A stretch of 64,000 nt of DNA from Auricularia sp. M13 (taxonomy: Eukaryota; Basidiomycota; Agaricomycetes; Auriculariales; Auriculariaceae): positions 3,224,001-3,288,000 of the forward strand of contig CM073202.1 of NCBI GenBank assembly GCA_037042915.1. The letters run 5' to 3'. Shown piece by piece: positions 1-64,000 of this stretch. The position numbers were made by a program, and so were the translations under genes. Within the stretch, counting starts at the first letter, position 1, and each line of letters starts with the position of its first letter. Below the pieces are notes generated by a model that was not told the DNA's origin, did no database searches, and saw only the letters and a program-made list of their open reading frames with translations.

Positions 1-5
1 AGTAC

Positions 6-1343
6 TTATACATTGTCTTCGCGACCATCAAGAGAAATTATCTCAGCCTCGTCCGTCCTGTCGCTCCGACCGCTCTCGCCCGTGTGCGGCCGCCCGTTGC
101 GGCTCCACTTCTCGGACATGACGACCATCTCGTCCGGGCCCGACGTGACGCCGCTATTCTGCGTGCCTTTGACAAAGTCTGCCGATATGGAGGTGACCGT
201 GCAATTTGAGGCGGGGGTCGGCACGCTGCAGCGGTACACGATGCGCAGGCCTATGGTCAACGCTCCTAGACACTACAGTAGAGGAATTTTAGCGCTCATA
301 TATATCGAATGGGCCGGGCAGCTCACCATCATCTGCGCGTGAACCGAGAAAAAGACGTTGAAGATCGCGTCGCCGGACGCATAGGTGGCGACGAAGATTA
401 CGGTCGAGACAGCCAAAGGCAGCGCGCTCTCGAAGACGATAGCGGACCAACGCAAGCCTTTCTCCCGTTGAGGTAGTAGATGCGCAAGAAGAAGGAGGAC
501 GAGAAGCAGATTAAGCGCAGAGGAAAGCGAAACGTAAATCGTCGCATAGTTGATTGTTGACGCCGCATGGAACAATGTCGAGGGAACCACGACGCGCAGA
601 ACTGCGACCAGCGAGAACGCTATGCTACTGTGAGCACCGCCGTAATGGCTGAGGATATCGGTTCATCTTACCTGAGGAAGCGAGGTGCAGAAAGACAAGG
701 GGAACTGCGACCAGGGCGCGCTTGTCATACAGAGACCACGTGCGGTGTATCTGCGGGTACGTTAAACGCTGCCATTCAGAGACAATGCGGTGAGACGGAC
801 CAGGAAACCCGCAGACAGGGCATTGATGACGACAAATGCCACATTCGCGATTTTGAATGAGGAGACGTCTCCAGATACGAGATATTTGGCGTCTCGCGCG
901 TTCCTTCAAGAGTCAGTCTTGAACCATCCGGATGCGATAGAAAACATACGGATGTTGGCTGTGGATACCATGAGTATTCAATTTTTAGAGAAAAATGTCC
1001 GTGGCACGTACGCGGTATCGATGAACATGTCCATGATAAACTGAGTGAAGGCAGACATGAAGGTCGTGCCTGCCAAAAAGAGAGCGGTAATGTAGCATCC
1101 GATCGCCAGATACGCGTCAGGCGTCAAGATCTTGCGGCCTCGCGTGACGACAATTTCTTTCAGCACCATGAGGAATAGCACCGCATGGATACCTGAATGT
1201 ATTAGGTTAAAAATTATGATATGCAGGATGCAGGAGGGACAATTACCGTAGACGAAGGCGCCGACCATGCATGAGACGAAGTCGACGTTGTCCTCGTAAG
1301 GGTCGCCGTAAATGGGCATCATCATCGCTGCTGGGTCCGCCAT
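6..1343 (-). CDS. Seven-pass-like integral membrane protein, function unknown
   Basis: At least four exons on the minus strand, starting at the ATG at 1341-1343 (MADPAAMMMPIYGDPYEDN) and ending with TAA at 6-8. A clear first intron lies at 1193-1246 (donor GTAATTG, acceptor ATTCAG) and joins FVYG to IHAVLFLMVL. Later segments at about 625-909, 273-590 and 6-260 carry further hydrophobic helices, including YVSLSSALNLLLVLLLLAH and a helix ending near FIVATYASG. The order (GAF.YG.H first helix, SLSxALNxLLxLL later helix, LRI.YR before a polar tail) resembles a large Agaricomycete family of uncharacterised multi-pass membrane proteins. That assignment is from memory of the family. The cytoplasmic tail is hydrophilic and acidic. 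Inner exon edges are not resolved. No ligand or role can be inferred. Confidence 0.7.
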
Positions 1344-1913
1344 GGTCTATACTGCTAAGGCGGGGAAACGGAGGGAAGTAACGTGCAAAGCGGAAGATTA
1401 TAGTCATGCAGCGAGGGCTGGCCGCAATCGACAGCGGACCGCGCGGGCTCGGCGTTCGCTTCGATCGGGTGATCGGTACTGAACCAGTCTCACGAGAGGC
1501 AGACAGATGGAAGACTTGGGTTGTCGCGCAGACTCGCCATGGTGCTATTTCGATGGACGAATTCGGGCAAACTCAGCTGGTGTCGAAGGTTCCCGTTCGA
1601 GGCAGGGATGCTTCAGACTCCGACGGCGGTCAGACAGCGTTATCTCCGATCGCCTCCGACAAGCTCTGTTTGCCGTGTTTCTACTCTGCAACTCAAGGAC
1701 TGAAAGTAAAAATTTACCCCAAAAGAATCCAGTAGCGCTGAATGTTCAGACCTTGCCATCTCACGATCACGCAGCTATATTACTCAGTGCGAACGAAGAA
1801 ACCGTCGATGCATGCACTGGCAGCAACCCAGCAACAGCCGCAATACCGCAACACGAAAACTCTAATAATATGACATGTCCCTAAGAAGAGAATGACACCT
1901 CCAGCGGCATCAT

Positions 1914-2688
1914 CTAGATGACAATGGCGAGCCCGAGGACGTCGATGAAGATGTTGGCAACGATGACCAAGTGGACCTTCATAGTGAGGAAGCATGTCAA
2001 AATGGAGCGGTCTCAAGCGTGTTTTATATGACGCACCGAGATGAGGAGCTGGAGGTTGAGGATGCTGAGATGGGGAAATCAGAAAGCGAAATGTGCAGAG
2101 TCAAACGACCTTACAAGCTGGCGATAATAGGAATAATGCCAACGACCACGACGGCGAAGATGTTAAGGAAGAGCTGCAGCGATGTCATCATAAATCAGCC
2201 TTGGCACCTAGGCGTCTATGATATGTAACGCACGTTGATTTGCAGATCCAGCAAGACGCTCGCAGTAAGGACCGACGCAGACTGGGGCGAGACGGAGATG
2301 AGCTCGGCGGCGTTGTTGATGGAGTCGGCGACGATCTGCGCGATGGCGTTCACGTCGGACTGGGAGAGGACAATCCCGGAGCCCAGGTTCTCGAGGGTGC
2401 TGGTCGCGCTGGCGAAGGCGGCGGTGATGCTGTTGATGTTGTCGCTCGGATCGGCTCTGCCGACTAGAAAGCAAGGACGCTGTCCGTCAGAGACCGATGA
2501 TGCATGAGATTTGGTGGCCAGTCATAGTACGCACCGAGGTCGCCACTGGGGATCGCGCTGCTCACTGCGCTCTGAAGTTGGGTGATGACGTCCATCACGG
2601 CCGTCGCGCGCTTCTCCACGGGAGAGGCGGCGGTGAAAAGCCCCAGGCTAAGGAAGAAAAGAACGAATGAGAAGAGGCGAGAGTTCAT
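1914..2688 (-). CDS. Small secreted protein, SSP copy 1 (most divergent of four)
   Basis: Starts at the ATG at 2686-2688 with a signal peptide (MNSRLFSFVLFFLSLGLFTA), followed by a Lys-Arg site (SPVEKR) that looks like a Kex2 processing point. Five exons give a central helical segment (NINSITAAFASATSTLEN, ADSINNAAELISVSPQS) and a hydrophobic C-terminal third (LFLNIFAVVVVGIIPIIASL, then ILNLQLLIS, then VHLVIVANIFIDVLGLAIVI) ending at TAG 1914-1916. The layout is the same as in the copies at 41698, 47750 and 51102, but this copy is the most diverged and lacks their shared 5' leader. A hydrophilic first half plus hydrophobic second half and a size near 185 aa recall the Schizophyllum SC15 type of secreted structural protein. 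That is inference from memory, not alignment. Confidence 0.82.
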
Positions 2689-2744
2689 TGCGAATCTGAA
2701 AGGAGGGAAGCTGGTTGTGTGAGGACTGTCTAGGCGATACGTTT

Positions 2745-2756
2745 ACCTTTTATACC
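2745..2756 (-). promoter_or_regulatory. TATA box of SSP copy 1
   Basis: GGTATAAAAGGT on the minus strand, 57 bp upstream of the start codon at 2688. All four SSP copies have such a box 57-82 bp before the ATG. Confidence 0.55.
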
Positions 2757-4859
2757 TGTTCAGCAGTGTGAAATTCGGAGAACGGCGTAGCATGGCCGGA
2801 TACAGGACGGGAGAAGGGTGGGCATGAGAACGAGTTCTAGTGGTATCGCGTGCGGAGTGTTTCGTTGACGGCTCATTGGATATGGTATTTGTCTTCAACG
2901 GTCGCAGAGCAAAAAACACGGCCGTTGTCGAAGCCATCTTCGATTGACTGCATCAAGGAAGAGGCGATGGCGCAGCGGATCGTGGAATACACCCAATATG
3001 TCTTGCACGACACCACGAGACAAGAGAAACCAGGTGCCCGGTGTTCTCGTTCATGCCAAGAACAGGGACAGTATAGTAACGGGATGCTTAAACTGTAGCC
3101 CTGCGGAAACCGGGGCCCTGCATGCGACACGTGGTGTCATGATTTCGGGGAGCGTACTTCAATCCGATCGCACTGTACCAGCAAAATCCGTTCGAAGATT
3201 GAATGGTTTCTGATGGTTCAAGGCCTACAGCTAGTCCTCAGAGAAGACATGAGCGCTGGACATTTGTATGCCAGAAGCCTCCAGCAAGGAACCAAGCCTT
3301 GACAGAGAACGTCACGGCCCGTAGCACACAGTCCCTGGGACTGCAGGGTCATCGTCCGGTTTGCCCGGGCCCGACGCGAACAGAAGGAACGAGATGCCCG
3401 AGCAGCGTGCGCAAGAGTGACAAAAACACGATGGATGACGCGACTTGAGCGCGTCGGACACGGTCACTGCGGCGAGGAGGTCCTGCAACAAGCAAGCAAT
3501 TTACGGTCACGCTTAGTCACTAGTGCCGTTCTTTATCCCCCGAGCGACTATGCCGGCTGATGAAAAAGCTGGCCATGAAATTTTGACCCCATTGGGACGG
3601 TGACGTCAGTTTCCCAGTCATTCCCAATTGTCCCGTTCCTCATCCATGTTCCACCAGGATTCTAATATCCAAAGTTTTAGTACTTGGTAAAAGCCTCAGT
3701 GACATTTCAAGGGAATCCTTGAAGTCCTTGAAGCGAGTGCTTTCACCGTTCGATAGAAGTGACGTCATGGGGCCGAATTTGATATCCAGGTTTGCCCTTG
3801 CTTTGTCAGGATTTTCAACGGATGTCGAGGTTCGAAGGCAATCTCATTGATACAAGAGTGCCCAGAAGGATCTTCATATGAAAGGTCCACAGAGACGGCA
3901 GGCTAGGCTGTATCAGGCTTGGTCATACGCCAGGGCTACGGCCGCGGTTTGCACCAGCGTATAGGAAACGACGACAGAAAGGTCTCCGATGGACTTCTCC
4001 GAGTCAGCATAACACATAGTACATTTATTCTACGTGGTTCAACCCGATGTGGGAACACTGTGAGTGCCACACGAGGTGCGAGGTATCCCTACATGACTTA
4101 CTACGGGGGCAAGACACCCAGATGCACAAAGCTCACCGATCCAGTGAGTGTTTGCTTGCAAAGCGTGACCGTCTGCAAGCCACGGAGTGGCGCACGCATT
4201 GATTGAAGTTGAACTTTAGAGGGAGAGTCTCGGCTTGATCCGTCTCACAAACTGAAACGGTTGACGGAGCCATTTTCTGGCTCCGACGGTCCGTACATTT
4301 TCGTCCTTGTCCACTGCCCCCAAGCGTCGGCTCTCCATGTAAAACAGCCCGCTCTACTGGGTGCGAAAACCTGGTCGGATGAAGCCATTTTAATCTGGGC
4401 TTGTTCTTGGTCCTTTCTGTGCTGGTGTTCCTCTCTGGTTCTTCTCGTCTGCGGGACAAGCTACGGGGCGCAGCTGCTACACAATGCTCCTTAATCTTAT
4501 ACGGGCGGAGAGGACAGGAGCTCTAATTCAGTTCTTCATCATGAGCACGCATTTACGGCCTGATTCAACAAGTTAGGTGTCAGTGCTCTGCCCGACTGCA
4601 ATGATCTCCACACGACTTCAAATCTTTCTCGCTGCCCTCGCATCTCCAACGATTCCAGTGTGCACCGACCACCGTTTTCTCGCACCCGTACTACAATGGA
4701 TCGTGTCTTGTGGGAAATTGTGTGACAAGAAGGAACTCGACAGCTAGTATTTTACATCACTACTCATCATACAGGTAAATCCGATACGCAATGTTCAAAT
4801 ATTCGAGACTTCTGACATCTGCCAGCAGGTATCAAGATTCTGCGAAACACAAGAAATAT
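2757..4859. other. Gene-poor stretch, no supported gene
   Basis: Only short overlapping open frames on both strands, none with a recognisable domain or convincing splice structure. Two TGACGTCA palindromes (about 3601-3608 and 3761-3769) sit roughly 160 bp apart, flanked by loosely inverted AAATT..CCCCAT sequences (about 3577-3608 and 3761-3790). This could be a decayed inverted-repeat element, but I cannot show it. Confidence 0.4.
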
Positions 4860-7800
4860 TCACCGTGCGAAAGACAGCCGCGCCAGCAGGTCTACGCCTC
4901 GCTGAATGTGGACGCGGCGATGCTCCAAGTCTGCCTTGCGCTGCCGTGCGTCCGGCGCACGGGATAGCCAGTGCATGGCGCGGTCTTGGTCCCCGACCTC
5001 AAGCCCGTCAACAAGTGCAGCGCCCAGATCCCGAGCGAGCGGGTTCAGGAATGCCGACACCGTCGTTTGCACCGCCGTATCCAAGAAGCACTGCGTCGCG
5101 ACTGGCCAACGATCGTCAGCTACTCCAAGTCATTCTTGGGCCGCATCAGACACACGCACCATGATAGTACGCGCGCACGGACGCCATCGTATCCAGCGCC
5201 CGCTCGGCCTCGTGCGATTTGGCCGGGAAGAGACGGAGCAGGTCGCTTTCGGTCAGGTCGCCAGGGAACCCCAGCGAACGCAGCACCTCCAGCGCCTCCG
5301 CCGCAGCGCCCCCGCCGTTCCGCAGGATGGATACGGTTGCCCCGTGCCCTTGCGCCGCGAGCGAGGCGTGCCGGAAGTGCGCGCGGAAGATGGAGAAGAA
5401 GTGCTCGTACGCGCCGCCCACGGCGACCGGGACGCGCGCGCTCTCGAGCAGCTCGTCCAGCTGGGCGGTCAGCCGGCGTCTGTGCTCGCGAATTTGTGAC
5501 AGCGCGAGCGAGCTGCGTTCGTCGATGTCAGTTCACTCTGCGAACGGGCCGTCTATGGGACAACTTACTAGATGTGCGTATCAAGGCCGCCATGCGCGTA
5601 CGCTCCGAAGTGGCGGCGCACGCGCTCGTGCAGCTCGCTCTCGACGCGCCGCACCACGGCCTGCACGAAGGCGTGTGTGGGCTGGGTCCAGGGCGCCATT
5701 GCGCCCTTCAGAAGCTGCTGCTGCGCGCTGCAGGCACATCGCCCGTGGAAGTGTACACCGCTGGCACTGGTGGCCTCGTCAGCTCAAGACTCTACTGTTA
5801 ACAACATGGGCGTACTTGGTCATCAACGTCGCCACATCGTCGACAAATAGCTCCTCGCCTGCGCGCTGGGCGAACTCGGTGGCTCCTTCGTTTGCGAGGC
5901 CAGCGGGGTCCTCCAGCCATTGCAAGTCAACCACGCTGCATGCACGTTCCCATGGGATGAACTTGGGTGCGCAGCGCTGCAGTTCCTTCCGAAGAATTTG
6001 CTGCTCGCTTCGTACTGTGGACCAGAACGCTGTGTCATCCACCTTCGTCGATACGGACGACATGAGCTGCGATACATCGCCGCTGAACTGCAGAAGGAGC
6101 TTGAAGACCTCGTTCCTCGCGTCGCCGCGGGTGGACGGCGATTCTGGTATCCGTGTGAGCTCGTCGAATATGGCGTCAAGTCGTTCGGTGGCGAGTGTTT
6201 GCAGCTCAATAATGCTAGCGGGCGTCAGCACTTTCGAAGGCCACGGGAACTGCGCCACACACCGCTGCCGCGTGATCTCGCTCAGCACTGCGTCGAGCTT
6301 GCGCACGAATGCCGGCCGGCCGACACGATGGTGCGCGTGGACGCCGAGGACCTGTTGCAGCGCACTTGACTCGCGCGGGCAGAACCAGCCGTGCATGAAG
6401 GCATGCTCCTCGCCGCGCAGCATACGTGCCCACGGCGCCACGTCCTCCATCCGCTCCGCGCGGGTGAGCACGCCGAGCGTGCGCCCTCCCGCAGGGTCGA
6501 CCTCGCGCGCGAGCCGCACGGCGGACAGGTTGTCGGGTTCGGCTTGAAACGCGTCGGCGTCAGCGTCCGCGCGGTCTGTCCTGGCACTCGCACACCCACC
6601 CTCGCACGACATGGCCAGCAGGATGAGCGTGCGCGGCGACTGCGCGCAGAGCTTCGCGAGGCGCCGCGTCTCGCGGTCGCCGCGCATGCCCGGCAGGTCG
6701 AACACGCACAGCTCCGGCGCGTCCGGCGCGTGCACGTTCACGCAGATCACGTCGCGCGAGAACGCCGCGTGCGGCCCGACGAGCTGCAGCGATGCGCTGC
6801 GCAGCGCGTGCGGCAGCTCGGCGGGGTCGCGCAGCGCCTGCCCGAACGGCTCGCCCGTCACGTTCTCAAAGGTCGCGCTCAACGGGTCGCGATGCCGGAT
6901 GAGCGTCAGCTGGCACCCCACGCGCCCGTGCTGCGTGTCAGCGTGAACATCACTGGACATCTGCGGTCCTGCTTTCAGAAGCTATACTGCCCTACGCTCA
7001 GTCACGTACTGTGTTCGATCCTCTGGCAATGCAAGCTGGAGCCGTTGTCAGTGACTATCGCTCGAAGGGATGGACGAAGAGCTCTCACGCCGATGAGGTC
7101 GCTGACGAGCGCCGTTTTGCCCGCCCCTGCCGGCCCGATGACCACAATTTCGGGAGGGTCGCGTCCCAAGGGCAGTCTGCAACTCATTCAGGAATGCTTT
7201 CGAGGGTGAACACGGGCGCGTACCCTGTGTCCACGAGCGCTGAGAGGCACTCCCCGAAACCTGTGAACAGCTTCGAAGAGGCCGACTCGACCGTGATGAG
7301 GGCCTGGCTGGGGACATGAGTTGAGGCGGGTGCAACATCCGCCGCGAATCCGAGTACGCTCGGTGTGTGGATTTGAGGTACGTCTTGCTGCGGAACTGCG
7401 AGCGGCACGGGCGGTGCATGCTGAGTGACCTTTGCTGCACCAGGGATCTCGACACGGAGCGAAGGAACTCTGCGTTTTCGTCTGCTGCTCGACTTCGCGC
7501 TTTTCACTGACGGCGTAGCCGATCGCGAAGGGTCTTCCTTTGTCGACGGCGGCAGGGGAACGTTGGTCGGGGACACCGATCGCATGACTGGCCCCGAAGC
7601 TGCCCCAGAGTCCGGACTCTGACCCGAGGATAGCATCGAAGCCGAGGAGATGCTGAGACTTTGATCGCTGCATTGCTGAGATGCCGGGCCACTAGTAGGG
7701 CCCGCCAAGCTTGGGGAGACGGAGATGACAGCAATATCGGAGCTAGCGCGCTCTGAGGGCTCTTCGGGAATTGTGGATGGTGGTGCATGCGAAGTGCGCA

Positions 7801-8655
7801 CAGGCGGCGAGGGCGAGCGACCCTGATACCGGAACGGCGAGAGCTGGAAAGACGGTGACGGGATGGAGAACTGGATGGAGGGAGACGGCCGGCACGGCAG
7901 CGGCGGAGGCGACGGGGCATCCGACTGCCCGCCAAAGTGGTCATACGCTCCTCGCGAAGAAGAGGACGTTCTGGAGCTGAGAGACCGCGAGCGAGACCCG
8001 CTGTCCTTCCGGGATGATTCTCTGCGTGACGTCGATGAAGACCTGGAGCTCTTCCTCGTTACGGACCGATCCTCACGAGCAATCGTGGACGGCGGGCTTT
8101 GTTTCTGGATTCTCAAGCCTTCGACGGGGATGGCGGTCTGAATCGGTACAGGCCTGACGTTATACATGTGTTTTGGCTCCTGCATCATATCGTCTGTGAG
8201 GTACGCCAGGTGCGTTGAGTCGGGAGAGGCCATCATCGGCGTGGCTCGGCCCTGGAACGCAATGTGAATGTCCCGCAGCAAGCAGGCCAAATGCCACGCA
8301 CAATGCTGGAGCGGGGCACCAAAAAGCTCCGGATATCCGGGGACGAGACGTCGTACATACCACCTACAGTCGTCGTGGGACTGTCGACGGGTGAGACGGA
8401 GGGCAACTGCGGAAGCGCAGTAGACGGGGTCGATAAAGGCGGAGTCGACGCTGTCAACGTCCTCCCCGGTGAGAGATTATTCCCGAGCAGAACAGTGTCG
8501 TCTGGGGATGGAGATGGAGATGGCGTTTGCCGCGGAGTCCCAGCTGATGGGGACGAAGATGGCGACGCCGCAGACGTCGATGGCGCCCACCCCCGATGGT
8601 ATGGACGCACCGCGCCGTTCCTCGTTGCTACAGACGGTTTTGTACGTCGGTTCAT
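4860..8655 (-). CDS. Dynamin-like protein A: Ser-rich N-terminus, intact P-loop, degenerate G4
   Basis: Large minus-strand gene. The N-terminal region (about 8655-7230) is disordered and Ser/Pro-rich; its first intron is uncertain (a GTATGT donor lies near 8355). It ends in CLSALVDTG and splices over 47 bp (GTACGCGC...TTGCAG) into LPLGRDPPEIVVIGPAGAGK, a good dynamin G1 loop (GPAGAGKT). The next exons give LALPEDRTQY, replacing the usual LPRDSGTCTR (G2), then DLPGMRGD (G3). G4 reads VLTRAERME where the copies at 17870 and 59263 have VLTKPDKTD, so Lys and Asp of TKxD are missing. The stalk continues to FGAYAHGGLDTH, and the GED part holds LDTMASVRAYYHG and a charged helix ending LLARLSFAR before the stop at 4860-4862. 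The reduced G4 suggests altered or weak guanine binding (inference). It lies 335 bp from gene B in the same orientation. Confidence 0.78.
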
Positions 8656-8990
8656 GGTGACGATTTGAGTCTGTGTGTTGCACGGCCCGGGAGGCGCTTC
8701 GTGCTTATAAGCCTCCGCCTCGCGGCCTCCGCGCGATGTCCCGGTGTCTATGTCTGGCCACTCCGCAACACGAGTAGTAGCTCAAGTATGAATCTCGTCA
8801 AACAGTGCAAGACTGCGTACAATCCTGAATGAAAGAAACAGAGAGCGCATCGGATACCGGCACACGGCCCGACCTTGACGTGTCCTTTTAAACGCGAGCC
8901 TCAGCTTCTCAATGAGGCACAACGTGTCCAACTTGTACAGAAACCATATCTCATCGCATGTCTCGAATTCTAGAGTAACACTTGGAGGAT

Positions 8991-11981
8991 TCAAGCTAGC
9001 GCGCAGAGCATCACTTCCTCCCTCGCCCGACGCAGAGCCTCGAGTCGATCCTCAAGCTCGACGCGTTTCGCGGCAACCTCTTTGGGTTCTTCGAGCCACG
9101 TCCTGGTTTCCTTGTGCTTGAGGGCCCTGAGAATTTCCGGTGCGAGGTTCTTGCCCAGGGAACGGATCATGTGCGACTCGATGGCGCGTTCCACGCCGTC
9201 GACGAAACGCTGGTGCGCAACTGTATATGAAAGAATAAGCCAAATCCCAAACCCGCGCGCACAGGTGAGCTTACTCTCGAAATACGCCGCGACAGTCGCC
9301 ATGACGTCCAGTGCGGCCGTGTGTCTCAGGCGGTCAATTCTCGCGAGGCCAACGGGCAGGGAGTGCTCTCTGGAGAACTGCTCGCTCCGCTGATCCTTGG
9401 CCGCAAGGAAGACTTCTTCGTTTCCCACGAACGCGCTGCCTTCCATATTCACGAGAATGCCGATGGCGTCTATGGCGGCGCGATGAGCGGAACGAAGTCT
9501 CTCTTTGACGATGTCCCTAAAATTCTGTCAGTGCGCAGTTCTCGATCACAAGACGGAGAAACAGACGATATCTTCGCTCGGAGACCCGTATAATTCCCGT
9601 ATAGTTCTTCGACGCGTGTAGATAAACGGCTAGCGAGCAACTGAACGATCGATTGGAGCCGTCGATCAGCGATATCCGCCCAAAGCTCTGTGCACTCTGC
9701 AATCAACGCCTTGGAAACCTTCTCGAGTGGCAAATGACCAGGCAACTCATTTGTCCGTAAGCTACAACGAAATGACTGTCAGAATAAGCGAAGCAAATTC
9801 AAGGGATTCACGTACAGCTGCAGGCGAGCTATAATTTGTGCCGAGGTTATACACCTCACATCCTGTATTGCCGTATTGAAGGGCTCGTTACCAGGCAGAT
9901 GGCTCTCAAGTGACACTGGATTGGTGTGACGAGGGGGAGTTGCCCGCGGGGAAGCTCTCGCGGGCTCTGGGGCGCCCATAGATGGTGCTCGGCCAAGGAA
10001 TGGCGACCGAGGCGGGAATTCATACGAGCATTGTGAATATGGTCTCTCGCTGGGTGCGATGGATGGGGCCCTACAGAACTGGATTTCGTTTAAGCTGCTC
10101 CAGCCAGGTCCTGTGGGAGCTGGCGCGCGTATCCGATCAGTATGGTACTCTGGCATTGGCGCCATGTGAGGTGTATCGGGCGACTGGACGCTGAGCTGTG
10201 GAATCGTCTTCTTGAGCTCCCTCGACAGGGCAGCATACTCGCTGCGAATGCTCTCGGCAAAGCCGATGGCCCCGTCGCGTTTGCTCGAGATGCCAAAGAT
10301 GTCCCCCGCAAACTCTGCGGCCAAGCTCATGAGTTTGGCGGTCGCGTCGCTGTACTTGGCAGGCAAGACGTTCAGCTCTGCGCGGACCTCGTCGATGCGC
10401 GACTTGAGGCTTTTCATCGTCTCGGAGATTCTGAACAAAGATATGTTAAGTAAAGCGGAAAAGACGGAGAGCATAAGACGGGCGCACTTGGTGCGTAGGA
10501 TTCCCGTGAGAATACCGTCGAGCTTCTGCGAGAGCTCGACCTTCCAGTTCCCGGATTCATCGAACGTCTCGAGGACTACCATGGCGTCAACAAGGTACAT
10601 AAATGATAGAGTGTATAAAGGTTGTCACGTACGAATTGTGCGCGCCCCAACTGGATCCGAGTTGACAACGGCGGGCGGCAAAGGCCAGCGCTCGTTGCCT
10701 AAATCAAGGCGTATACATATGAGTTACCCGATAGAGCATGAGCACTCACCAGCCCGGACGACGACGATCGCGCAGGCTTTCCCATCGAGCACGCTTTTTA
10801 CTGAATGCAGCAGTGAATCACCTGAAGTCACGTTCAGTCCGCAGCATAAACTCAAAAATGTCGTATCCACCAGCTAAATCATGAACAATGAGGTCGGCAC
10901 TTCTGTCCCGGTGGGTAACGAGCCGGATAGCGGCGGTCTGATTGGGCGCAGGGAATGCATTCTCGATGTGGTAGAGAGATTCTTGGGCGCGTAGCGTGAC
11001 CTCCCAAACAAGCGGATTCCTATATGAGTTCCAGGTAAGATCGCCGGGCTAAACATGAAGAATCGAGTCTCACGGGACAACTTCATCGACTCGAAGATCA
11101 ACCTAATAGAAAAAGATTGTTTGATGAACAATTGGATGTGCTCCAGCTTTGAAAGATCACGAACTCCCGTCAAAGCGCCTACGACCTGCGCAGAGTTGCC
11201 TCCCAGGTTGAGCACGAGGATCTCCGGGAGGGCGTCCTGTACGCGCGAGCGACTTATGGGCGTCAGCATAGATCATACAGTGATAGGGAAAAGAAAGGCT
11301 CACTCAATGGTCGGCAGAATATCGAGCGCTGCCGTCAGGCTCCTGTAATGACGGAAGCACGTCTGCTCGCGCGACATGATTGGGTTGGTAGCTCGGGCGT
11401 CTACGTCTAACATAATATAGTGTAAGCAAATGCTGATATGCCTGTGGAGGCACGAGCACTCACGGATGCGGGGCGCAGGGGCTGGCTCTGCGAGAATCTC
11501 CTCCACCTTCTCGCACTCCAGTTTCGGGGTGCCATACCCGGCCGGATGCGCTTCCTCAGCTTCGGGCATATCCTCTGGCCACCCGACTAGCAGTTCCTCG
11601 AGCACGGCCTCTGAGCAAAAGAATTAAGTACAAAGCGTTCGTCAAGCTGCATGATGACAAGATCAAGGGCTAACCTTCTCCCCTGCATATGCTCGGCGGT
11701 CTGGGCGGGGGGGACGGCGCGGCCGACCTGGGTTCATAGTGTAGGCTTTCAGCACGACTGCATGGGCGCAATGACATCGGGGAGGCAGCCTGAGATGCCG
11801 CTGATTCAGGAGCCGGCTCGACCCAAGAGTGGTCAGAACGCCTCTCCGGCGACGGTGAGCGATTGCCTGGCCGTGCGAGGGAGACCTCATCAGTGCGATG
11901 CAGACCGAGGTTGGCTTGCTGCCACTGGTCGTAGTACCGTTGAGGCTGCGACGTCGACTGGACACGGCGGTTCTTGCGCAT
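8991..11981 (-). CDS. Dynamin-like pseudo-GTPase B, P-loop lost
   Basis: Starts at the ATG at 11979-11981 (MRKNRRVQSTSQPQ) with a Ser/Pro/Arg-rich disordered region, then short exons (AEEAHPAGYGTPKLECEKVE; RHYRSLTAALDILPT). The G1 exon reads PEILVLNLGGNSAQVVGALT, aligned with PQVCVVGSQSVGKSSLIESI of copy C, so GKS is absent. The next exon has NPLVWEVTLRAQESLY and then LIVHDLAGGYD in place of YDLPG (G3). The G4 region reads MVVLETFDESGNW instead of VLTKPDKTD. The stalk includes SLKSRIDEVRAELNVLPAKY, plus a Pro/Arg-rich insert that is absent in C. The GED section has LDVMATVAAYFE and a C-terminal coiled helix (EDRLEALRRAREEVML). Frames stay open across many introns, which argues for a maintained gene. 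Nucleotide binding is unlikely. It may pair with neighbour A (inference). Several intron edges are unresolved. Confidence 0.75.
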
Positions 11982-12735
11982 GGTAAGAGGACAAGAGCTT
12001 GATTCGCAATCGCCGACAGCTGCATGACTTTATACCCGCCGCCTCGAGGCAACCACGCATCGCCGCTTTTGTAACAGTGACAATTCTTTGACAAGCGCGC
12101 GTCAGTGTACCGTCGCCGTCACAATGTGTGTATGACTGACACATACCACTCTCCTCGCCTCTCCCACACCAGCAGGACAGTCCGACTTGCAGAGGGATTG
12201 GAGAATATCCGGACTATGTGGTCAGCAGCCGAAGAACTTGGAAATAAGACCAGGCGAGTCGTTGAACTTTGCTGACGGTGCGGTGGTACTATAGGGATTG
12301 AAATGCTGGCGTTCTGTTTACAGCCCCGCTGGCTAGAGCGACTGGCGAAGGATGAAAACACGCGTAAGGCGCATGCACCTTCGCGACCGATTGGTGCGTT
12401 GGGAGACTGCTGTTCTGCGTTCCCTTACGTCGAGCTGAAAATCTGACAGTGTACTGAAGTTGCGCATCCGCCCGTGTCGAGCAGTTACGCCAAATCATAA
12501 GGCCTAGCCGTATATGAGGAGGACCAGTATGCGCGCACAGAAGTCATGCGGCCTCGCTGTCAAAGCGGTTGCTGAGGAAGTCAAAGTTGAAGAGACTCAG
12601 AGCAAAGAGTCGGCAATCGGCCCGGCAGCCCGGGACACCGACAGCCGGAGCGGGAGCATTTTCCCCATCCAATGAAATGCCCACTCTCGCAGTCCCTGCC
12701 CTCCCTCACCCTGAACCTCAAACCCCTAACCTCCA
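11982..12735. other. Divergent intergenic region between B and the cupin gene
   Basis: Probably holds the promoters of dynamin-like gene B (minus) and the cupin gene (plus). Nothing else coding can be supported. Confidence 0.4.
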
Positions 12736-13421
12736 ATGACCTCACAGCCTTCACCCTCACCATTCCCACCCGTCCGCCGCGTCGTCACCGGCCACTCGCA
12801 CTCGCCCGCCGCGCAACCAAAGGCGATCATCCTCCGCGACGCCGCCCAGCCGGCGCACTTCTGGTACCCCGGCAGCACCGAGGCCGTGTACGAGTTGTAC
12901 CGCACCGAGGAGTCGCCCGCCACTATTGATGAAGAGCTGAACGAAGGAGGCAAATGGGAGGATCCCGTTGCCAACAGGGAATCGGGCCCGGCGCAGCTCG
13001 TGAGCGAGGGAGGGAGCACATTTAGGAGCTTTGATATGGCGCCTGGAGCTGTTGTGGTAAGTGGTTTGCACTGCATCTCAGTTGAGCGGCAAGGACTGAC
13101 CACGCCCGTAGCCGATGCACCGCACGACGACGATCGACTACGGCATCGTGCTCGCGGGCGAGGTGACCATGGTGCTCGACGACGGCTCCAAGACCGTCCT
13201 AAAGGCGCACGACGTCGTCGTCCAGCGCGGCACGATGCACTCCTGGCGCAATGATTCCGCGGAGTGGGCCCGTATGATGTTCGTCATGCTGCGTACGTCT
13301 CATCCCTGCGTAGCCATAAACGACAATTTCTCACTCATCCGTAAATGGATTATCAGCTGCGCAGAAGATTACGTTGAACGGTCAAACGCTGGAAGCGGGA
13401 ATTCAGACGACCTCAGGCTGA
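12736..13421 (+). CDS. Cupin-domain protein
   Basis: Three exons, 12736-13056, 13112-13292 and 13357-13421, all with matching phases (donors GTAAGT and GTACGT). The protein is about 188 aa. It begins MTSQPSPSPFPPVRRVVTGH, continues with GSTFRSFDMAPGAVV, then a cupin core: PMHRTTTIDYGIVLAGEVTM, a short DDGS turn, LKAHDVVVQRGTMHSWRN and ARMMFVML. HRT.TIDYG..L.GE and the later RGT.HSWRN supply the His and Glu ligands expected of cupin motifs 1 and 2. The tail reads KITLNGQTLEAGIQ. Fungal proteins of this layout are single-domain cupins, often beside small-molecule catabolism genes, but nothing here shows a pathway, so substrate and reaction are unknown. It has no signal peptide and is probably cytosolic. 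Confidence 0.9.
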
Positions 13422-13606
13422 TCATAGCCAAGCTCGAGGCTGGAGTAGCGAATTCATTGCGAATGCTGACTGGTCAGTGAAGTTACTATGCATACAAACA
13501 TACATGACTTTTTGGGGGAATGAGACACAAGCAGGCGTAGGCCTGAGGTCCAATAAAGAAGTACGAAGTACGAAATGCAGCGCGAGACCGAATGCAGGCT
13601 CTCAAC

Positions 13607-14781
13607 TTATGTCGAGAAGTAAATGCCAGGCCAGACCATCTGCCCGTGTCGCTCAGGCTCCTCGGAGACGTAAGCGGTCGTCTGAGTCTGGGAAACGATA
13701 CGACGAGACGGTGCTCGCAGAACAGGAGCTGTAATAGAAGCAGGGCCGGATGCGACGAGCGTCACGGCTGGACTGGCGGGCGGCGTAGGCATAGAGTATG
13801 ACTCGGATGGCGACTCGGGGCCGGACAAAGACATGGCTGGGGACGACGACCCGGGCGAAAGGGTAGCATGAGAATGGGCGTTGCTGGGCACGACTAATGG
13901 CCGCGGGGGCAGTCGCGCGAGCACGGCGGGGCGATGACTCGGAGTGCCAGCGGGATGCAGGTCGCGCGATTCCGTCCGTCGACGCCGTTTCTCGGGGCGC
14001 GCGACCACCGCACTGTGCGTGGTGACGGGCGAATATGTATGAGAATGCGCGCGCTTGGGTTTCGTAGACATTCTCGCGGCGGAAGGGCGGGCGTCGGGCG
14101 CTGAGACCGTTCGAGACAGGCGCGCAGCGACAACACGAGACGACGCGTTGGTCGTGGATGGATGCAAGATGGGCGGAACGTCATCCCCAGGCATGGGGAG
14201 GACGTCAGATGCGTTGTACAATGTGTTTGAAACCGGCCTGGTAGTCACGGAAGCGGTATTGGTGACCCTGGACATAAGCCGCGAGGGCGGCACGCGATAG
14301 AGATGCTGGGGAATGACTAGTAGGACGTCTGCGTCGTAGAGTTGCGCGTCGGCATACGAGTTCGACGTCGGCGCGATTGGAGAATTCAAAGAATTGAGCT
14401 CGGGTTCGTCCTTAACGATGTGCATTGTTGCAGAAGACTGCGTCACGACGGTCGTGCCGGTCCAATTGGCGAGTGGACTCTGCGAAAGTAAAAGTGTTGC
14501 GCGTTAGAGCTGAAGGATAATTCGCGGGCACTGCAAATGATGCGTACCTGAATGGTAGAATTGGAATCAGCGGGAGCGATGGGAGGGAGCGGGAGGGGGA
14601 AGAGCATGTCGAGCTGCTCGCTGGGCGTGAGCGGCGGGGCCGACTCGGCCTCACTCATGGCAGCCTCCATATCCTCCCACGTCACCGCGTCGAACGTGTC
14701 GCTGTAGTCCACGAAACTGGATCGGGGTGTGGGCGCGGTAGCGGTCATCGAGAGCGAGAGCGTGGGCGTCGCGTTGGTCAT
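13607..14781 (-). CDS. Ser/Pro/Thr-rich disordered protein, function unknown
   Basis: Two exons, 14548-14781 and 13607-14479, joined over a 68-bp intron (GTACGCATC...TTCGCAG) in phase 0. The product is about 368 residues. The first exon starts MTNATPTLSLSMTATAPTP and has an acidic patch (DTFDAVTWEDMEAAMSEAES). The second is rich in Ser, Pro and Arg and contains a basic cluster (RPEKRRRRTESRD) that could act as a nuclear localisation signal. I see no folded domain. The long open frame and clean splice support it being real. The acidic-plus-disordered make-up could suit a nuclear regulator, but that is speculation. Two in-frame ATGs near the start leave the exact N-terminus open. Confidence 0.65.
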
Positions 14782-16058
14782 CGAGAGCGTCAGTCTGGGC
14801 GTCGCGGTGGATATCTAGGCGGGCGGGTAGTGGTGGGAGGAAGCCAAGCGAGCGCAGCGGGGCGCGAGACCTCCCTATCTAGCATCTGGTGTGGTGGACC
14901 GTGGTTGTTCGGCGGAGCGGCGCGTGCCGGAGGTCGGCTTCTTCGTTTTGGGGCGGGGTCCAAGCAGTGGCGGCGCAATCGCCGGCGTCACATGGCCCGG
15001 CGACTTAGACAAGACACCGAGACCGGGGCCGGGTGGCTGAACGCCGGCGCTCGCTGTAGACGCCGGTGCCGCCGGTATCCCTGAGCGGGGCGCTTACTTG
15101 TGTCAGGTCGACATAGAACTCGGTATACTGCAAACGCTGGGGGATACGGGGTAAGACACGGCGTGCATGCCCAGAAAGGAAACTCCGTCGCAGGTCCCTG
15201 CTCCGCCGTCGATGGTCAGGAACAGTATGGCGGGCGAAAGGGGCGAATCAGGAAGTGAGACAGTGTCCTGATGCGTGCATTGCGGGCTGGCGGCGGCGCA
15301 GTGCCATACGGGCAGCGCACAATTACGCAGCGCAATTTGTCTGTTGTCTGTTGCCTGCGCTTCTGTTTGCTGCATTGTGCCAGATTGCGACGAGCTCGAG
15401 GATGTCCGGAAGAATGGCCGCGGAACAATGAACGTGCCGCCGGGCCGGTTCTTCCATGTCCGCTGCGGACCTGGACAGACGGATGTCCGACGACGCGGAC
15501 GTCCGGCGAAGAGAGGTTCTATTTGTTCATCATGGAAACGGGGTACTCAGTAGTGGGACATAAGTACAGCATCCCCGGCACCGTGTTTGTCCTGGTCCTG
15601 GAACTCCTCTCTCAGCACGACTGTCAAAGGTATCGGTAGAGTAAACTATTGCTGATAGAACAGTGTGCAGGCGAAATTCACCAGATACCACGATGAGAAG
15701 AATTTACAGCGTCTCACGTGCGAACAACATGACGTTGGCAGTGCTAGCGGCGCAGGATCATCACTGCTGTTACGGAGATGAACGGACGTCCGAGAGCAGC
15801 AGGTTGATGATCTTATCAAAGATGAGCAACAATGTATGCAACGCCGCCGTGAGACTACCATATGAGCTTGTTTCCACAGCCCGGTCTACACGATGAAGCG
15901 AGTTGCTTGATTGGACTCTGCGAGTCTGCCTGGCACCATATGCATATGACTCCGTCCTTCTCTCTGTTGCTTCTCTTCACGGTCAGTGAGAGGATTATTC
16001 CACGCCAGTTGACACGCGAACAAACAGAACCAAACACTATGCCCCTTACTCCCGGACC
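14782..16058. other. Gene-poor intergenic region
   Basis: Probably contains the promoters of the divergent genes at 13607-14781 and 16059-17426. A minus-strand stretch at about 15775-15860 encodes YGSLTAALHTLLLIFDK, a little like RHYRSLTAALDILPT of dynamin-like gene B, but it is too short to call a gene fragment. Confidence 0.35.
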
Positions 16059-17426
16059 ATGACCGGACCTTCACCTACGTGCTTGTTGTGTAGGGAGCCC
16101 GCACTATTGCACGTGCCTCCCGAACTGCTCGCGCTATGCTTCGGGTTGCTCACGTTGGGCGACCTGCTGTCCGTGTCGCGTGCGAGCCGGCACTGGCGCG
16201 CTATTGCGCTGGGCACGCCGGCGCTCTGGGCGACGTTCAAAGTTGGAACCGGTAGGAGGCAGACTAGAAGGCTGGCCGAGATGCTGCGTTGCTCGCAGGC
16301 CGCGCCGCTGTCCGTGCAGTTGACGCTCACGCCCGCCGAGGAAGCTCTGCTCTGCCCGCATTTCGCCCGCCTGCGCGAGCTCGTCTGCGACGACGTGCTC
16401 GGACCAATCCAGACCCCGATTGTCAGAAAGCTCGAGCTTGGCCGGAAGTACGATCGAAGCCCCTTTTTGCTCAGCGCCGAGTTCGTAGGGGCGGCCGCAG
16501 GCAGCTTGGAAACCATGCGGCTCAACGGATTCGTGCTGGCGCCGTCGTGTCCCCTATTTCTCAGTTTGCGCGCGTTGAGAGCGATATTCACGCAACCTCA
16601 GACGACGTGTCTCCCGGATCTGCTGGCGCTCTGTCCTGCTTTGGAATCGCTGGCGGTGTGCTGCGTCTCGGACACTGAGCTCGGCGTCGACCCTCGCGCG
16701 CTGTTCGTTCCCCTCCCGGCCTCGTTGCGCGACGTCTCCATTTTTGGAGTGTCCTCTTCCGTCTCTTATATCGAGTGCGCGACGCTGCAACCGTGGACAG
16801 GACACGCATTCCGCAGCTTCAAATTGCCGGGCAGCCAGACGTCTCGGGCATCCTAGGATCCCTACAATTGTTCGCCGAATCCTGCAGCCCGCAGCCATGG
16901 AGCCTATCGCTTCTGCACTGCTGGCAGTCTCACAACTAGCACATCGCTTGCTCTCTGCGCACGCTGCCTCCTGACGGCGTGGCCGAGACGCTGACAGAGA
17001 TCTTCGCGCACGGAGAAAGGATCTGGAACCAGGCGCTGCCGTCGTAGGTCTGATGCAAGCGCAGGCGCATTTTGGCCAGCTGACGACGTGCACGCTCTCG
17101 TCTCTATCCGTCGAACAGGGTGCGCGCCTGCCTGCGCTCAAGACGCTCAATCTGACGTACAACCCAACATCAACGGCGACCCTCCCTCCACCATCCCACA
17201 CGCCGCTGGGATCTCTGCGCCCGGGCTGCGCAGCTTCGTGTTCGCGTACAGCTCGGGTTTCACGTTCCGCTGGGGCGCGCTCGAATGGTTCTACGACGCG
17301 CTTCCGCGCGAGTTGCGGAACTGGATTCAGTACGACGTACCGCGCCTGGAACGGCTTATTCTTGAGTGTTCTGTGCTGGAGACTGATTTGCCGAGGCATG
17401 TCATGAACGATTCGCGGGTTTATTAG
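16059..17426 (+). CDS. F-box protein with leucine-rich tail
   Basis: Four exons, 16059-16750, 16801-16926, 16998-17156 and 17234-17426, all phase-compatible and giving 389 residues. The introns are 50, 71 and 77 bp. The N-terminus has an F-box-like motif (LLHVPPELLALCFGLLTLGD then LSVSRASRHWRAIALGTPALW), the usual Skp1-binding element of SCF ubiquitin ligases. The rest has irregular leucine-rich stretches (LRELVCDDVL, TRIPQLQIAGQPDVSGILGS, LPALKTLNLT), as in the large lineage-specific F-box families of Agaricomycetes. Read without splicing it looks frameshifted; the introns restore one frame. The ATG at 16059 precedes the F-box directly, while the ATG at 16039 is out of frame. The substrate is unknown. 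Confidence 0.8.
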
Positions 17427-17869
17427 CTGGCAGACGTCGTGCAAGCTTATCGTCTTCCATCCTGAAGCCTTTAAGCAAAGTTAATACGCCGCCCTGGCCG
17501 AAGGATCCACCGTTTGCTATTTCGCGCGATGCTGGAGTGGAGCTCGTCGTATTGTAGACTTCGTCATGCTGGTAACAATGACGGTACGTCTTCGACCAGG
17601 ATTCTTATTGGCGCTGAATGAAGATCCAGTGAAGAGCTTCTCCATTCAATGAAAATGTCATTTTCAAGTCATGTCGTTGCGGTCTCATCTGGCATCTATT
17701 CTAATCTACCTTTCAGCCTTTCCTCATGCCCTATTGCGATGCGACCTCGATTCAGCCCTTACTCCATGCAGTCGGCAGCTTCTTTGTTTCCTCGACGTCT
17801 CAATTGATTGCTGGCCACATAAAGCCGTGCTGTCTCAACGCTCTCACCCCATCAGTTCCTCGCTCAGTC
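17427..17869. other. Intergenic region before dynamin copy C
   Basis: Short open frames only. It separates the end of the F-box gene from the start of dynamin copy C and probably carries that gene's promoter and 5' leader. Confidence 0.4.
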
Positions 17870-20746
17870 ATGCTGACTGCCGAGTCTGCTCAATCCGATT
17901 CAGCCAGTCCCTCAAGCGCAGCATCAGACGCGTCGTTCGATTCGTCGGTGCATGTTCCCGACGTCCAAGACAAGCATGCGCCTCCGACGGCGACGAAGCA
18001 AGATTTCGGTACCACATCGTATGCCCGTGACCGCCGCGCTCTCCTGCAGTTGTTGGCCCGCCTCCATGGTACAGGGTACGCTCTTGTCCGAAGGAACACA
18101 TTGCGCAGTCTCTGAACCATCACAGCATTCAGAACCTACTCACGCTCCCCCAAGTCTGCGTCGTCGGCTCGCAGTCGGTGGGAAAGAGCTCTCTCATCGA
18201 GTCAATAGGTGGAGTGCGTGACTTCTAAACGACAATGCATTTCATCTCTCCATCCTAACAACATTGTAGATTAAGCTTCCCCGCGACAGCGGAACATGTA
18301 CCCGGTGAGCTCAGCGCATCGCAATACGCAGATTCTCTGCTCTACTGCCAGTCTACTGAGACCGAACCTTAAAGCTGCCCGATGGAGTGCCGCCTCGAGT
18401 ATGCGGAATCCTCGACGTGGACGTGCCGCGTCTCGCTGCGCATCCGCGAGGGGGAGGCCTTCCAGGAGATCCCGTTTGGCGCCGACCTGACCGATCCCGA
18501 GCACGTGGAGAACCGCCTCCGCCAGGCCCAGCGCGCGCTCCTGCGTCCGGGCCTGCAGCCGGACGCATTCCTCGACGACTCGGACCTACAGATCCGCGCG
18601 GGCGCTGCGGCGATGTCGTTCACGGACAACTGCGTGTGCGTCCACATCCGCGGGCCTGAGGTTACGGACCTTCATTTCTACGACTTGCCTGGTATGTCCC
18701 TGCATTCTCCGTCCGCTTGAGATGTCGTGGGGTCTCACTGGACTGTTCTTTCAGGCATTATTGTCAATGTGCAGGAGGGTCAGGACCCCTCGGACATCGA
18801 ACTCGTCCGCTCGATGGTCAAGCGCTACATCGAAAGGCCAGGCTGCATTCGTCTACTTGTTGTCTCCTGCGAGAGTGAGCTGTTTCAACCTTTCTTTTTC
18901 ATGCTATTCACTAAATATGTCTTTCAGCCGACTTTGAGAACCAAGTCGCTGGACGGCTCGTGCGCGAGGTCGACGCAAATGGCATCGACACCGTCGGTAC
19001 GACTCACCTTCTCACTGCTTAGATATCGACGTCGATTCTCACCTATCATATCGCCTGACAGGTGTGCTGACGAAGCCAGACAAGACGGACGCAGAGTCGT
19101 CGCACCGGTGGCAAAAGATCAACGAGTCGTACAAGCTTCAAGCGGGCTGGTTCGTCGTGAAGCTTCCTGACAGCAAGGAGCTGCGCGAGGGCATCGCGCC
19201 GGAGGTCGCGCGCCAGCGGGCGGACGCGTTCTTTAAGACCAACGAGAACTGGATCGAATACGCGCATCGCCACCCGGCGCGTGTCGGCACTGAGAACCTC
19301 ACGGACTACCTGGCGCAGCGTCTCTCGGACCAGCTTCGCGATAGGTGCGTCCGAATAGCAAGCTGTTGCTCAATGGATTACTGGCCCTTACTCTTGCTTC
19401 TGCTCGCAGTCTCCCCCGCATCCGCGACGCCGTGCAGCGCGCGCTGGTCGAGACGATGGCGCGCCTCGTGGAACTCCCGCCCCCCATCACGCACGACCCA
19501 ACCGCAGAGGTCTTCGCGCGCATCAACAGCTTCGCGCAGGCCGTCTCCACGCATGTCCGCGGCACCGCGCCGCTCAAGGGCAGCCAGCGCGGCCTGGTGC
19601 AGCAGCTGTACGCCGCGTACCGCGAGTTCAAGCGCGCCGTCAGGGCGACTGCGCCGAAGTTCGATGCGCGCAAGGACGCCGCGGCGGAGCGCGGCTTGGA
19701 CCTTGTCGACCTGGATTCGGACGACGATGAGGAGGTTGTTGAGCGCCCGAAAGATGAGCTCAAGATAGCGGAGGTGATGCGGATGGCGATGGAGTGCGTC
19801 TTCTGAATTTCATCGTGTTGGACATTCCACTGATCGTCCGATGCAGGGCGCGCACTCGGGAGCTGCCAGGCAACTACCCCTTTTCCGTCAAGGCGCACTA
19901 CATCTTCAGTTTTTTGCAAGAGTGGGAGGTGCCGACGTTCAGCTGTTTCGAGCGCGCGTTCAAGATCTTCTCCGACGAGCTGTCAGATCTGATCGAAGAT
20001 CATTTCGCTCAGTACGCGCATGGGGGACTGCTCTCCCACGTCCAGTGAGTGCAACGCCTCTTCATTATATTTACTCGTCCTGATTAAACGGCTATCTATG
20101 TAGGACTGTGATCGGCGCGCAACTTCAGACGATCGCCGAGACGGCGCGCGCGCGTCTTCGCGTCGACATGCTCAAGGAAACCGAAGGAATACTTACGGAG
20201 AACGACCACTACCTCGCAGCGTACAAGGACAAGTTCCTATCGCTCTATAAACTCAACCGAGTGCGCCTTCCGCCCGGCGAGCGCGATGAGGACGCCTACA
20301 TCGAACCCGGGACGGACCACATCCACGACGCCATCAACTCGCTGCACCGTGCCGGCTACAGGGGCGTGGCAACGTCCGACCTCGGAAAGCTTCTCCCCAG
20401 TGACGGCCTGGAGCCCGCGTTCGACATCATGGCCGAAGTCCGCGCGTATTTCCAAGGTACCCGCCCCGAAGAACGCCTACCGACGGGAGCTGACACGTTT
20501 GCAGTCGCGTACAAGCGCTACATCGACTCGATCCCGCAGTGCATCGAGCAGACGCTCATCCGCGCTTTTGACGCGCAGCTCTCCGCGGCGCTCGTCGGCG
20601 ACCTCGGGCTGCTGAAGAAGGGCGCGCGCCAGAAGTGCGAGAGCTGGGTGCGCGAGCCGCCGGCGCTTGCGGAAGAGCGGCGCGAGCTGCTCGCGCGGAA
20701 GAAGACGCTCGAGCACGCGCAGGCTTTGCTGTTCCGCTTTGGCTGA
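17870..20746 (+). CDS. Dynamin-like GTPase C, intact G motifs
   Basis: Eleven exons give 764 residues with consistent phases: 17870-18075, 18126-18213, 18270-18304, 18375-18691, 18755-18874, 18928-18996, 19062-19344, 19410-19793, 19847-20044, 20104-20456, 20505-20746. A short Ser-rich N-terminus leads into RRALLQLLARLHGTG and the G domain: G1 VVGSQSVGKSSLIESIGG, G2 LPRDSGTCTRCPMECRLE, G3 FYDLPG, G4 GVLTKPDKTD. A stalk follows, with an acidic loop (LVDLDSDDDEEVVE) and LPGNYPFSVKAHYIFSFLQ, then a GED-like end (AFDIMAEVRAYFQ, VAYKRYIDSIPQCIEQTLIR, final HAQALLFRFG). No pleckstrin-homology or transmembrane segment is evident, as in Mx-like or soluble fungal dynamin-related proteins. It should bind and hydrolyse GTP and self-assemble. 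Its target membrane or partner is unknown. Confidence 0.93.
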
Positions 20747-21241
20747 GCTGAAATGCCACTTTGTCTTCATTTCTTGCTCCCGCCGCGTTGTCTTCATTTC
20801 TTGCTCCCGCCGCTTCTTGATAGTGTGTTGTCTACGCGAGATCGGGGTTTAGCCACCGTAATACTAATCGCGAATGAGAATTACTGTATTTCTTGATCCC
20901 CAACAATTCGCTGTCGTGATCATCCATAGACTCCCTGTCAGCATCATATGCAGCTGACAGTCCTGCGTCCATCCCGAGTATATGCTTGCCAGTGCTGAAA
21001 ACCACGCCAAGCATCTTGACTCGCGCACGAAGCAGAGACTCCGATGAAGAAAATCTTGTTGAAATCAATCGAGCACTGGTCACGTGGCTGGTTTCATTCC
21101 CACGAGTGTTGGACCGTTGACAACAAGTAGACAACAATATACGCAGGGATGCGCAGTTGTACAGGTTGCCGGAGTGTCAAGAGCAGCTGGAGTAAGTGAC
21201 ATCATCATCGGCGCTGGATGACGCACTGGCGCGGGGGAGGA
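20747..21241. other. 3' flank of copy C and intergenic region
   Basis: Contains the tandem 27-bp repeat just after the stop of dynamin copy C. No gene is supported further on. Confidence 0.4.
20761..20813. repeat. Two tandem copies of a 27-bp unit
   Basis: Units at 20761-20787 and 20788-20813 are identical over 26 bases, beginning TTGTCTTCATTTCTTGCTCC. They lie 15 bp past the stop codon of dynamin copy C, in its probable 3' UTR. Confidence 0.9.
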
Positions 21242-21248
21242 TATAAAG
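21242..21248 (+). promoter_or_regulatory. TATA box of the small charged protein gene
   Basis: TATAAAG lies 70 bp upstream of the ATG at 21312. Confidence 0.45.
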
Positions 21249-21311
21249 CCGCGCGCGTCGTGTCAATTGCCTTTCAAGTTCAAAGTCCAACCCACTCCAG
21301 AACTAGAAATT

Positions 21312-21652
21312 ATGTCCGGCTCGAACGATACCGCCCGCTTCGACACGTCCGTCCCGCACTCGCACAACAACCTCGACCGCAAAGACCAGCGCTCGCACGC
21401 CAACACTGTAGAAGCGGCCAGCAAGGTAAGCCCTCCAGAATCGCATATAAATTGAGGAGCAATTATTGATGAGTGCTGGTGTCCTCGAAGGCTGACCGCG
21501 ACGAGCGCCGTATCGAGCGCGAAGTGGAAGAGCAGAAGGACCCGCTGGCACCGGCGCGCGCACACGGAAATGAGCCCTCGAGGGGAGCCAAGATCGACAA
21601 GGAGATCGAGCAGGAGGAGGAGCAGCTGCTCAAGGACAAGGGCAAGATATAG
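21312..21652 (+). CDS. Small highly charged hydrophilic protein (91 aa)
   Basis: Two exons, 21312-21425 and 21491-21652, joined over a 65-bp intron (GTAAGC donor, CTCGAAG acceptor) in phase 0. The protein starts MSGSNDTARFDTSVPHSHNN and contains DRKDQRSHANTVEAASK, ADRDERRIEREVEEQKD and a C-terminal acidic helix (KIDKEIEQEEEQLLKDKGK). It has no hydrophobic core or signal peptide, and composition suggests a disordered or coiled-coil, heat-soluble protein. Small hydrophilic proteins of this kind in fungi are often stress- or development-induced. That is a general analogy, not a family assignment. The TATA box and compact promoter fit strong, regulated expression. Confidence 0.72.
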
Positions 21653-21956
21653 AGCAAATCCAGAGGCCTGTATTTGTACCATCCCGATTGTAATCCAATA
21701 GTACAAACCTCAGCTGAGTAGCTCCAAAAGACCCCAGGTTGCCATCAAGTTTTTTTCGTACGCGATGTACACAAAAAGCACCACGAGTGTCAAGTTGGCT
21801 AGCAGTCGATGTTTGAGGAGGACAAGGTCCGGATTGATCCGTCGGATGTTTCTACCTACCCTACCGTAGTACCTCTACCGACCTCTGATCCTGTGGCTAC
21901 TTGGGCGCACCAGCGACCAACTCCAAGTCCCCGCCAGCCTCTCAGGAACCTCCGTA

Positions 21957-22939
21957 TCTCAACTTCTTTCCGCCCTCTTCGCGTTTGTGACGTTCGCGTT
22001 CGCCGCCCCGATCGCCGTGCAGCAGCAGCAGCAGCCTAACGTACTTACCATCGTCGGGCTCCTTCCCATCCCAATCAGCCTCCAGAAGCCTCATATACAG
22101 CTTTGACTTGATACAGGGCGTTGCGCGACGAGGTCAGACAGCTGCTACATATCGCTCAGCTGTATTTGATCGGGACCCGGGTAGAGCAAGAGCAAGGAGT
22201 CAATGACGAATGTTGGGTTTAGGTTGGTCTCACAGCTCCGAACACTTGGACTGCAAACCCTTTACGGCCGTAATTAAGCCTTAAAGGGTGAGCACAGGAT
22301 TTAGGGACCCTTGAAACGGGTACCATTGAGAACCCTCAACGTCTCAACCGCCGTTGAGGCTTAACCTGTAGCCGCATCACTGGTAGTAGCGCGATGCCGA
22401 CGTTCAGGCCATCCTCGGCGGTCTCCAGCAGGCCGTCCACAGCATTCTTGGCCAACCTGACACAGTCCTCCAGGACGGTGGCCTCACGGAGGTCGTCGTC
22501 GGCCCCATCGTTGATGATCTCGTCGGCGCTCTCCACGCCGCCGCAGCCGACCTCGGCAACCTCGTCATCGTTGCTACCTCGCCCGCCGCCGGCTCGCTCC
22601 CATCACCACGCTCCATGTTGATACCAATACCGACGCCGTAGCCCACGGCGCCATCGTCACCGACCTCAACGCCATCCTCGGCTCGCTCGTCAACGAGGCC
22701 GCGCACGTCCCCAGCCTTGCGACACTGCTCATAGGCGTCAACTCTTTGCTCTCCCGGATCCTCTCGCTCGCCGAATCCCTCGTCCCCGGTGTTCTCGGCC
22801 TCGCCGGCACCTCACCACGACCCTCGGCCAGCTACTCAACGGCCTTAGTCTTATGGCCACCTTTGCGCCCAAGATAGAGTACCTCAAACGCTTCGGCTCC
22901 AGCGATTGGACTGAGATGCAACTGGGAGAACGAGAATGA
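21957..22939 (+). pseudogene. Broken small secreted hydrophobic-tail protein gene
   Basis: Coding remnants lie in order but in different frames. First is a signal-peptide-like piece (SQLLSALFAFVTFAFAAPIA then QQQQQP) without a start ATG. After a non-coding gap comes DADVQAILGGLQQAVHSILG with VVGPIVDDLVGALHAAAADL (about 22391-22560). A one-base shift near 22600 leads to LHVDTNTDAVAHGAIVTDLN and LSRILSLAESLVPGVLGL. Another shift near 22815 leads to LTTTLGQLLNGLSL and the end at 22937-22939. The order (signal peptide, amphipathic helices, Leu/Val-rich tail) resembles SC15-like secreted proteins and in general design the SSP family of this window, but it is not a direct copy of those. The two indels and missing start argue for decay, though sequencing errors are possible. 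I see nothing at 21653-21956. Confidence 0.6.
22258..22359. repeat. Two short hairpins inside the pseudogene gap
   Basis: Arms CCCTTTA (22258-22264) and TAAAGGG (22282-22288), then CCTCAAC (22334-22340) and GTTGAGG (22353-22359). They fall between the signal-peptide piece and the body of the pseudogene and may mark a small insertion. Confidence 0.5.
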
Positions 22940-23510
22940 TACGATATCTCCGTCAGAGACTTACATCGTTTTCATCGACGCCGCACTATACCCAAGGACA
23001 CTTCAGCCAGCATTGAATTTGCTTGTGCAGTCTGTACTCTGAGTAGCTCTACTACAACCAGCTGCATTGCTTGTGGCTGAGAGTGTGTCCAGTCCACCGT
23101 AGTGCATTCCCCGCGTCGTGCCGGAGAAGACATGGTCCCAGGACAGTTCTTCGTCTGCCATTCTGTATTCGAACCATCTACAGTCTCATCGAAAATAGCG
23201 CGAAAGAAAATCGGAGAAAGTCACGGACTTGGCGAGCTAGGCGGTCGAGCGTTTCTTGGTACTCTACAAGGGAGTTTGCATTCAAAGAAGTATTCTCATG
23301 GTGAGAGACGCAGCATCGTAGATTCGACGCGATGTGAGAACTGCAGTCTCAATAAGGAAAGCAGCCGGGGAGCACTGCGGCCGTGATCGACGGCGTTCCT
23401 GTCAAGCTCGGTGTGGCTGTTCCCCGGTTACTTGGCTCGGATACTTTTGTCTTTTACACCTGATGCCACGCCGCGCAGCATTGCTTCTTAACCTCCCACA
23501 TTTGACCTGA
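22940..23510. other. Intergenic region upstream of the beta-helix gene
   Basis: No supported gene. It probably includes the promoter of the gene starting at 23511. Confidence 0.4.
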
Positions 23511-26205
23511 ATGCTGTCGCTCATTACATTACTGGCGCTGCGCGCCGCGACGGCAGCCGGCGCCGTGGACCTCACCGCGCGTCGGGCGCCCGTGGTCGGC
23601 CTTCCGGACTGGAGCAGGGCGGGCTACGACAGCGGCAGTGGCAAGCTGCCCGGCGACGACGCCGTGGGCAAGACTCTTGGTCCTGCCGAGCTTGCGAGCA
23701 AGTACGGCGTCGTGGCCGACGACGGCAAGGACGACAGCGACGGCCTCGAGCGCGCCATCTCCGAAATGAGCATGGGCGCTAGCAACAGCGGCGGCAGCAA
23801 GTTCGCGCTCATCCAGCTCCCCGCGGGCGTCATCAACCTCTCACGGACCGTCTACGTCGATGCGAACCGTTTGATACTACGTGGCGCTGGCAACGACCCT
23901 GAGAACGGGGGCACGGTCATCCAGTTCGTGCCGGACGAGCTCACCAAATACGATGTGCTCGAGCCCGCGGGCGACCGCTGGAGCCAGGAGGGCATGAGCA
24001 CCGAGTGGACGTACTCGACGGCCGACGGCAAGATTGTCGACGGCGCGGCGAGCAGCGGCTGGTGCGTCTTACGCGCCCAGCCCGCCCAAAACTGACTTGC
24101 CATGCAGGTTATGGCCTGGGCGCTCAGTATTCCGCGTGGGGAGCAAGGCTGTCGCGCCCAAGTTTGAGCAGCCGCTCACGCTTGCGCCCAAGAACCGCAA
24201 GGACATCTTCTACGGCAGCGTCAACTACCACTGGCGTAACGATACCAGCGTTAAAGGTTTTATGGCCGCACAGGACATGGAAATTGTCGGCAAGATGGGG
24301 TAAGAGATGTCTCGTTCTTTGGACCGCACGCTCATGTCGTGCAGGTCGAGCAAAATCTACTATAACGCGAGTACGACCTCCTGGCCGTGGCAGAACGGGG
24401 ACGACGTCTGGGTCGCCGCGCCCGCTCGTTTCGTCGGTGAGTGCGCACCGGTTCCATCTCGCACGCCGCTAAACAGTTGCCATAGACTTTGAGGCGTGGG
24501 GGGTTCAGAATCAGTCCGAGTACACGAACGAGTACATGTACCAGGTTCGCGTCGCCCGCATCATGGCCGGCTCACTTCCACTCACGCAGCTTGCAGGACT
24601 GGTTCACAGTGCAGTCCGCGGGCCGCGACGAGCTGGGCGCCTTCCTCACTCTCGATCACGATCTGCGCTTTGACGTCTATGCGAACAGCAGCAGCGGCGG
24701 GAGCCAGGTCGTCGGGAACCGCTTCACGCCCGCCAAAGTCATGCCCATCGAGCAGCCCGTCACGCATGTCGGCATCGAAAACCTCTACATCACGCAACCC
24801 ATGCCCGCCCTCGACGCCAAGCACGGTGCGCCCCATTCGTTGTTGCCGGGGGCTTTGTCGCTGACGATTCACAGCGGTCAACAACTACGGCAACCTCGCG
24901 CCCGAGTCGGCCATGCACGGCGTCGTGTTCCGCTACGCGCGCGACTGCTGGATGCGCGGCGTGCGGACGTAGTGCGTCTCCGTCGTCTCCACTCGTTCGT
25001 GGAGTTGACGTGTCGATTTTAGCATGACCGGCTCACATCCTATCGCGACGGAAGCTGCACGCTTCCTGCAAATACAGGACAACGTCTTCGACGGCGCGTG
25101 GAACAAGGGTGCGGGCGGGAACGGCTACGTGCGCGGTAGCCGTGTGTGGGACAGCTTGTACTTCAACAACACCCTGCGGTGCGTCTCGCCCTCCCCCTTC
25201 TCCTTGTCGCGGCGCTCTGACAGCCCACAAGGAACCTCCGCCACTTTACGTTCCAGTGGTCCGCGATGGGCAACGTTGCGCTCTTCAACGACATGACGAA
25301 CGACTTCAACTTGCACGGCGGCTGGGAGGGCTTCAACCTCGTCGAGCTCAACAAGATCAACGTCCCGTACGAGCACCGCGCACAAAAGTTCGTTGTTTGT
25401 CGCCTCTCAATGAATGCTGAATTGGATGCCATAGTTGCGACACCAACTGCGGCGGCGAGGGCGCGAATCCGAGCGAGGAGGACGAAGAGACCTGGGCGCC
25501 GATTTACTGGTGCGTCGCGCTGCGTGCGTTGTGGGTGCGCGCCGAGGCTCAATCCCTTCAGGTCGGCGGGCGACAAAGCTGCGGCGTGGAGCGGTGCAAC
25601 TGGCCCGCGTAATGTGTTCTATCGGTATGCTTATTTGCGTTGCGCAGACGGGTGCGAGGGGGCTGATGCAGTTCGTCTGTAGGAACGAGATGAAGAAAGC
25701 GTTCACGCAGGGCGCGCAGGAGGAAGATTATTCCCCCGTAGGCACCCTTCCTTGCGCGACTGAGACATCCCGCATGGCTGACTCCTGCGCGCAGTACACC
25801 TCGACCGGCTCAGGCTCAGCGACAGTGTGGCAGTTTGGCTGGTCAGTCGCAGCTCACAGCTCGGTAGACTCAAAACACAGGCTGACCCGACACAGGGACC
25901 GCAACACGACCACGGGCTCACAGTACGTGCACCTCTCGCTGGACGGCAAGACCCCGATGCTCGACTGGTCCTCGCACGAGCGCACGGCGTTCGAGAAGGA
26001 CCCCGCACTAGGCGTCAACGCGCGGCTGGAGGACGCGTGCGGCAGCCTGTTCCTCAAGGACGCGTCGCCGCTGACGGGCGTCACGAGCGACGGCGACTGC
26101 GGGAAGAAGATCGAAGACGCGCGCGACGGGAATAACGCTGCTGCTGGCGGCGCCCGTGTTGCGCTGTGGACTGTTGCTGTGGCCGTTGTCGTTGCAATTG
26201 TGTAG
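23511..26205 (+). CDS. Secreted, probably GPI-anchored, pectin-lyase-fold (beta-helix) protein
   Basis: About a dozen or more exons, starting at ATG 23511 with a signal peptide (MLSLITLLALRAATAAG). The N-terminal part has KYGVVADDGKDDSDGLERAI, the hallmark start of Pectate_lyase_3-type right-handed beta-helix proteins. It continues with IQLPAGVINLSRTVYVDANR, LILRGAGNDPENGGTVI, VIQFVPDE and DWFTVQSAGRDELGAFL. Later exons give TGSHPIATEAARFLQIQDN, GAWNKGAGGNGYVRGSRVWD, HFTFQWSAMGNVALFNDM, NLHGGWEGFNLVELNKINVP, a Cys pair in DTNCGGEG, and AAWSGATGPRNVFYR. The C-terminus (after DGDCGKKIEDARDGNNAAAG) ends in ALWTVAVAVVVAIV, a short hydrophobic tail typical of a GPI signal. It may act on cell-wall or plant polysaccharide. 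No catalytic residues can be assigned, so enzyme activity is open. Confidence 0.82.
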
Positions 26206-26567
26206 AGTCGGACCTTGCTTTCTGACACTGTCGTTGTTTTGTCTAGTCCTCTGCACCTCTGCGCTCGTAATTATGTATAATGCCCCGTCGCCCATGAACC
26301 CAACATTACTCTACGTCTTGGTCACCGCATTACTCGTCGTCTTGGTCACCGCATGCGGCATGATGGCGCCCGCTTCCTCGGGTGCGTACTGCTCGTCAGT
26401 GCAGCGACTTGTTGTCGAAAATGAGGGTCAGAGAGATGTATTCAGGTGGGTCAAGGAGAGATGTACACTATCGATGCAGAAGAGAGTGAGAGATCATGAA
26501 AGTCGTATCGATGATAAATCAAAGTCCCAAGTCCAAGTGAGAGATACCAAATTCTAGACAAGCCGGA
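26206..26567. other. Convergent 3' intergenic region with a short tandem repeat
   Basis: Lies between the ends of the beta-helix gene (plus) and the zinc-finger gene (minus). CGTCTTGGTCACCGCAT occurs at 26314-26330 and again at 26338-26354 (period 24). Confidence 0.5.
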
Positions 26568-27416
26568 CTACTGAACCTCTGGCTTCGCCTCCGATGTCGC
26601 CTCCAACCTCGTTTTACATTCCGCGATGTGCTCGTTGAGTGTGTCGACCCGTTTGTAAAGGTTCCCACACCATTCGCAGCGGAAACGCGCCATCACATGG
26701 GTCATCATGTGCTTGTAGTGCGCCCTCGGATTTGGGCTGGGGTGGAGGCAGTTCGTGAAGGCGCAGATGGTGTTGTTGGGGTCCATAGAAATCGACTGCC
26801 TGTGAAGGCTCTCCGCAATGTCGTAGGAGACGAGCGTCTTATCCTTCTTTGAGGTGTGACGAGGAGACGGATGGACGATATGCGCCTTCTTGGAGGTACC
26901 GGCGACGGTGAGGACCTTCTTGGGCAGCTGACCAGGAGCCATGGTCGGATGCTCAGGGGGCGGAGGCGGCGGGAAGTTAAACGGCGTTGGAAAAAGTATC
27001 TTGGGTACCTGTGGCACCGTCGCGTTGATATGTTGGGTCGCGTTATTATTCTGGGGCGGAGGTGGAAACTGGAAGGGTGTGGGTGTCGCGGCCGCTGGAG
27101 TCACCGGCTGTGGCTGGCCCATAGTGGCGCTGACGACCTGCGGGTTGTCTAGCTCGGTCTCCGCGGCAGAGTCGGCGTCCGCTGGCGCCAGAGGAGGCGA
27201 CATGTTGGCCCAAGCGTACAAGCGCTTAAGCTCCTCTTGCGTCCAGTGACCCTGGGAGCCTAGTGCTGCAGGTGCGGAGCTCGGCGCGTCGTTAGCAGAC
27301 AGGACGCCGACGAACATGTCGTTCGCTGCATCCGCAATGTCGGTCTCTGGAGAGTCCCTCTCGCACAGGGTCGTGTCGATGATATCCTCGAGCGCCAGAC
27401 GCGGGAGGACGGCCAT
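26568..27416 (-). CDS. C2H2-type zinc-finger protein, intronless (282 aa)
   Basis: A single uninterrupted frame from ATG 27414-27416 to TAG 26568-26570. Residues 1-75 are acidic and helical (MAVLPRLALEDIIDTTLCER). The middle is Pro/Asn-rich with FQFPPPPQNN and FNFPPPPPPE repeats and a basic patch (PRHTSKKDKTL). Near the C-terminus are two finger-like units: CAFTNCLHPSPNPRAHYKHM followed by MTH (C-x4-C then H-x3-H) and FRCEWCGNLYKRVDTLNEHI followed by AEC (C-x2-C-x12-H-x3-C). The second has Cys as last ligand. Fungal proteins with a low-complexity N-terminus and one or two C-terminal fingers are usually DNA-binding regulators. The target is unknown. Absence of introns is unusual for this window. 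Confidence 0.8.
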   Translation of the reverse strand: MAVLPRLALEDIIDTTLCERDSPETDIADAANDMFVGVLSANDAPSSAPAALGSQGHWTQEELKRLYAWANMSPPLAPADADSAAETELDNPQVVSATMGQPQPVTPAAATPTPFQFPPPPQNNNATQHINATVPQVPKILFPTPFNFPPPPPPEHPTMAPGQLPKKVLTVAGTSKKAHIVHPSPRHTSKKDKTLVSYDIAESLHRQSISMDPNNTICAFTNCLHPSPNPRAHYKHMMTHVMARFRCEWCGNLYKRVDTLNEHIAECKTRLEATSEAKPEVQ

Positions 27417-27869
27417 CGCTCGGGGGTGTGAGTGATGAGCGCCATTCCCACAGTGTCGCGCGCGTTATATACGCTCTTGAGAACAACGAGAGGGTGGTAC
27501 ACCCGCCAGTGAAGCGAGCGTCGGTATGCAATAAGTATAGCGTGGAGCCCGATGAAGGAAGGAAGCGACGGGCGCGAGTCCAGCTGGGACTATGCATTGT
27601 GCAGCGCCCTGCGCATCACAGAAATGAAATATGAACGATGCGTAGGCATAGAAGGGCAGTGCATGTCCACGGGGCGTGGTTGGGTCCAAGCTGCAGCCAA
27701 TGTTCGAGCTCGCGTCGAGGTGAGACACAGGTGTAGAGGAAGTATAGGCAGATGACGGGTCCTCATGGCCAGTGTGAGCGAATGAGATGGTAGTCGAAAT
27801 GCTCAAATTCGGGTGGAAAATACTGCTATACAATGGGAACGTCGATCAGGTGCACAAGGGAGCGACGAA
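27417..27869. other. Intergenic region, no gene supported
   Basis: A minus-strand frame at 27465-27833 is open but has no domain, start context or splice support. It probably contains the promoter of the zinc-finger gene. Confidence 0.4.
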
Positions 27870-28721
27870 TCATTCGCCCAAAGCCGGGTCGCCACTTTCC
27901 GCGGAAGTATTCCAGACAAAACATGATGCATTGACCACGCGCCCACTGTCGTCCAATACATGAACGTTCGAGAGGCGATAGTAAGAGGTTTCGTATTCCC
28001 GCAGCAACGCAAGTTGCGCGACGGAGCACTGGTAAAGGCAGCCCCGTACAGTCCGCGTAGACACGGGCGCGTCCCCGGCAGCCTGGGAGCCAAACGCATA
28101 CGAATAATGCATCCACTGTTTGGAGTCCTATTGCTCGACTGCTAAAGAAGCAGGGATAAGGACGGGGGTCTCCTTCGGCGGCAAAGACAAGATGATGCGC
28201 AAGGTCTCTGGGTCAGTCAACGTTCCGTAGAAGAATAGTGTGCGGGTCGGTGTGGTTTTGAGAACGAAAGTCAGCCCCGAGACGCTGCTGCCGCCAACGA
28301 CGAAGTTCAGGTCCGTTTCTGAGTAAATGTCGCCGAGGAATCGACGCAACACAGTTGCTTGTCGAGTGTCAAGTATGACAGCGTAGCCATCAACAGATTC
28401 CATAGGCGTCCCACAATACGTTTGGAAGCATAAGAGTTCGAGAGTAGCGCCTTGGGCCGTGTTTGATACGCGGTAAAATTCGGTGCGCGCAGGCTGGACG
28501 ACCAATGGTTCTTCGATCCTAATGAGTGCCTCCACAAGGTCCATTTGGGTTACCAGCGCATCATATAGAAAGTAGCACGCAGCGTCTGACGAATCCGTGC
28601 GCAACGGGCGCATCAATCGGTTGTCGTGACCGTCGGGCGGTCCAGCTTTGCCTCGTTCTGAGCTGGCTCCCAGCGTAGTAAGAGGCCGCCGACCACCACG
28701 AGCACGAGGGATACGCGACAT
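27870..28721 (-). pseudogene. Tandem AIG2-like (gamma-glutamylcyclotransferase-fold) gene interrupted by in-frame TAG
   Basis: The frame from ATG 28719-28721 (MSRIPRARGGRRPL) carries two AIG2-like units. Unit 1 begins CYFLYDALVTQMDLVEALIR and includes EEPLVVQPARTEFYRV and ESVDGYAVILDT; unit 2 begins TLFFYGTLTDPETLRIILSL then PPKETPVLIPASLAVEQ. A TAG at 28128-28130 follows VEQ, yet the same frame stays open on the other side (DSKQWMHYSYAFGSQ) with the rest of unit 2: TVRGCLYQCSVAQLALLREY, ETSYYRLSNVHVLDDSG, ASCFVWNTSAE, stop at 27870. AIG2 proteins share the gamma-glutamylcyclotransferase fold. No catalytic Glu can be assigned. Alternatives: a nonsense mutation; a 48-bp intron (GTCCTTATCC...CCAAACAG), which removes the TAG in frame but also the conserved PAS segment; or readthrough. 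Confidence 0.6.
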
Positions 28722-29139
28722 GGATGGGCAACACTCTCTGACCGATCTGTTGTGCTGAGGGGAAGACGAAAGCTGGCAGCATCGGCGGAGTTCCGAGTTC
28801 AGCTTTCCTCCTGAGCATGTAAAGCATAGCAGAAGGGCTTCATCTACTCGTACTACATCCAATGGAATACCTATCTGTAAGCGTAGCTAGCAAGAGGGGC
28901 GCTAATATACACGTGGACGTGGCATCGACAGCCATCGACAATAAACATACACGATTCCTACTGGTAAGCTATGGAGGGTAAAAGGCAGGCTCGGGAGTCA
29001 GATATACATATATAAGACAGGAAAGCGAAAGGGACAAGAATCTGGACAGCATCAAAAGCGACGGGAAGGCAAGGCAAAGTCAAGAAATCAGGACAGGATA
29101 GCAAGCGGCTGCCAACGCAAAGTGACGACTCGTACAAAC
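28722..29139. other. Intergenic region and 3' flank of the Gln-rich gene
   Basis: No gene supported. Open frames here are out-of-frame extensions of the AIG2-like gene. Confidence 0.4.
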
Positions 29140-32100
29140 TCAAGGCCATCCATCCCGGCAGTTTCTATCTGGCTTCTTCGAGTTACGACCAGGACAGCTG
29201 AGGCGACCACAGTCGCGGCACGGCCTGTTACAGTGCTGTCGGCCGCCCTTGCCCTTGCAGTCGTCCCCGCCGCACTTCTGGCAGTGGCGCACTCTTGAGC
29301 GCTGACGCGATGGTGACACCTCATCCGCGCCACCCGCTGCATTGTTGGAGTGGGAGGACATGCTGGTATCTGGCGCAGAGAGTAGCGAAGGATGGTGCGA
29401 ACTCAGCGGCGGGTACGCGGACGGCGCCGCACTCGTCAGCGCCGCCGAATACGCAGACTGCGGCGGGTGCCCGGACGACGCGCCGTACACAGGCGGGCTC
29501 TCCAGCGGCCTGACGCGCGGGCTCGGGTCGTGCGCGCTCGTCGGCGTCGGAGGCTGAGGCGCGGGCTGGCGGTAGTACTGGCCCGGCGCGTGGCTGGGCT
29601 GCGGGTGCAGATGCTGAAGCTGCACGGCCTGGGGAGCGTGCGCCGGCCGCGTCGTCTGCATGGGCGGTAGTGCATGCGCCAGACTCGACGAGCTGGGCGC
29701 CGGTGTGGGCTGCTGCTGTGGCGAGGCGTTGTACCCGGATGGCTGTTGTTGGTGCTGGCTTGTGCTGTACTGCGGCGCAGAACTTGACGGCGGCGGGTAC
29801 GACGACTGGTAGTAAGACGGCGGACCGGCGGGTGGCGCATACCCACCACCGCTGCTTTGGCGCTGGGACGGCGGCTGCGTCTGCGTGGGATGATTCGACT
29901 GCACTGGGCTCTGCTGCATCTCGTGCTGCTGCTGCTGCTGCCGATATGCTGCAGACTGGGGCTGCTCCGCGTACAGATCTCGTCGCTGGGTCGGCGGGGG
30001 GTACGCTTCCGTTCGAGTGGACGGAAAACTCGTCTCTGTCCTATAATGCGATTGCGGCGGCGGGGGTGGCTGCGGCTCTGCACGCGATGACGAAGCATAT
30101 CCTTTGACTAAACGTCAATAATCTGGTACCACATCCAAGCACGACCGACGTACCATCTGGCGCTCTCGAAGTCGAACCATACCCAGTCTGAGCATCCACC
30201 GACGAACGATACGATGTCGAGTGATCCGGTTGCTGCTGTTGCTGGTAGGTATACCCGCTGGGCGGTTGCTGCTGCGTCTGGTCGCGCGCATACGCAGTCT
30301 GCGGTTCACGTCCGTAGGTCTGCTGACTCTGCGTCTGCGCCTGCGACTGCTCGCGCGCAGCGTATGACTGTTGCTCGGTCGCAGACGAATACCGCGCCTG
30401 CTCAGCCCTGGCCGCCGCGGCCGAGCCAAACGCCGGCGAGTCCTGTTGCTGCTGCTGCTGCTGGGAAGTCCGATACGACGGCGCTGGCTGCTGTTGCTGC
30501 TGCAGCTGCGTGTCATAATGGGGGCGCGTATACGATGCTCCAGCACTCGTAGGATGAGCTGTTGTTGGTGTGAGGGACTCCAAGCGTGTCGGCTGCGGCA
30601 AACTGTATGAGCTGGCTGTCGAATCGTGGCGCGTACTAGTCTGCTGTTGGTGCTGCTGCTGCTGCTGAGGGGGCTGGGCCTGCTGCTGCTGTTGCTGCGC
30701 CTGCGTCGCTGCCGGAGCTGTTTGCTGCTGCTGCTGCTGCTGCTGCGACGGCTGAGTCTGCTGCTGCTGCTGCTGGTGCATCGGCTGCGTCTGCGTATGC
30801 GACAGTTGCAACGCGCTGACTTGGGGAGTATTTTGCTGCTGTTGGCTTTGCTGCTGCTGCTGCTGCTGCGTCTGCTGAGTCTGCTGCTGCTGAGCCGGCG
30901 CCGCGGCCGGGGCACGATAATACATCCCGCCGGGCCCATGCGGCGAATTATGCATGGCAGTGGGATGTATAGTGCCTGGCGCAGCGGGGAGCATATGCAA
31001 GTTCGGGTACGCCGATGGCAGCGGCTTACTTGGAACAGGCGCCGCCGCCGCCGCGGAGGACGGATGCGGACGCTTGACGCCGGCGACTTGCGGCGGCTCG
31101 GGTGGGCTGCGCGATGAAGACGCCGGCTCAAGGTCGGGGTCAACGTCCATCGCATCCGGCGAGTCTTCGACGCTCGGGCTTTGCTGCGGGGCTGGCCGCC
31201 CGTTCACCTGCGGCTGCTGTTGGTGCTGCTGGTGCTGCTGCTGAGCGGGCTGCTTGGCCTGTTGTTGTTGCTGCTGCTGCTGCTTCGGAGCGGCCGCCTT
31301 CGGCCGAGGCTGCTGCTGCTGCTGCTGCGCAGGTTTTGGCTGCTGCGGCCCCTGGGCCGGTCGCTGCTGCTGCTGTTGCTCCTGGGCGGGCCGTTGCTGC
31401 TGCTGTTGTGCTGCTGGTTGCCGCGCGGGAATAGCAGTAGCTGCCACGCGCTGAGGCGTTGCCGTAGCAGCGGACGCAGCGGGCTTCGACTGTGCGGCTG
31501 CTGCGGCAGGCGGTTTCGCATTGGCATTGGCAGTTGTTGCTGAAGCAGCGGAAGGCAAGGCGGTAGGAGCGGGGCCGGGAGGCACAACGCCGTTCGGCAT
31601 CGGCTTCTTGTGTCGTCCTCGGTCGGGCGCGATGGGCCCGCCCGAGGGTATCTGGTTCGCTTGGTAGGCGGTGTAGTAGTGGGCGTTCGCGTAATGCTGT
31701 CCAGCAAACCAGCGTCAATCCAGATTCATAGTAGGGTCGGGCGAAAAGACATACGTCGTGCACCGGGTCTTCGCGAATGAGCTCGTCGTTCGCCATTGCA
31801 GCCCACATCCCTCGCACACACTCGACGATCTTCTCCAGGCTCGAGCCCGATGCGACCATCGAGCGCGCAAGGCCAAACAGCGACGTCGACACACCGGATG
31901 CCTAAAACGCGCCAAAAGCAGAATTAGCGCTGTGAACATCGCTAAGGGTCGAGGAGGCGCACCTTCATTTCGTCATCAGCCACGCCGGCGCCGCGCACAA
32001 CACGGGCAGGGAAGTCGCGCACGAGCGCTGTGGGGATCATGCGCAGGATGCGCTCGTCCCACGAGTACCAGCTTTCTTCGCACGGTGTGCAGGCGTATCT

Positions 32101-33491
32101 GTCGACGCAAAGGGTCAGCCTTAGTTCGACAGGCAATGAGGATCGCTGCGCGCGAAAACTCGGGGCTGAAACGTTTCGAAGCACCCGGCGGTCTCGACGA
32201 GCGGAGCCGGTCACAAACTGTGCAGTTTCGACGTTGCGAGTTTCATGTGTGAATGAACTTACTTGCACCCAATGACCCAGAACTCGTGCTCGAGCCCACA
32301 AGTGTCGAGCACGCGCTTCGGTTTGTCGTTGCCGTTGATGCCGCGGTGTGTGAGGCTGCCAGTGCGACAACTTGGGCACCGGATCCCGCTCCACACGAGC
32401 TGCAGCGGGTCCCAGAAGAGAAAACGCGCAGCAGGCGGTGATCCGCGGACCAGATTGGTAAAGTACGACGATGCGGTCGGCAGCCAGAACGTGCGTAGCG
32501 TGCCGTACAGGTTCGGGATGGCGGGCATCGGCTGCGGCTTTGTGAGCTCCTTGAGGTGCGCGTGGTACGCGGCCATGATTTGCGGCGGGATGGTGTTGGT
32601 CGCTGGTGGCACGGAGGCGTTCAGTGCGTCCAGAAGCGCGGCGAGCAGCGTTTGCGGGTCGAGCAGCGGATTCGGCGGCGGCGCAGCGGGCAATGCGGGG
32701 AGAGGCGGGGCGGGTACGGGCACGAGTGCTGTTGTCATCGTCGTAGAATTCGAGGTGGGTGCGTGCGAATGCGAGGCCGGCGGAGGTGGATGATGCTGTT
32801 GAGACTGAGGCGGAGGCGGGGGATGCTGTTGCTGCGGAGGAGGGTGTTGTACAGACGCAGGCCGGGGCTGCTGCTGCGGATTGAGTGCGCCAGCAAGCGA
32901 GGAGGACGAGGAAGCCGCCGCCGCATTGTTCGCCTGAGCCTGGGCAGCCGTAGGCTGCTTTGTGTTCGGGCGTTGCGGCGGTTGTGGCTGCTGAGACTGC
33001 GGTTGTGAAAGAGACTGAGGCTGAGACGGGGCCGCCTGTTGCTGGCCATTATTCGTGGAATTAGGTTGGTGCTGCTGCTGCTGCTGGGTGTGCCCATTTG
33101 GTTGCTGAGGCTGAGGCTGAGGCTGAGACTGTTGTTGCTGCTGAGTCGGTTGAGCCGGCGGCCAACTAAAAGTCGCGTTGTCAGGCAGGCCACCGGCTGA
33201 TGCACGCGGCGCAGGCTGGGTGGGCTGCATGGTGTCGCTGCCGGGTATGTTAGTCTTGCGCGGCCGGCCGACTGGCCTGGCCGCCGCAGCCTTGCTCGCC
33301 GGCGCGCTGCCCGGCGGCAAGCCATCCTTTCGCGGCCGGCCAACTGGCCTCTTGGGCCCGTCGCCGTCCTTCTTGGTCGTGCGCGCCTTCTTCGCCGGCG
33401 ACGGCTGGCCTACGGTCGTCCCGCCAGTGCCGCCGCCTGGCGGCAGCGCCAGTCCAAGCGGCTGGGTCAGGAGCAGGCCGTTCGAGTCCAT
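29140..33491 (-). CDS. Large Gln-rich protein with AT-hooks and two Cys-rich zinc-binding regions
   Basis: Starts at ATG 33489-33491 (MDSNGLLLTQPLGLALPPG). The first exon has two AT-hook cores (KRPVGRPRKDG, ARPVGRPRKTN), then a Gln/Pro-rich spacer. A conserved region follows: FWLPTASSYFTNLVRG, FLFWDPLQLVWSGIRCPSCR, VLDTCGLEHEFWVIGCK, next exon YACTPCEESWYSWDERILR, then LVRDFPARVVRGAG. Its CxxC pairs and WDP/FP motifs resemble a zinc-binding domain common in basidiomycete proteins (I believe DUF6729). The next exons give SLEKIVECVRGMWAAMANDE and QHYANAHYYTAYQANQIPSG, then a very long polyQ/Pro region. The C-terminus is Cys-rich: CQKCGGDDCKGKGGRQHC, CRDCGRLSCPGRN, ending NCRDGWP at 29140. AT-hooks and zinc sites suggest a DNA- or chromatin-bound role (inference). 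Exon edges inside the polyQ region are provisional. Confidence 0.78.
30150..33170. repeat. CAG/CTG-rich triplet tracts encoding polyglutamine
   Basis: Many impure CTG/CAG runs of five to eight units (for example near 30725-30780, 30855-30895, 31260-31325 and 33075-33090) lie inside the Gln-rich gene. On the opposite strand they create spurious Leu- and Ala-rich open frames. Confidence 0.85.
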
Positions 33492-35768
33492 CGCACGCTC
33501 AAATCGCCAACGTCGCCGCCGCCGTCGTCCAAGAGGTCTCCGAGGCTGCCGCGTACAGTGTACGGCGCGGATGGGACTTATCCCGCCGTTTTGCGTGGCA
33601 TCACGGTCTTTGCCGGTCACGCACTATAGTAATCGTCACGCCATCTCCACGGAGCTAAAGGCTGTCGTCGCCATCTCCTCCATTGTTCACGAAAAAATAT
33701 GAGAAAGATGGCATGGGTGACAGGGAGTTGTTTCATAATGAATTTACATAAAATTCTTCAATGAGATAGAGTCCACGGCTTTCGGAGTCAATCAGCAGAG
33801 GTACCCGCGGAAATCGTTATCAAATGCTAATGCAGCCATTGCCCACAAGACGAGTCCACCTGGAGAATTCAGTAAGTTTCCAATCTCAATATTATTCACG
33901 AACGTTCAAATAAGTAGGCAAAGGACGAAAATATCCTTAGAACTGCATCATACACCCTCTGTGATATGATTATCGAGTCAACATGCTCTCAAGATCTCGC
34001 AAGCCCCTGCCAGCCAGTGGGAAGGCCACTATTCTGGGTCATAAATGCCAAGGTAATTTTTTGTCTGCCTTGAACGAAGGCAGAGTTAGTCCCCCGTTCA
34101 AGTCACTAGCAGTCAGATGAGCAAACTGCTAAGCCTAGCCCAACAATACACTGATCCAGATACGATGCTGCCATACAGTTTAAGATGGCTCGAGACGGTA
34201 GCCCTCTCGCCGCGTCGGATGATTTATCGTTGTTCACTGCCAAGCCTCCGACATGCAAAGCCTGCATGTGGAAAAAATGTGCTGCAAAAGAGTACTTGGT
34301 ATGGCGTATCCCATAGCCGAGACCAAGAAAGAGATGGAATTCCAACGGCGTGACTGTGCACGCCCTGTGGCTCTTGTGGGTCGACGTACGGGACTTGTGG
34401 ACGTGACGATGTAACTTGAAGTATCAGCGGGCGCGACTGGGCTGGTGTCCTCCTGCGCATATGTATTGTAAATCGAACGCAGGCCAGCTGTAGGGTTCAA
34501 GCAGACCAAGTGGCGAGACGAGCAATATAAAGCGCTTCATGCCGCGGTGAGCATGAGAGAAGCGACGATCAAAGACAGGTTTTTGTCGTCCGAGGCGTTG
34601 GATGACGTTGTCGGCCGCGGTCCTGCGGAGCGGTTATCGGTGAGAGCGATCGTGTCTGGCCATACGAGTTCGCCCAAACGCATAAGATTCAATCCGACAG
34701 AGGACGCATGCGGCAGGCTCGCGATTCAGGATGGAGCGCCAGTTCCCTGAACACACAAGGTCGCGGGGACGTTTGTGCTGTGTTCGGCGGCGCAGCGGTA
34801 TCCTTCCATCAAAAAGCCCACGCAGCACAGTGAGCGCTGGCGATGCCCGACTATTGACGCGTGCTGTAGGCCCTGAGGCGCACCGCCTGGCGTGTCGAAT
34901 GGGCACGATTCGTGCAGGCGCAGAGACAGAGAGTGACGGTCAGATCCCGTCATCTCACCCCACGCGGGCAGGTTGGAATACGTGCTTATCCATCAAGGAA
35001 GTCAACATGACGCGTAGCAGGCGAGGGGAACATGAGAGGAACGGTTGCCACCAGGTCACGTGATCGTCAGTCGAGGGCGTATCTGAGGTCAAAGTCGTTA
35101 GTCAAGCTTCATAAAGCTTATTTCCGGCGGCCGAACGAGTGGGAGAGCGCGGGTATAATATGCCGCTTAATAGTCATAATGATAGTTCGCAGACTGTCGC
35201 GAGGGGCGCATGGTAGAACGCGAAGGCAACCAGAAAAGCGACTGGAACGCACAGAAATAGATCAGCACATTGCAGGGATGATGGGGAAGGTGGGGAAAGG
35301 TGCGAACGTCGAAATTTCAGCCTCGTCGGCCTTATATGTGTTTTCGGAAATCACATGCGTCACTGGCGCCAAATCGGGAAATTGCCCGATATGGACGAAT
35401 GAGGACGATGTGAATGTCGATGCAATGGCGGAAAAAACACGCCCTGACGTCACAGAGATGTTTGAACGGCGTGTTTTACGTCCATAATCGGGAGCAAGGA
35501 CATTGAGAGGCTGAGTGCGCTGGGCGCAATGCCAGCCTGGGCTTCAGTCAGTCAGCGTGCACTTGTTGCAGTCCATATCGCCAGCGCACTGGGCCAGAGA
35601 GAATCTACATGGGAGTTAATGTGTCTAATTCATTATGTAAGGTAAGAGTACAGAGTGCATGCATCAAAGAGAGGGGCAACGGTTTCGTAGAAAAGGGCAG
35701 GTATGATATACGAATGCTCGGCAGTGGGGAAGCAAGGACTCGGTCTGATTTAACGTAGAGGGACAATG
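33492..35768. other. Gene-poor region
   Basis: About 2.3 kb with only short overlapping frames. I recognise no domain, RNA gene or clear repeat. The part next to 33492 probably holds the promoter of the Gln-rich gene. Confidence 0.4.
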
Positions 35769-38528
35769 CTACGTCGACGAAGAGAAGGTTGCAACCCGCC
35801 GCCAATGAATTCTCCGCCGCACTGCGAACCAAATGAGGAGCTGGTCGATGGCAAACTGCGCGATGAATGCCACTGCGACCAGCAAGCCTCTATTTACCCG
35901 GCATTTAGACTTCATTTGAGCAGCAAGTGGAAGTGAAGGCACTCACAGAAGCCCTTGGTCCTGCAGTTTTGACCATGTGCCCTTGCTAATATTGAGGAAC
36001 GTCAGGAGCGCGACGCTGATCGCCATCCCGGTTCGCGCGAGTACCGAGGCCCAGATATACCGATCTACAGCGCCCAAAGAAATCAGCGTGTCGTTCAAAG
36101 GTATCACGCCGACTGTTAGTAACGCACGTTTCGGTACCCAAGCGTTAACGAGCGCGATGAGGGCGAGGACGCGAGGAACGCGCCCGCGGCGACGGGAATC
36201 CAGAGCGCAGACGCCTGGACATCGTTGACCTTGGCATCCAGAACGTCCTCCAGCGCGAACTTCTCGTTCCCGATATCGTCCGTACGCGCTGCACCGCCCA
36301 CCGTCTGGATGTAGTTCGTGAAGTTCGCACGCATATCATCGTCCGCCAGCTCGAAATTCTACAACGTAAGATACGGTCAGCCAGACCCCGACTGACGGCT
36401 CAAGGTGATGAGCGAACCTCAAAAATGTTGAGAAATACTTGCGCAAAGGCCTTATTGACGAGCTCGTTGATGTCCGCGTCCCTCTGCTCTTCGGTATAGC
36501 CCGTGAAGTTGTTCCCACGGATTTGCTTGATGCCATCGCTGATAACCTTCTTGAAGTCGACCCCGACGTTGCGGAAAGCGGCGATGACGGCTTGGTCGGC
36601 GTCCTCGCCGCCCTTCGGCTGATCCGCACGCTTGATAAACCATATCGTCGTGCTCATCAGACTCTGCTCAAGTTGGTTGAGCGTCGATGAATAGGACGGG
36701 AGGGAAAGAGTAGAAAGGCAGTGGGAAGGGGGAGGAGGGAAGAAACGGAGGACGAGAATAGTGTGAGAAAAGGCGGAGAAGAGAAACGTACCGAGTAAAC
36801 AAGAGTGTTCTTCAGCGCCTCGAGCAGGACAATGATGGCCAGGTGCAGGGGGAAGTGCAGCAGGACGTTCAGCTTCGACCGATTCTGCATCGAGAGCGTG
36901 CGCCGCTTGAAGCCGTCGAAGTACAACAGGAAGGCGAAGGTGATCACCAGCGTCGCGCTTGCTGCGACGCCGCCCGTCTCCGCGCTGAAGCCGATCGCGC
37001 TCGCCGCGAGGACCAGCGTGCCGGCCAGGGAGTTCAGACCTGAAGTCGCAACGATTCGCGCATGTGAATTGATAGAAAAGCCAGAGAGCATGGACGGACG
37101 GACCTTCTCCGAGAATGATTGTAGTCAGCGAGCTCAGCCGCTCGCCCATCGTGTCAACGTTGCGTAGCTGGCGTCCATCGACACTCGGGACGAAAAGGAA
37201 GACGAGTACTTCGGCGCCAACTCCGCCAAGCCACAGCAATAGTTTCGCCCAGACCGAGGCGGGTGTGAGGTTGTTCTTGATGACGAGGAAGGCACCGCCG
37301 AATAAGAGAAACGAGACGATGTAGGTGCCTATCTGAATGAGGACGCGGTTACGTTGCCGCTGCTGTTCGAGAGTGCCTTTGCGCAGGTAATAGAACACTG
37401 ACGAGGAAGGGCTTCAGAGCGAGGACTTGAAAATCGGACGAAGATACTCACCGCGGACGTAGGAAATAACGAGGAAGAGCCGCGTCGCTGCGAACAGGCC
37501 CGAAATTCCGAGCATCGACTTGCGGGCGTATTGAAACTGTCTGCGTGCGTCGTGAGGAATGGTCACACTTGATCGCTAATGCCTACAGGAAATCCTCTAG
37601 CGGCGCTTTCTTTGGGTCGACTTGTGTGGAAAACGGGTTGAAATCCTTGGTAAAGGCTGAGAGCGTGCCAAAAATTGTCAACTGAACGAGCAGCATGGCT
37701 CGATGAAACCTTGAGCAGATGTCAGACTCTTAGAATCGAAACCTGGAGAAGAAATGAAGTACCAGTCGTTGGTATAGAACTGGAAAACGACATGAGAAGG
37801 CGGAGTGTGAGAGAGGAGTGGCCGCTGCTGACCTTTGTATCATACGAAACCTGTGCAGCCCAAAGCCACCATGCAAGAACAAAGAACACGGCGTAGGACA
37901 TTAGCGTCTGTTGCCGTGTCAGAGGGGACGCGGATAAAGTCAAATAGAACACACAGAGAACGTTGTCAGCTGGGTGTTGTTGGTGAGATTCGAGAACGTA
38001 GTCTGCAAGTCGACCGGTCAGAAAACAGAGTTCTAATGTGGGAGAATACTCGAAGACACTCACCGTCCAGGCCAGATCGAAGAACTGAAATGATAATATC
38101 GGTCAGAGCTTGGTAGTCCCGTAGGCATCGCGACGCACTATCCCTAACCAGTCCGGGGGACCGTTGTCGGCGGATTCTGCGTTATCGTCCTTGTGCTGTT
38201 GTCGCGTGACGGCATCGAGTGCGGTGACAGGCTCGGGGAACTTGACGTCCAGGGGAGCGCTCGGAGCTATTGGGGGATACGCGTGCGAGAGCAGCGGTAG
38301 CTGGGGCACGCTGCTGGAATCTGAGTAGGACGACGCCTGCGGTTTATGTAGAGATTCGGAGCGCAGCGGGATGGGTGCAATGCGTTCCAGCTTTTCCTCG
38401 TCTTCTGCCGTCAGGTCGAACTTTGGCGCGCTGACGAAGGGGGTCTCGCTGAGCGGTACGACGCGAATATCGGCAGCACTACCAGTGGACGTCAGCGAGT
38501 TGAGTACGAGGAACTCAGCATTGAACAT
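35769..38528 (-). CDS. LtrA-like multi-pass membrane protein
   Basis: Minus-strand gene of about ten exons ending at TAG 35769-35771. The likely start is the ATG at 38526-38528 (MFNAEFLVLNSLTSTGSAAD); the longer upstream frame has no ATG. The cytosolic N-terminus is followed by DWLGI spliced (GTGCGT donor, 54 bp) to a small exon encoding FFDLAWT, like the ELFFDL motif of bacterial low-temperature-requirement A (LtrA) proteins. Later exons give TLMSYAVFFVLAWWLWAAQV, MLLVQLTIFGTLSAFTKDFN, FYYLRKGTLEQQRQRNRVLI, LLLWLGGVGAEVLVFLFVPS, MGERLSSLTTIILGEG spliced to LNSLAGTLVLAASAIGF, the ER.S.L..IILGE motif typical of LtrA. The C-terminal helices include VAFIAQFAIDQLLIWFAV. The function of fungal LtrA-like proteins is unknown. 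A role at the plasma membrane or an organelle is only inferred. Confidence 0.8.
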
Positions 38529-40173
38529 GCCTTTGAGGATCAGGCTCGCGGGTGAACGACCGCAAGAGCTTTTGCAGGGCCACCATGCTGACTGGTCAAG
38601 CGGGAAGGGAGAACGATGAGGCAACTTGGGCCAAGGCGAAAGATATCGCCGTTATTTATATGAGCTGTTAGCAGCATTCGCTTGCCAGATAGTCCTGGTG
38701 GCGGTGAACCGTGTGTAATTCATGGCCGGTGCGCGGCGAGCGGGGTAAACGCTACAAGTGAACTAATGAAAACACTGAAGGCTATGAATTTCGAGCTTGT
38801 CGTACGTCGTACACAGAAATGAGCCACTTTTTTGCCACTTGTCTTGCGCAGGCCTGCAGGCATGAGGGTAAGAGCAAGTTTGCCATACAAGGCGTTGCGA
38901 GCGGACATGAGCCAACAGTCTCGGTCATCCAACGCCGATCATCACAGCCACTGAGTCGGCGCACCGGCGCTTTCCCTTTTTGTCGCTGAACTTCCAATGC
39001 TGCTCTCAGCACTTTGCAACAGGCACGCGGGCAGTGGACGTCAACTGCGTCGCAGGCCAATTAGAACGAAGACTAGATTTGTTTCCTCGATTGACAAACT
39101 GCGTACCGCCTGCATCAGCTCTCTCCCTTTCACCCCCTTCGAACCGAAGACTCGAAATGTGAACAGGCAGGATTTTGTAACTCGTTGGAAGTACCTAGTC
39201 AGAACTTTAGGCCGCGGTTATGAAGTGGCCCGCTGTTGTTCCTTAGGTCCTCTCCGTGACCAGTGCATGACCAGAAAGTATGACAAGCTTCTGAATTTTC
39301 TGCTCAATATTTTACGGAAGCTGCTCCCATCAAATCCCACGGCTCAACAGGCTGAAGGCTTGGAGCAGGACAACACCTACCCGGAAGCAAACTAGCAGAG
39401 GTCTCAATCTGCGCTGAGTCTGGGTACTGAACATCCTTTGCACGCACGGTTGAGCGCCCAATTGCTCATGGGAACTCATACGTATACCTGATTATGCATT
39501 GCGCTTGATGTTTCCTTCACATCCGCACGGTGCGTGTTACAGCCTGTTCGGAAAACGTTGACTGCGCCAACTTTTTCTGATTCGATCTGCCGATTTCCCT
39601 TTTAGGAAAACTCAAGCTGCACAACGGGTCAGTCTGCCCGTAAAGCTGCTCTAAATAACTCAGAAATACGCACAAGCCTCACTTTTATATAACTAGTGCG
39701 GCCAGGTAGTAATCGTCAGCGGTGAACGTGGGGATTCGCAACTCGGAGCCAGCTCGGGGAGTAAATGCCTCCGATCTCTGGCCAGGTTCCGGGTCGTTTG
39801 GCTCAACCAATCTTCAGTTCCGAAAGGCAGACGAAGCCTCGGATACTTGTATGGCCATTACACTGATGATTTGTTATATTTTGAACCATTGCGAGCATGA
39901 AAACATGTTACCTCGCACATTGCGTCCAAATGGGGAAACGGCCCGACTCGAATCAAAAAAAGTTGGCGCAGCTTCTGCAAGATTGAAGCGTCGCGGGAGC
40001 TATGACTGCAAGTCTGCAACTGTTGCCTGGGCTTATGCGCGGCCAATAGGCGCCGTTATATGCCTTTACGCCTACACACTCTAAATCACATGTCTGCGCG
40101 GAGAATTTACATTGTCCGTCATGTCTTATTAATAAACGGCAGCTTGGGGTACGAACTCGGTTGGAACTTCCAC

Positions 40174-40821
40174 AGGGAAAATTCTATTGAGAAACCCCTG
40201 TTTCTGGGGTTTCTGCGCAGATAACGGGCGTAAACCCGACAGGATGATCCGATCAGATGGACCGACAAGTCGGTTTGACCGTGCTGGTGCGACTTGAATT
40301 CGCGCCATTCCTGCGGTGGTTATAGGATGTTCAGGGTCAAGATCGAGTTCATTGAGGTTGATATCATGCCTGACGACAAATTCAACTGTCCCATGAGGGA
40401 AATCAAAGTGGGGGCGGGCATCCTGGTCGGAAGAACGCCCGCTGCAATTGTCAACCTATGTATACTAAGCAGTAAGAGAGCCATGTGTGCCGTTGAAACC
40501 TTTCTCAGGTTATATTTGAGTGATTTATTGCTTGTATTTCTGCCTTCAGGCCCGCTGACGGCGCAGGATGTGCAACATCTCCTTCTCCAGCATGCCAATT
40601 AATCGCCAGATACCTTCCGCTATGTACAGAGATATCTGTGGCGGACCTGATATTTTTAGGATGTTTTCTGTGACTCTACCTATCCAATGCCTGAGACGGT
40701 GGCTGCAATTTGTGCTCCATCGCATTCGGCAATCCGGATCTCGAAGTCCGTGATCCATCATATTTCCGCCGAAAACCCCGTAGAAACCCCGGAAAGGGGG
40801 TTTCTCAATAGAATCGTCCCT
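40174..40821. mobile_element. MITE-like element with about 40-bp terminal inverted repeats
   Basis: The left end begins AGGGAAAATTCTATTGAGAA and continues ACCCC..TTTC.GGGGTTTCT to about 40216. The reverse complement of the right end begins AGGGACGATTCTATTGAGAA and continues with the same ACCCC..TTTC.GGGGTTTCTACG pattern (about 40772-40821). The inside has no transposase-like frame, so it would be non-autonomous. I see no clean target-site duplication, so its class is open. Confidence 0.65.
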
Positions 40822-40914
40822 TGCACAGTGGGAGCTCACTAACTGACCGGCAGCTCGTACGTTACATTCGAGGTCTTGATTGATAGCCCAAGATCTAGAT
40901 AAGCCGGGACCGGG

Positions 40915-41030
40915 CTTTGCAACACGTGAGGTCCCCAGGGAGTCGGCAAGGCGGTTTCCTCAGGGTTAGAGCTTCCTCAGACGCCGGCACCGCTGAAGGT
41001 GTGCCAGCGGTTTCCCCCGTGGTCCCTGGC
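40915..41030 (+). repeat. Dispersed repeat, copy 1
   Basis: Imperfect match to 50208-50323. Shared blocks are CACGTGAGGT, CAGGGA.GTCGGCA, GCGGTTT.CTCAGGGT, CGCCGG.ACCGCTG and a final GTCCCTGG. Both copies are the same length and lie in gene-poor DNA. Confidence 0.65.
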
Positions 41031-41615
41031 TTGTTCTTTGGTTCCTTGGTGCATCAAAGGCCTATTCCTTGTCCATGAAGCAGTGAGAAGATATGGACAG
41101 TATCGGGAAGACCGCGCTCGAAGTCCTTTGTCTGAAACGCTCGTAGTACCGACGGCTATTCAGCCTCCAGTCTATGTCTCCGCTCCTAGGTTCGTAATAC
41201 GGTGACTATGCGCTTAGGAGATTAACGTGAGAACTCCCCCTGATAGCCAATGCTCGCGTGCACACCCGCCGCATTTTTCCCGCTGGGGTGCGAGGATTCG
41301 GTTCGTGCGTCCATCTGGGCCACTACAGACTAAGAATCTTCAGGAAATATTTTAAATTTCCCTGGAGACCGAAATGCAGACGCTCGCAGGTAGCGCACAG
41401 GCCTGCTCATCTGTGCGCTTCGCTTTGACTTGACTGTGTGATTGTCGAAAGAAGTCCGATGAATCTTGCGCTGCCAGGCACGGCATGCGAGATGTTCGCA
41501 AGAACTCACGCGAGAGGCCCTCTTATTCCCCTCTGTTCTGCATTCAGCATCTTCTGAAATCTCGCGTCCTTTTTCTTAGTGATCTGTGGAGGCCGAGATT
41601 CATTGCTCTCCGCGG

Positions 41616-41623
41616 TATAAAGC
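41616..41623 (+). promoter_or_regulatory. TATA box of SSP copy 2
   Basis: TATAAAGC, 82 bp upstream of the ATG at 41698. Confidence 0.5.
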
Positions 41624-41697
41624 ACGACAAAGAGCAATGAGGGGTTCCTCAGAGCCAGCAGCCAGCCAGCCTTACTCCCACAATAACAACAGCCGGA

Positions 41698-42466
41698 ATG
41701 AACTCGCGCATCTTTTCCCTCGTCCTGTTCTTCCTCAGTTTCGGGCTCTTTGCCGTCGCGTCGCCCCTCGACGCCGACCTCGAGGCACGCGACATGGAGA
41801 AGCGTGCGTCCGCCGTTGTGGATGTCATCGCCAAACTCTCCAGCGAGGTCAACAGCGCTCTCAACACTTTCAGCTTCGGTGAGCGCAGCGAGTCTTGCCA
41901 AGTCTACAACAGCAACTCACTTCCTCGCAGCCGCCAATGCCAATGCTGGCCCAAACATCAACGCGATCACCAGCGCTTTCGCCACTGCAACTAATAGCCT
42001 CGAGCTCATGGACTCCGTCTTCCTCTCCGCTGCCGATAAGAACGCCGTCGCCAAGAACGTCGCGGACGCGATCAACAACGCCGCCGACCACATCAGCAAG
42101 TCACCCCAGACTGTCTCCGCCATCACGGCCAGCGTGCTCCTCGACGCTCAAATCAAGGTGGGCGTTCAAGCGCCAACTATTCTCAGTCGCGTTACTCACG
42201 ATATTTCTCAGCTCTTCTTGAACATCTTCGGCATCGTCGTCGTCGGCGTCGTGGGCATTATCGCCAAGCTGTGAGCATTACGGTGCACTGAGAGTCTCAA
42301 CCTTCTTTCTAACTCACTGTTAGGATTATCAACGTCAAGCTGTTCCTCACCGTGCGTGCATTCGATGTGAATCGTACCTCAGCCACTGATGCCCGCGCTG
42401 CAGATCCACCTTGTCCTTGTCGCTAACATCTTCATTGACATCCTCGGCATCGTCATCATTCTCTAA
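41698..42466 (+). CDS. Small secreted protein, SSP copy 2 (185 aa)
   Basis: Five phase-consistent exons: 41698-41878, 41931-42157, 42212-42270, 42324-42351, 42404-42466. A signal peptide (MNSRIFSLVLFFLSFGLFAV) is followed by a Lys-Arg site (DMEKRAS), a helix with AVVDVIAKLSSEVNSALNTF, an Ala/Asn-rich middle (NINAITSAFATATNSLELMD, KNVADAINNAADHISKSPQT) and a hydrophobic end built from three small exons (LFLNIFGIVVVGVVGIIAKL, IINVKLFLT, IHLVLVANIFIDILGIVIIL). The leader just before the ATG is shared with copies 3 and 4. The hydrophobic end could mediate self-assembly or membrane/wall association. The SC15-like assignment is inference. Confidence 0.9.
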
Positions 42467-42859
42467 GGACTCTACTTGAATGTCACTTTTCTTTCTCAAC
42501 GGGTGTTTACGGGGTTTAAGCATTTTTGGCCCTCTACATGTACTTACGCGCTCACCAATTGGGAGAACGCCTACGGGTAGTGGAACCTTTTTTCTACGCA
42601 GCAATGCGCGTCTTAGCATGACTGAGCAATTCGCGGCCGCGACTGCCAGAGCCGGAGTGAAAGAGCGACTAAGTATATTAAGCGTCAACATTACAGTATC
42701 AGACCCTGCGTGTAGTCCGCATTTCGGCCATTATAGCATGTATCTCAATCAACCTTGAAGGAGCGCAATTTTTAGGAGCGGAAGAACGCACGAGAATAAT
42801 TTCGCAAGGCACTTCGGACAGCATTCACCCCCCTCTCCCCGGATCTGCAGACGCACCAA
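42467..42859. other. Tail-to-tail intergenic region
   Basis: Lies between the 3' ends of SSP copy 2 (plus) and the MFS transporter (minus). Only shadow frames are present. Confidence 0.4.
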
Positions 42860-44711
42860 TCACTCGGAGCCTTCCCTGCTGGAGCTCGTGCTCGCGAGTG
42901 TCGCGCGACTCTGCCGCTGGCTGCCGTAACCGCTGTAGATACTCTCGGGTCGTCCTTCGACGAGGCGCGTGCCGGCGTATATGAGCGCGATGCTAATAGC
43001 GATCATGACGCCGTATACGGTGCACGCGGCCAGCGGGACAAACACCGCGCCGACCTTCCAGTGAGGGGACGTGACGAAGGACGGGGCGTGGATGGTGGAG
43101 TAAAGTGCGCTGGATGCAGAGAGATGCCCAGCCGACCACGCCCACAGGCTCGTGAGCGCGGCCGGCCCAATGGCGCGCATCGTCGATGTGGCCGTCTGCG
43201 CGAGGCCATTGGCCGCGCCGAGCGATGCGCGCGGGGCGGCGTGCGAGACGAAGATGAAGATTGCCGCTGTCAACAAGTCTGAGTAGACTCCTGCAATGAA
43301 GATTTGGTTGCACAAACCGAAGCAGAATTGCGTGCCCATGTACGTCGCAAACCCTCCCGCCAGTAGTAGCCACACCGTCGCCGCGCCGTCCTGTGACCGC
43401 CAGTCGTCGCCCAAGGATGCGGCAGAGACCCAGGTGAGCGCCCAGATGAACCAGAGCAGGAGGAATGCGGACGCGCCGAGCACGAAAACGCGCTTTTCTC
43501 CCAGGCGCACATGTAGGCGTGGGAAGAGGACGGCCTGGACGGGTAAGTTGATCACGCCAGCTGATCCCTATAGTGATTCAGGAAGGAAAACTGCCAGAGA
43601 AGAGAGGCACCGACCATCCACCACCCAATGACACTGGGCTCGAGCCCAAGCCCGCCGGCGCTCACAGGCGAGCTCATGAAGAGTGGCTGCAGCGCGAGGT
43701 AGCCGATATCCGTCAGCGCCAAAAGCGCGTACGCTGTGACGGTCGCACGCAGCCGCGGCGTCATGATGTCGCGCAAGCTTCGCGTCGGGCTCGGCGACGG
43801 CGATGTTGGCGACGGCGGCGGGCGCAGAAGCGCCGTGGCCTCGGTGCTTGGGGCGATCAGTAATGCTTCGGGATCGCCGTTGTGCGTTGGCTGGTCTTCG
43901 TCGATGGGCGCTGCTGTCTGACATGACAGCTACGCGTGAGCACAAGATGAGCAGCATGCAAGAAAAATGTTGCGCACCTCGCGGAACCAGGCGGCAGTCG
44001 CGATGCAGACGAGGATGGAGAATGTCGCGGCCGTTGCGCATGGCAAGAAGTATGGCCAGTCGCGGAAGAAAGTGAGGCGTCCGAACACGCTGTCTGGGAA
44101 ACGCTCGTACGGGTGAGCTAGGCCACCGCCTATAAATGGTCTGAAAGAATAGTAAGTAATGAAACAGGACGGTGGTATCATGGTGGCGTCAGGTCGTAAG
44201 TTGATTACTGGACTCACCCAATCGACGAGCCGAGCGACCATATAATAGGCATGAAAGCAAAGGCGCGAGCCATATTGCTCTCGTCAGTCAGTTCAGCCAT
44301 GGCGCTTTTGCTGACCCCGACATTGCCGTTGAGCGCGCCGGCGAGGGCGCGTGCGAGCATGAGAGCAATGAAGCGCCGACTGTGCCCAGGTTTTGCAGCC
44401 AAGCCGAAGGCAAGCATGCTCATTGCCAGGCCAGATAGACCGCCCATGAGCACTGGCCTGCGACCAACAATGTCCGAGAGCCTGCCCCAGTGGAGGACGG
44501 CGACAGCCTCAGTCAAAAAAAACAACGACTCGACGAGCCCAGCATAGTAGCCAGTCTGAGCCGGAGATTCCACCAGGCCAAGCTCCAGAACGAGTTGGGC
44601 GATGAATGGGTAAATGACTGTGCTGGTTATGGGCTCGGCGAGCTGGATGGCGAAGAGTAGCGAGAGTTGACCCCAGGGTAACGGAGACGGCGGCGACGAC
44701 AAAGCGGCCAT
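42860..44711 (-). CDS. MFS transporter, drug:H+ antiporter-1 type
   Basis: Minus strand, ATG 44709-44711 to TGA 42860-42862, about four exons. The start of helix 1 is LPWGQLSLLFAIQLAEPITS, followed by TVIYPFIAQLVLELG. The loop 2-3 signature appears as HWGRLSDIVGRRPVLMGGLS, the hallmark G-x-L-S-D-x-x-G-R-R of major facilitator proteins. Helix 5 has RALAGALNGNVGVSKSAMAE. The second exon starts PFIGGGLAHP. A hydrophilic central loop (Pro/Ser-rich) precedes the C-terminal six helices (TAYALLALTDIGYLALQPLF and GVINLPVQAVLFPRLHVRLG). Closest in style are fungal ZIF-like members of DHA1, which export small compounds. The substrate is unknown. It is flanked by SSP copy 2 and the GH88-like gene with no functional link visible. 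Confidence 0.88.
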
Positions 44712-45901
44712 TAGGAGAAGGACTGAACGCTAGCCGGGCGCGTCTCTGTGGCTATAAGGCGAGCGTCTTCTTCTTAGTCGCCGGTCATTGAACATCGCGG
44801 TTTCGGGACGAGAGGCGTTCATCGGCTAACGCCTGTCGCCGTGCGCTCCTTGGACTTGGACCGTCATCATCTCTCCGAATGTTGCTCATCATTGCCATGC
44901 TACAATCGCTCCAGTCATAAATGCTTTTCAATGTGATTCAGTGCAGTTCTGCCCCGCTTCTGGTGATCGACGACCCAGCCTGTCTTCTGAATCTCAAACT
45001 GCCCAAACTGTCACTGGTCGCTTCTCCCGGGACTAGTTCACCGCGCCCATGTCTATGCTGGCTTCTCGCTCGTCAATCCATGCTATTTCAGGGACCATCT
45101 GCTTCGTCCATCTACTTTGGCACGTGTTGGGCCATCAATATTGAGATACGCAGTCTAGGGCGCTGTCAAAACATCTCGTCTCCTCTCCCGCCTGGAAATG
45201 AAAACGTGCGTATCCATGATCACCAGAAAAACACACGCTAGCAGAAGCTGCACTGCGGCTCTGCCTTTCTCAATGGCCTCCGGTCGTTACCCATGGTTGC
45301 CGCAGACAAATGCGAATGTCCGGAATTCGGAGGGCAAGAACATTTACCTACTCTATTATTATAGCACAGACATGGTTTATTCATTCTAGCCGTACCCGCA
45401 GTGAATGGCCGCGGATCGACGTAACAGGTGTCATGTCCCACATGTAGGAGGAAGACGCATTTCCTCTGCTTCGGGACACCATACTAATATGATTATGTAG
45501 GCATCTCTGTGGATCATCTACTTTTAAGTAAGACATGTGGCTCCAAGCCGCAGCAGTGGCTCTTTCACATCTTGATGGATTCGCATCGGACGAATATTAT
45601 AAATCCCCGAGGGAAATTCCCAAGTCATACAATCTCAGGTGAATGTGGAGCAACCCAATACTTATCGACTGAAAGCTGCATTCACTTGGCTCATCTTGGC
45701 TAGAATTCTCTGGCAGTGGAAGGGGATTGTAGCATGGCTCTGGCTTGATCGCGAGTCGGAGGAAGATCACATAAGGAGCGCGCCAACAATGACCGCACAT
45801 CTCGCCTATGCCCGCGCAGATTCGCCGCCCGCGCGGCTCATCCTGCGCTTCAAAATTTCGCAGCTCGGCAACCATGCTATGCTATCTCATTCACCCACAA
45901 G
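44712..45901. other. Divergent intergenic region between MFS and GH88-like genes
   Basis: About 1.2 kb with only short unrelated frames. It presumably holds both promoters. Confidence 0.4.
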
Positions 45902-47469
45902 ATGCTCGTCGCGTTGCAGCTCGTCGTCGCCGCCACGCTCGCCGTTTGCGCCGCGAGATGGCAGCCGCCAGAAGAGCTCTTCGACCCGCTCGTCGCACAG
46001 AAGGTGCTCGATATGGCGCAGACGGTGCGCTCTCCGCCAGCGTACCCAGCCATCACGAGCACGAGCGGTGTCTGGCAGTGGTCGGGCCCGGACAACTGGA
46101 TAACGGGCTTCTTCCCGTCGACGTTGTACCAGATGGCGAAGCGGGAGTGCCTGTGCCCGGGCTCGACGATCGTCAATGGCACCGTGCCCGACTGGCTCGC
46201 ACTGGGGCGCACGTGGAGTGCGGCGATCCCGCCGCTGCATTGGCACAATGGCCAGGGGCACGACGTCGGCTTTCTCAGCTGGCCGTTCGTCGAGGAACTG
46301 AGAATGTACGTGCGGAATGCGGCACAGACTTTGAGTACTGACGCCTCGCTACCAGTCACCCTGACAACGCGACCGCACGCGAGAACATCATCGAGTTTGC
46401 TCTGGAACTCTCGTCGCGGTACGCGAAGGAGGTCGGCTGCACGCGCTCGTGGGACTGGTCCTCGTCGACATCCCCGACGCCGGAGACGGACTTCCTCGTG
46501 ATCATGGACAACCTCATGAACCTCGAGACGCTGATTCAGGCGTACGAACTCACGGGGAACCGCACCTTCTACGACGTTGCCATCAACCACGCCGACACGA
46601 CGCTCAAGAACCATTTCCGCAGCGACTGGGGCTCCTGGCACGTCGTCAACTATGACCACCTCACCGGCGCGGTCAAAGAGAAGTATACACAGCAGGGATA
46701 CAGCGACGACTCGACCTGGTCAAGAGGGAAAGCTGGGGACTACATTCCTATGCCAGACGCACGTGTTCGACTGATTCACTTGATTGACGTTTTCCTGAGA
46801 CATTCAACAGTCTATCAGTACACGAAGGATCCCCGCTACTTAGACGCGGCGCGCAATATTGCTTCCTACTTCCTTAGTCACACCCCGGAGACCTACACGC
46901 CGTGGTGCGTGACCGAATCCTTCCCTGGGAGTTGCGCCATTGACCATGATACAATTACAGGGACTTTGACGCTCCGATGGACCCCCCGCTCGCCGACTCC
47001 TCCGCGGCAATGATAGCCGCCGCGGGTCTGCAAATTCTCGCGCAGGTCGAGACATCCGTTGGAGACGTTGTCGCTGCTCGGGGATGGACGGGTGGGGCGC
47101 GCAGGGTATGTGTAGCATTGCTCTTCCAGCAGCCTCGTGCTAAACGCAACGCAGCTTATCTCTCAGACGGCGGGATACGCCTGGAATGCATCCTGGCAGA
47201 GCCTGCTCTCGAATGGGACGCGTGACAACCACGGCGTGCCGCATTCGAACAGCACCGGTTTGCCGTACGGCGACTACTTCTGGATCAAGGTGAGATTCTA
47301 AATCTTTCAGCAGCCTACGAAACTGCTTATTCATCTTCCGAAGAACGGCAACTACCTACTCGTCTCGCAGGAGGTCGAGTGCCCGAATGGGGACTCGGCG
47401 CCGCCCACGGGTTGCGCTCTTGACCTTACCGTGCCATTCTTTGCAACTGACAGCGCTGAAATGCGGTGA
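45902..47469 (+). CDS. Secreted GH88-like unsaturated glucuronyl hydrolase, altered motif
   Basis: Starts at ATG 45902 with a signal peptide (MLVALQLVVAATLAVCAARW). Exon 1 has GPDNWITGFFPSTLYQMAKR and GHDVGFLSWPF, where the Asp matches one catalytic Asp of unsaturated glucuronyl hydrolases. A GTACGT intron joins to IHPDNATARENIIEFALELS and DFLVIMDNLMNLETLIQAY, which carries the second expected Asp. WGSWHVVNYDHLTG and DDSTWSRG follow. The family then expects QAWGLYGF; here the frame reads KAGDYIPMPDA, while WGLHSYA is visible one frame over. Later exons give QYTKDPRYLDAARNIASYFL, WDFDAPMDPPLADSSAAM and GLPYGDYFWIK. The last exon (VECPNGDSAPPTGC) is unusual and its start is uncertain. The enzyme would remove unsaturated uronic acids from lyase-generated oligosaccharides. 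The damaged motif makes activity doubtful. Confidence 0.8.
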
Positions 47470-47749
47470 AAAGATCCGTCCTGTGGACGCAGTTCGACTG
47501 AGAGCGACCCTAGGATACTATCCTATTACACTTCTAATTCAATACCAATATATACCAGCATTAATATTCGATTCTTCGTGGGCAGTTGAGTGCTTGCAGT
47601 CGATGAGGTGAGGTAATTCTTATGCGCATGCGATTGCACTCGCGATTTTTTTCTTCCAAACACACGTAGTCTACACCATTGCAAAGACAAAGCATACACT
47701 AAGCTTCACATTCTTGCCCCAGTGAAACAGAAGCCGTTGGTTTCCCCAT

Positions 47750-48521
47750 TCAGAGGATGATGACAATGCCGAGGAGATCGATGAAGATGTTGGCGACGAG
47801 CACAAGGTGGATCTGCAGCGCGCGAGTTAGGGATCGATGTGTGGCTCACGGGGGATGCGTACCGAAAGGAATAGCTTGAGGTTGAGGATCCTGAAAGCAA
47901 GTGAGAAGGGTATTTGGGATGTTTATTCGATGACAGGGTACTCACAATTTGGCAATGATACCCACAATGCCGATGACGACGACGCCGAACACGTTAAGGA
48001 AGAGCTAAGACAGCAACATGAGGAAATATCGAAACGAAGTGAGCGCTGAGAGCGCGTACCTGGATCTGAGCGTCGAGCAGCACGCTCGCGGTGATGGCGG
48101 AGACCGTCTGCGGCGACTTGCTGATGTGGTCGGCGGCGTTGTTGATGGCGTCTGCGACGTTCTTGGCGACCGTGTTCTTGTCCGCGGCAGAAAGGAAGAC
48201 GGGGCCCATGCGCTCGAGGCTGTTCGTCGCGGTGGCGAACGCGTTGGAGATCGCGTTGATGTTCGGGCCAGCATTGGCAGTGGCAGCTGAGACTCATCAT
48301 GAGGTTCTGTCGCGCAAACGACTACATGCTGTTGACTCACCGAAGCTGAAGGTGTTGAGAGCACTGTTGACGTCGTTCGAGAGCTTGGCGATGACGTCCA
48401 CAACAGCGGACGCGCGCTTCTCCATGTCGCGCGCTTCGATGTCGGCGTCGAGGGGTGAGGCGACGGCGAAGAGCCCGAAGCTGAGGAAGAAGAGGACGAG
48501 GGAGAAGATGCGCGAGTTCAT
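47750..48521 (-). CDS. Small secreted protein, SSP copy 3
   Basis: Starts at ATG 48519-48521 and ends at TGA 47750-47752, with the same five-exon layout as copy 2. The signal peptide MNSRIFSLVLFFLSFGLFAV is identical to copies 2 and 4. A DMEKRAS processing-like site and AVVDVIAKLSNDVNSALNTF follow. The middle contains NTVAKNVADAINNAADHISK, SPQTVSAITASVLLDAQIQ and RMGPVFLSAADKN. The small C-terminal exons encode LFLNVFGVVVIGIVGIIAKL, then a short LNLKLFLS-type piece, then IHLVLVANIFIDLLGIVIIL. It lies head-to-head with copy 4, 2.6 kb away, suggesting an inverted local duplication. Confidence 0.88.
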
Positions 48522-48590
48522 TGCCGTTGTTGTGGTAGTAGGGCTGGCTGGCTGCTGGCTCTGGAGAAGTAGTTGTCGTCTCTCGTGTGT

Positions 48591-48598
48591 CTTTTATA
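48591..48598 (-). promoter_or_regulatory. TATA box of SSP copy 3
   Basis: TATAAAAG on the minus strand, 70 bp upstream of the ATG at 48521. The region between it and the ATG holds the shared leader (AGAGCCAGCAGCCAGCCAGC). Confidence 0.6.
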
Positions 48599-51021
48599 CG
48601 CGAAAATGCCAATGAATCTCGGCCTGCAAAGGTCTAGAAGTGAGATAGCCTTAATGCAAGATCTGAGAAGACGTCGGGTGCAGATAGACGGGACCAAGAG
48701 TGCCTCTGAGATGAGAGCATTGTGCCGCCCCTTGCAGTGCAACATTCATGGGTTCCAGGGGAGGCAATCCCGGAAGCCAGGTACAGGTTCAAAGTTTCCG
48801 GACGGCAAATAATATCTTGACATTTTCGTCGCAGTGCTAGGCGACTGCAGGCGTGAGAAGTCAATCCTGGCGAGATCAAGGGCGGAGTACGGTCCTATGG
48901 GTGGAAGTATAGCCGCGAGACGAAAGCTGGGAGAGTCTACAAGATCCAGACACTGGCGAAGAGCATATTCGTGCCGAAAATGGCCGGAATGCGGCGCATA
49001 ATGGGCACCCAAAACATGCACGCAGGCACGTTCAAGGGACGTGTACACGTTAATCGAAATCAGAAAGGAGGCATGAATGGCGCGAAGTGGTGTGATTAGC
49101 GATGTCCGTCCTCGCAATGCAAATTGATATGACAGGAATAGTTGCGCCCTTGGAGGATGCTGCGTCGTTGCACTGGTCTCGCGAGAGGTGCCTGAATAGC
49201 AGTTAAGCCTTGGAAAACGCAAGTTGTCCCAAAGACTTTACGAAACGCGTCGGCCCGTAGGAATGGAGTGCCACGGGGTATAAGGGAGAGGGACACACTG
49301 CGGCGTGCTTCCAGCGGTGCCGGCGGTCGTGGGAGTTGTAACCCTGAAGAAATCGCCGTGCAGACGGCGCCCTGCATACTTCACATGCAATTAACCCGAG
49401 CCGCGGCCTTCATGCCATGAACAAGAGACAAGCAATTGCTGTCCACGAGCATCGGCAGCCGGCTCCGGTTGCTGACGCGCGTCCAGCGCAGAGCCAACAC
49501 AGGCAACGATAACGGAGTAGGAAGATTTTGCTCTGTTAATCCTTGGCCTGACCCGAAGCTATCGGCAAGATGTGTGGCGGACTGGAGGATTGGAAAGAAA
49601 GCCGGTGGGGTTGCTCCCCGACTCGCAGCCCGCGGATCAAGCCGAATGAACTTTGTCTCGTCCGCCCTCGACGGTAGTACCTACCTACCTACCTCCATCG
49701 CTGGCCCTTGCACGGAAAACTGCATTGCTAACCATCTCCTATGCTACAAAGAACCTTTGGAGCGTGCTGTCTTCTTACGGGATATCCTCGCATCCAGACT
49801 GCTTCTTGCTCTGAGGTTCAACCTGGAATGCTTCCTGAAGGGCCCAAAGCTTGCCGCATTTGAAGTTCGATTTTAATCTGGATGCTTTGAGCTGCCATGC
49901 TTGCTGACCTGGTTTACACTAGATGCCAGATTCCCTCGACTACAAACGAACGCGCAAGATTGCAGTGGTATACTCTGTGCACGGTGGCGCCCGGGCTAGT
50001 GCGCAGCCTACAGCGTCCGTCCTCATAGATTACGGGATGTTAATGACTAATGTTCACACTCTGACATATATCACTCAGAATTTACTGTCTGCTCAAAATT
50101 TCACACAGTGTGGTCGTTCGACTGCATCCACGATAACGCACGCCGACATTTCACATGATGAGTGAAGCGTACCAATCCAATACGTTCTTCGGAGTCGAGG
50201 CCCTTCTTTTCTGCACGTGAGGTATGCAGGGATGTAGTCGGCAGGCGGTTTTCTCAGGGTAGCAACTTCTTGAAGCGCCGGAACCGCTGGAAGTGGGCCG
50301 ATATTTCCTCCGGCTGTCCCTGGTAGCAGGCTCGACCTCTTCGCGCACGAACCGTTTGTACGCCCTCGAGACGTCGACGATGACGCAGCGGGATCATCGA
50401 GCAGGTCGCCCTGGGAACGTCTGTGCTGCGAGCGAGCTGTCGACTAATATGCCTTTCGGCGTACGGCTGCGCTTCACGCTTCTCTCGCCTTACGGAGGCT
50501 CTACCGTAAGCAAGAACACACACCTAAGGCCCAGGTCCCATTGCATTTTCCATCTCTATGTTGATTGACGTGCGCAGACCCCAAAATTGCGCCTATGGGC
50601 GCTGCCGACTTTGTTCGTCCTACTTATTGTCCGCCGCACTTTCACCCCCTTCCGCACGAGAATCTGGATGTATCGACGTGTGCATGATGCAGGGACTCGT
50701 CTAGAATTTATGCCGAGGCTAGGCTCTGGACAGTGCTGCATGGCATCGATTCTGTTGTCTGTCCGACTTTGACCGTCTGAGCCTCTCATAGATCAAGTAC
50801 GCAGTATGATAACTATGTCCCACTGAGGTGCGTGCATGTTGGTTAGTCATTTGCGTTCGTGGGATTGCTTCACGATCTGCACCACATGAGCTGCAGGCGT
50901 GTCGTTCGCAAGATCTCGCTCTAAAGGCACTCTGACTCCTCGGGTGCGTTTATCCAGTCTTCTCAACTATCGCATACTATACCTAAACTCTTGGCAGACC
51001 GAGATTAATTGTGATTTCAGG
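48599..51021. other. Gene-poor region between head-to-head SSP copies 3 and 4
   Basis: About 2.4 kb with no supported gene. It contains the second copy of the dispersed repeat (50208-50323) and a short CCTA microsatellite near 49681-49696. It probably holds the promoters of both SSP genes. Confidence 0.45.
50208..50323 (+). repeat. Dispersed repeat, copy 2
   Basis: Partner of 40915-41030 in the same orientation, 9.3 kb away. The match fades upstream and stops just after GTCCCTGG. Confidence 0.65.
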
Positions 51022-51029
51022 TATAAAAG
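51022..51029 (+). promoter_or_regulatory. TATA box of SSP copy 4
   Basis: TATAAAAG, 80 bp upstream of the ATG at 51102. It is followed by GACA, as for copy 3. Confidence 0.6.
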
Positions 51030-51101
51030 ACAGACGAATTACGACGACCTTGTCTCCAGAGCCAGCAGCTAGCCAGCCCTACCACTACAGCAACAGCAGC
51101 A

Positions 51102-51866
51102 ATGAACTCGCGTATCTTCTCCCTTGTACTATTCTTCCTCAGCTTCGGGCTCTTCGCCGTCGCGTCGCCCCTCGATGCCGACCTCGAGGCGCGCGATATG
51201 GAGAAGCGCGCGTCCGCCGTTGTCGATGTCATCGCCAAGCTCTCGAATGACGTCAACAGCGCTCTCAACACCTTTAGCTTTGGTGAGCGTCGAACAGTTG
51301 CCCCTTCTATGATAGTACTCACGGCGTCTCAGCCGCCAATGCCAATGCTGGCCCGAACATCAATGCGATCACCAACGCGTTCGCCACCGCAACCAACAGC
51401 CTTGAGCGCATGGGCCCCGTATTCCTCTCCGCTGCCGACAAGAATACGGTCGCGAAGAACGTCGCGGACGCGATTAATAACGCCGCGGATCACATCAGCA
51501 AGTCGCCGCAGACGGTCTCCGCTATCACCGCGAGCGTGCTGCTCGACGCGCAGATCAAGGTGCGTAATCTCAACGCCCACTTCAATGTTTATATCTCTCA
51601 TCTTGTTCTTCCAGCTCTTCCTCAATGTGTTCGGCATCATTGTCGTCGGCGTCGTCGGTATCATTGCCAAGCTGTGAGTTTGCATTCGGGCTGACCGCCT
51701 CGTTTTTTTCTGACCAATTTCAGGATCATCAACATCAAGCTGTTCCTCTCAGTGCGTTCATCCCTTATGACTTGTCCTCCGGCCGCTGACTCGTGCGCTG
51801 TAGATCCACCTTGTCCTCGTCGCGAACATCTTCATTGACCTACTCGGGATCATAATCATCCTCTAG
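51102..51866 (+). CDS. Small secreted protein, SSP copy 4
   Basis: Starts at ATG 51102 and ends at TAG 51864-51866 after the exon encoding IHLVLVANIFIDLLGIIIIL. The signal peptide, DMEKRAS site and first exon match copies 2 and 3 almost exactly (AVVDVIAKLSNDVNSALNTF). The second exon contains NINAITNAFATATNSLERMG, PVFLSAADKNTVAKNVADAI and SKSPQTVSAITASVLLDAQI. The third reads LFLNVFGIIVVGVVGIIAKL and the fourth IINIKLFLS. Introns differ in sequence between copies while exons are conserved, as expected if the protein is under constraint. The high copy identity and shared leader point to recent duplication, and the strong TATA box fits high expression. Confidence 0.9.
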
Positions 51867-52250
51867 ATTATATGCAGATGTAGCGCTTCTCACTGGGTAA
51901 AAATTAGTCGTCATTGGGATTCTGTGTGTCGCATATTGGGGCCTCTTCTGTCTGCACAAGGATGTCGTCCTTTCCCTATTGCGGAAATAGATGAAGTGTC
52001 ATTGTCCTCAACGAGATGTCGTTTCTGACAGTGAAAATAACGCGAACTCGGAAAAAGAAGAAATCTAGGTATACGCCGCTCGCTTGAGATGGAAGGCCAA
52101 GCGGATCAGTCGCCACGGAGCTTTTCAGGCCGGATCAACTCGTGTTTGCTGCCGAGTCGTGAGTCCTTGACCACGTACTTATTCACCGTTATCTGTTCCG
52201 TGCTCATGCTCCTACACACGTCACGGTGAACCATCTCGCTCTCTCGTAAT
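51867..52250. other. Intergenic region, no gene seen
   Basis: Lies between SSP copy 4 and the next plus-strand gene. It probably carries the terminator of one and the promoter of the other. Confidence 0.4.
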
Positions 52251-53665
52251 ATGGCGCTCTTAAACAACGATATCCTGTTCCTGGTGACGGATTTCTCCAA
52301 TACCAGTGGTCTACGAGATCTTTGCCTCGTTTCGCGCGCACTCTACGGTCACGCAGTCCGCCGATTGTACAATTCAGTGCGTATAACGCATCCTTCAGCT
52401 CTTTATACGTTCATAGAGTCGGTCGAGCGCCACCCTTGGCTCGCCGAATCTGTTAAATCATTTTCGGACGTCGTCAAAGTTCGCGTAGGCACGAGCGCTA
52501 CCTTCTTATGGAGCATCTCTCGAAGCCTTCTCGCTCTTCCTAATCTGGAGTCTATATCCCTGTTTGTTGCCGGGATATACGACACTGACATTGAACCGAT
52601 GCGGGCGATTTATTCGGCTGTTGCCAGTCGAGCTCGTCTTCGAAACCTGCGTCTTCGGGCCATCAACATGGATGTGCTACCCGAGCTACGAAATCTGGAG
52701 AACATAAGCCACTTGGACGTGTCCTTCAGCCATAATGTGCCCATTGGTGTAACGCTGGCCTGGCTTTTCAAAATGGCCCAATGCACACAGTCGCTCGCTG
52801 TCGACGGAGTGCTTCTGGAACGCGGGCTACAAAGCTTAGATAGCTCTAGTCCGCCCGTCTTCGCGCAGGTCCGTAGGCTTTCTGCGAATTCTCAATCAGT
52901 ACATGGCATCTCTCCAACCTCCCGCCTTATATCAGCCTTCCCGTCACTCCAATCCCTCTCGCTCGGCGCCCGCATAACCAAAGACATTCGCCAACTTCCG
53001 GCATGCCTGGATGTGCTCTTGCCCTGCCTCCGTCATCTGGAACTGAAGACTTGGAACTATGGCCTGTTATCGGCGCAGCACCCGATTTCGAGTTTGCGGC
53101 TGAGCGTCGCCCGCGGCGATCTCATTCTCAGTCCCGAAGTTTATCTGGGGCTAGTTTCCTCACCGAATGTCCGCGCTCTTGAGATTGATTGGGGGTCTTC
53201 TGCATCTTTTATCGTTGCTGCCTCGGCCTTGGCAGCCTTTCCTGGGCTCACCTTCCTCGACGTTACTGTCCGCACATACAATACAAGAGACGTAAGAGAA
53301 ATTACATCTCCCATCATCTTTGCTGACTGCCCCCAAAGATTAATTCATGGTTGCGGGATAGAACAAGGTTACCTCAGGCCACCCCTCCCAACTTGGCCGC
53401 CCTGACCATTCGGTGGATGTCGGCTACGGCGATCGCGCAGACTTTCGAGTCAAACGACCTTGCCGCTCTGAGCTCTGTTTCCCCTGCGCTTAAGCTTTTG
53501 AGGATCGCCAAGCGCATCGAGCGCGGCGATTGCGCTTTTCAGGCCTGGAAGATCTCATCCGTTCCACGCGAGATTGACTGGGAAGACGCATGTGAGATTG
53601 CTAGCGAACATTTATTCGCAGCCGGCACGCCTCGTACACCCTGGGATGACCTTACGGCGGTTTAG
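52251..53665 (+). CDS. F-box-like / leucine-rich protein (442 aa)
   Basis: Two exons, 52251-53291 and 53378-53665, joined in phase 0 over an 86-bp intron (GTAAGA...ACCTCAG); without splicing the frame would stop at 53405. The N-terminus MALLNNDILFLVTDF followed by LRDLCLVSRALYGHAVRRLY matches the shortened F-box-like start common in basidiomycete proteins (L..DI...I, then L..LCLVSR....A..RLY). The body has leucine-rich strands (LPNLESISLFVAGIYD, LENISHLDVSF, FPSLQSLSLGARI, LPCLRHLELKTWNY, FPGLTFLDVTVRTY) arranged like a divergent LRR solenoid. It is likely an SCF substrate adaptor, if the F-box is functional. It is unrelated in detail to the F-box gene at 16059. Confidence 0.78.
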
Positions 53666-53986
53666 TCTCCCGTCCAGACTGCGTTGGTCTCAGTCAGGTA
53701 CGGGTATATGTCGTTGTTCGTTCGCCACGGTTATCAACTGTTTCCGCAGATATTTCACGATTTGCAAGTCCACTCGCGTGCCACATGGAAACGCGCCACC
53801 ACCGAGCACAACGACTTCTCTTCATTCCTTGCTCTGTCATACTTTGTCTGCAACCACTGCTTCGTAGAGGCCGACCACCACAGTCTCGACCCTTTGGTGG
53901 CACAATAACGCGCACTTGTATAAATTCTCCGGCTTCGTAGCGGTCGAGCGGAAACTGATTCCAAGCCTTTTCACCACATTCCCTTT
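53666..53986. other. Short intergenic region
   Basis: An open frame at 53684-53908 (74 aa) overlaps the likely 3' UTR. It has no domain or codon evidence and was left out. Confidence 0.35.
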
Positions 53987-55413
53987 ATGTCCCAGCCGTC
54001 TCAGCAGCCACACGGGCACAACCAGGGAGACGATGACCCTTTCTATATCAGTTCTTCACAGGAGTCTATGGAGGAAGTCATCATAGAGCCAATGGAGGTG
54101 GGTTTCCAGCCGCGCTTATATCGTGTATTCCTGACCAGCTGGCAGTGCGATGAGCCCGAAATTGAGGACGCCGATGCCGACGTCGACACGCAGAACGACA
54201 CTCGAGAGCGGGCGTCCAGCCCGTCTATCATAGTATCAGGAGACTCGTCGCCTGCGCGAGGGAATTCCCGGGCAAGTACCGTTGTACAAACAATCCATCT
54301 CAGCGCGCTGACATGCTATCATAGGCCGCTTGGACGTTCGAATCGTGGCGTGCTCGGTGTCGGGAAGCGACCCCGCACCGCGAGTCGTCCCCGGACACCA
54401 CTGCGCCTCCTGAGCCCGTCACGCCTGGGATCTCAGAAACGCCTCAGTACCCTCCTCCCTGTCCACCGCCGGGGCGCACGATGAGCGCGCTGAATCTCAC
54501 AGCGCATCATGCGCCGGGCGGCGACGTGTTCCGCCCTGCGCTCGCAATGAACGAGTATGCAGCAAGGCAAAGCGGAATTGGACTACGCCGCACGTTTTCA
54601 GCGGGGGACCCTTCGCCGAGCTTTATTCCCGGTCGGATCGCTCTACCGGTGCCGGCCCGTTTACCTACTGTGCAGGAGAGCGGGGGCGGCGCAACCCAGG
54701 GTCCGTCACCTGCTTGTAGCCCTGCGCGTCTGCGTACCTTGCCGCCGCCTCCGCAAGCTCAGGGCGACTTTTTGCCGTCGTCGCAGGAGGCCTTGATGAA
54801 CGATGCTTTCGCGGATGGTCCATCGCACATGCGCTGGTACACTGAAGACTTTGATGACGACCTGGACCTCGAGACATCCCCGCCTTCGCAGAAAAGGACG
54901 CAGGCCGACGTCGCGTATACGGAAGACACAGTTTCTGATGCGATGAACGAGGACGACGTCGACAATTGCGAAGATACTGTGCTTCATGTCGGTGGGTTCC
55001 CCTCCGACCCGGAACCACCGTCTGGGTCCTCCACTGTGCAGTCCGACGATGACAGCAACACACCTCGACCTCCGAGATTTAATCTGCCTCTGCCTAATGT
55101 CGAGCCTACCTCAGAGCCGGCAGACGTAGACGAGGACTTCATTGACGACGACAACAGCACTGCCCCGTCGTCGTCTCAGCCTCTCGCCGACGACGATGGC
55201 ACTCCGGCGTCGCGGAGTTACAGGCTCGCAATGGAGCGTCTGCGTGATCTTTATAACGTCCAGCCGCTTGATATGGACGGGACAGCCCCGCTGCTCCCGA
55301 ACTGGGACGATCTCGACGATGACGACACCGGCAGCGACGATACTTCTCATGCAAACTCACATTCTCCCGACGATAGTGCCCCTGGACCTAGCAACCAGTC
55401 GTCTCCGCAGTAG
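53987..55413 (+). CDS. Acidic, Ser/Pro-rich disordered protein (461 aa)
   Basis: Two exons, 53987-54283 and 54325-55413, joined in phase 0 over a short 41-bp intron (GTACAAAC...ATCATAG). The splice gives one frame in which TTAPPEPVTPGISETPQYPP runs directly into TMSALNLTAHHAPGGDVFRP. The N-terminus is MSQPSQQPHGHNQGDDDPFY. The C-terminal half is strongly acidic (DFDDDLDLE, DEDFIDDDN, NWDDLDDDDTGSDDT) with one predicted helix (YRLAMERLRDLYNVQPLDMD). No known fold is visible. Acidic disordered proteins can act as nuclear or chaperone-like factors, but nothing here shows which. A start at the internal ATG 54481 is an alternative if the intron is not used. Confidence 0.6.
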
Positions 55414-55710
55414 CTTTGTCCTTTCCTTCGTAATGCCCACAAAGATGTCATTCTGATTGTATCCCTTCTCATGTATCCGCGCTTTGTATCCCCCTCTCAG
55501 ATAATAGATGAATTGTTTCCTTAGTGACGCACACACACGAATGGGCACTGCATTGCTCTTGTCTGCGATTGTTTGACACTCAACCCTGTGGCACCGAGGC
55601 ATACAATCCAAGGCGCTCAAAAGTATAAATCTCCGGACGGCGCAATTAGTTTCATACAATCGCAGACTCCCCTCACTGACGTTTCACTAGTCAAGCCCAG
55701 AGCGCTCTCA

Positions 55711-56275
55711 ATGACCAACTACGAACACTCGCATGACGGGCAGAACCCGTCAGGGAACAGTACGTCGGCTGCAGCACTCCTGCGCGGATTTTCATCGCAT
55801 TTCTCACCTTTTGCTCCAGCAGGTGACAACAATATTACTATAGCGGACAACAGCTCCTCCGAATTCAAACCGACGCCCCGAAGCTCGACGACAGGCGATT
55901 GGTCCAATGGCGGCATCGTGGTGTCGAAAGGTCACGCTTGGCCGAGCGTCAGTACCCCAAGCACCGTCCGAGTCGCGCCGGCGAACTCGCCCAATCCGTT
56001 CTCGCCGTCCCTCGCTCATACGCCGTCGACGTGTGCGCCGATTCCTGGAACCGTCGCAACACCATACGACAATTTCGCCCAAGGGGTACGCACTTGTTAA
56101 GCGCCCGGAAGCAACCGGGAGGGGGAGGGTCCCCCGAAGATGCCGTTAAGGAATTTTTTTATTATCTTGAATTATTTTTCAGGGATGGTGCAGAGACTTG
56201 ATTGAGATTTTAGGAGGTCATATTACCTACCTCAAAGCATCCCATGTGGGTAAAGCAGCTGGATTCACAGAATAG
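55711..56275 (+). CDS. Uncertain disordered protein, possibly 5' part of a longer gene
   Basis: Starts MTNYEHSHDGQNPSGNSTSA at ATG 55711. An open exon to 56085 ends in TPYDNFAQG at a GTACGC donor; splicing over 97 bp gives GWCRDLIEILGG and a stop at 56273-56275. The exon is Ser/Pro/Asn-rich without a domain. The true 3' exons may lie further on, at 56962-57153, where a DDPENLF motif occurs. Low confidence on the structure. Confidence 0.35.
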
Positions 56276-56728
56276 CACTGAGCAGTCCGTTTTGGGCACA
56301 TTGCCTCCGATGCCGGAATCAGATCGGACGGCCGTGTACCATGGATTGCAAAGTTAATCATCATACAGAGTGGCTGGGGTAATCTCAGCAAGAGTATTTG
56401 ATGATCAGGTCGGTATTGGAGAGAGATACCATTGGCTTGGTGACATACAGCAGGCCAGGGGCAGTACAAATCCTCTTCAAACGCTCTCAGCAGGTCTGCT
56501 TAGTGAAGTCGCGCCCAAACAATAGTTCTTATCCGTCTCAGCTCTCTCATGAATGGTCTCATTAATATCCGTAGTCAATAAGTGGTGCCAATTCCCTGGT
56601 ATTACGGTGTGTACAACCTCACAGGTGAGCCTCGGGATCAATAAAGCTTCCCAAATAGGGAACTGTCACCTGTCAGGTCACGTGACAGGGGGGGAGGGGG
56701 TCACTCAAGAGGCGTTATGGAGTTTTTC
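56117..56728. repeat. Pair of related G-rich segments about 575 bp apart
   Basis: The segments near 56117-56160 and 56689-56728 share GGGAGGG..GTC, AAGA.G, CGTTA and GGA.TTTTT in the same order. The inverted pair CCTGTCA (56669-56675) and TGACAGG (56683-56689) borders the second. They may mark an insertion between exons. Confidence 0.35.
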
Positions 56729-56823
56729 GGGACGGTGCAGGAATTTTTTTTTTGCCACCCCCTTGATTTCGCCTCTCCGGGTCCTGCAGATTCGGCGCTT
56801 ACCATCTCGCATGCGCCTGCATC

Positions 56824-57153
56824 ATGGTCCCCGTTGAGGAACGGGCAGTGCGTGTCGAGTTACTCGTGGGACTCGGAGGGGGTATTTTCCTCCTTTCAAC
56901 GGGCCCTCGAGATTGGCCAGCAGTTCCCTGACGACGACGCACCTTTCCCCGGCGCTCGCAGGAGGTGGAAGGACCGCAGATGGTGAAAGACGATCCCGAG
57001 AATTTGTTCGCCCTCGACCATGTACCAGCGCCTGCGCAGTCCAGCTTGCAGGCTACGACCGCGTCCACGCCAGGTCAGGAGACGGCCGAGAGCTCTGGTA
57101 GGCATGGAATCGATTCTGAGAACAAGGACGAGCTTGAGTACGCAGACAATTAG
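56824..57153 (+). CDS. Short exon pair with DDPENLF motif, uncertain gene
   Basis: A phase-0 model (56824-56847 plus 56962-57153, GTGCGT donor, CTCGCAG acceptor) gives MVPVEERA joined to EVEGPQMVKDDPENLFALDH, then a Ser/Thr/Glu-rich tail ending KDELEYADN. The MVKDDPENLF string nearly matches MVRDDPENLF at the end of the gene at 57436, which supports the second exon being coding. The first exon is a guess. It may instead be the 3' end of the gene at 55711. Confidence 0.35.
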
Positions 57154-57435
57154 AAAGTCTTTCGTGTGCAGCGCTGTTCGGAAGTTATCAGCTTGCATTT
57201 TTTATGTCCTTTTCGTTTGTCATACTATCTTCCAAATGTTACCCCGGCGCATGAGAGAATGAAGGTGCTGCCCCGGTGTAGTGCCTTTGCTCACTGAGTC
57301 CCATGAAGTTGAGTTTCCTTCGACACCGCACAGGAAGTCTCAGGCCAAGGATATGTTCGGTCGGCATGGCGGTTACGTTGACGTGCGTTAGGTCTTTCGC
57401 AATCGCTGCGGGTATGTTGATTGACTATCGCGAAG

Positions 57436-58004
57436 ATGGAGACCGCAAGTCCCGGAGACACTAATGACGATCAGTTCTACCACAGTCTTGTATTCGAGGC
57501 TGTACGCGGCAACATCCCAGAGACCAGCAACTTCCAAGCGTCTTCGCCGCTGGGCGAGGATGTCGACACGGAATGATACAGCGACTGACGACGAAGAAAC
57601 CACGGGTGCGCCTGAGTCCCCTCGGGTTCGAATCTACCATTAATGCAGACACAGAGAACACAGCCAGCAGCACATCGGGCGATGCGTCCGAGTCCGATGA
57701 CGGTACAGAGACGTCTGGATCCGACTCAAGCACCAGCGGCCAGTCCGAAGATACTGGCGACAGCGACACAGTGACAGATTACACGAGCACCAGCATGACC
57801 AATAGCCCCAGGATTTTTGCGATTAGCCCTGCCAGCTGCGGGCGCCGGCCTCTCATGCACAACAACGCAGACCTAGCGTATTCTTCGCCTGCTACTGTTC
57901 AAGTTGGTGCTGTGACCGTGCAGAAGCCACGCGTCGCCGTCAACCCGGGAAGCCGCATGGTGAGGGACGACCCCGAGAACCTGTTTTTAACGAAGCCGAT
58001 GTGA
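57436..58004 (+). CDS. Ser/Thr/Asp-rich disordered protein ending in DDPENLF (162 aa)
   Basis: Two exons, 57436-57501 and 57582-58004, phase 0, with a GTACGC donor and GATACAG acceptor (80-bp intron). It starts METASPGDTNDDQFYHSLVF and has an acidic Ser/Thr block (SGDASESDDGTETSGSDSST). Near the end come VQVGAVTVQKPRVAVNPGSR and MVRDDPENLFLTKPM. The short N-terminal DDQFY recalls DDPFY in the protein at 53987, and the C-terminal motif recurs at about 56983. These shared patches suggest a small local family of disordered proteins. Function unknown. Confidence 0.45.
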
Positions 58005-58352
58005 CGCGTGTAGTCGAAGATGGAAAGTTGTAAACTTGTAGCATTGAAGACAGTGTCTGTACGTGTAGCAGTTTCAACAGCAAACCCGCCGCTTCTGCTT
58101 TTGCTGGTGCACGAAAGTCTTTCCTAGACGACTAGATCTGGACTGATGTTGCAGCACGGTTGGTCGCGTCGTCACTGCGCCAGCAGGGACAACAAAACAA
58201 GGTTCCGGACGTTACCGAAGAGAGTTGAAGCCATTCTAATACGGTATCGATCCAGTCCCATGAATTTTATTTACATCATGGCATGAAGGCTTGCCCGCGT
58301 ATTGGGCTTGCCAGATTACCAGTGAGTACACGCGCATGTCCCATCCGATTGC
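58005..58352. other. Intergenic region, nothing seen
   Basis: AT-richer flank after the gene at 57436, with no open frame of note. Confidence 0.35.
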
Positions 58353-58697
58353 CTATTCAACGCCCGTCTGAAGAGCGTCGAGTTCCTCGTTCGTCATCGT
58401 CGAAAAGTCCCCGGGCGGCATTTTGGCATCCGCGCAATCCCATTCTGCGCATTCATCAAGGATAACGCTGCCCAGTCCCTCAGAGCACCTCTCCAGCTTT
58501 GTCGCAGGCACCTGGCTGGCCAGCCATTGCTCAACGTTCAGCGACAGCGACACCTCGCTGGAAGCCCCCGTGCCCTTCGTCTCTGCCTTTTCTGTTGCAC
58601 CTGCATCGAAGGAGCTTCCGGGCTGTGAGCTCGCTTCATCCGAAGCTCTGCCCGGCCCCTCGTAGAGCTCGAGCAACTCGTCCAGTATGCTTGTCAT
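58353..58697 (-). CDS. Small acidic protein, hypothetical (114 aa)
   Basis: Uninterrupted frame starting at ATG 58695-58697: MTSILDELLELYEGPGRASD, a Ser/Glu/Ala-rich middle, then LSLNVEQWLASQVPATKLER and a tail with FSTMTNEELDALQTGVE. Amphipathic, acidic helices at both ends look like a real small protein rather than a chance frame. Its start overlaps that of the plus-strand frame at 58687 by 11 bases, so at most one is likely to use this exact start. Function unknown. Confidence 0.45.
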   Translation of the reverse strand: MTSILDELLELYEGPGRASDEASSQPGSSFDAGATEKAETKGTGASSEVSLSLNVEQWLASQVPATKLERCSEGLGSVILDECAEWDCADAKMPPGDFSTMTNEELDALQTGVE

Positions 58698-59115
58698 GGA
58701 GGTGCTAAGCGCGCCTAATACGTTGAGTAAGTATGAGGGTCTGACTCAGAGTAAGCTTGGAGGACCGGCTCACAGGTTTTTCCGCAGCCACGGACGTATG
58801 AAGGCACACTGGGACGAGCCTGTCGCGTGCAACCTGAGATTCGGTGAGATCGTCGAGATATTGCTCACAGAGACTCAGCTCGGGCTTACGGCTATCGTTC
58901 TTCGCAACCGAAAGATTGCAAGCGGGAGGTACGTGGCTGCGGTTCGACATGATGGTCTGACCGACTGGCACTCGGGGAGATCTGTGTATGGGCTGGACGT
59001 GGCACCGACTGTTTATATGCGGTTTCCTGAATTGTCGCTATGGGTGTGCCACTGCAGAGAACCGGTAATAGATACCATTATCCGCTGCTATGGCTATGCT
59101 GCCACTTGTCCCTAG
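58687..59115 (+). CDS. Hypothetical protein (142 aa), uncertain
   Basis: Open frame from ATG 58687: MLVMEVLSAPNTLSKYEGLT, FRSHGRMKAHWDEPVACNLR, FGEIVEILLTETQLGLTAIV, ending YGYAATCP. No domain is recognised and there is no intron. It overlaps the start of the opposite-strand frame at 58697. Composition is protein-like, but there is no other support. Confidence 0.3.
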   Translation: MLVMEVLSAPNTLSKYEGLTQSKLGGPAHRFFRSHGRMKAHWDEPVACNLRFGEIVEILLTETQLGLTAIVLRNRKIASGRYVAAVRHDGLTDWHSGRSVYGLDVAPTVYMRFPELSLWVCHCREPVIDTIIRCYGYAATCP

Positions 59116-59262
59116 TGTGGCGGTAGTTAAATGTCTGCAACGGCGTGTCCACCCCATTGATACAGTATCATCAAGAAATCATTCTCATTGGTGGTAACAA
59201 CATCCTAGCACGTTAAGGGGACTACGCAAGCATCACATTTAAAACAAAACCGATGGCATTGC

Positions 59263-62119
59263 CTAACCGAAGCGGAAGAGCAACGCCTGCGCACGTTCGA
59301 GCGTCTTCTTCCGCGCAAGCAGCTCGCGCCGTTCCTCCGCGAGAGCAGGAGGCTCGCGCACCCAGGTCTCGCACTTCTGGCGGGCGCCGGCCTTGAAGAG
59401 CCCGAGGTCTTTGACAAGCGAGGCGGACAGTTGTTGGTCAAACGCGCGGATGAGTGTCTGCTCAATGCACTGGGGGATCGAATCGATGTAACGCTTGTAG
59501 GCCACTGCTGACGCGTGAGCGTTGACGAACTATGAGGTACGGAAATTGTTACCCTGAAAGTATGCGCGGACCTCGGCCATGATATCAAACGCAGGCTCCA
59601 GTCCATTGGTCGTGGGCAGGAGCTTGCCTAGGTCTGTCCTTGTTACACCCCTATAGCCGGCATCGGCTAATGCGTTGAGTGCATTCTGAACATAATCTAC
59701 TCTGCACATCGGGGCTACGTGAGGAGGCCATACGCGCGGAATTTCGAGAGCCTCTGGTTCTGGGGGAGGCACTGGCGGTGAGCGCGTACGGGTGAGCTTA
59801 TAGAGAGCCAGAAATTTCGCCTTGTACGCTGCGAGATAGTGGTCGTTCTGCGTTAGGATGCCTTCCGTTTCCTTGAGCATATCGGCACGAAGACGCTCGC
59901 GAGCGTGCTCGGCAACTGCTTGAAGTTGTGCGCTGATTGCTGTGCTGGAAGACCATGAGAATCATCGTGAGACATAATGACGTACTCACTGCACATGTGA
60001 CGTGAGCCCTCCGTGTGCATATTGCGCGAAATGATCGTCGACGAGAAATGAGAGCTCGTCACAGTAGATTTTGAAGGCGCGCTCGAAGCAGGCAAATGTT
60101 GGTTCCTCCCATGTTTGAAGGAAGCTGAAAATGTAGTGGGCCTTTACCGAGAATGGGTAATTGCCGGGGAGTTCACGAGTACGTGCTCTGTCGTTAGTGA
60201 GAAGCAATTGAACGATGAGAAAATACGATGGAGGGATTTGGCAGACGCACTCGATTGCCATCCTCATCACTTCCTCGACCTTCAACTTGTTGTCTGGAGC
60301 GTATACCTCTTCCTCCTCGTCGTCAGAGTCAAGATCCACAAGCTCCACGCCTTGCGTCGCGGCATAGTCGCGGCGGGCATCGAATCTGGGCGCAGTCGCT
60401 CTGATGTCACGTTTGAACTCCGCGTACGCAGCATAGAGTTGTTGGACAAGTCCGCGTCTCTCGGGCTCAAAGGGGGACATGCCGCTCACGTGCATTGAGA
60501 CGCGATGCGCGAAGCTAGTGATGCGAGAAAAAATCTCCGCTGTTGGGTCGTTCGTGATCTGGGGAGGCAGCGCCACGAGACGTGACATGGTTTCGACGAG
60601 AGCGCGCTGGACGGCATCACGAATACGGGGAAGACTGGGGTGGACGTTAGCTTACGCTGTATCACAGCATGATTAAGTGGGGCACACCTGTCTCTCAACT
60701 GGTCCGAAAGACGCTGCGCAAGATATTCCGTGAGGTTCTCCGTGCCGATGCGTGCCGGGTTGCGCTGCGCATAGCCGCGCCAATGCTCATTGCTTTTGAA
60801 GAAAGCATCCGCACGCTGACGGGCAACCTCCGGCGTGATGCCCTCGCGAAGCTCGCGACTGTCGGGCAGCTTGACGACGAACCAACCGGTCTGAAGTTTA
60901 TACTGTTCGTTAATCTTCTGCCACCTGTCAGATGAGTCCGCGTCGGTCTTATCGGGTTTCGTGAGCACGCCTGCAACATGTGAGTTGAGAAGAACATAGC
61001 GTATAAAATAGAGAAACCCATACCGACGGTGTCAACTCCACTCGCGTCGACCTCGCGGACGAGTCGTCCGGCGACCTGGTTCTCGAAATCGGCTGCAGGC
61101 AATGGATCAGTTCGTAATCTGCGCCAGGAACATGGTAAAACTCACTCTCGCAGGAAACCACGAGAAGACGAATGCAGCCCGGTTTCTCGATGTAACGCTT
61201 AACCATGGAGCGGACAAGGTCGATGTCAGAGGGGTCTTGACCCTCCTGCACGTTGACGATAATGCCTTCGCGAACGATATGAAACAGCTGACATTACTAA
61301 ACGAAGGCAAAACGTACCGGGCAAATCGTAGAAGTGCAGATCCGTAACTTCTCTACCACGAATGTGGATGCACACACAGTTGTCCGTGAACGACAACGTG
61401 TTGCCTGCGCGGATCTGCAAGTCGGAGTCGTCCAGGAACGCTTCCGGCTGGAGGCTGGGTCTCAGAAGCGCGCGCTGAGCCTGGCGGAGGCGCTTCTCCA
61501 CGTGCTCGGGGTCAGTTATGTCGCTTCCAAATGGGACCTCCTGATAGGATTCGCCCTCTCGGATGCGCAGCGACACGCGGCACGTCCAGTTCGATGACGC
61601 GGAAAACTCGAGGCGGCATTCCATTGGGCAGCTGCAATAGAGTCAGCCTTAAGGGAGGGCTACAACGAAGCACTCACCGGGTGCACGTCCCACTGTCGCG
61701 AGGCAGCTTAATCTGATGCGCACCGTCAGCAAGGAGCAAAGGAGACCATATAACACATAGTGACATACGCCGCCAATGGACTCTATCAGGGAGCTCTTCC
61801 CCACCGACTGAGAGCCTACCACGCAGACTTGTGGGAGCGTCAGGAGGTTCTGAATTCTGTGAAGGATATGAGACATGAAGAGAGCACGTCGGGTATGAGC
61901 GTACCCTGTACCATGCAGCCGAGCGAGCAGCTGCAGAAGAGCGCGACGCTCTCGGGCGTAGGTCGATGTGCCAAGATCAGGCTTTGTAGTAGCATGAGCG
62001 GGATTGGGAGGCAGTGGTCCGGGACTCGGCGGTCGCGACGACGAATTGAACGAGTCCTCCGATGCCACGCTCGACGCACTTCCTGGAGTGGAGTTCGCAG
62101 ACTGGTATCCGCCGCTCAT
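59263..62119 (-). CDS. Dynamin-like GTPase D, intact G motifs
   Basis: Minus strand from ATG 62117-62119 (MSGGYQSANSTPGSASSVAS; the longer frame begins with GTG) to the stop at 59263-59265. Exon order and intron positions mirror copy C: RRALLQLLARLHGTG then the P-loop exon (VVGSQSVGKSSLIESIGG), CRLEFSASSNWTCRVSLRIR, G3 LHFYDLPG, G4 MLTKPDKTDADSSDRWQK, stalk VELVDLDSDDEEEEVYA, ELPGNYPFSVKAHYIFSFLQ, and a GED end with AFDIMAEVRAYFQG, VAYKRYIDSIPQCIEQTLI type sequence and final RAQALLFRFG. The loop before GED is longer and Pro-rich (RTRSPPVPPPEPEALEIPR). It should be a functional GTPase that self-assembles, probably a recent paralogue of C. Target unknown. Confidence 0.92.
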
Positions 62120-63393
62120 GGTAGTCAAAAGAAAAGACACGAAGTGACAGCATGCCGGAAGCCGTGGTTATATGGAGTCATTGGTCGAACTGAGATGGTT
62201 CGGGGGTCTCGAGGAAGTAACGATCCTCGTCACAACACGAGGCAGGGTAGTGTCGAACGAGGCGCGTGTTGACACGGCACATTCGGGCCGAGGTTCGTCG
62301 AGCATGTCAAGGCTTGCAGAGTTCGGACATCGGGTGAAGGATTTGACGAGACCTGGTAACACTGGAAGGGGCCGCCCAGACATCCCACCAATAGCACATG
62401 TACAACGACAGCAGGTTTCATAGACGTATATCCTTTGACATGCACGCGCTAAGTTAGATTACCACGCATCATTGAAGTGCGCGCGCCGTGTGTCGATATG
62501 CAACTTGGAAACTGAGGCCTGAAGTCCCAAAGAGTGTCCTAAGAACGTGCCTTTGCAACTTCGGAATGACTAAGTTAGGCTTCGGAGTGGGCTTATACGT
62601 TGGAAATCCTGGCAGCGCCTGATCTAGCCGTCGACCGGGGTCAAGGACAGTGCCGCAAGCAGGCCGCAAGAGCCCGAAGATGTGCCACGTGGCGGGGCGG
62701 CAAATGTCACGAACGCGAAGAGAGCCGAAGAAGCGACGACGAAACGAGCGGACTGCATTCTGGCGAAGTTGAGACGCGGGTGGTCCTGAGTGGCTGGCGA
62801 CGACTTGGAGTGTACTGCTGGTGGAGCAGGGTGACGCCAAGTGAGAGAGTAGCTGTAGAACGCGTCCGGCGGATCAATCCGGACCTTCTCCTCCTCGCAT
62901 ATCAACTGCCAAAACTCTGCCAGCAAACTTGACGGTCGTGCTGCTTCGCGTAAAAAGTCCTCGGTGACGACACAGCGGCTTTTGGGGCTACGCGGCCGAG
63001 CACGTATATGCTCTTGCATTGCAATCGTGTAGGAGCAGGAAACCCGTCGTGAGTTTTCGTACACATTTGGACAGTGAATCGTTCTTCTGACAACAAGCAC
63101 CCGCCACAGCCGTCCGAAACTACGTGAATATTTACATAATATATACTTGAGTGCTCTCCGGTAAGCTGCCGCTGTCATTCGTCCAGTCTCGCCTTTCTTT
63201 ACCATCTATGGAATCCATAGCCGCGCAATCCCAGCTCCTTGGCACATTCTTCCGGCAGCAAGTCTTCGACCATGTGACCCGCTGGCAGTATTTCTTCCCA
63301 ATATCTGATTATACCCATTCTAGGACAGGCACGCCCATCAAATCCATCTTGACAATGCCCCACGTGATGCGGCGGTAACGCGGCGCGACAGAG
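62120..63393. other. Gene-poor region with a signal-peptide remnant
   Basis: No complete gene. The remnant at 62624-62757 is the only recognisable coding trace. The right part holds the lipase promoter. Confidence 0.4.
62624..62757 (-). pseudogene. Signal-peptide fragment of a small secreted protein
   Basis: ATG 62755-62757 opens MQSARFVVASSALFAFVTFA followed by APPRGTSSGSCGLLAAL and a stop after 44 residues. SALFAFVTFA also occurs in the pseudogene at 21957, so both may descend from one secreted-protein family. No body or hydrophobic tail follows. It may be a truncated copy, or a short exon whose partner I could not find. Confidence 0.35.
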
Positions 63394-63400
63394 TATATAG
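63394..63400 (+). promoter_or_regulatory. TATA box of the lipase gene
   Basis: TATATAG, 51 bp upstream of the ATG at 63445. Confidence 0.5.
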
Positions 63401-63444
63401 GTCAAAGGGGCCTGCGTCTGGAATTCCTCGCGGCACGTATCAAG

Positions 63445-64000
63445 ATGCTGTTTACGCCTGTCCTTGCCCTGACCTCCCTGGTCGTTGCTTCGCTCGCCGT
63501 CGACCAAGGTGTGCATAGCAGTGTTCGGGAAGGGTTGTATACTCAGGTGGAATAGCTGTCTACGATGACCTGGTGCACTACTTCAAGTATGCCACCTCGA
63601 CCTACGCGACTGCATGCGCGCGTCCCAACGGAAATACGCTTGTCGCAACTGTGAGTCCCGGTCGCATGCATGGTGTCAATTGCACGTTGACCGCTTGTGC
63701 AGTTCTCTGACAAGCACACGGGCGCGCACGGGTTTATCGCCCGCGACGACACGAAACAGGAGTTTGTCGTCGCATTCCGTGGAAGGTACACGCCGCTCTC
63801 CCGCCGTCGCCGGCGTTCCTGACACATGTTGGTGTGCCTGCCGTTCCGCAGCACGAGCCTGCAGGACGTAAAACTGTTCAATGAAACTGAATTGGTCGAT
63901 TACCCTGGAGTGGGAGGCCTCCAGCGTATGCCCGACTGCGCTCTTCCGTTGCTCGGCTGAGCAACCCTCTCTAGCGCCACGCGTGCACAAGGGCTTTATC
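63445..64000 (+). CDS. Secreted class 3 lipase, 5' part (cut by window end)
   Basis: ATG 63445 opens a signal peptide (MLFTPVLALTSLVVASLAVD). Exon 2 gives GIAVYDDLVHYFKYATSTYA and TACARPNGNTLVAT; the next gives FSDKHTGAHGFIARDDTKQE followed by FVVAFRG. The next exon begins TSLQDVKLFNETELVDYPGV and the last visible piece reads RVHKGFI. The order (Y..YA..TYA..C, then GFIA.D...E.VVAFRGS, D, then VH.GF) is that of fungal Lipase_3 proteins related to Rhizomucor lipase and feruloyl esterase, where the FRGS loop supplies the oxyanion hole. The catalytic GHSxG motif would lie beyond the window. Introns are 40-55 bp. It probably hydrolyses extracellular glycerides or esters. Confidence 0.85.

Follow-up and report, generated by a model that had tools for sequence, protein, structure and literature searches.

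A candidate pseudo-GTPase with a probable stalk and a retained GED among Mx-like dynamin relatives of Auricularia sp. M13

The window, by which we mean the whole 64,000-nucleotide stretch analysed here (C10:3224001-3288000 of a 52-Mb genome in 14 contigs), has a G+C content of 57% and short GT-AG introns, and it holds four relatives of the dynamin family, to which the antiviral Mx proteins belong; they are called A to D in Table 1. Genes C and D encode intact Mx-like GTPases that are 79% identical (605/762), with a dN/dS of 0.10 (NG86) at a dS of 1.4, which is close to saturation; they lie on opposite strands with about 39 kb between them. Gene A has an intact P-loop (GPAGAGKT) and the G3 motif DLPG, and at 6420-6520 on the minus strand its G4 motif reads TRAE in place of TKxD with the P-loop kept; its S/P-rich N-terminus is about 440 aa long. 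Gene B, the subject of the original prediction, occupies exactly the interval that had been assigned to it, from a start ATG at 11981 to a stop codon ending at 8991. Genome searches with A (G domain onward), B and C brought up no additional member of the group among the best candidates scored, the other matches being dynamin-type GTPase exons on C10 (at about 1.54 Mb), C4 and C8, and a whole-genome GED scan gave five places, B, C, D and two outside the window (C8 and C4), with gene A absent from its matches. Beyond this genome, the stalk/GED of B gave six pattern matches in viral contigs and part of C gave 26 in bacterial and archaeal contigs, none of which was confirmed, an outcome to be expected of a fungal gene. 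The sole split in the tree of the four genes separates A and B from C and D, and B's sister paralogue is not derivable from four genes; over the G region, B is more often identical to A (41/163) than to C (29/163).

Table 1. Gene B, its parts and the neighbouring dynamin relatives, in window coordinates.
Feature	Position	Strand	Remarks
Gene A	4860..8655	minus	adjoins B on the same strand; first exons uncertain
Gene B, Mx-like dynamin with eroded G domain	8991..11981	minus	13 exons, 776 aa
Gene B exons 1-5	11675-11981, 11464-11610, 11304-11406, 11165-11252, 11074-11102	minus	
Gene B exons 6-9	10871-11019, 10750-10821, 10633-10698, 10488-10575	minus	
Gene B exons 10-13	9816-10430, 9567-9761, 9275-9516, 8991-9220	minus	
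B, G1 site	11180..11203	minus	GGNSAQVV (exon 11165-11252) vs G-x4-GK[S/T] in A, C and D
B, switch I (G2) exon	11074..11102	minus	VDLRVDE-VVP vs IKLPRDSGTCTR in C and D
B, G3 site DLAG	10871..10880, continues 10821	minus	last G split by an intron
B, exon following G3	10750..10821	minus	16 aa shorter than in C and D
B, G4 site	10559..10570	minus	ETFD; TKPD in C and D, TRAE in A
B, stalk N exon	9816..10430	minus	S/P-rich insert; 77 codons longer than in C; z 2.7 vs C+D
B, stalk middle exon	9567..9761	minus	RTNELPG (C and D RTRELPG, Mx1 RGRELPG); z 9.9
B, stalk C exon	9275..9516	minus	z 5.6; Mx1 match; 37 aa shorter than in C
B, GED exon	8991..9220	minus	Pfam GED 8.4e-12; z 10.9
Gene C	17870..20746	plus	intact Mx-like GTPase, 764 aa; GSQSVGKS, DLPG, TKPD
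Gene D	59263..62119	minus	intact Mx-like GTPase, 779 aa

By its architecture, gene B is a real protein-coding gene. As had been predicted, its frame stays open across many introns: twelve of them, all GT-AG and 49-64 nt long, interrupt 776 codons that contain no internal stop, which points to a frame long kept; the encoded protein begins with an S/P-rich stretch of about 150 aa. Scored with splice-site weight matrices built from 28 introns of genes A, C and D only, the modelled donors rank higher than the remaining GT sites in the locus (Mann-Whitney p=7e-7) and the modelled acceptors higher than the remaining AG sites (p=0.004). The donors of two introns, GTGGAT and GTCTGT, are poor and rank 61 and 53 among 148 GT sites. 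In 12 of the 13 exons the codon signal is best in the modelled frame, G+C stands at 66% in third positions vs 43% in the introns, and the codon signal is weak overall (0.07 bits per codon). A decoder whose splice and codon tables were derived from A, C and D only, blind to homology and given the start and end of gene B, reproduced 11 of the 12 introns exactly and added five at a penalty of -7; at -4 it reproduced ten and added nine. The single miss at -7 was a donor at 10900, 30 nt upstream of the modelled 10870, and the extra introns, mostly in or adjoining the S/P-rich stretch of the stalk N exon, were not accepted. Among the control genes the decoder recovered 9/10 introns of C, 6/10 of D and, for A, 5-6 of 8, which marks it as a rough tool. 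The ambiguous donor and the added introns are what could be said for a wrong gene model, one whose true splice form restores an intact G domain, and we consider this extremely improbable: the exon-intron structure of B agrees with that of C and D, and no GK[S/T] codon run occurs in any minus-strand frame of 8990-11990 (counted over codons that splicing leaves unsplit), so that an alternative splice form restoring GxxxxGKS is practically excluded. Intron 12 (9221-9274, minus strand, 54 nt) is itself open and in frame, so that a transcript retaining it would code for 18 more aa with no stop.

Ten consecutive intron phases, running from the P-loop exon to the last exon (2,0,2,1,1,1,2,2,2,1), are identical in B, C and D, the P-loop exon measures 88 nt in all four genes, and the ten differences in exon length between B and C (0, -6, -168, -48, -3, -195, +231, -3, -111 and -12 nt) are without exception multiples of three; gene A is without three of the ten common introns. 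The splice sites of B were chosen with C in view, which makes the match in phase and length partly circular, a worry that the blind decoder run limits. Overall identity between B and C is about 25% (118/481 aligned residues). Taken singly, none of the six G-region exons of B is significantly similar to C and D (p 0.085-0.22), the matching C exon ranking second or third of ten; all four stalk/GED exons have their C counterpart in first place of ten. Since the six G-region exons are insignificant and the G region scores at shuffle level against a profile of its paralogues (see below), the case for its descent from a G domain is made by the intron phases, the 88-nt exon and collinearity. The descent of the whole gene from the dynamin family rests on the intron phases together with the stalk and GED, and by a catalytic definition gene B, as its motifs read, is not a dynamin GTPase. 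Its assignment to the dynamin family is upheld, with the amendment that its nearest solved relatives appear to be Mx proteins, not classical dynamins: six of the seven PDB entries listed for B at E up to 1 are Mx1 or Mx2, including the first five. Full-length C has Mx2 as its best match (5e-38, through the G domain), with Mx1 or Mx2 in the first nine of 43 listed entries, and the G domain of A matches Mx2 weakly (4e-14), then Vps1 (7e-11). Pfam reports no PH domain in B, in C or in the part of A that was scanned.

At G1, spliced B reads NLGGNSAQ where C and D have GSQSVGKS and A has GPAGAGKT. The GGNSAQVV of the original prediction falls within the counterpart of the P-loop exon of A, C and D, and a sub-threshold HMMER alignment (-1.2 bits) sets it opposite the P-loop of Mx1. 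An MAFFT L-INS-i alignment offered PAGYGTPKL, in exon 2 of B, as the counterpart of A's PAGAGKTAL; this was rejected because the exon lies upstream of the conserved introns and lacks GK, and GGNSAQVV is taken as G1 because exon structure, the other alignments and HMMER agree. Switch I of B has lost its threonines and is two residues shorter than in C and D. At G3 the predicted DLAGG is there, but the motif is not erased: the second G is intronic, spliced G3 reads DLAG-D, and DxxG is formally kept if the modelled donor is used, this being the weak GTGGAT, for which the decoder's donor at 10900 would remove DLAG. The ETFD claimed for G4 was likewise located. Compared with C, 56 aa are missing from the exon ending at G3 and 65 aa from the G4 exon; the stretch missing after G3 we take, naming it from dynamin structures, to be the switch II or trans-stabilising loop, and the stretch missing from the G4 exon is presumably G5. 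Across the five exons past the P-loop exon, B is shorter than C by 6, 168, 48, 3 and 195 nt, and the six G-region exons together encode 164 aa vs 304 in C. Pfam Dynamin_N gave no match to B up to E=1, nor up to E=10, with HMMER filters that drop most weak matches. Against a profile of A, C and D the G region of B scores -1.4 bits, a value reached by 132 of 1000 shuffles, and against a profile of C and D the left-out gene A still reaches 44.7 bits while B is not reported. The loss predicted at the P-loop is therefore real but not limited to it, the whole G domain being shortened and unrecognisable. By its sequence gene B is a pseudo-GTPase, that is, a GTPase homologue without the essential nucleotide-binding motifs (no GK[S/T] at G1), and it is predicted to be unable to bind or hydrolyse GTP. 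DLAG and the G4 aspartate, formally present, might instead serve a nucleotide or another ligand bound in a non-canonical pocket that the shortened G region forms, and for GMS IRG proteins a K-to-M change in G1 has been recorded (PMC1297648). Such a pocket is very unlikely in B, which is without the lysine and serine of the P-loop, the threonine of switch I and the segments that follow G3 and G4, and whose G region matches no profile. Gene A may represent a first step of the same erosion.

Of the fold landmarks named in the original prediction, SLTAAL and the GED are present in B (model translation, Pfam), and so, probably, is the stalk. The GED scores 45.6 bits against a Pfam cut-off of 21.4, and Dynamin_M reaches 23.3 bits (4.2e-5, positions 162-284), below its cut-off of 28.5. 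On C the same Dynamin_M profile scores 63.3 bits, its best stretch being profile positions 8-152 (residues 299-445), and a genome scan with it at E up to 0.1 listed exons of C and D and none of B. The GED scan of the genome gave B 36.9 bits, more than the 30.2 and 30.9 bits of C and D, and the stalk/GED part of B scores 78.6 bits against the profile of A, C and D and finds Mx1 in the PDB at 1.5e-5. The corresponding query from C, at E up to 1, found no dynamin, its one match being TAFII28 (E=0.62), and that from A found nothing at E up to 1; when full-length C is aligned to Mx2, the stalk contributes 3.3 bits and the GED 0.1 bits. Since Dynamin_M favours C whereas the GED profile and Mx1 favour B, the advantage of B lies in the GED and the C-terminal portion of the stalk. 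Over stalk and GED together B is 24-27% identical to its paralogues, and 25% to C (55/218). AlphaFold, run on the stalk C/GED half of B, returned a mean pLDDT of 46 and was uninformative.

The two halves of B also differ in rate. Over the six G-region exons the branch of B is 5.3 or 3.6 times as long as that of A, depending on the aligner (bootstrap 95% intervals 2.1-393 and 1.9-11.9, 200 bootstraps each), and over the last three exons the ratio is 0.80 or 0.85 (0.47-1.31 and 0.51-1.35); B is accelerated across the motor, with no such effect in the last three exons. Judged by these rates, the stalk and GED of B appear to retain constraint. This bears on the reading of B as a decaying gene, in which the G domain has been lost, selection has ended and stops have yet to hit. 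The fast-evolving G region, the poor donors GTGGAT and GTCTGT and the weak codon signal would fit such decay, but in neutral simulations starting from C (substitutions only) the frame was stop-free at 90% identity in none of 60 runs, and by 25% identity every one of the 60 had collected at least 15 stops, with a mean of 25. The absence of any stop from B at about 25% identity implies that B would have been under selection for most of its divergence. The survival of the frame, exon-length differences from C that are multiples of three in ten of ten cases, and a stalk and GED evolving no faster than those of A all support selection on B, and we consider decay improbable, though gene B may have lost its function very recently.

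Dynamins assemble through their stalks, and G-domain dimerisation between neighbouring rungs stimulates hydrolysis. Gene B is most likely a true pseudo-GTPase of the Mx-like cluster that would act as a non-catalytic assembly subunit. More specifically, with a probability of roughly 45%, we read it as a functional cluster member and passive subunit that tunes, caps or spaces the assemblies of A, C or D. B would enter rings or filaments of these P-loop-intact proteins through its stalk, and within them it would interrupt the rung-to-rung contacts of G domains by which cooperative hydrolysis is driven, so that the assemblies would be tuned or capped. For hetero-assembly we count the presence of paralogues with intact P-loops inside the same window; against it we count the 25% identity of B and C in stalk and GED, the preference of Dynamin_M for C, the insert in the stalk N exon and the shorter stalk C exon. 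B could equally assemble alone, and a tentative, somewhat unlikely alternative makes it a GTPase-independent scaffold that self-assembles through stalk and GED without a catalytic partner, with binding sites in its disordered S/P-rich N-terminus and insert. The retained stalk and GED, the N-terminal stretch of some 150 aa, the longer stalk N exon and an identity to the paralogues of just 24-27% would suit this scaffold, but a partner is easily supplied by a cluster with three P-loop-intact paralogues, one of which, A, adjoins B on the same strand. More speculatively, the halves of a dynamin may have been divided among the paralogues, B being an obligate non-catalytic scaffold of a hetero-oligomeric, possibly antiviral, Mx machine; we think this rather unlikely. 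On that account A, C and D would keep a motor with an intact P-loop, the stalk and GED of A and C having drifted beyond detection against PDB dynamins, and B would have dropped the motor while keeping the most Mx-like C-terminal half of the stalk and a GED with a higher score than that of C or D.

Among the members studied in depth, dynamins and Mx proteins are regarded as self-assembling GTPases with one kind of subunit. CENP-M and the pseudoGTPase domains of p190RhoGAP, compared here with B, are small-GTPase folds without a dynamin stalk. These two resemble B as GTPase folds read as pseudoGTPases: CENP-M functions in kinetochore assembly, and of the three p190RhoGAP domains two bind no nucleotide (PMC10211241). 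Closer in some respects are the IRGQ quasi-GTPases, homologues of dynamin-like immune GTPases with a radically changed nucleotide site that are proposed to be regulators, one of which in zebrafish stands in tandem with an intact gene (Genome Biology 2005, PMC1297648). They share with B the altered nucleotide site and, in the zebrafish case, the intact relative nearby, but they belong to the vertebrate IRG family and are without the stalk-GED architecture of Mx proteins and dynamins, and IRGQ and B are probably of independent origin. Plant DRP4A, an Mx-like lineage described in PMC11789081 as having repeatedly arisen from full-length relatives with part of the protein lost, differs from B in that opposite halves were lost. 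In fungi, the same source describes the Mx-like proteins MxF1 and MxF2 in Basidiomycota, with variable copy number, and its authors examined the GTPase domains for hallmarks of catalysis (Langley et al. 2025, PMC11789081). A possible likeness to MxF lies in the nearest PDB matches of A (weakly), C and the stalk/GED of B, all of which are Mx proteins, and in the lack of a PH domain from the Pfam results. Among the papers listed by our searches of open-licence literature there was no fungal or Mx-family dynamin pseudo-GTPase, and surveys that demand an intact GTPase domain would overlook genes like B. As a constrained, motor-less paralogue beside intact ones, B would be a natural experiment on what a stalk does without GTP hydrolysis, and it may serve as a test case for the regulation of fungal Mx-like proteins by inactive partners, in the way suggested for the quasi-IRG proteins of vertebrates (PMC1297648).

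Several other genes lie in the window. Near the dynamin relatives, on the plus strand, are an F-box-like gene (15990-16856, 6.3e-8) and an LRR-type gene (52230-53405, 4.8e-6), which along with the short introns and the G+C content suggest a basidiomycete genome. Also on the plus strand, at 46342-47013, is an exon of a probable glycosyl hydrolase whose Pfam Glyco_hydro_88 match (2.9e-5) is below the cut-off. Three small proteins, probably secreted, have parts in common (2100-2742 on the minus strand; 41702-42274 and 51027-51677 on the plus strand); two of the three were scanned with Pfam and gave no match. The signal peptides of the 2100-2742 and 51027-51677 proteins are of the type MNSR(L/I)FS(F/L)VLFFLS(L/F)GLF, and the proteins at 41702-42274 and 51027-51677 share the C-terminal end QLFLN(I/V)FGI(V/I)VVGVVGIIAKL, to which the end of the 2100-2742 protein, QLFLNIFAVVVVGII, is similar as judged by eye.
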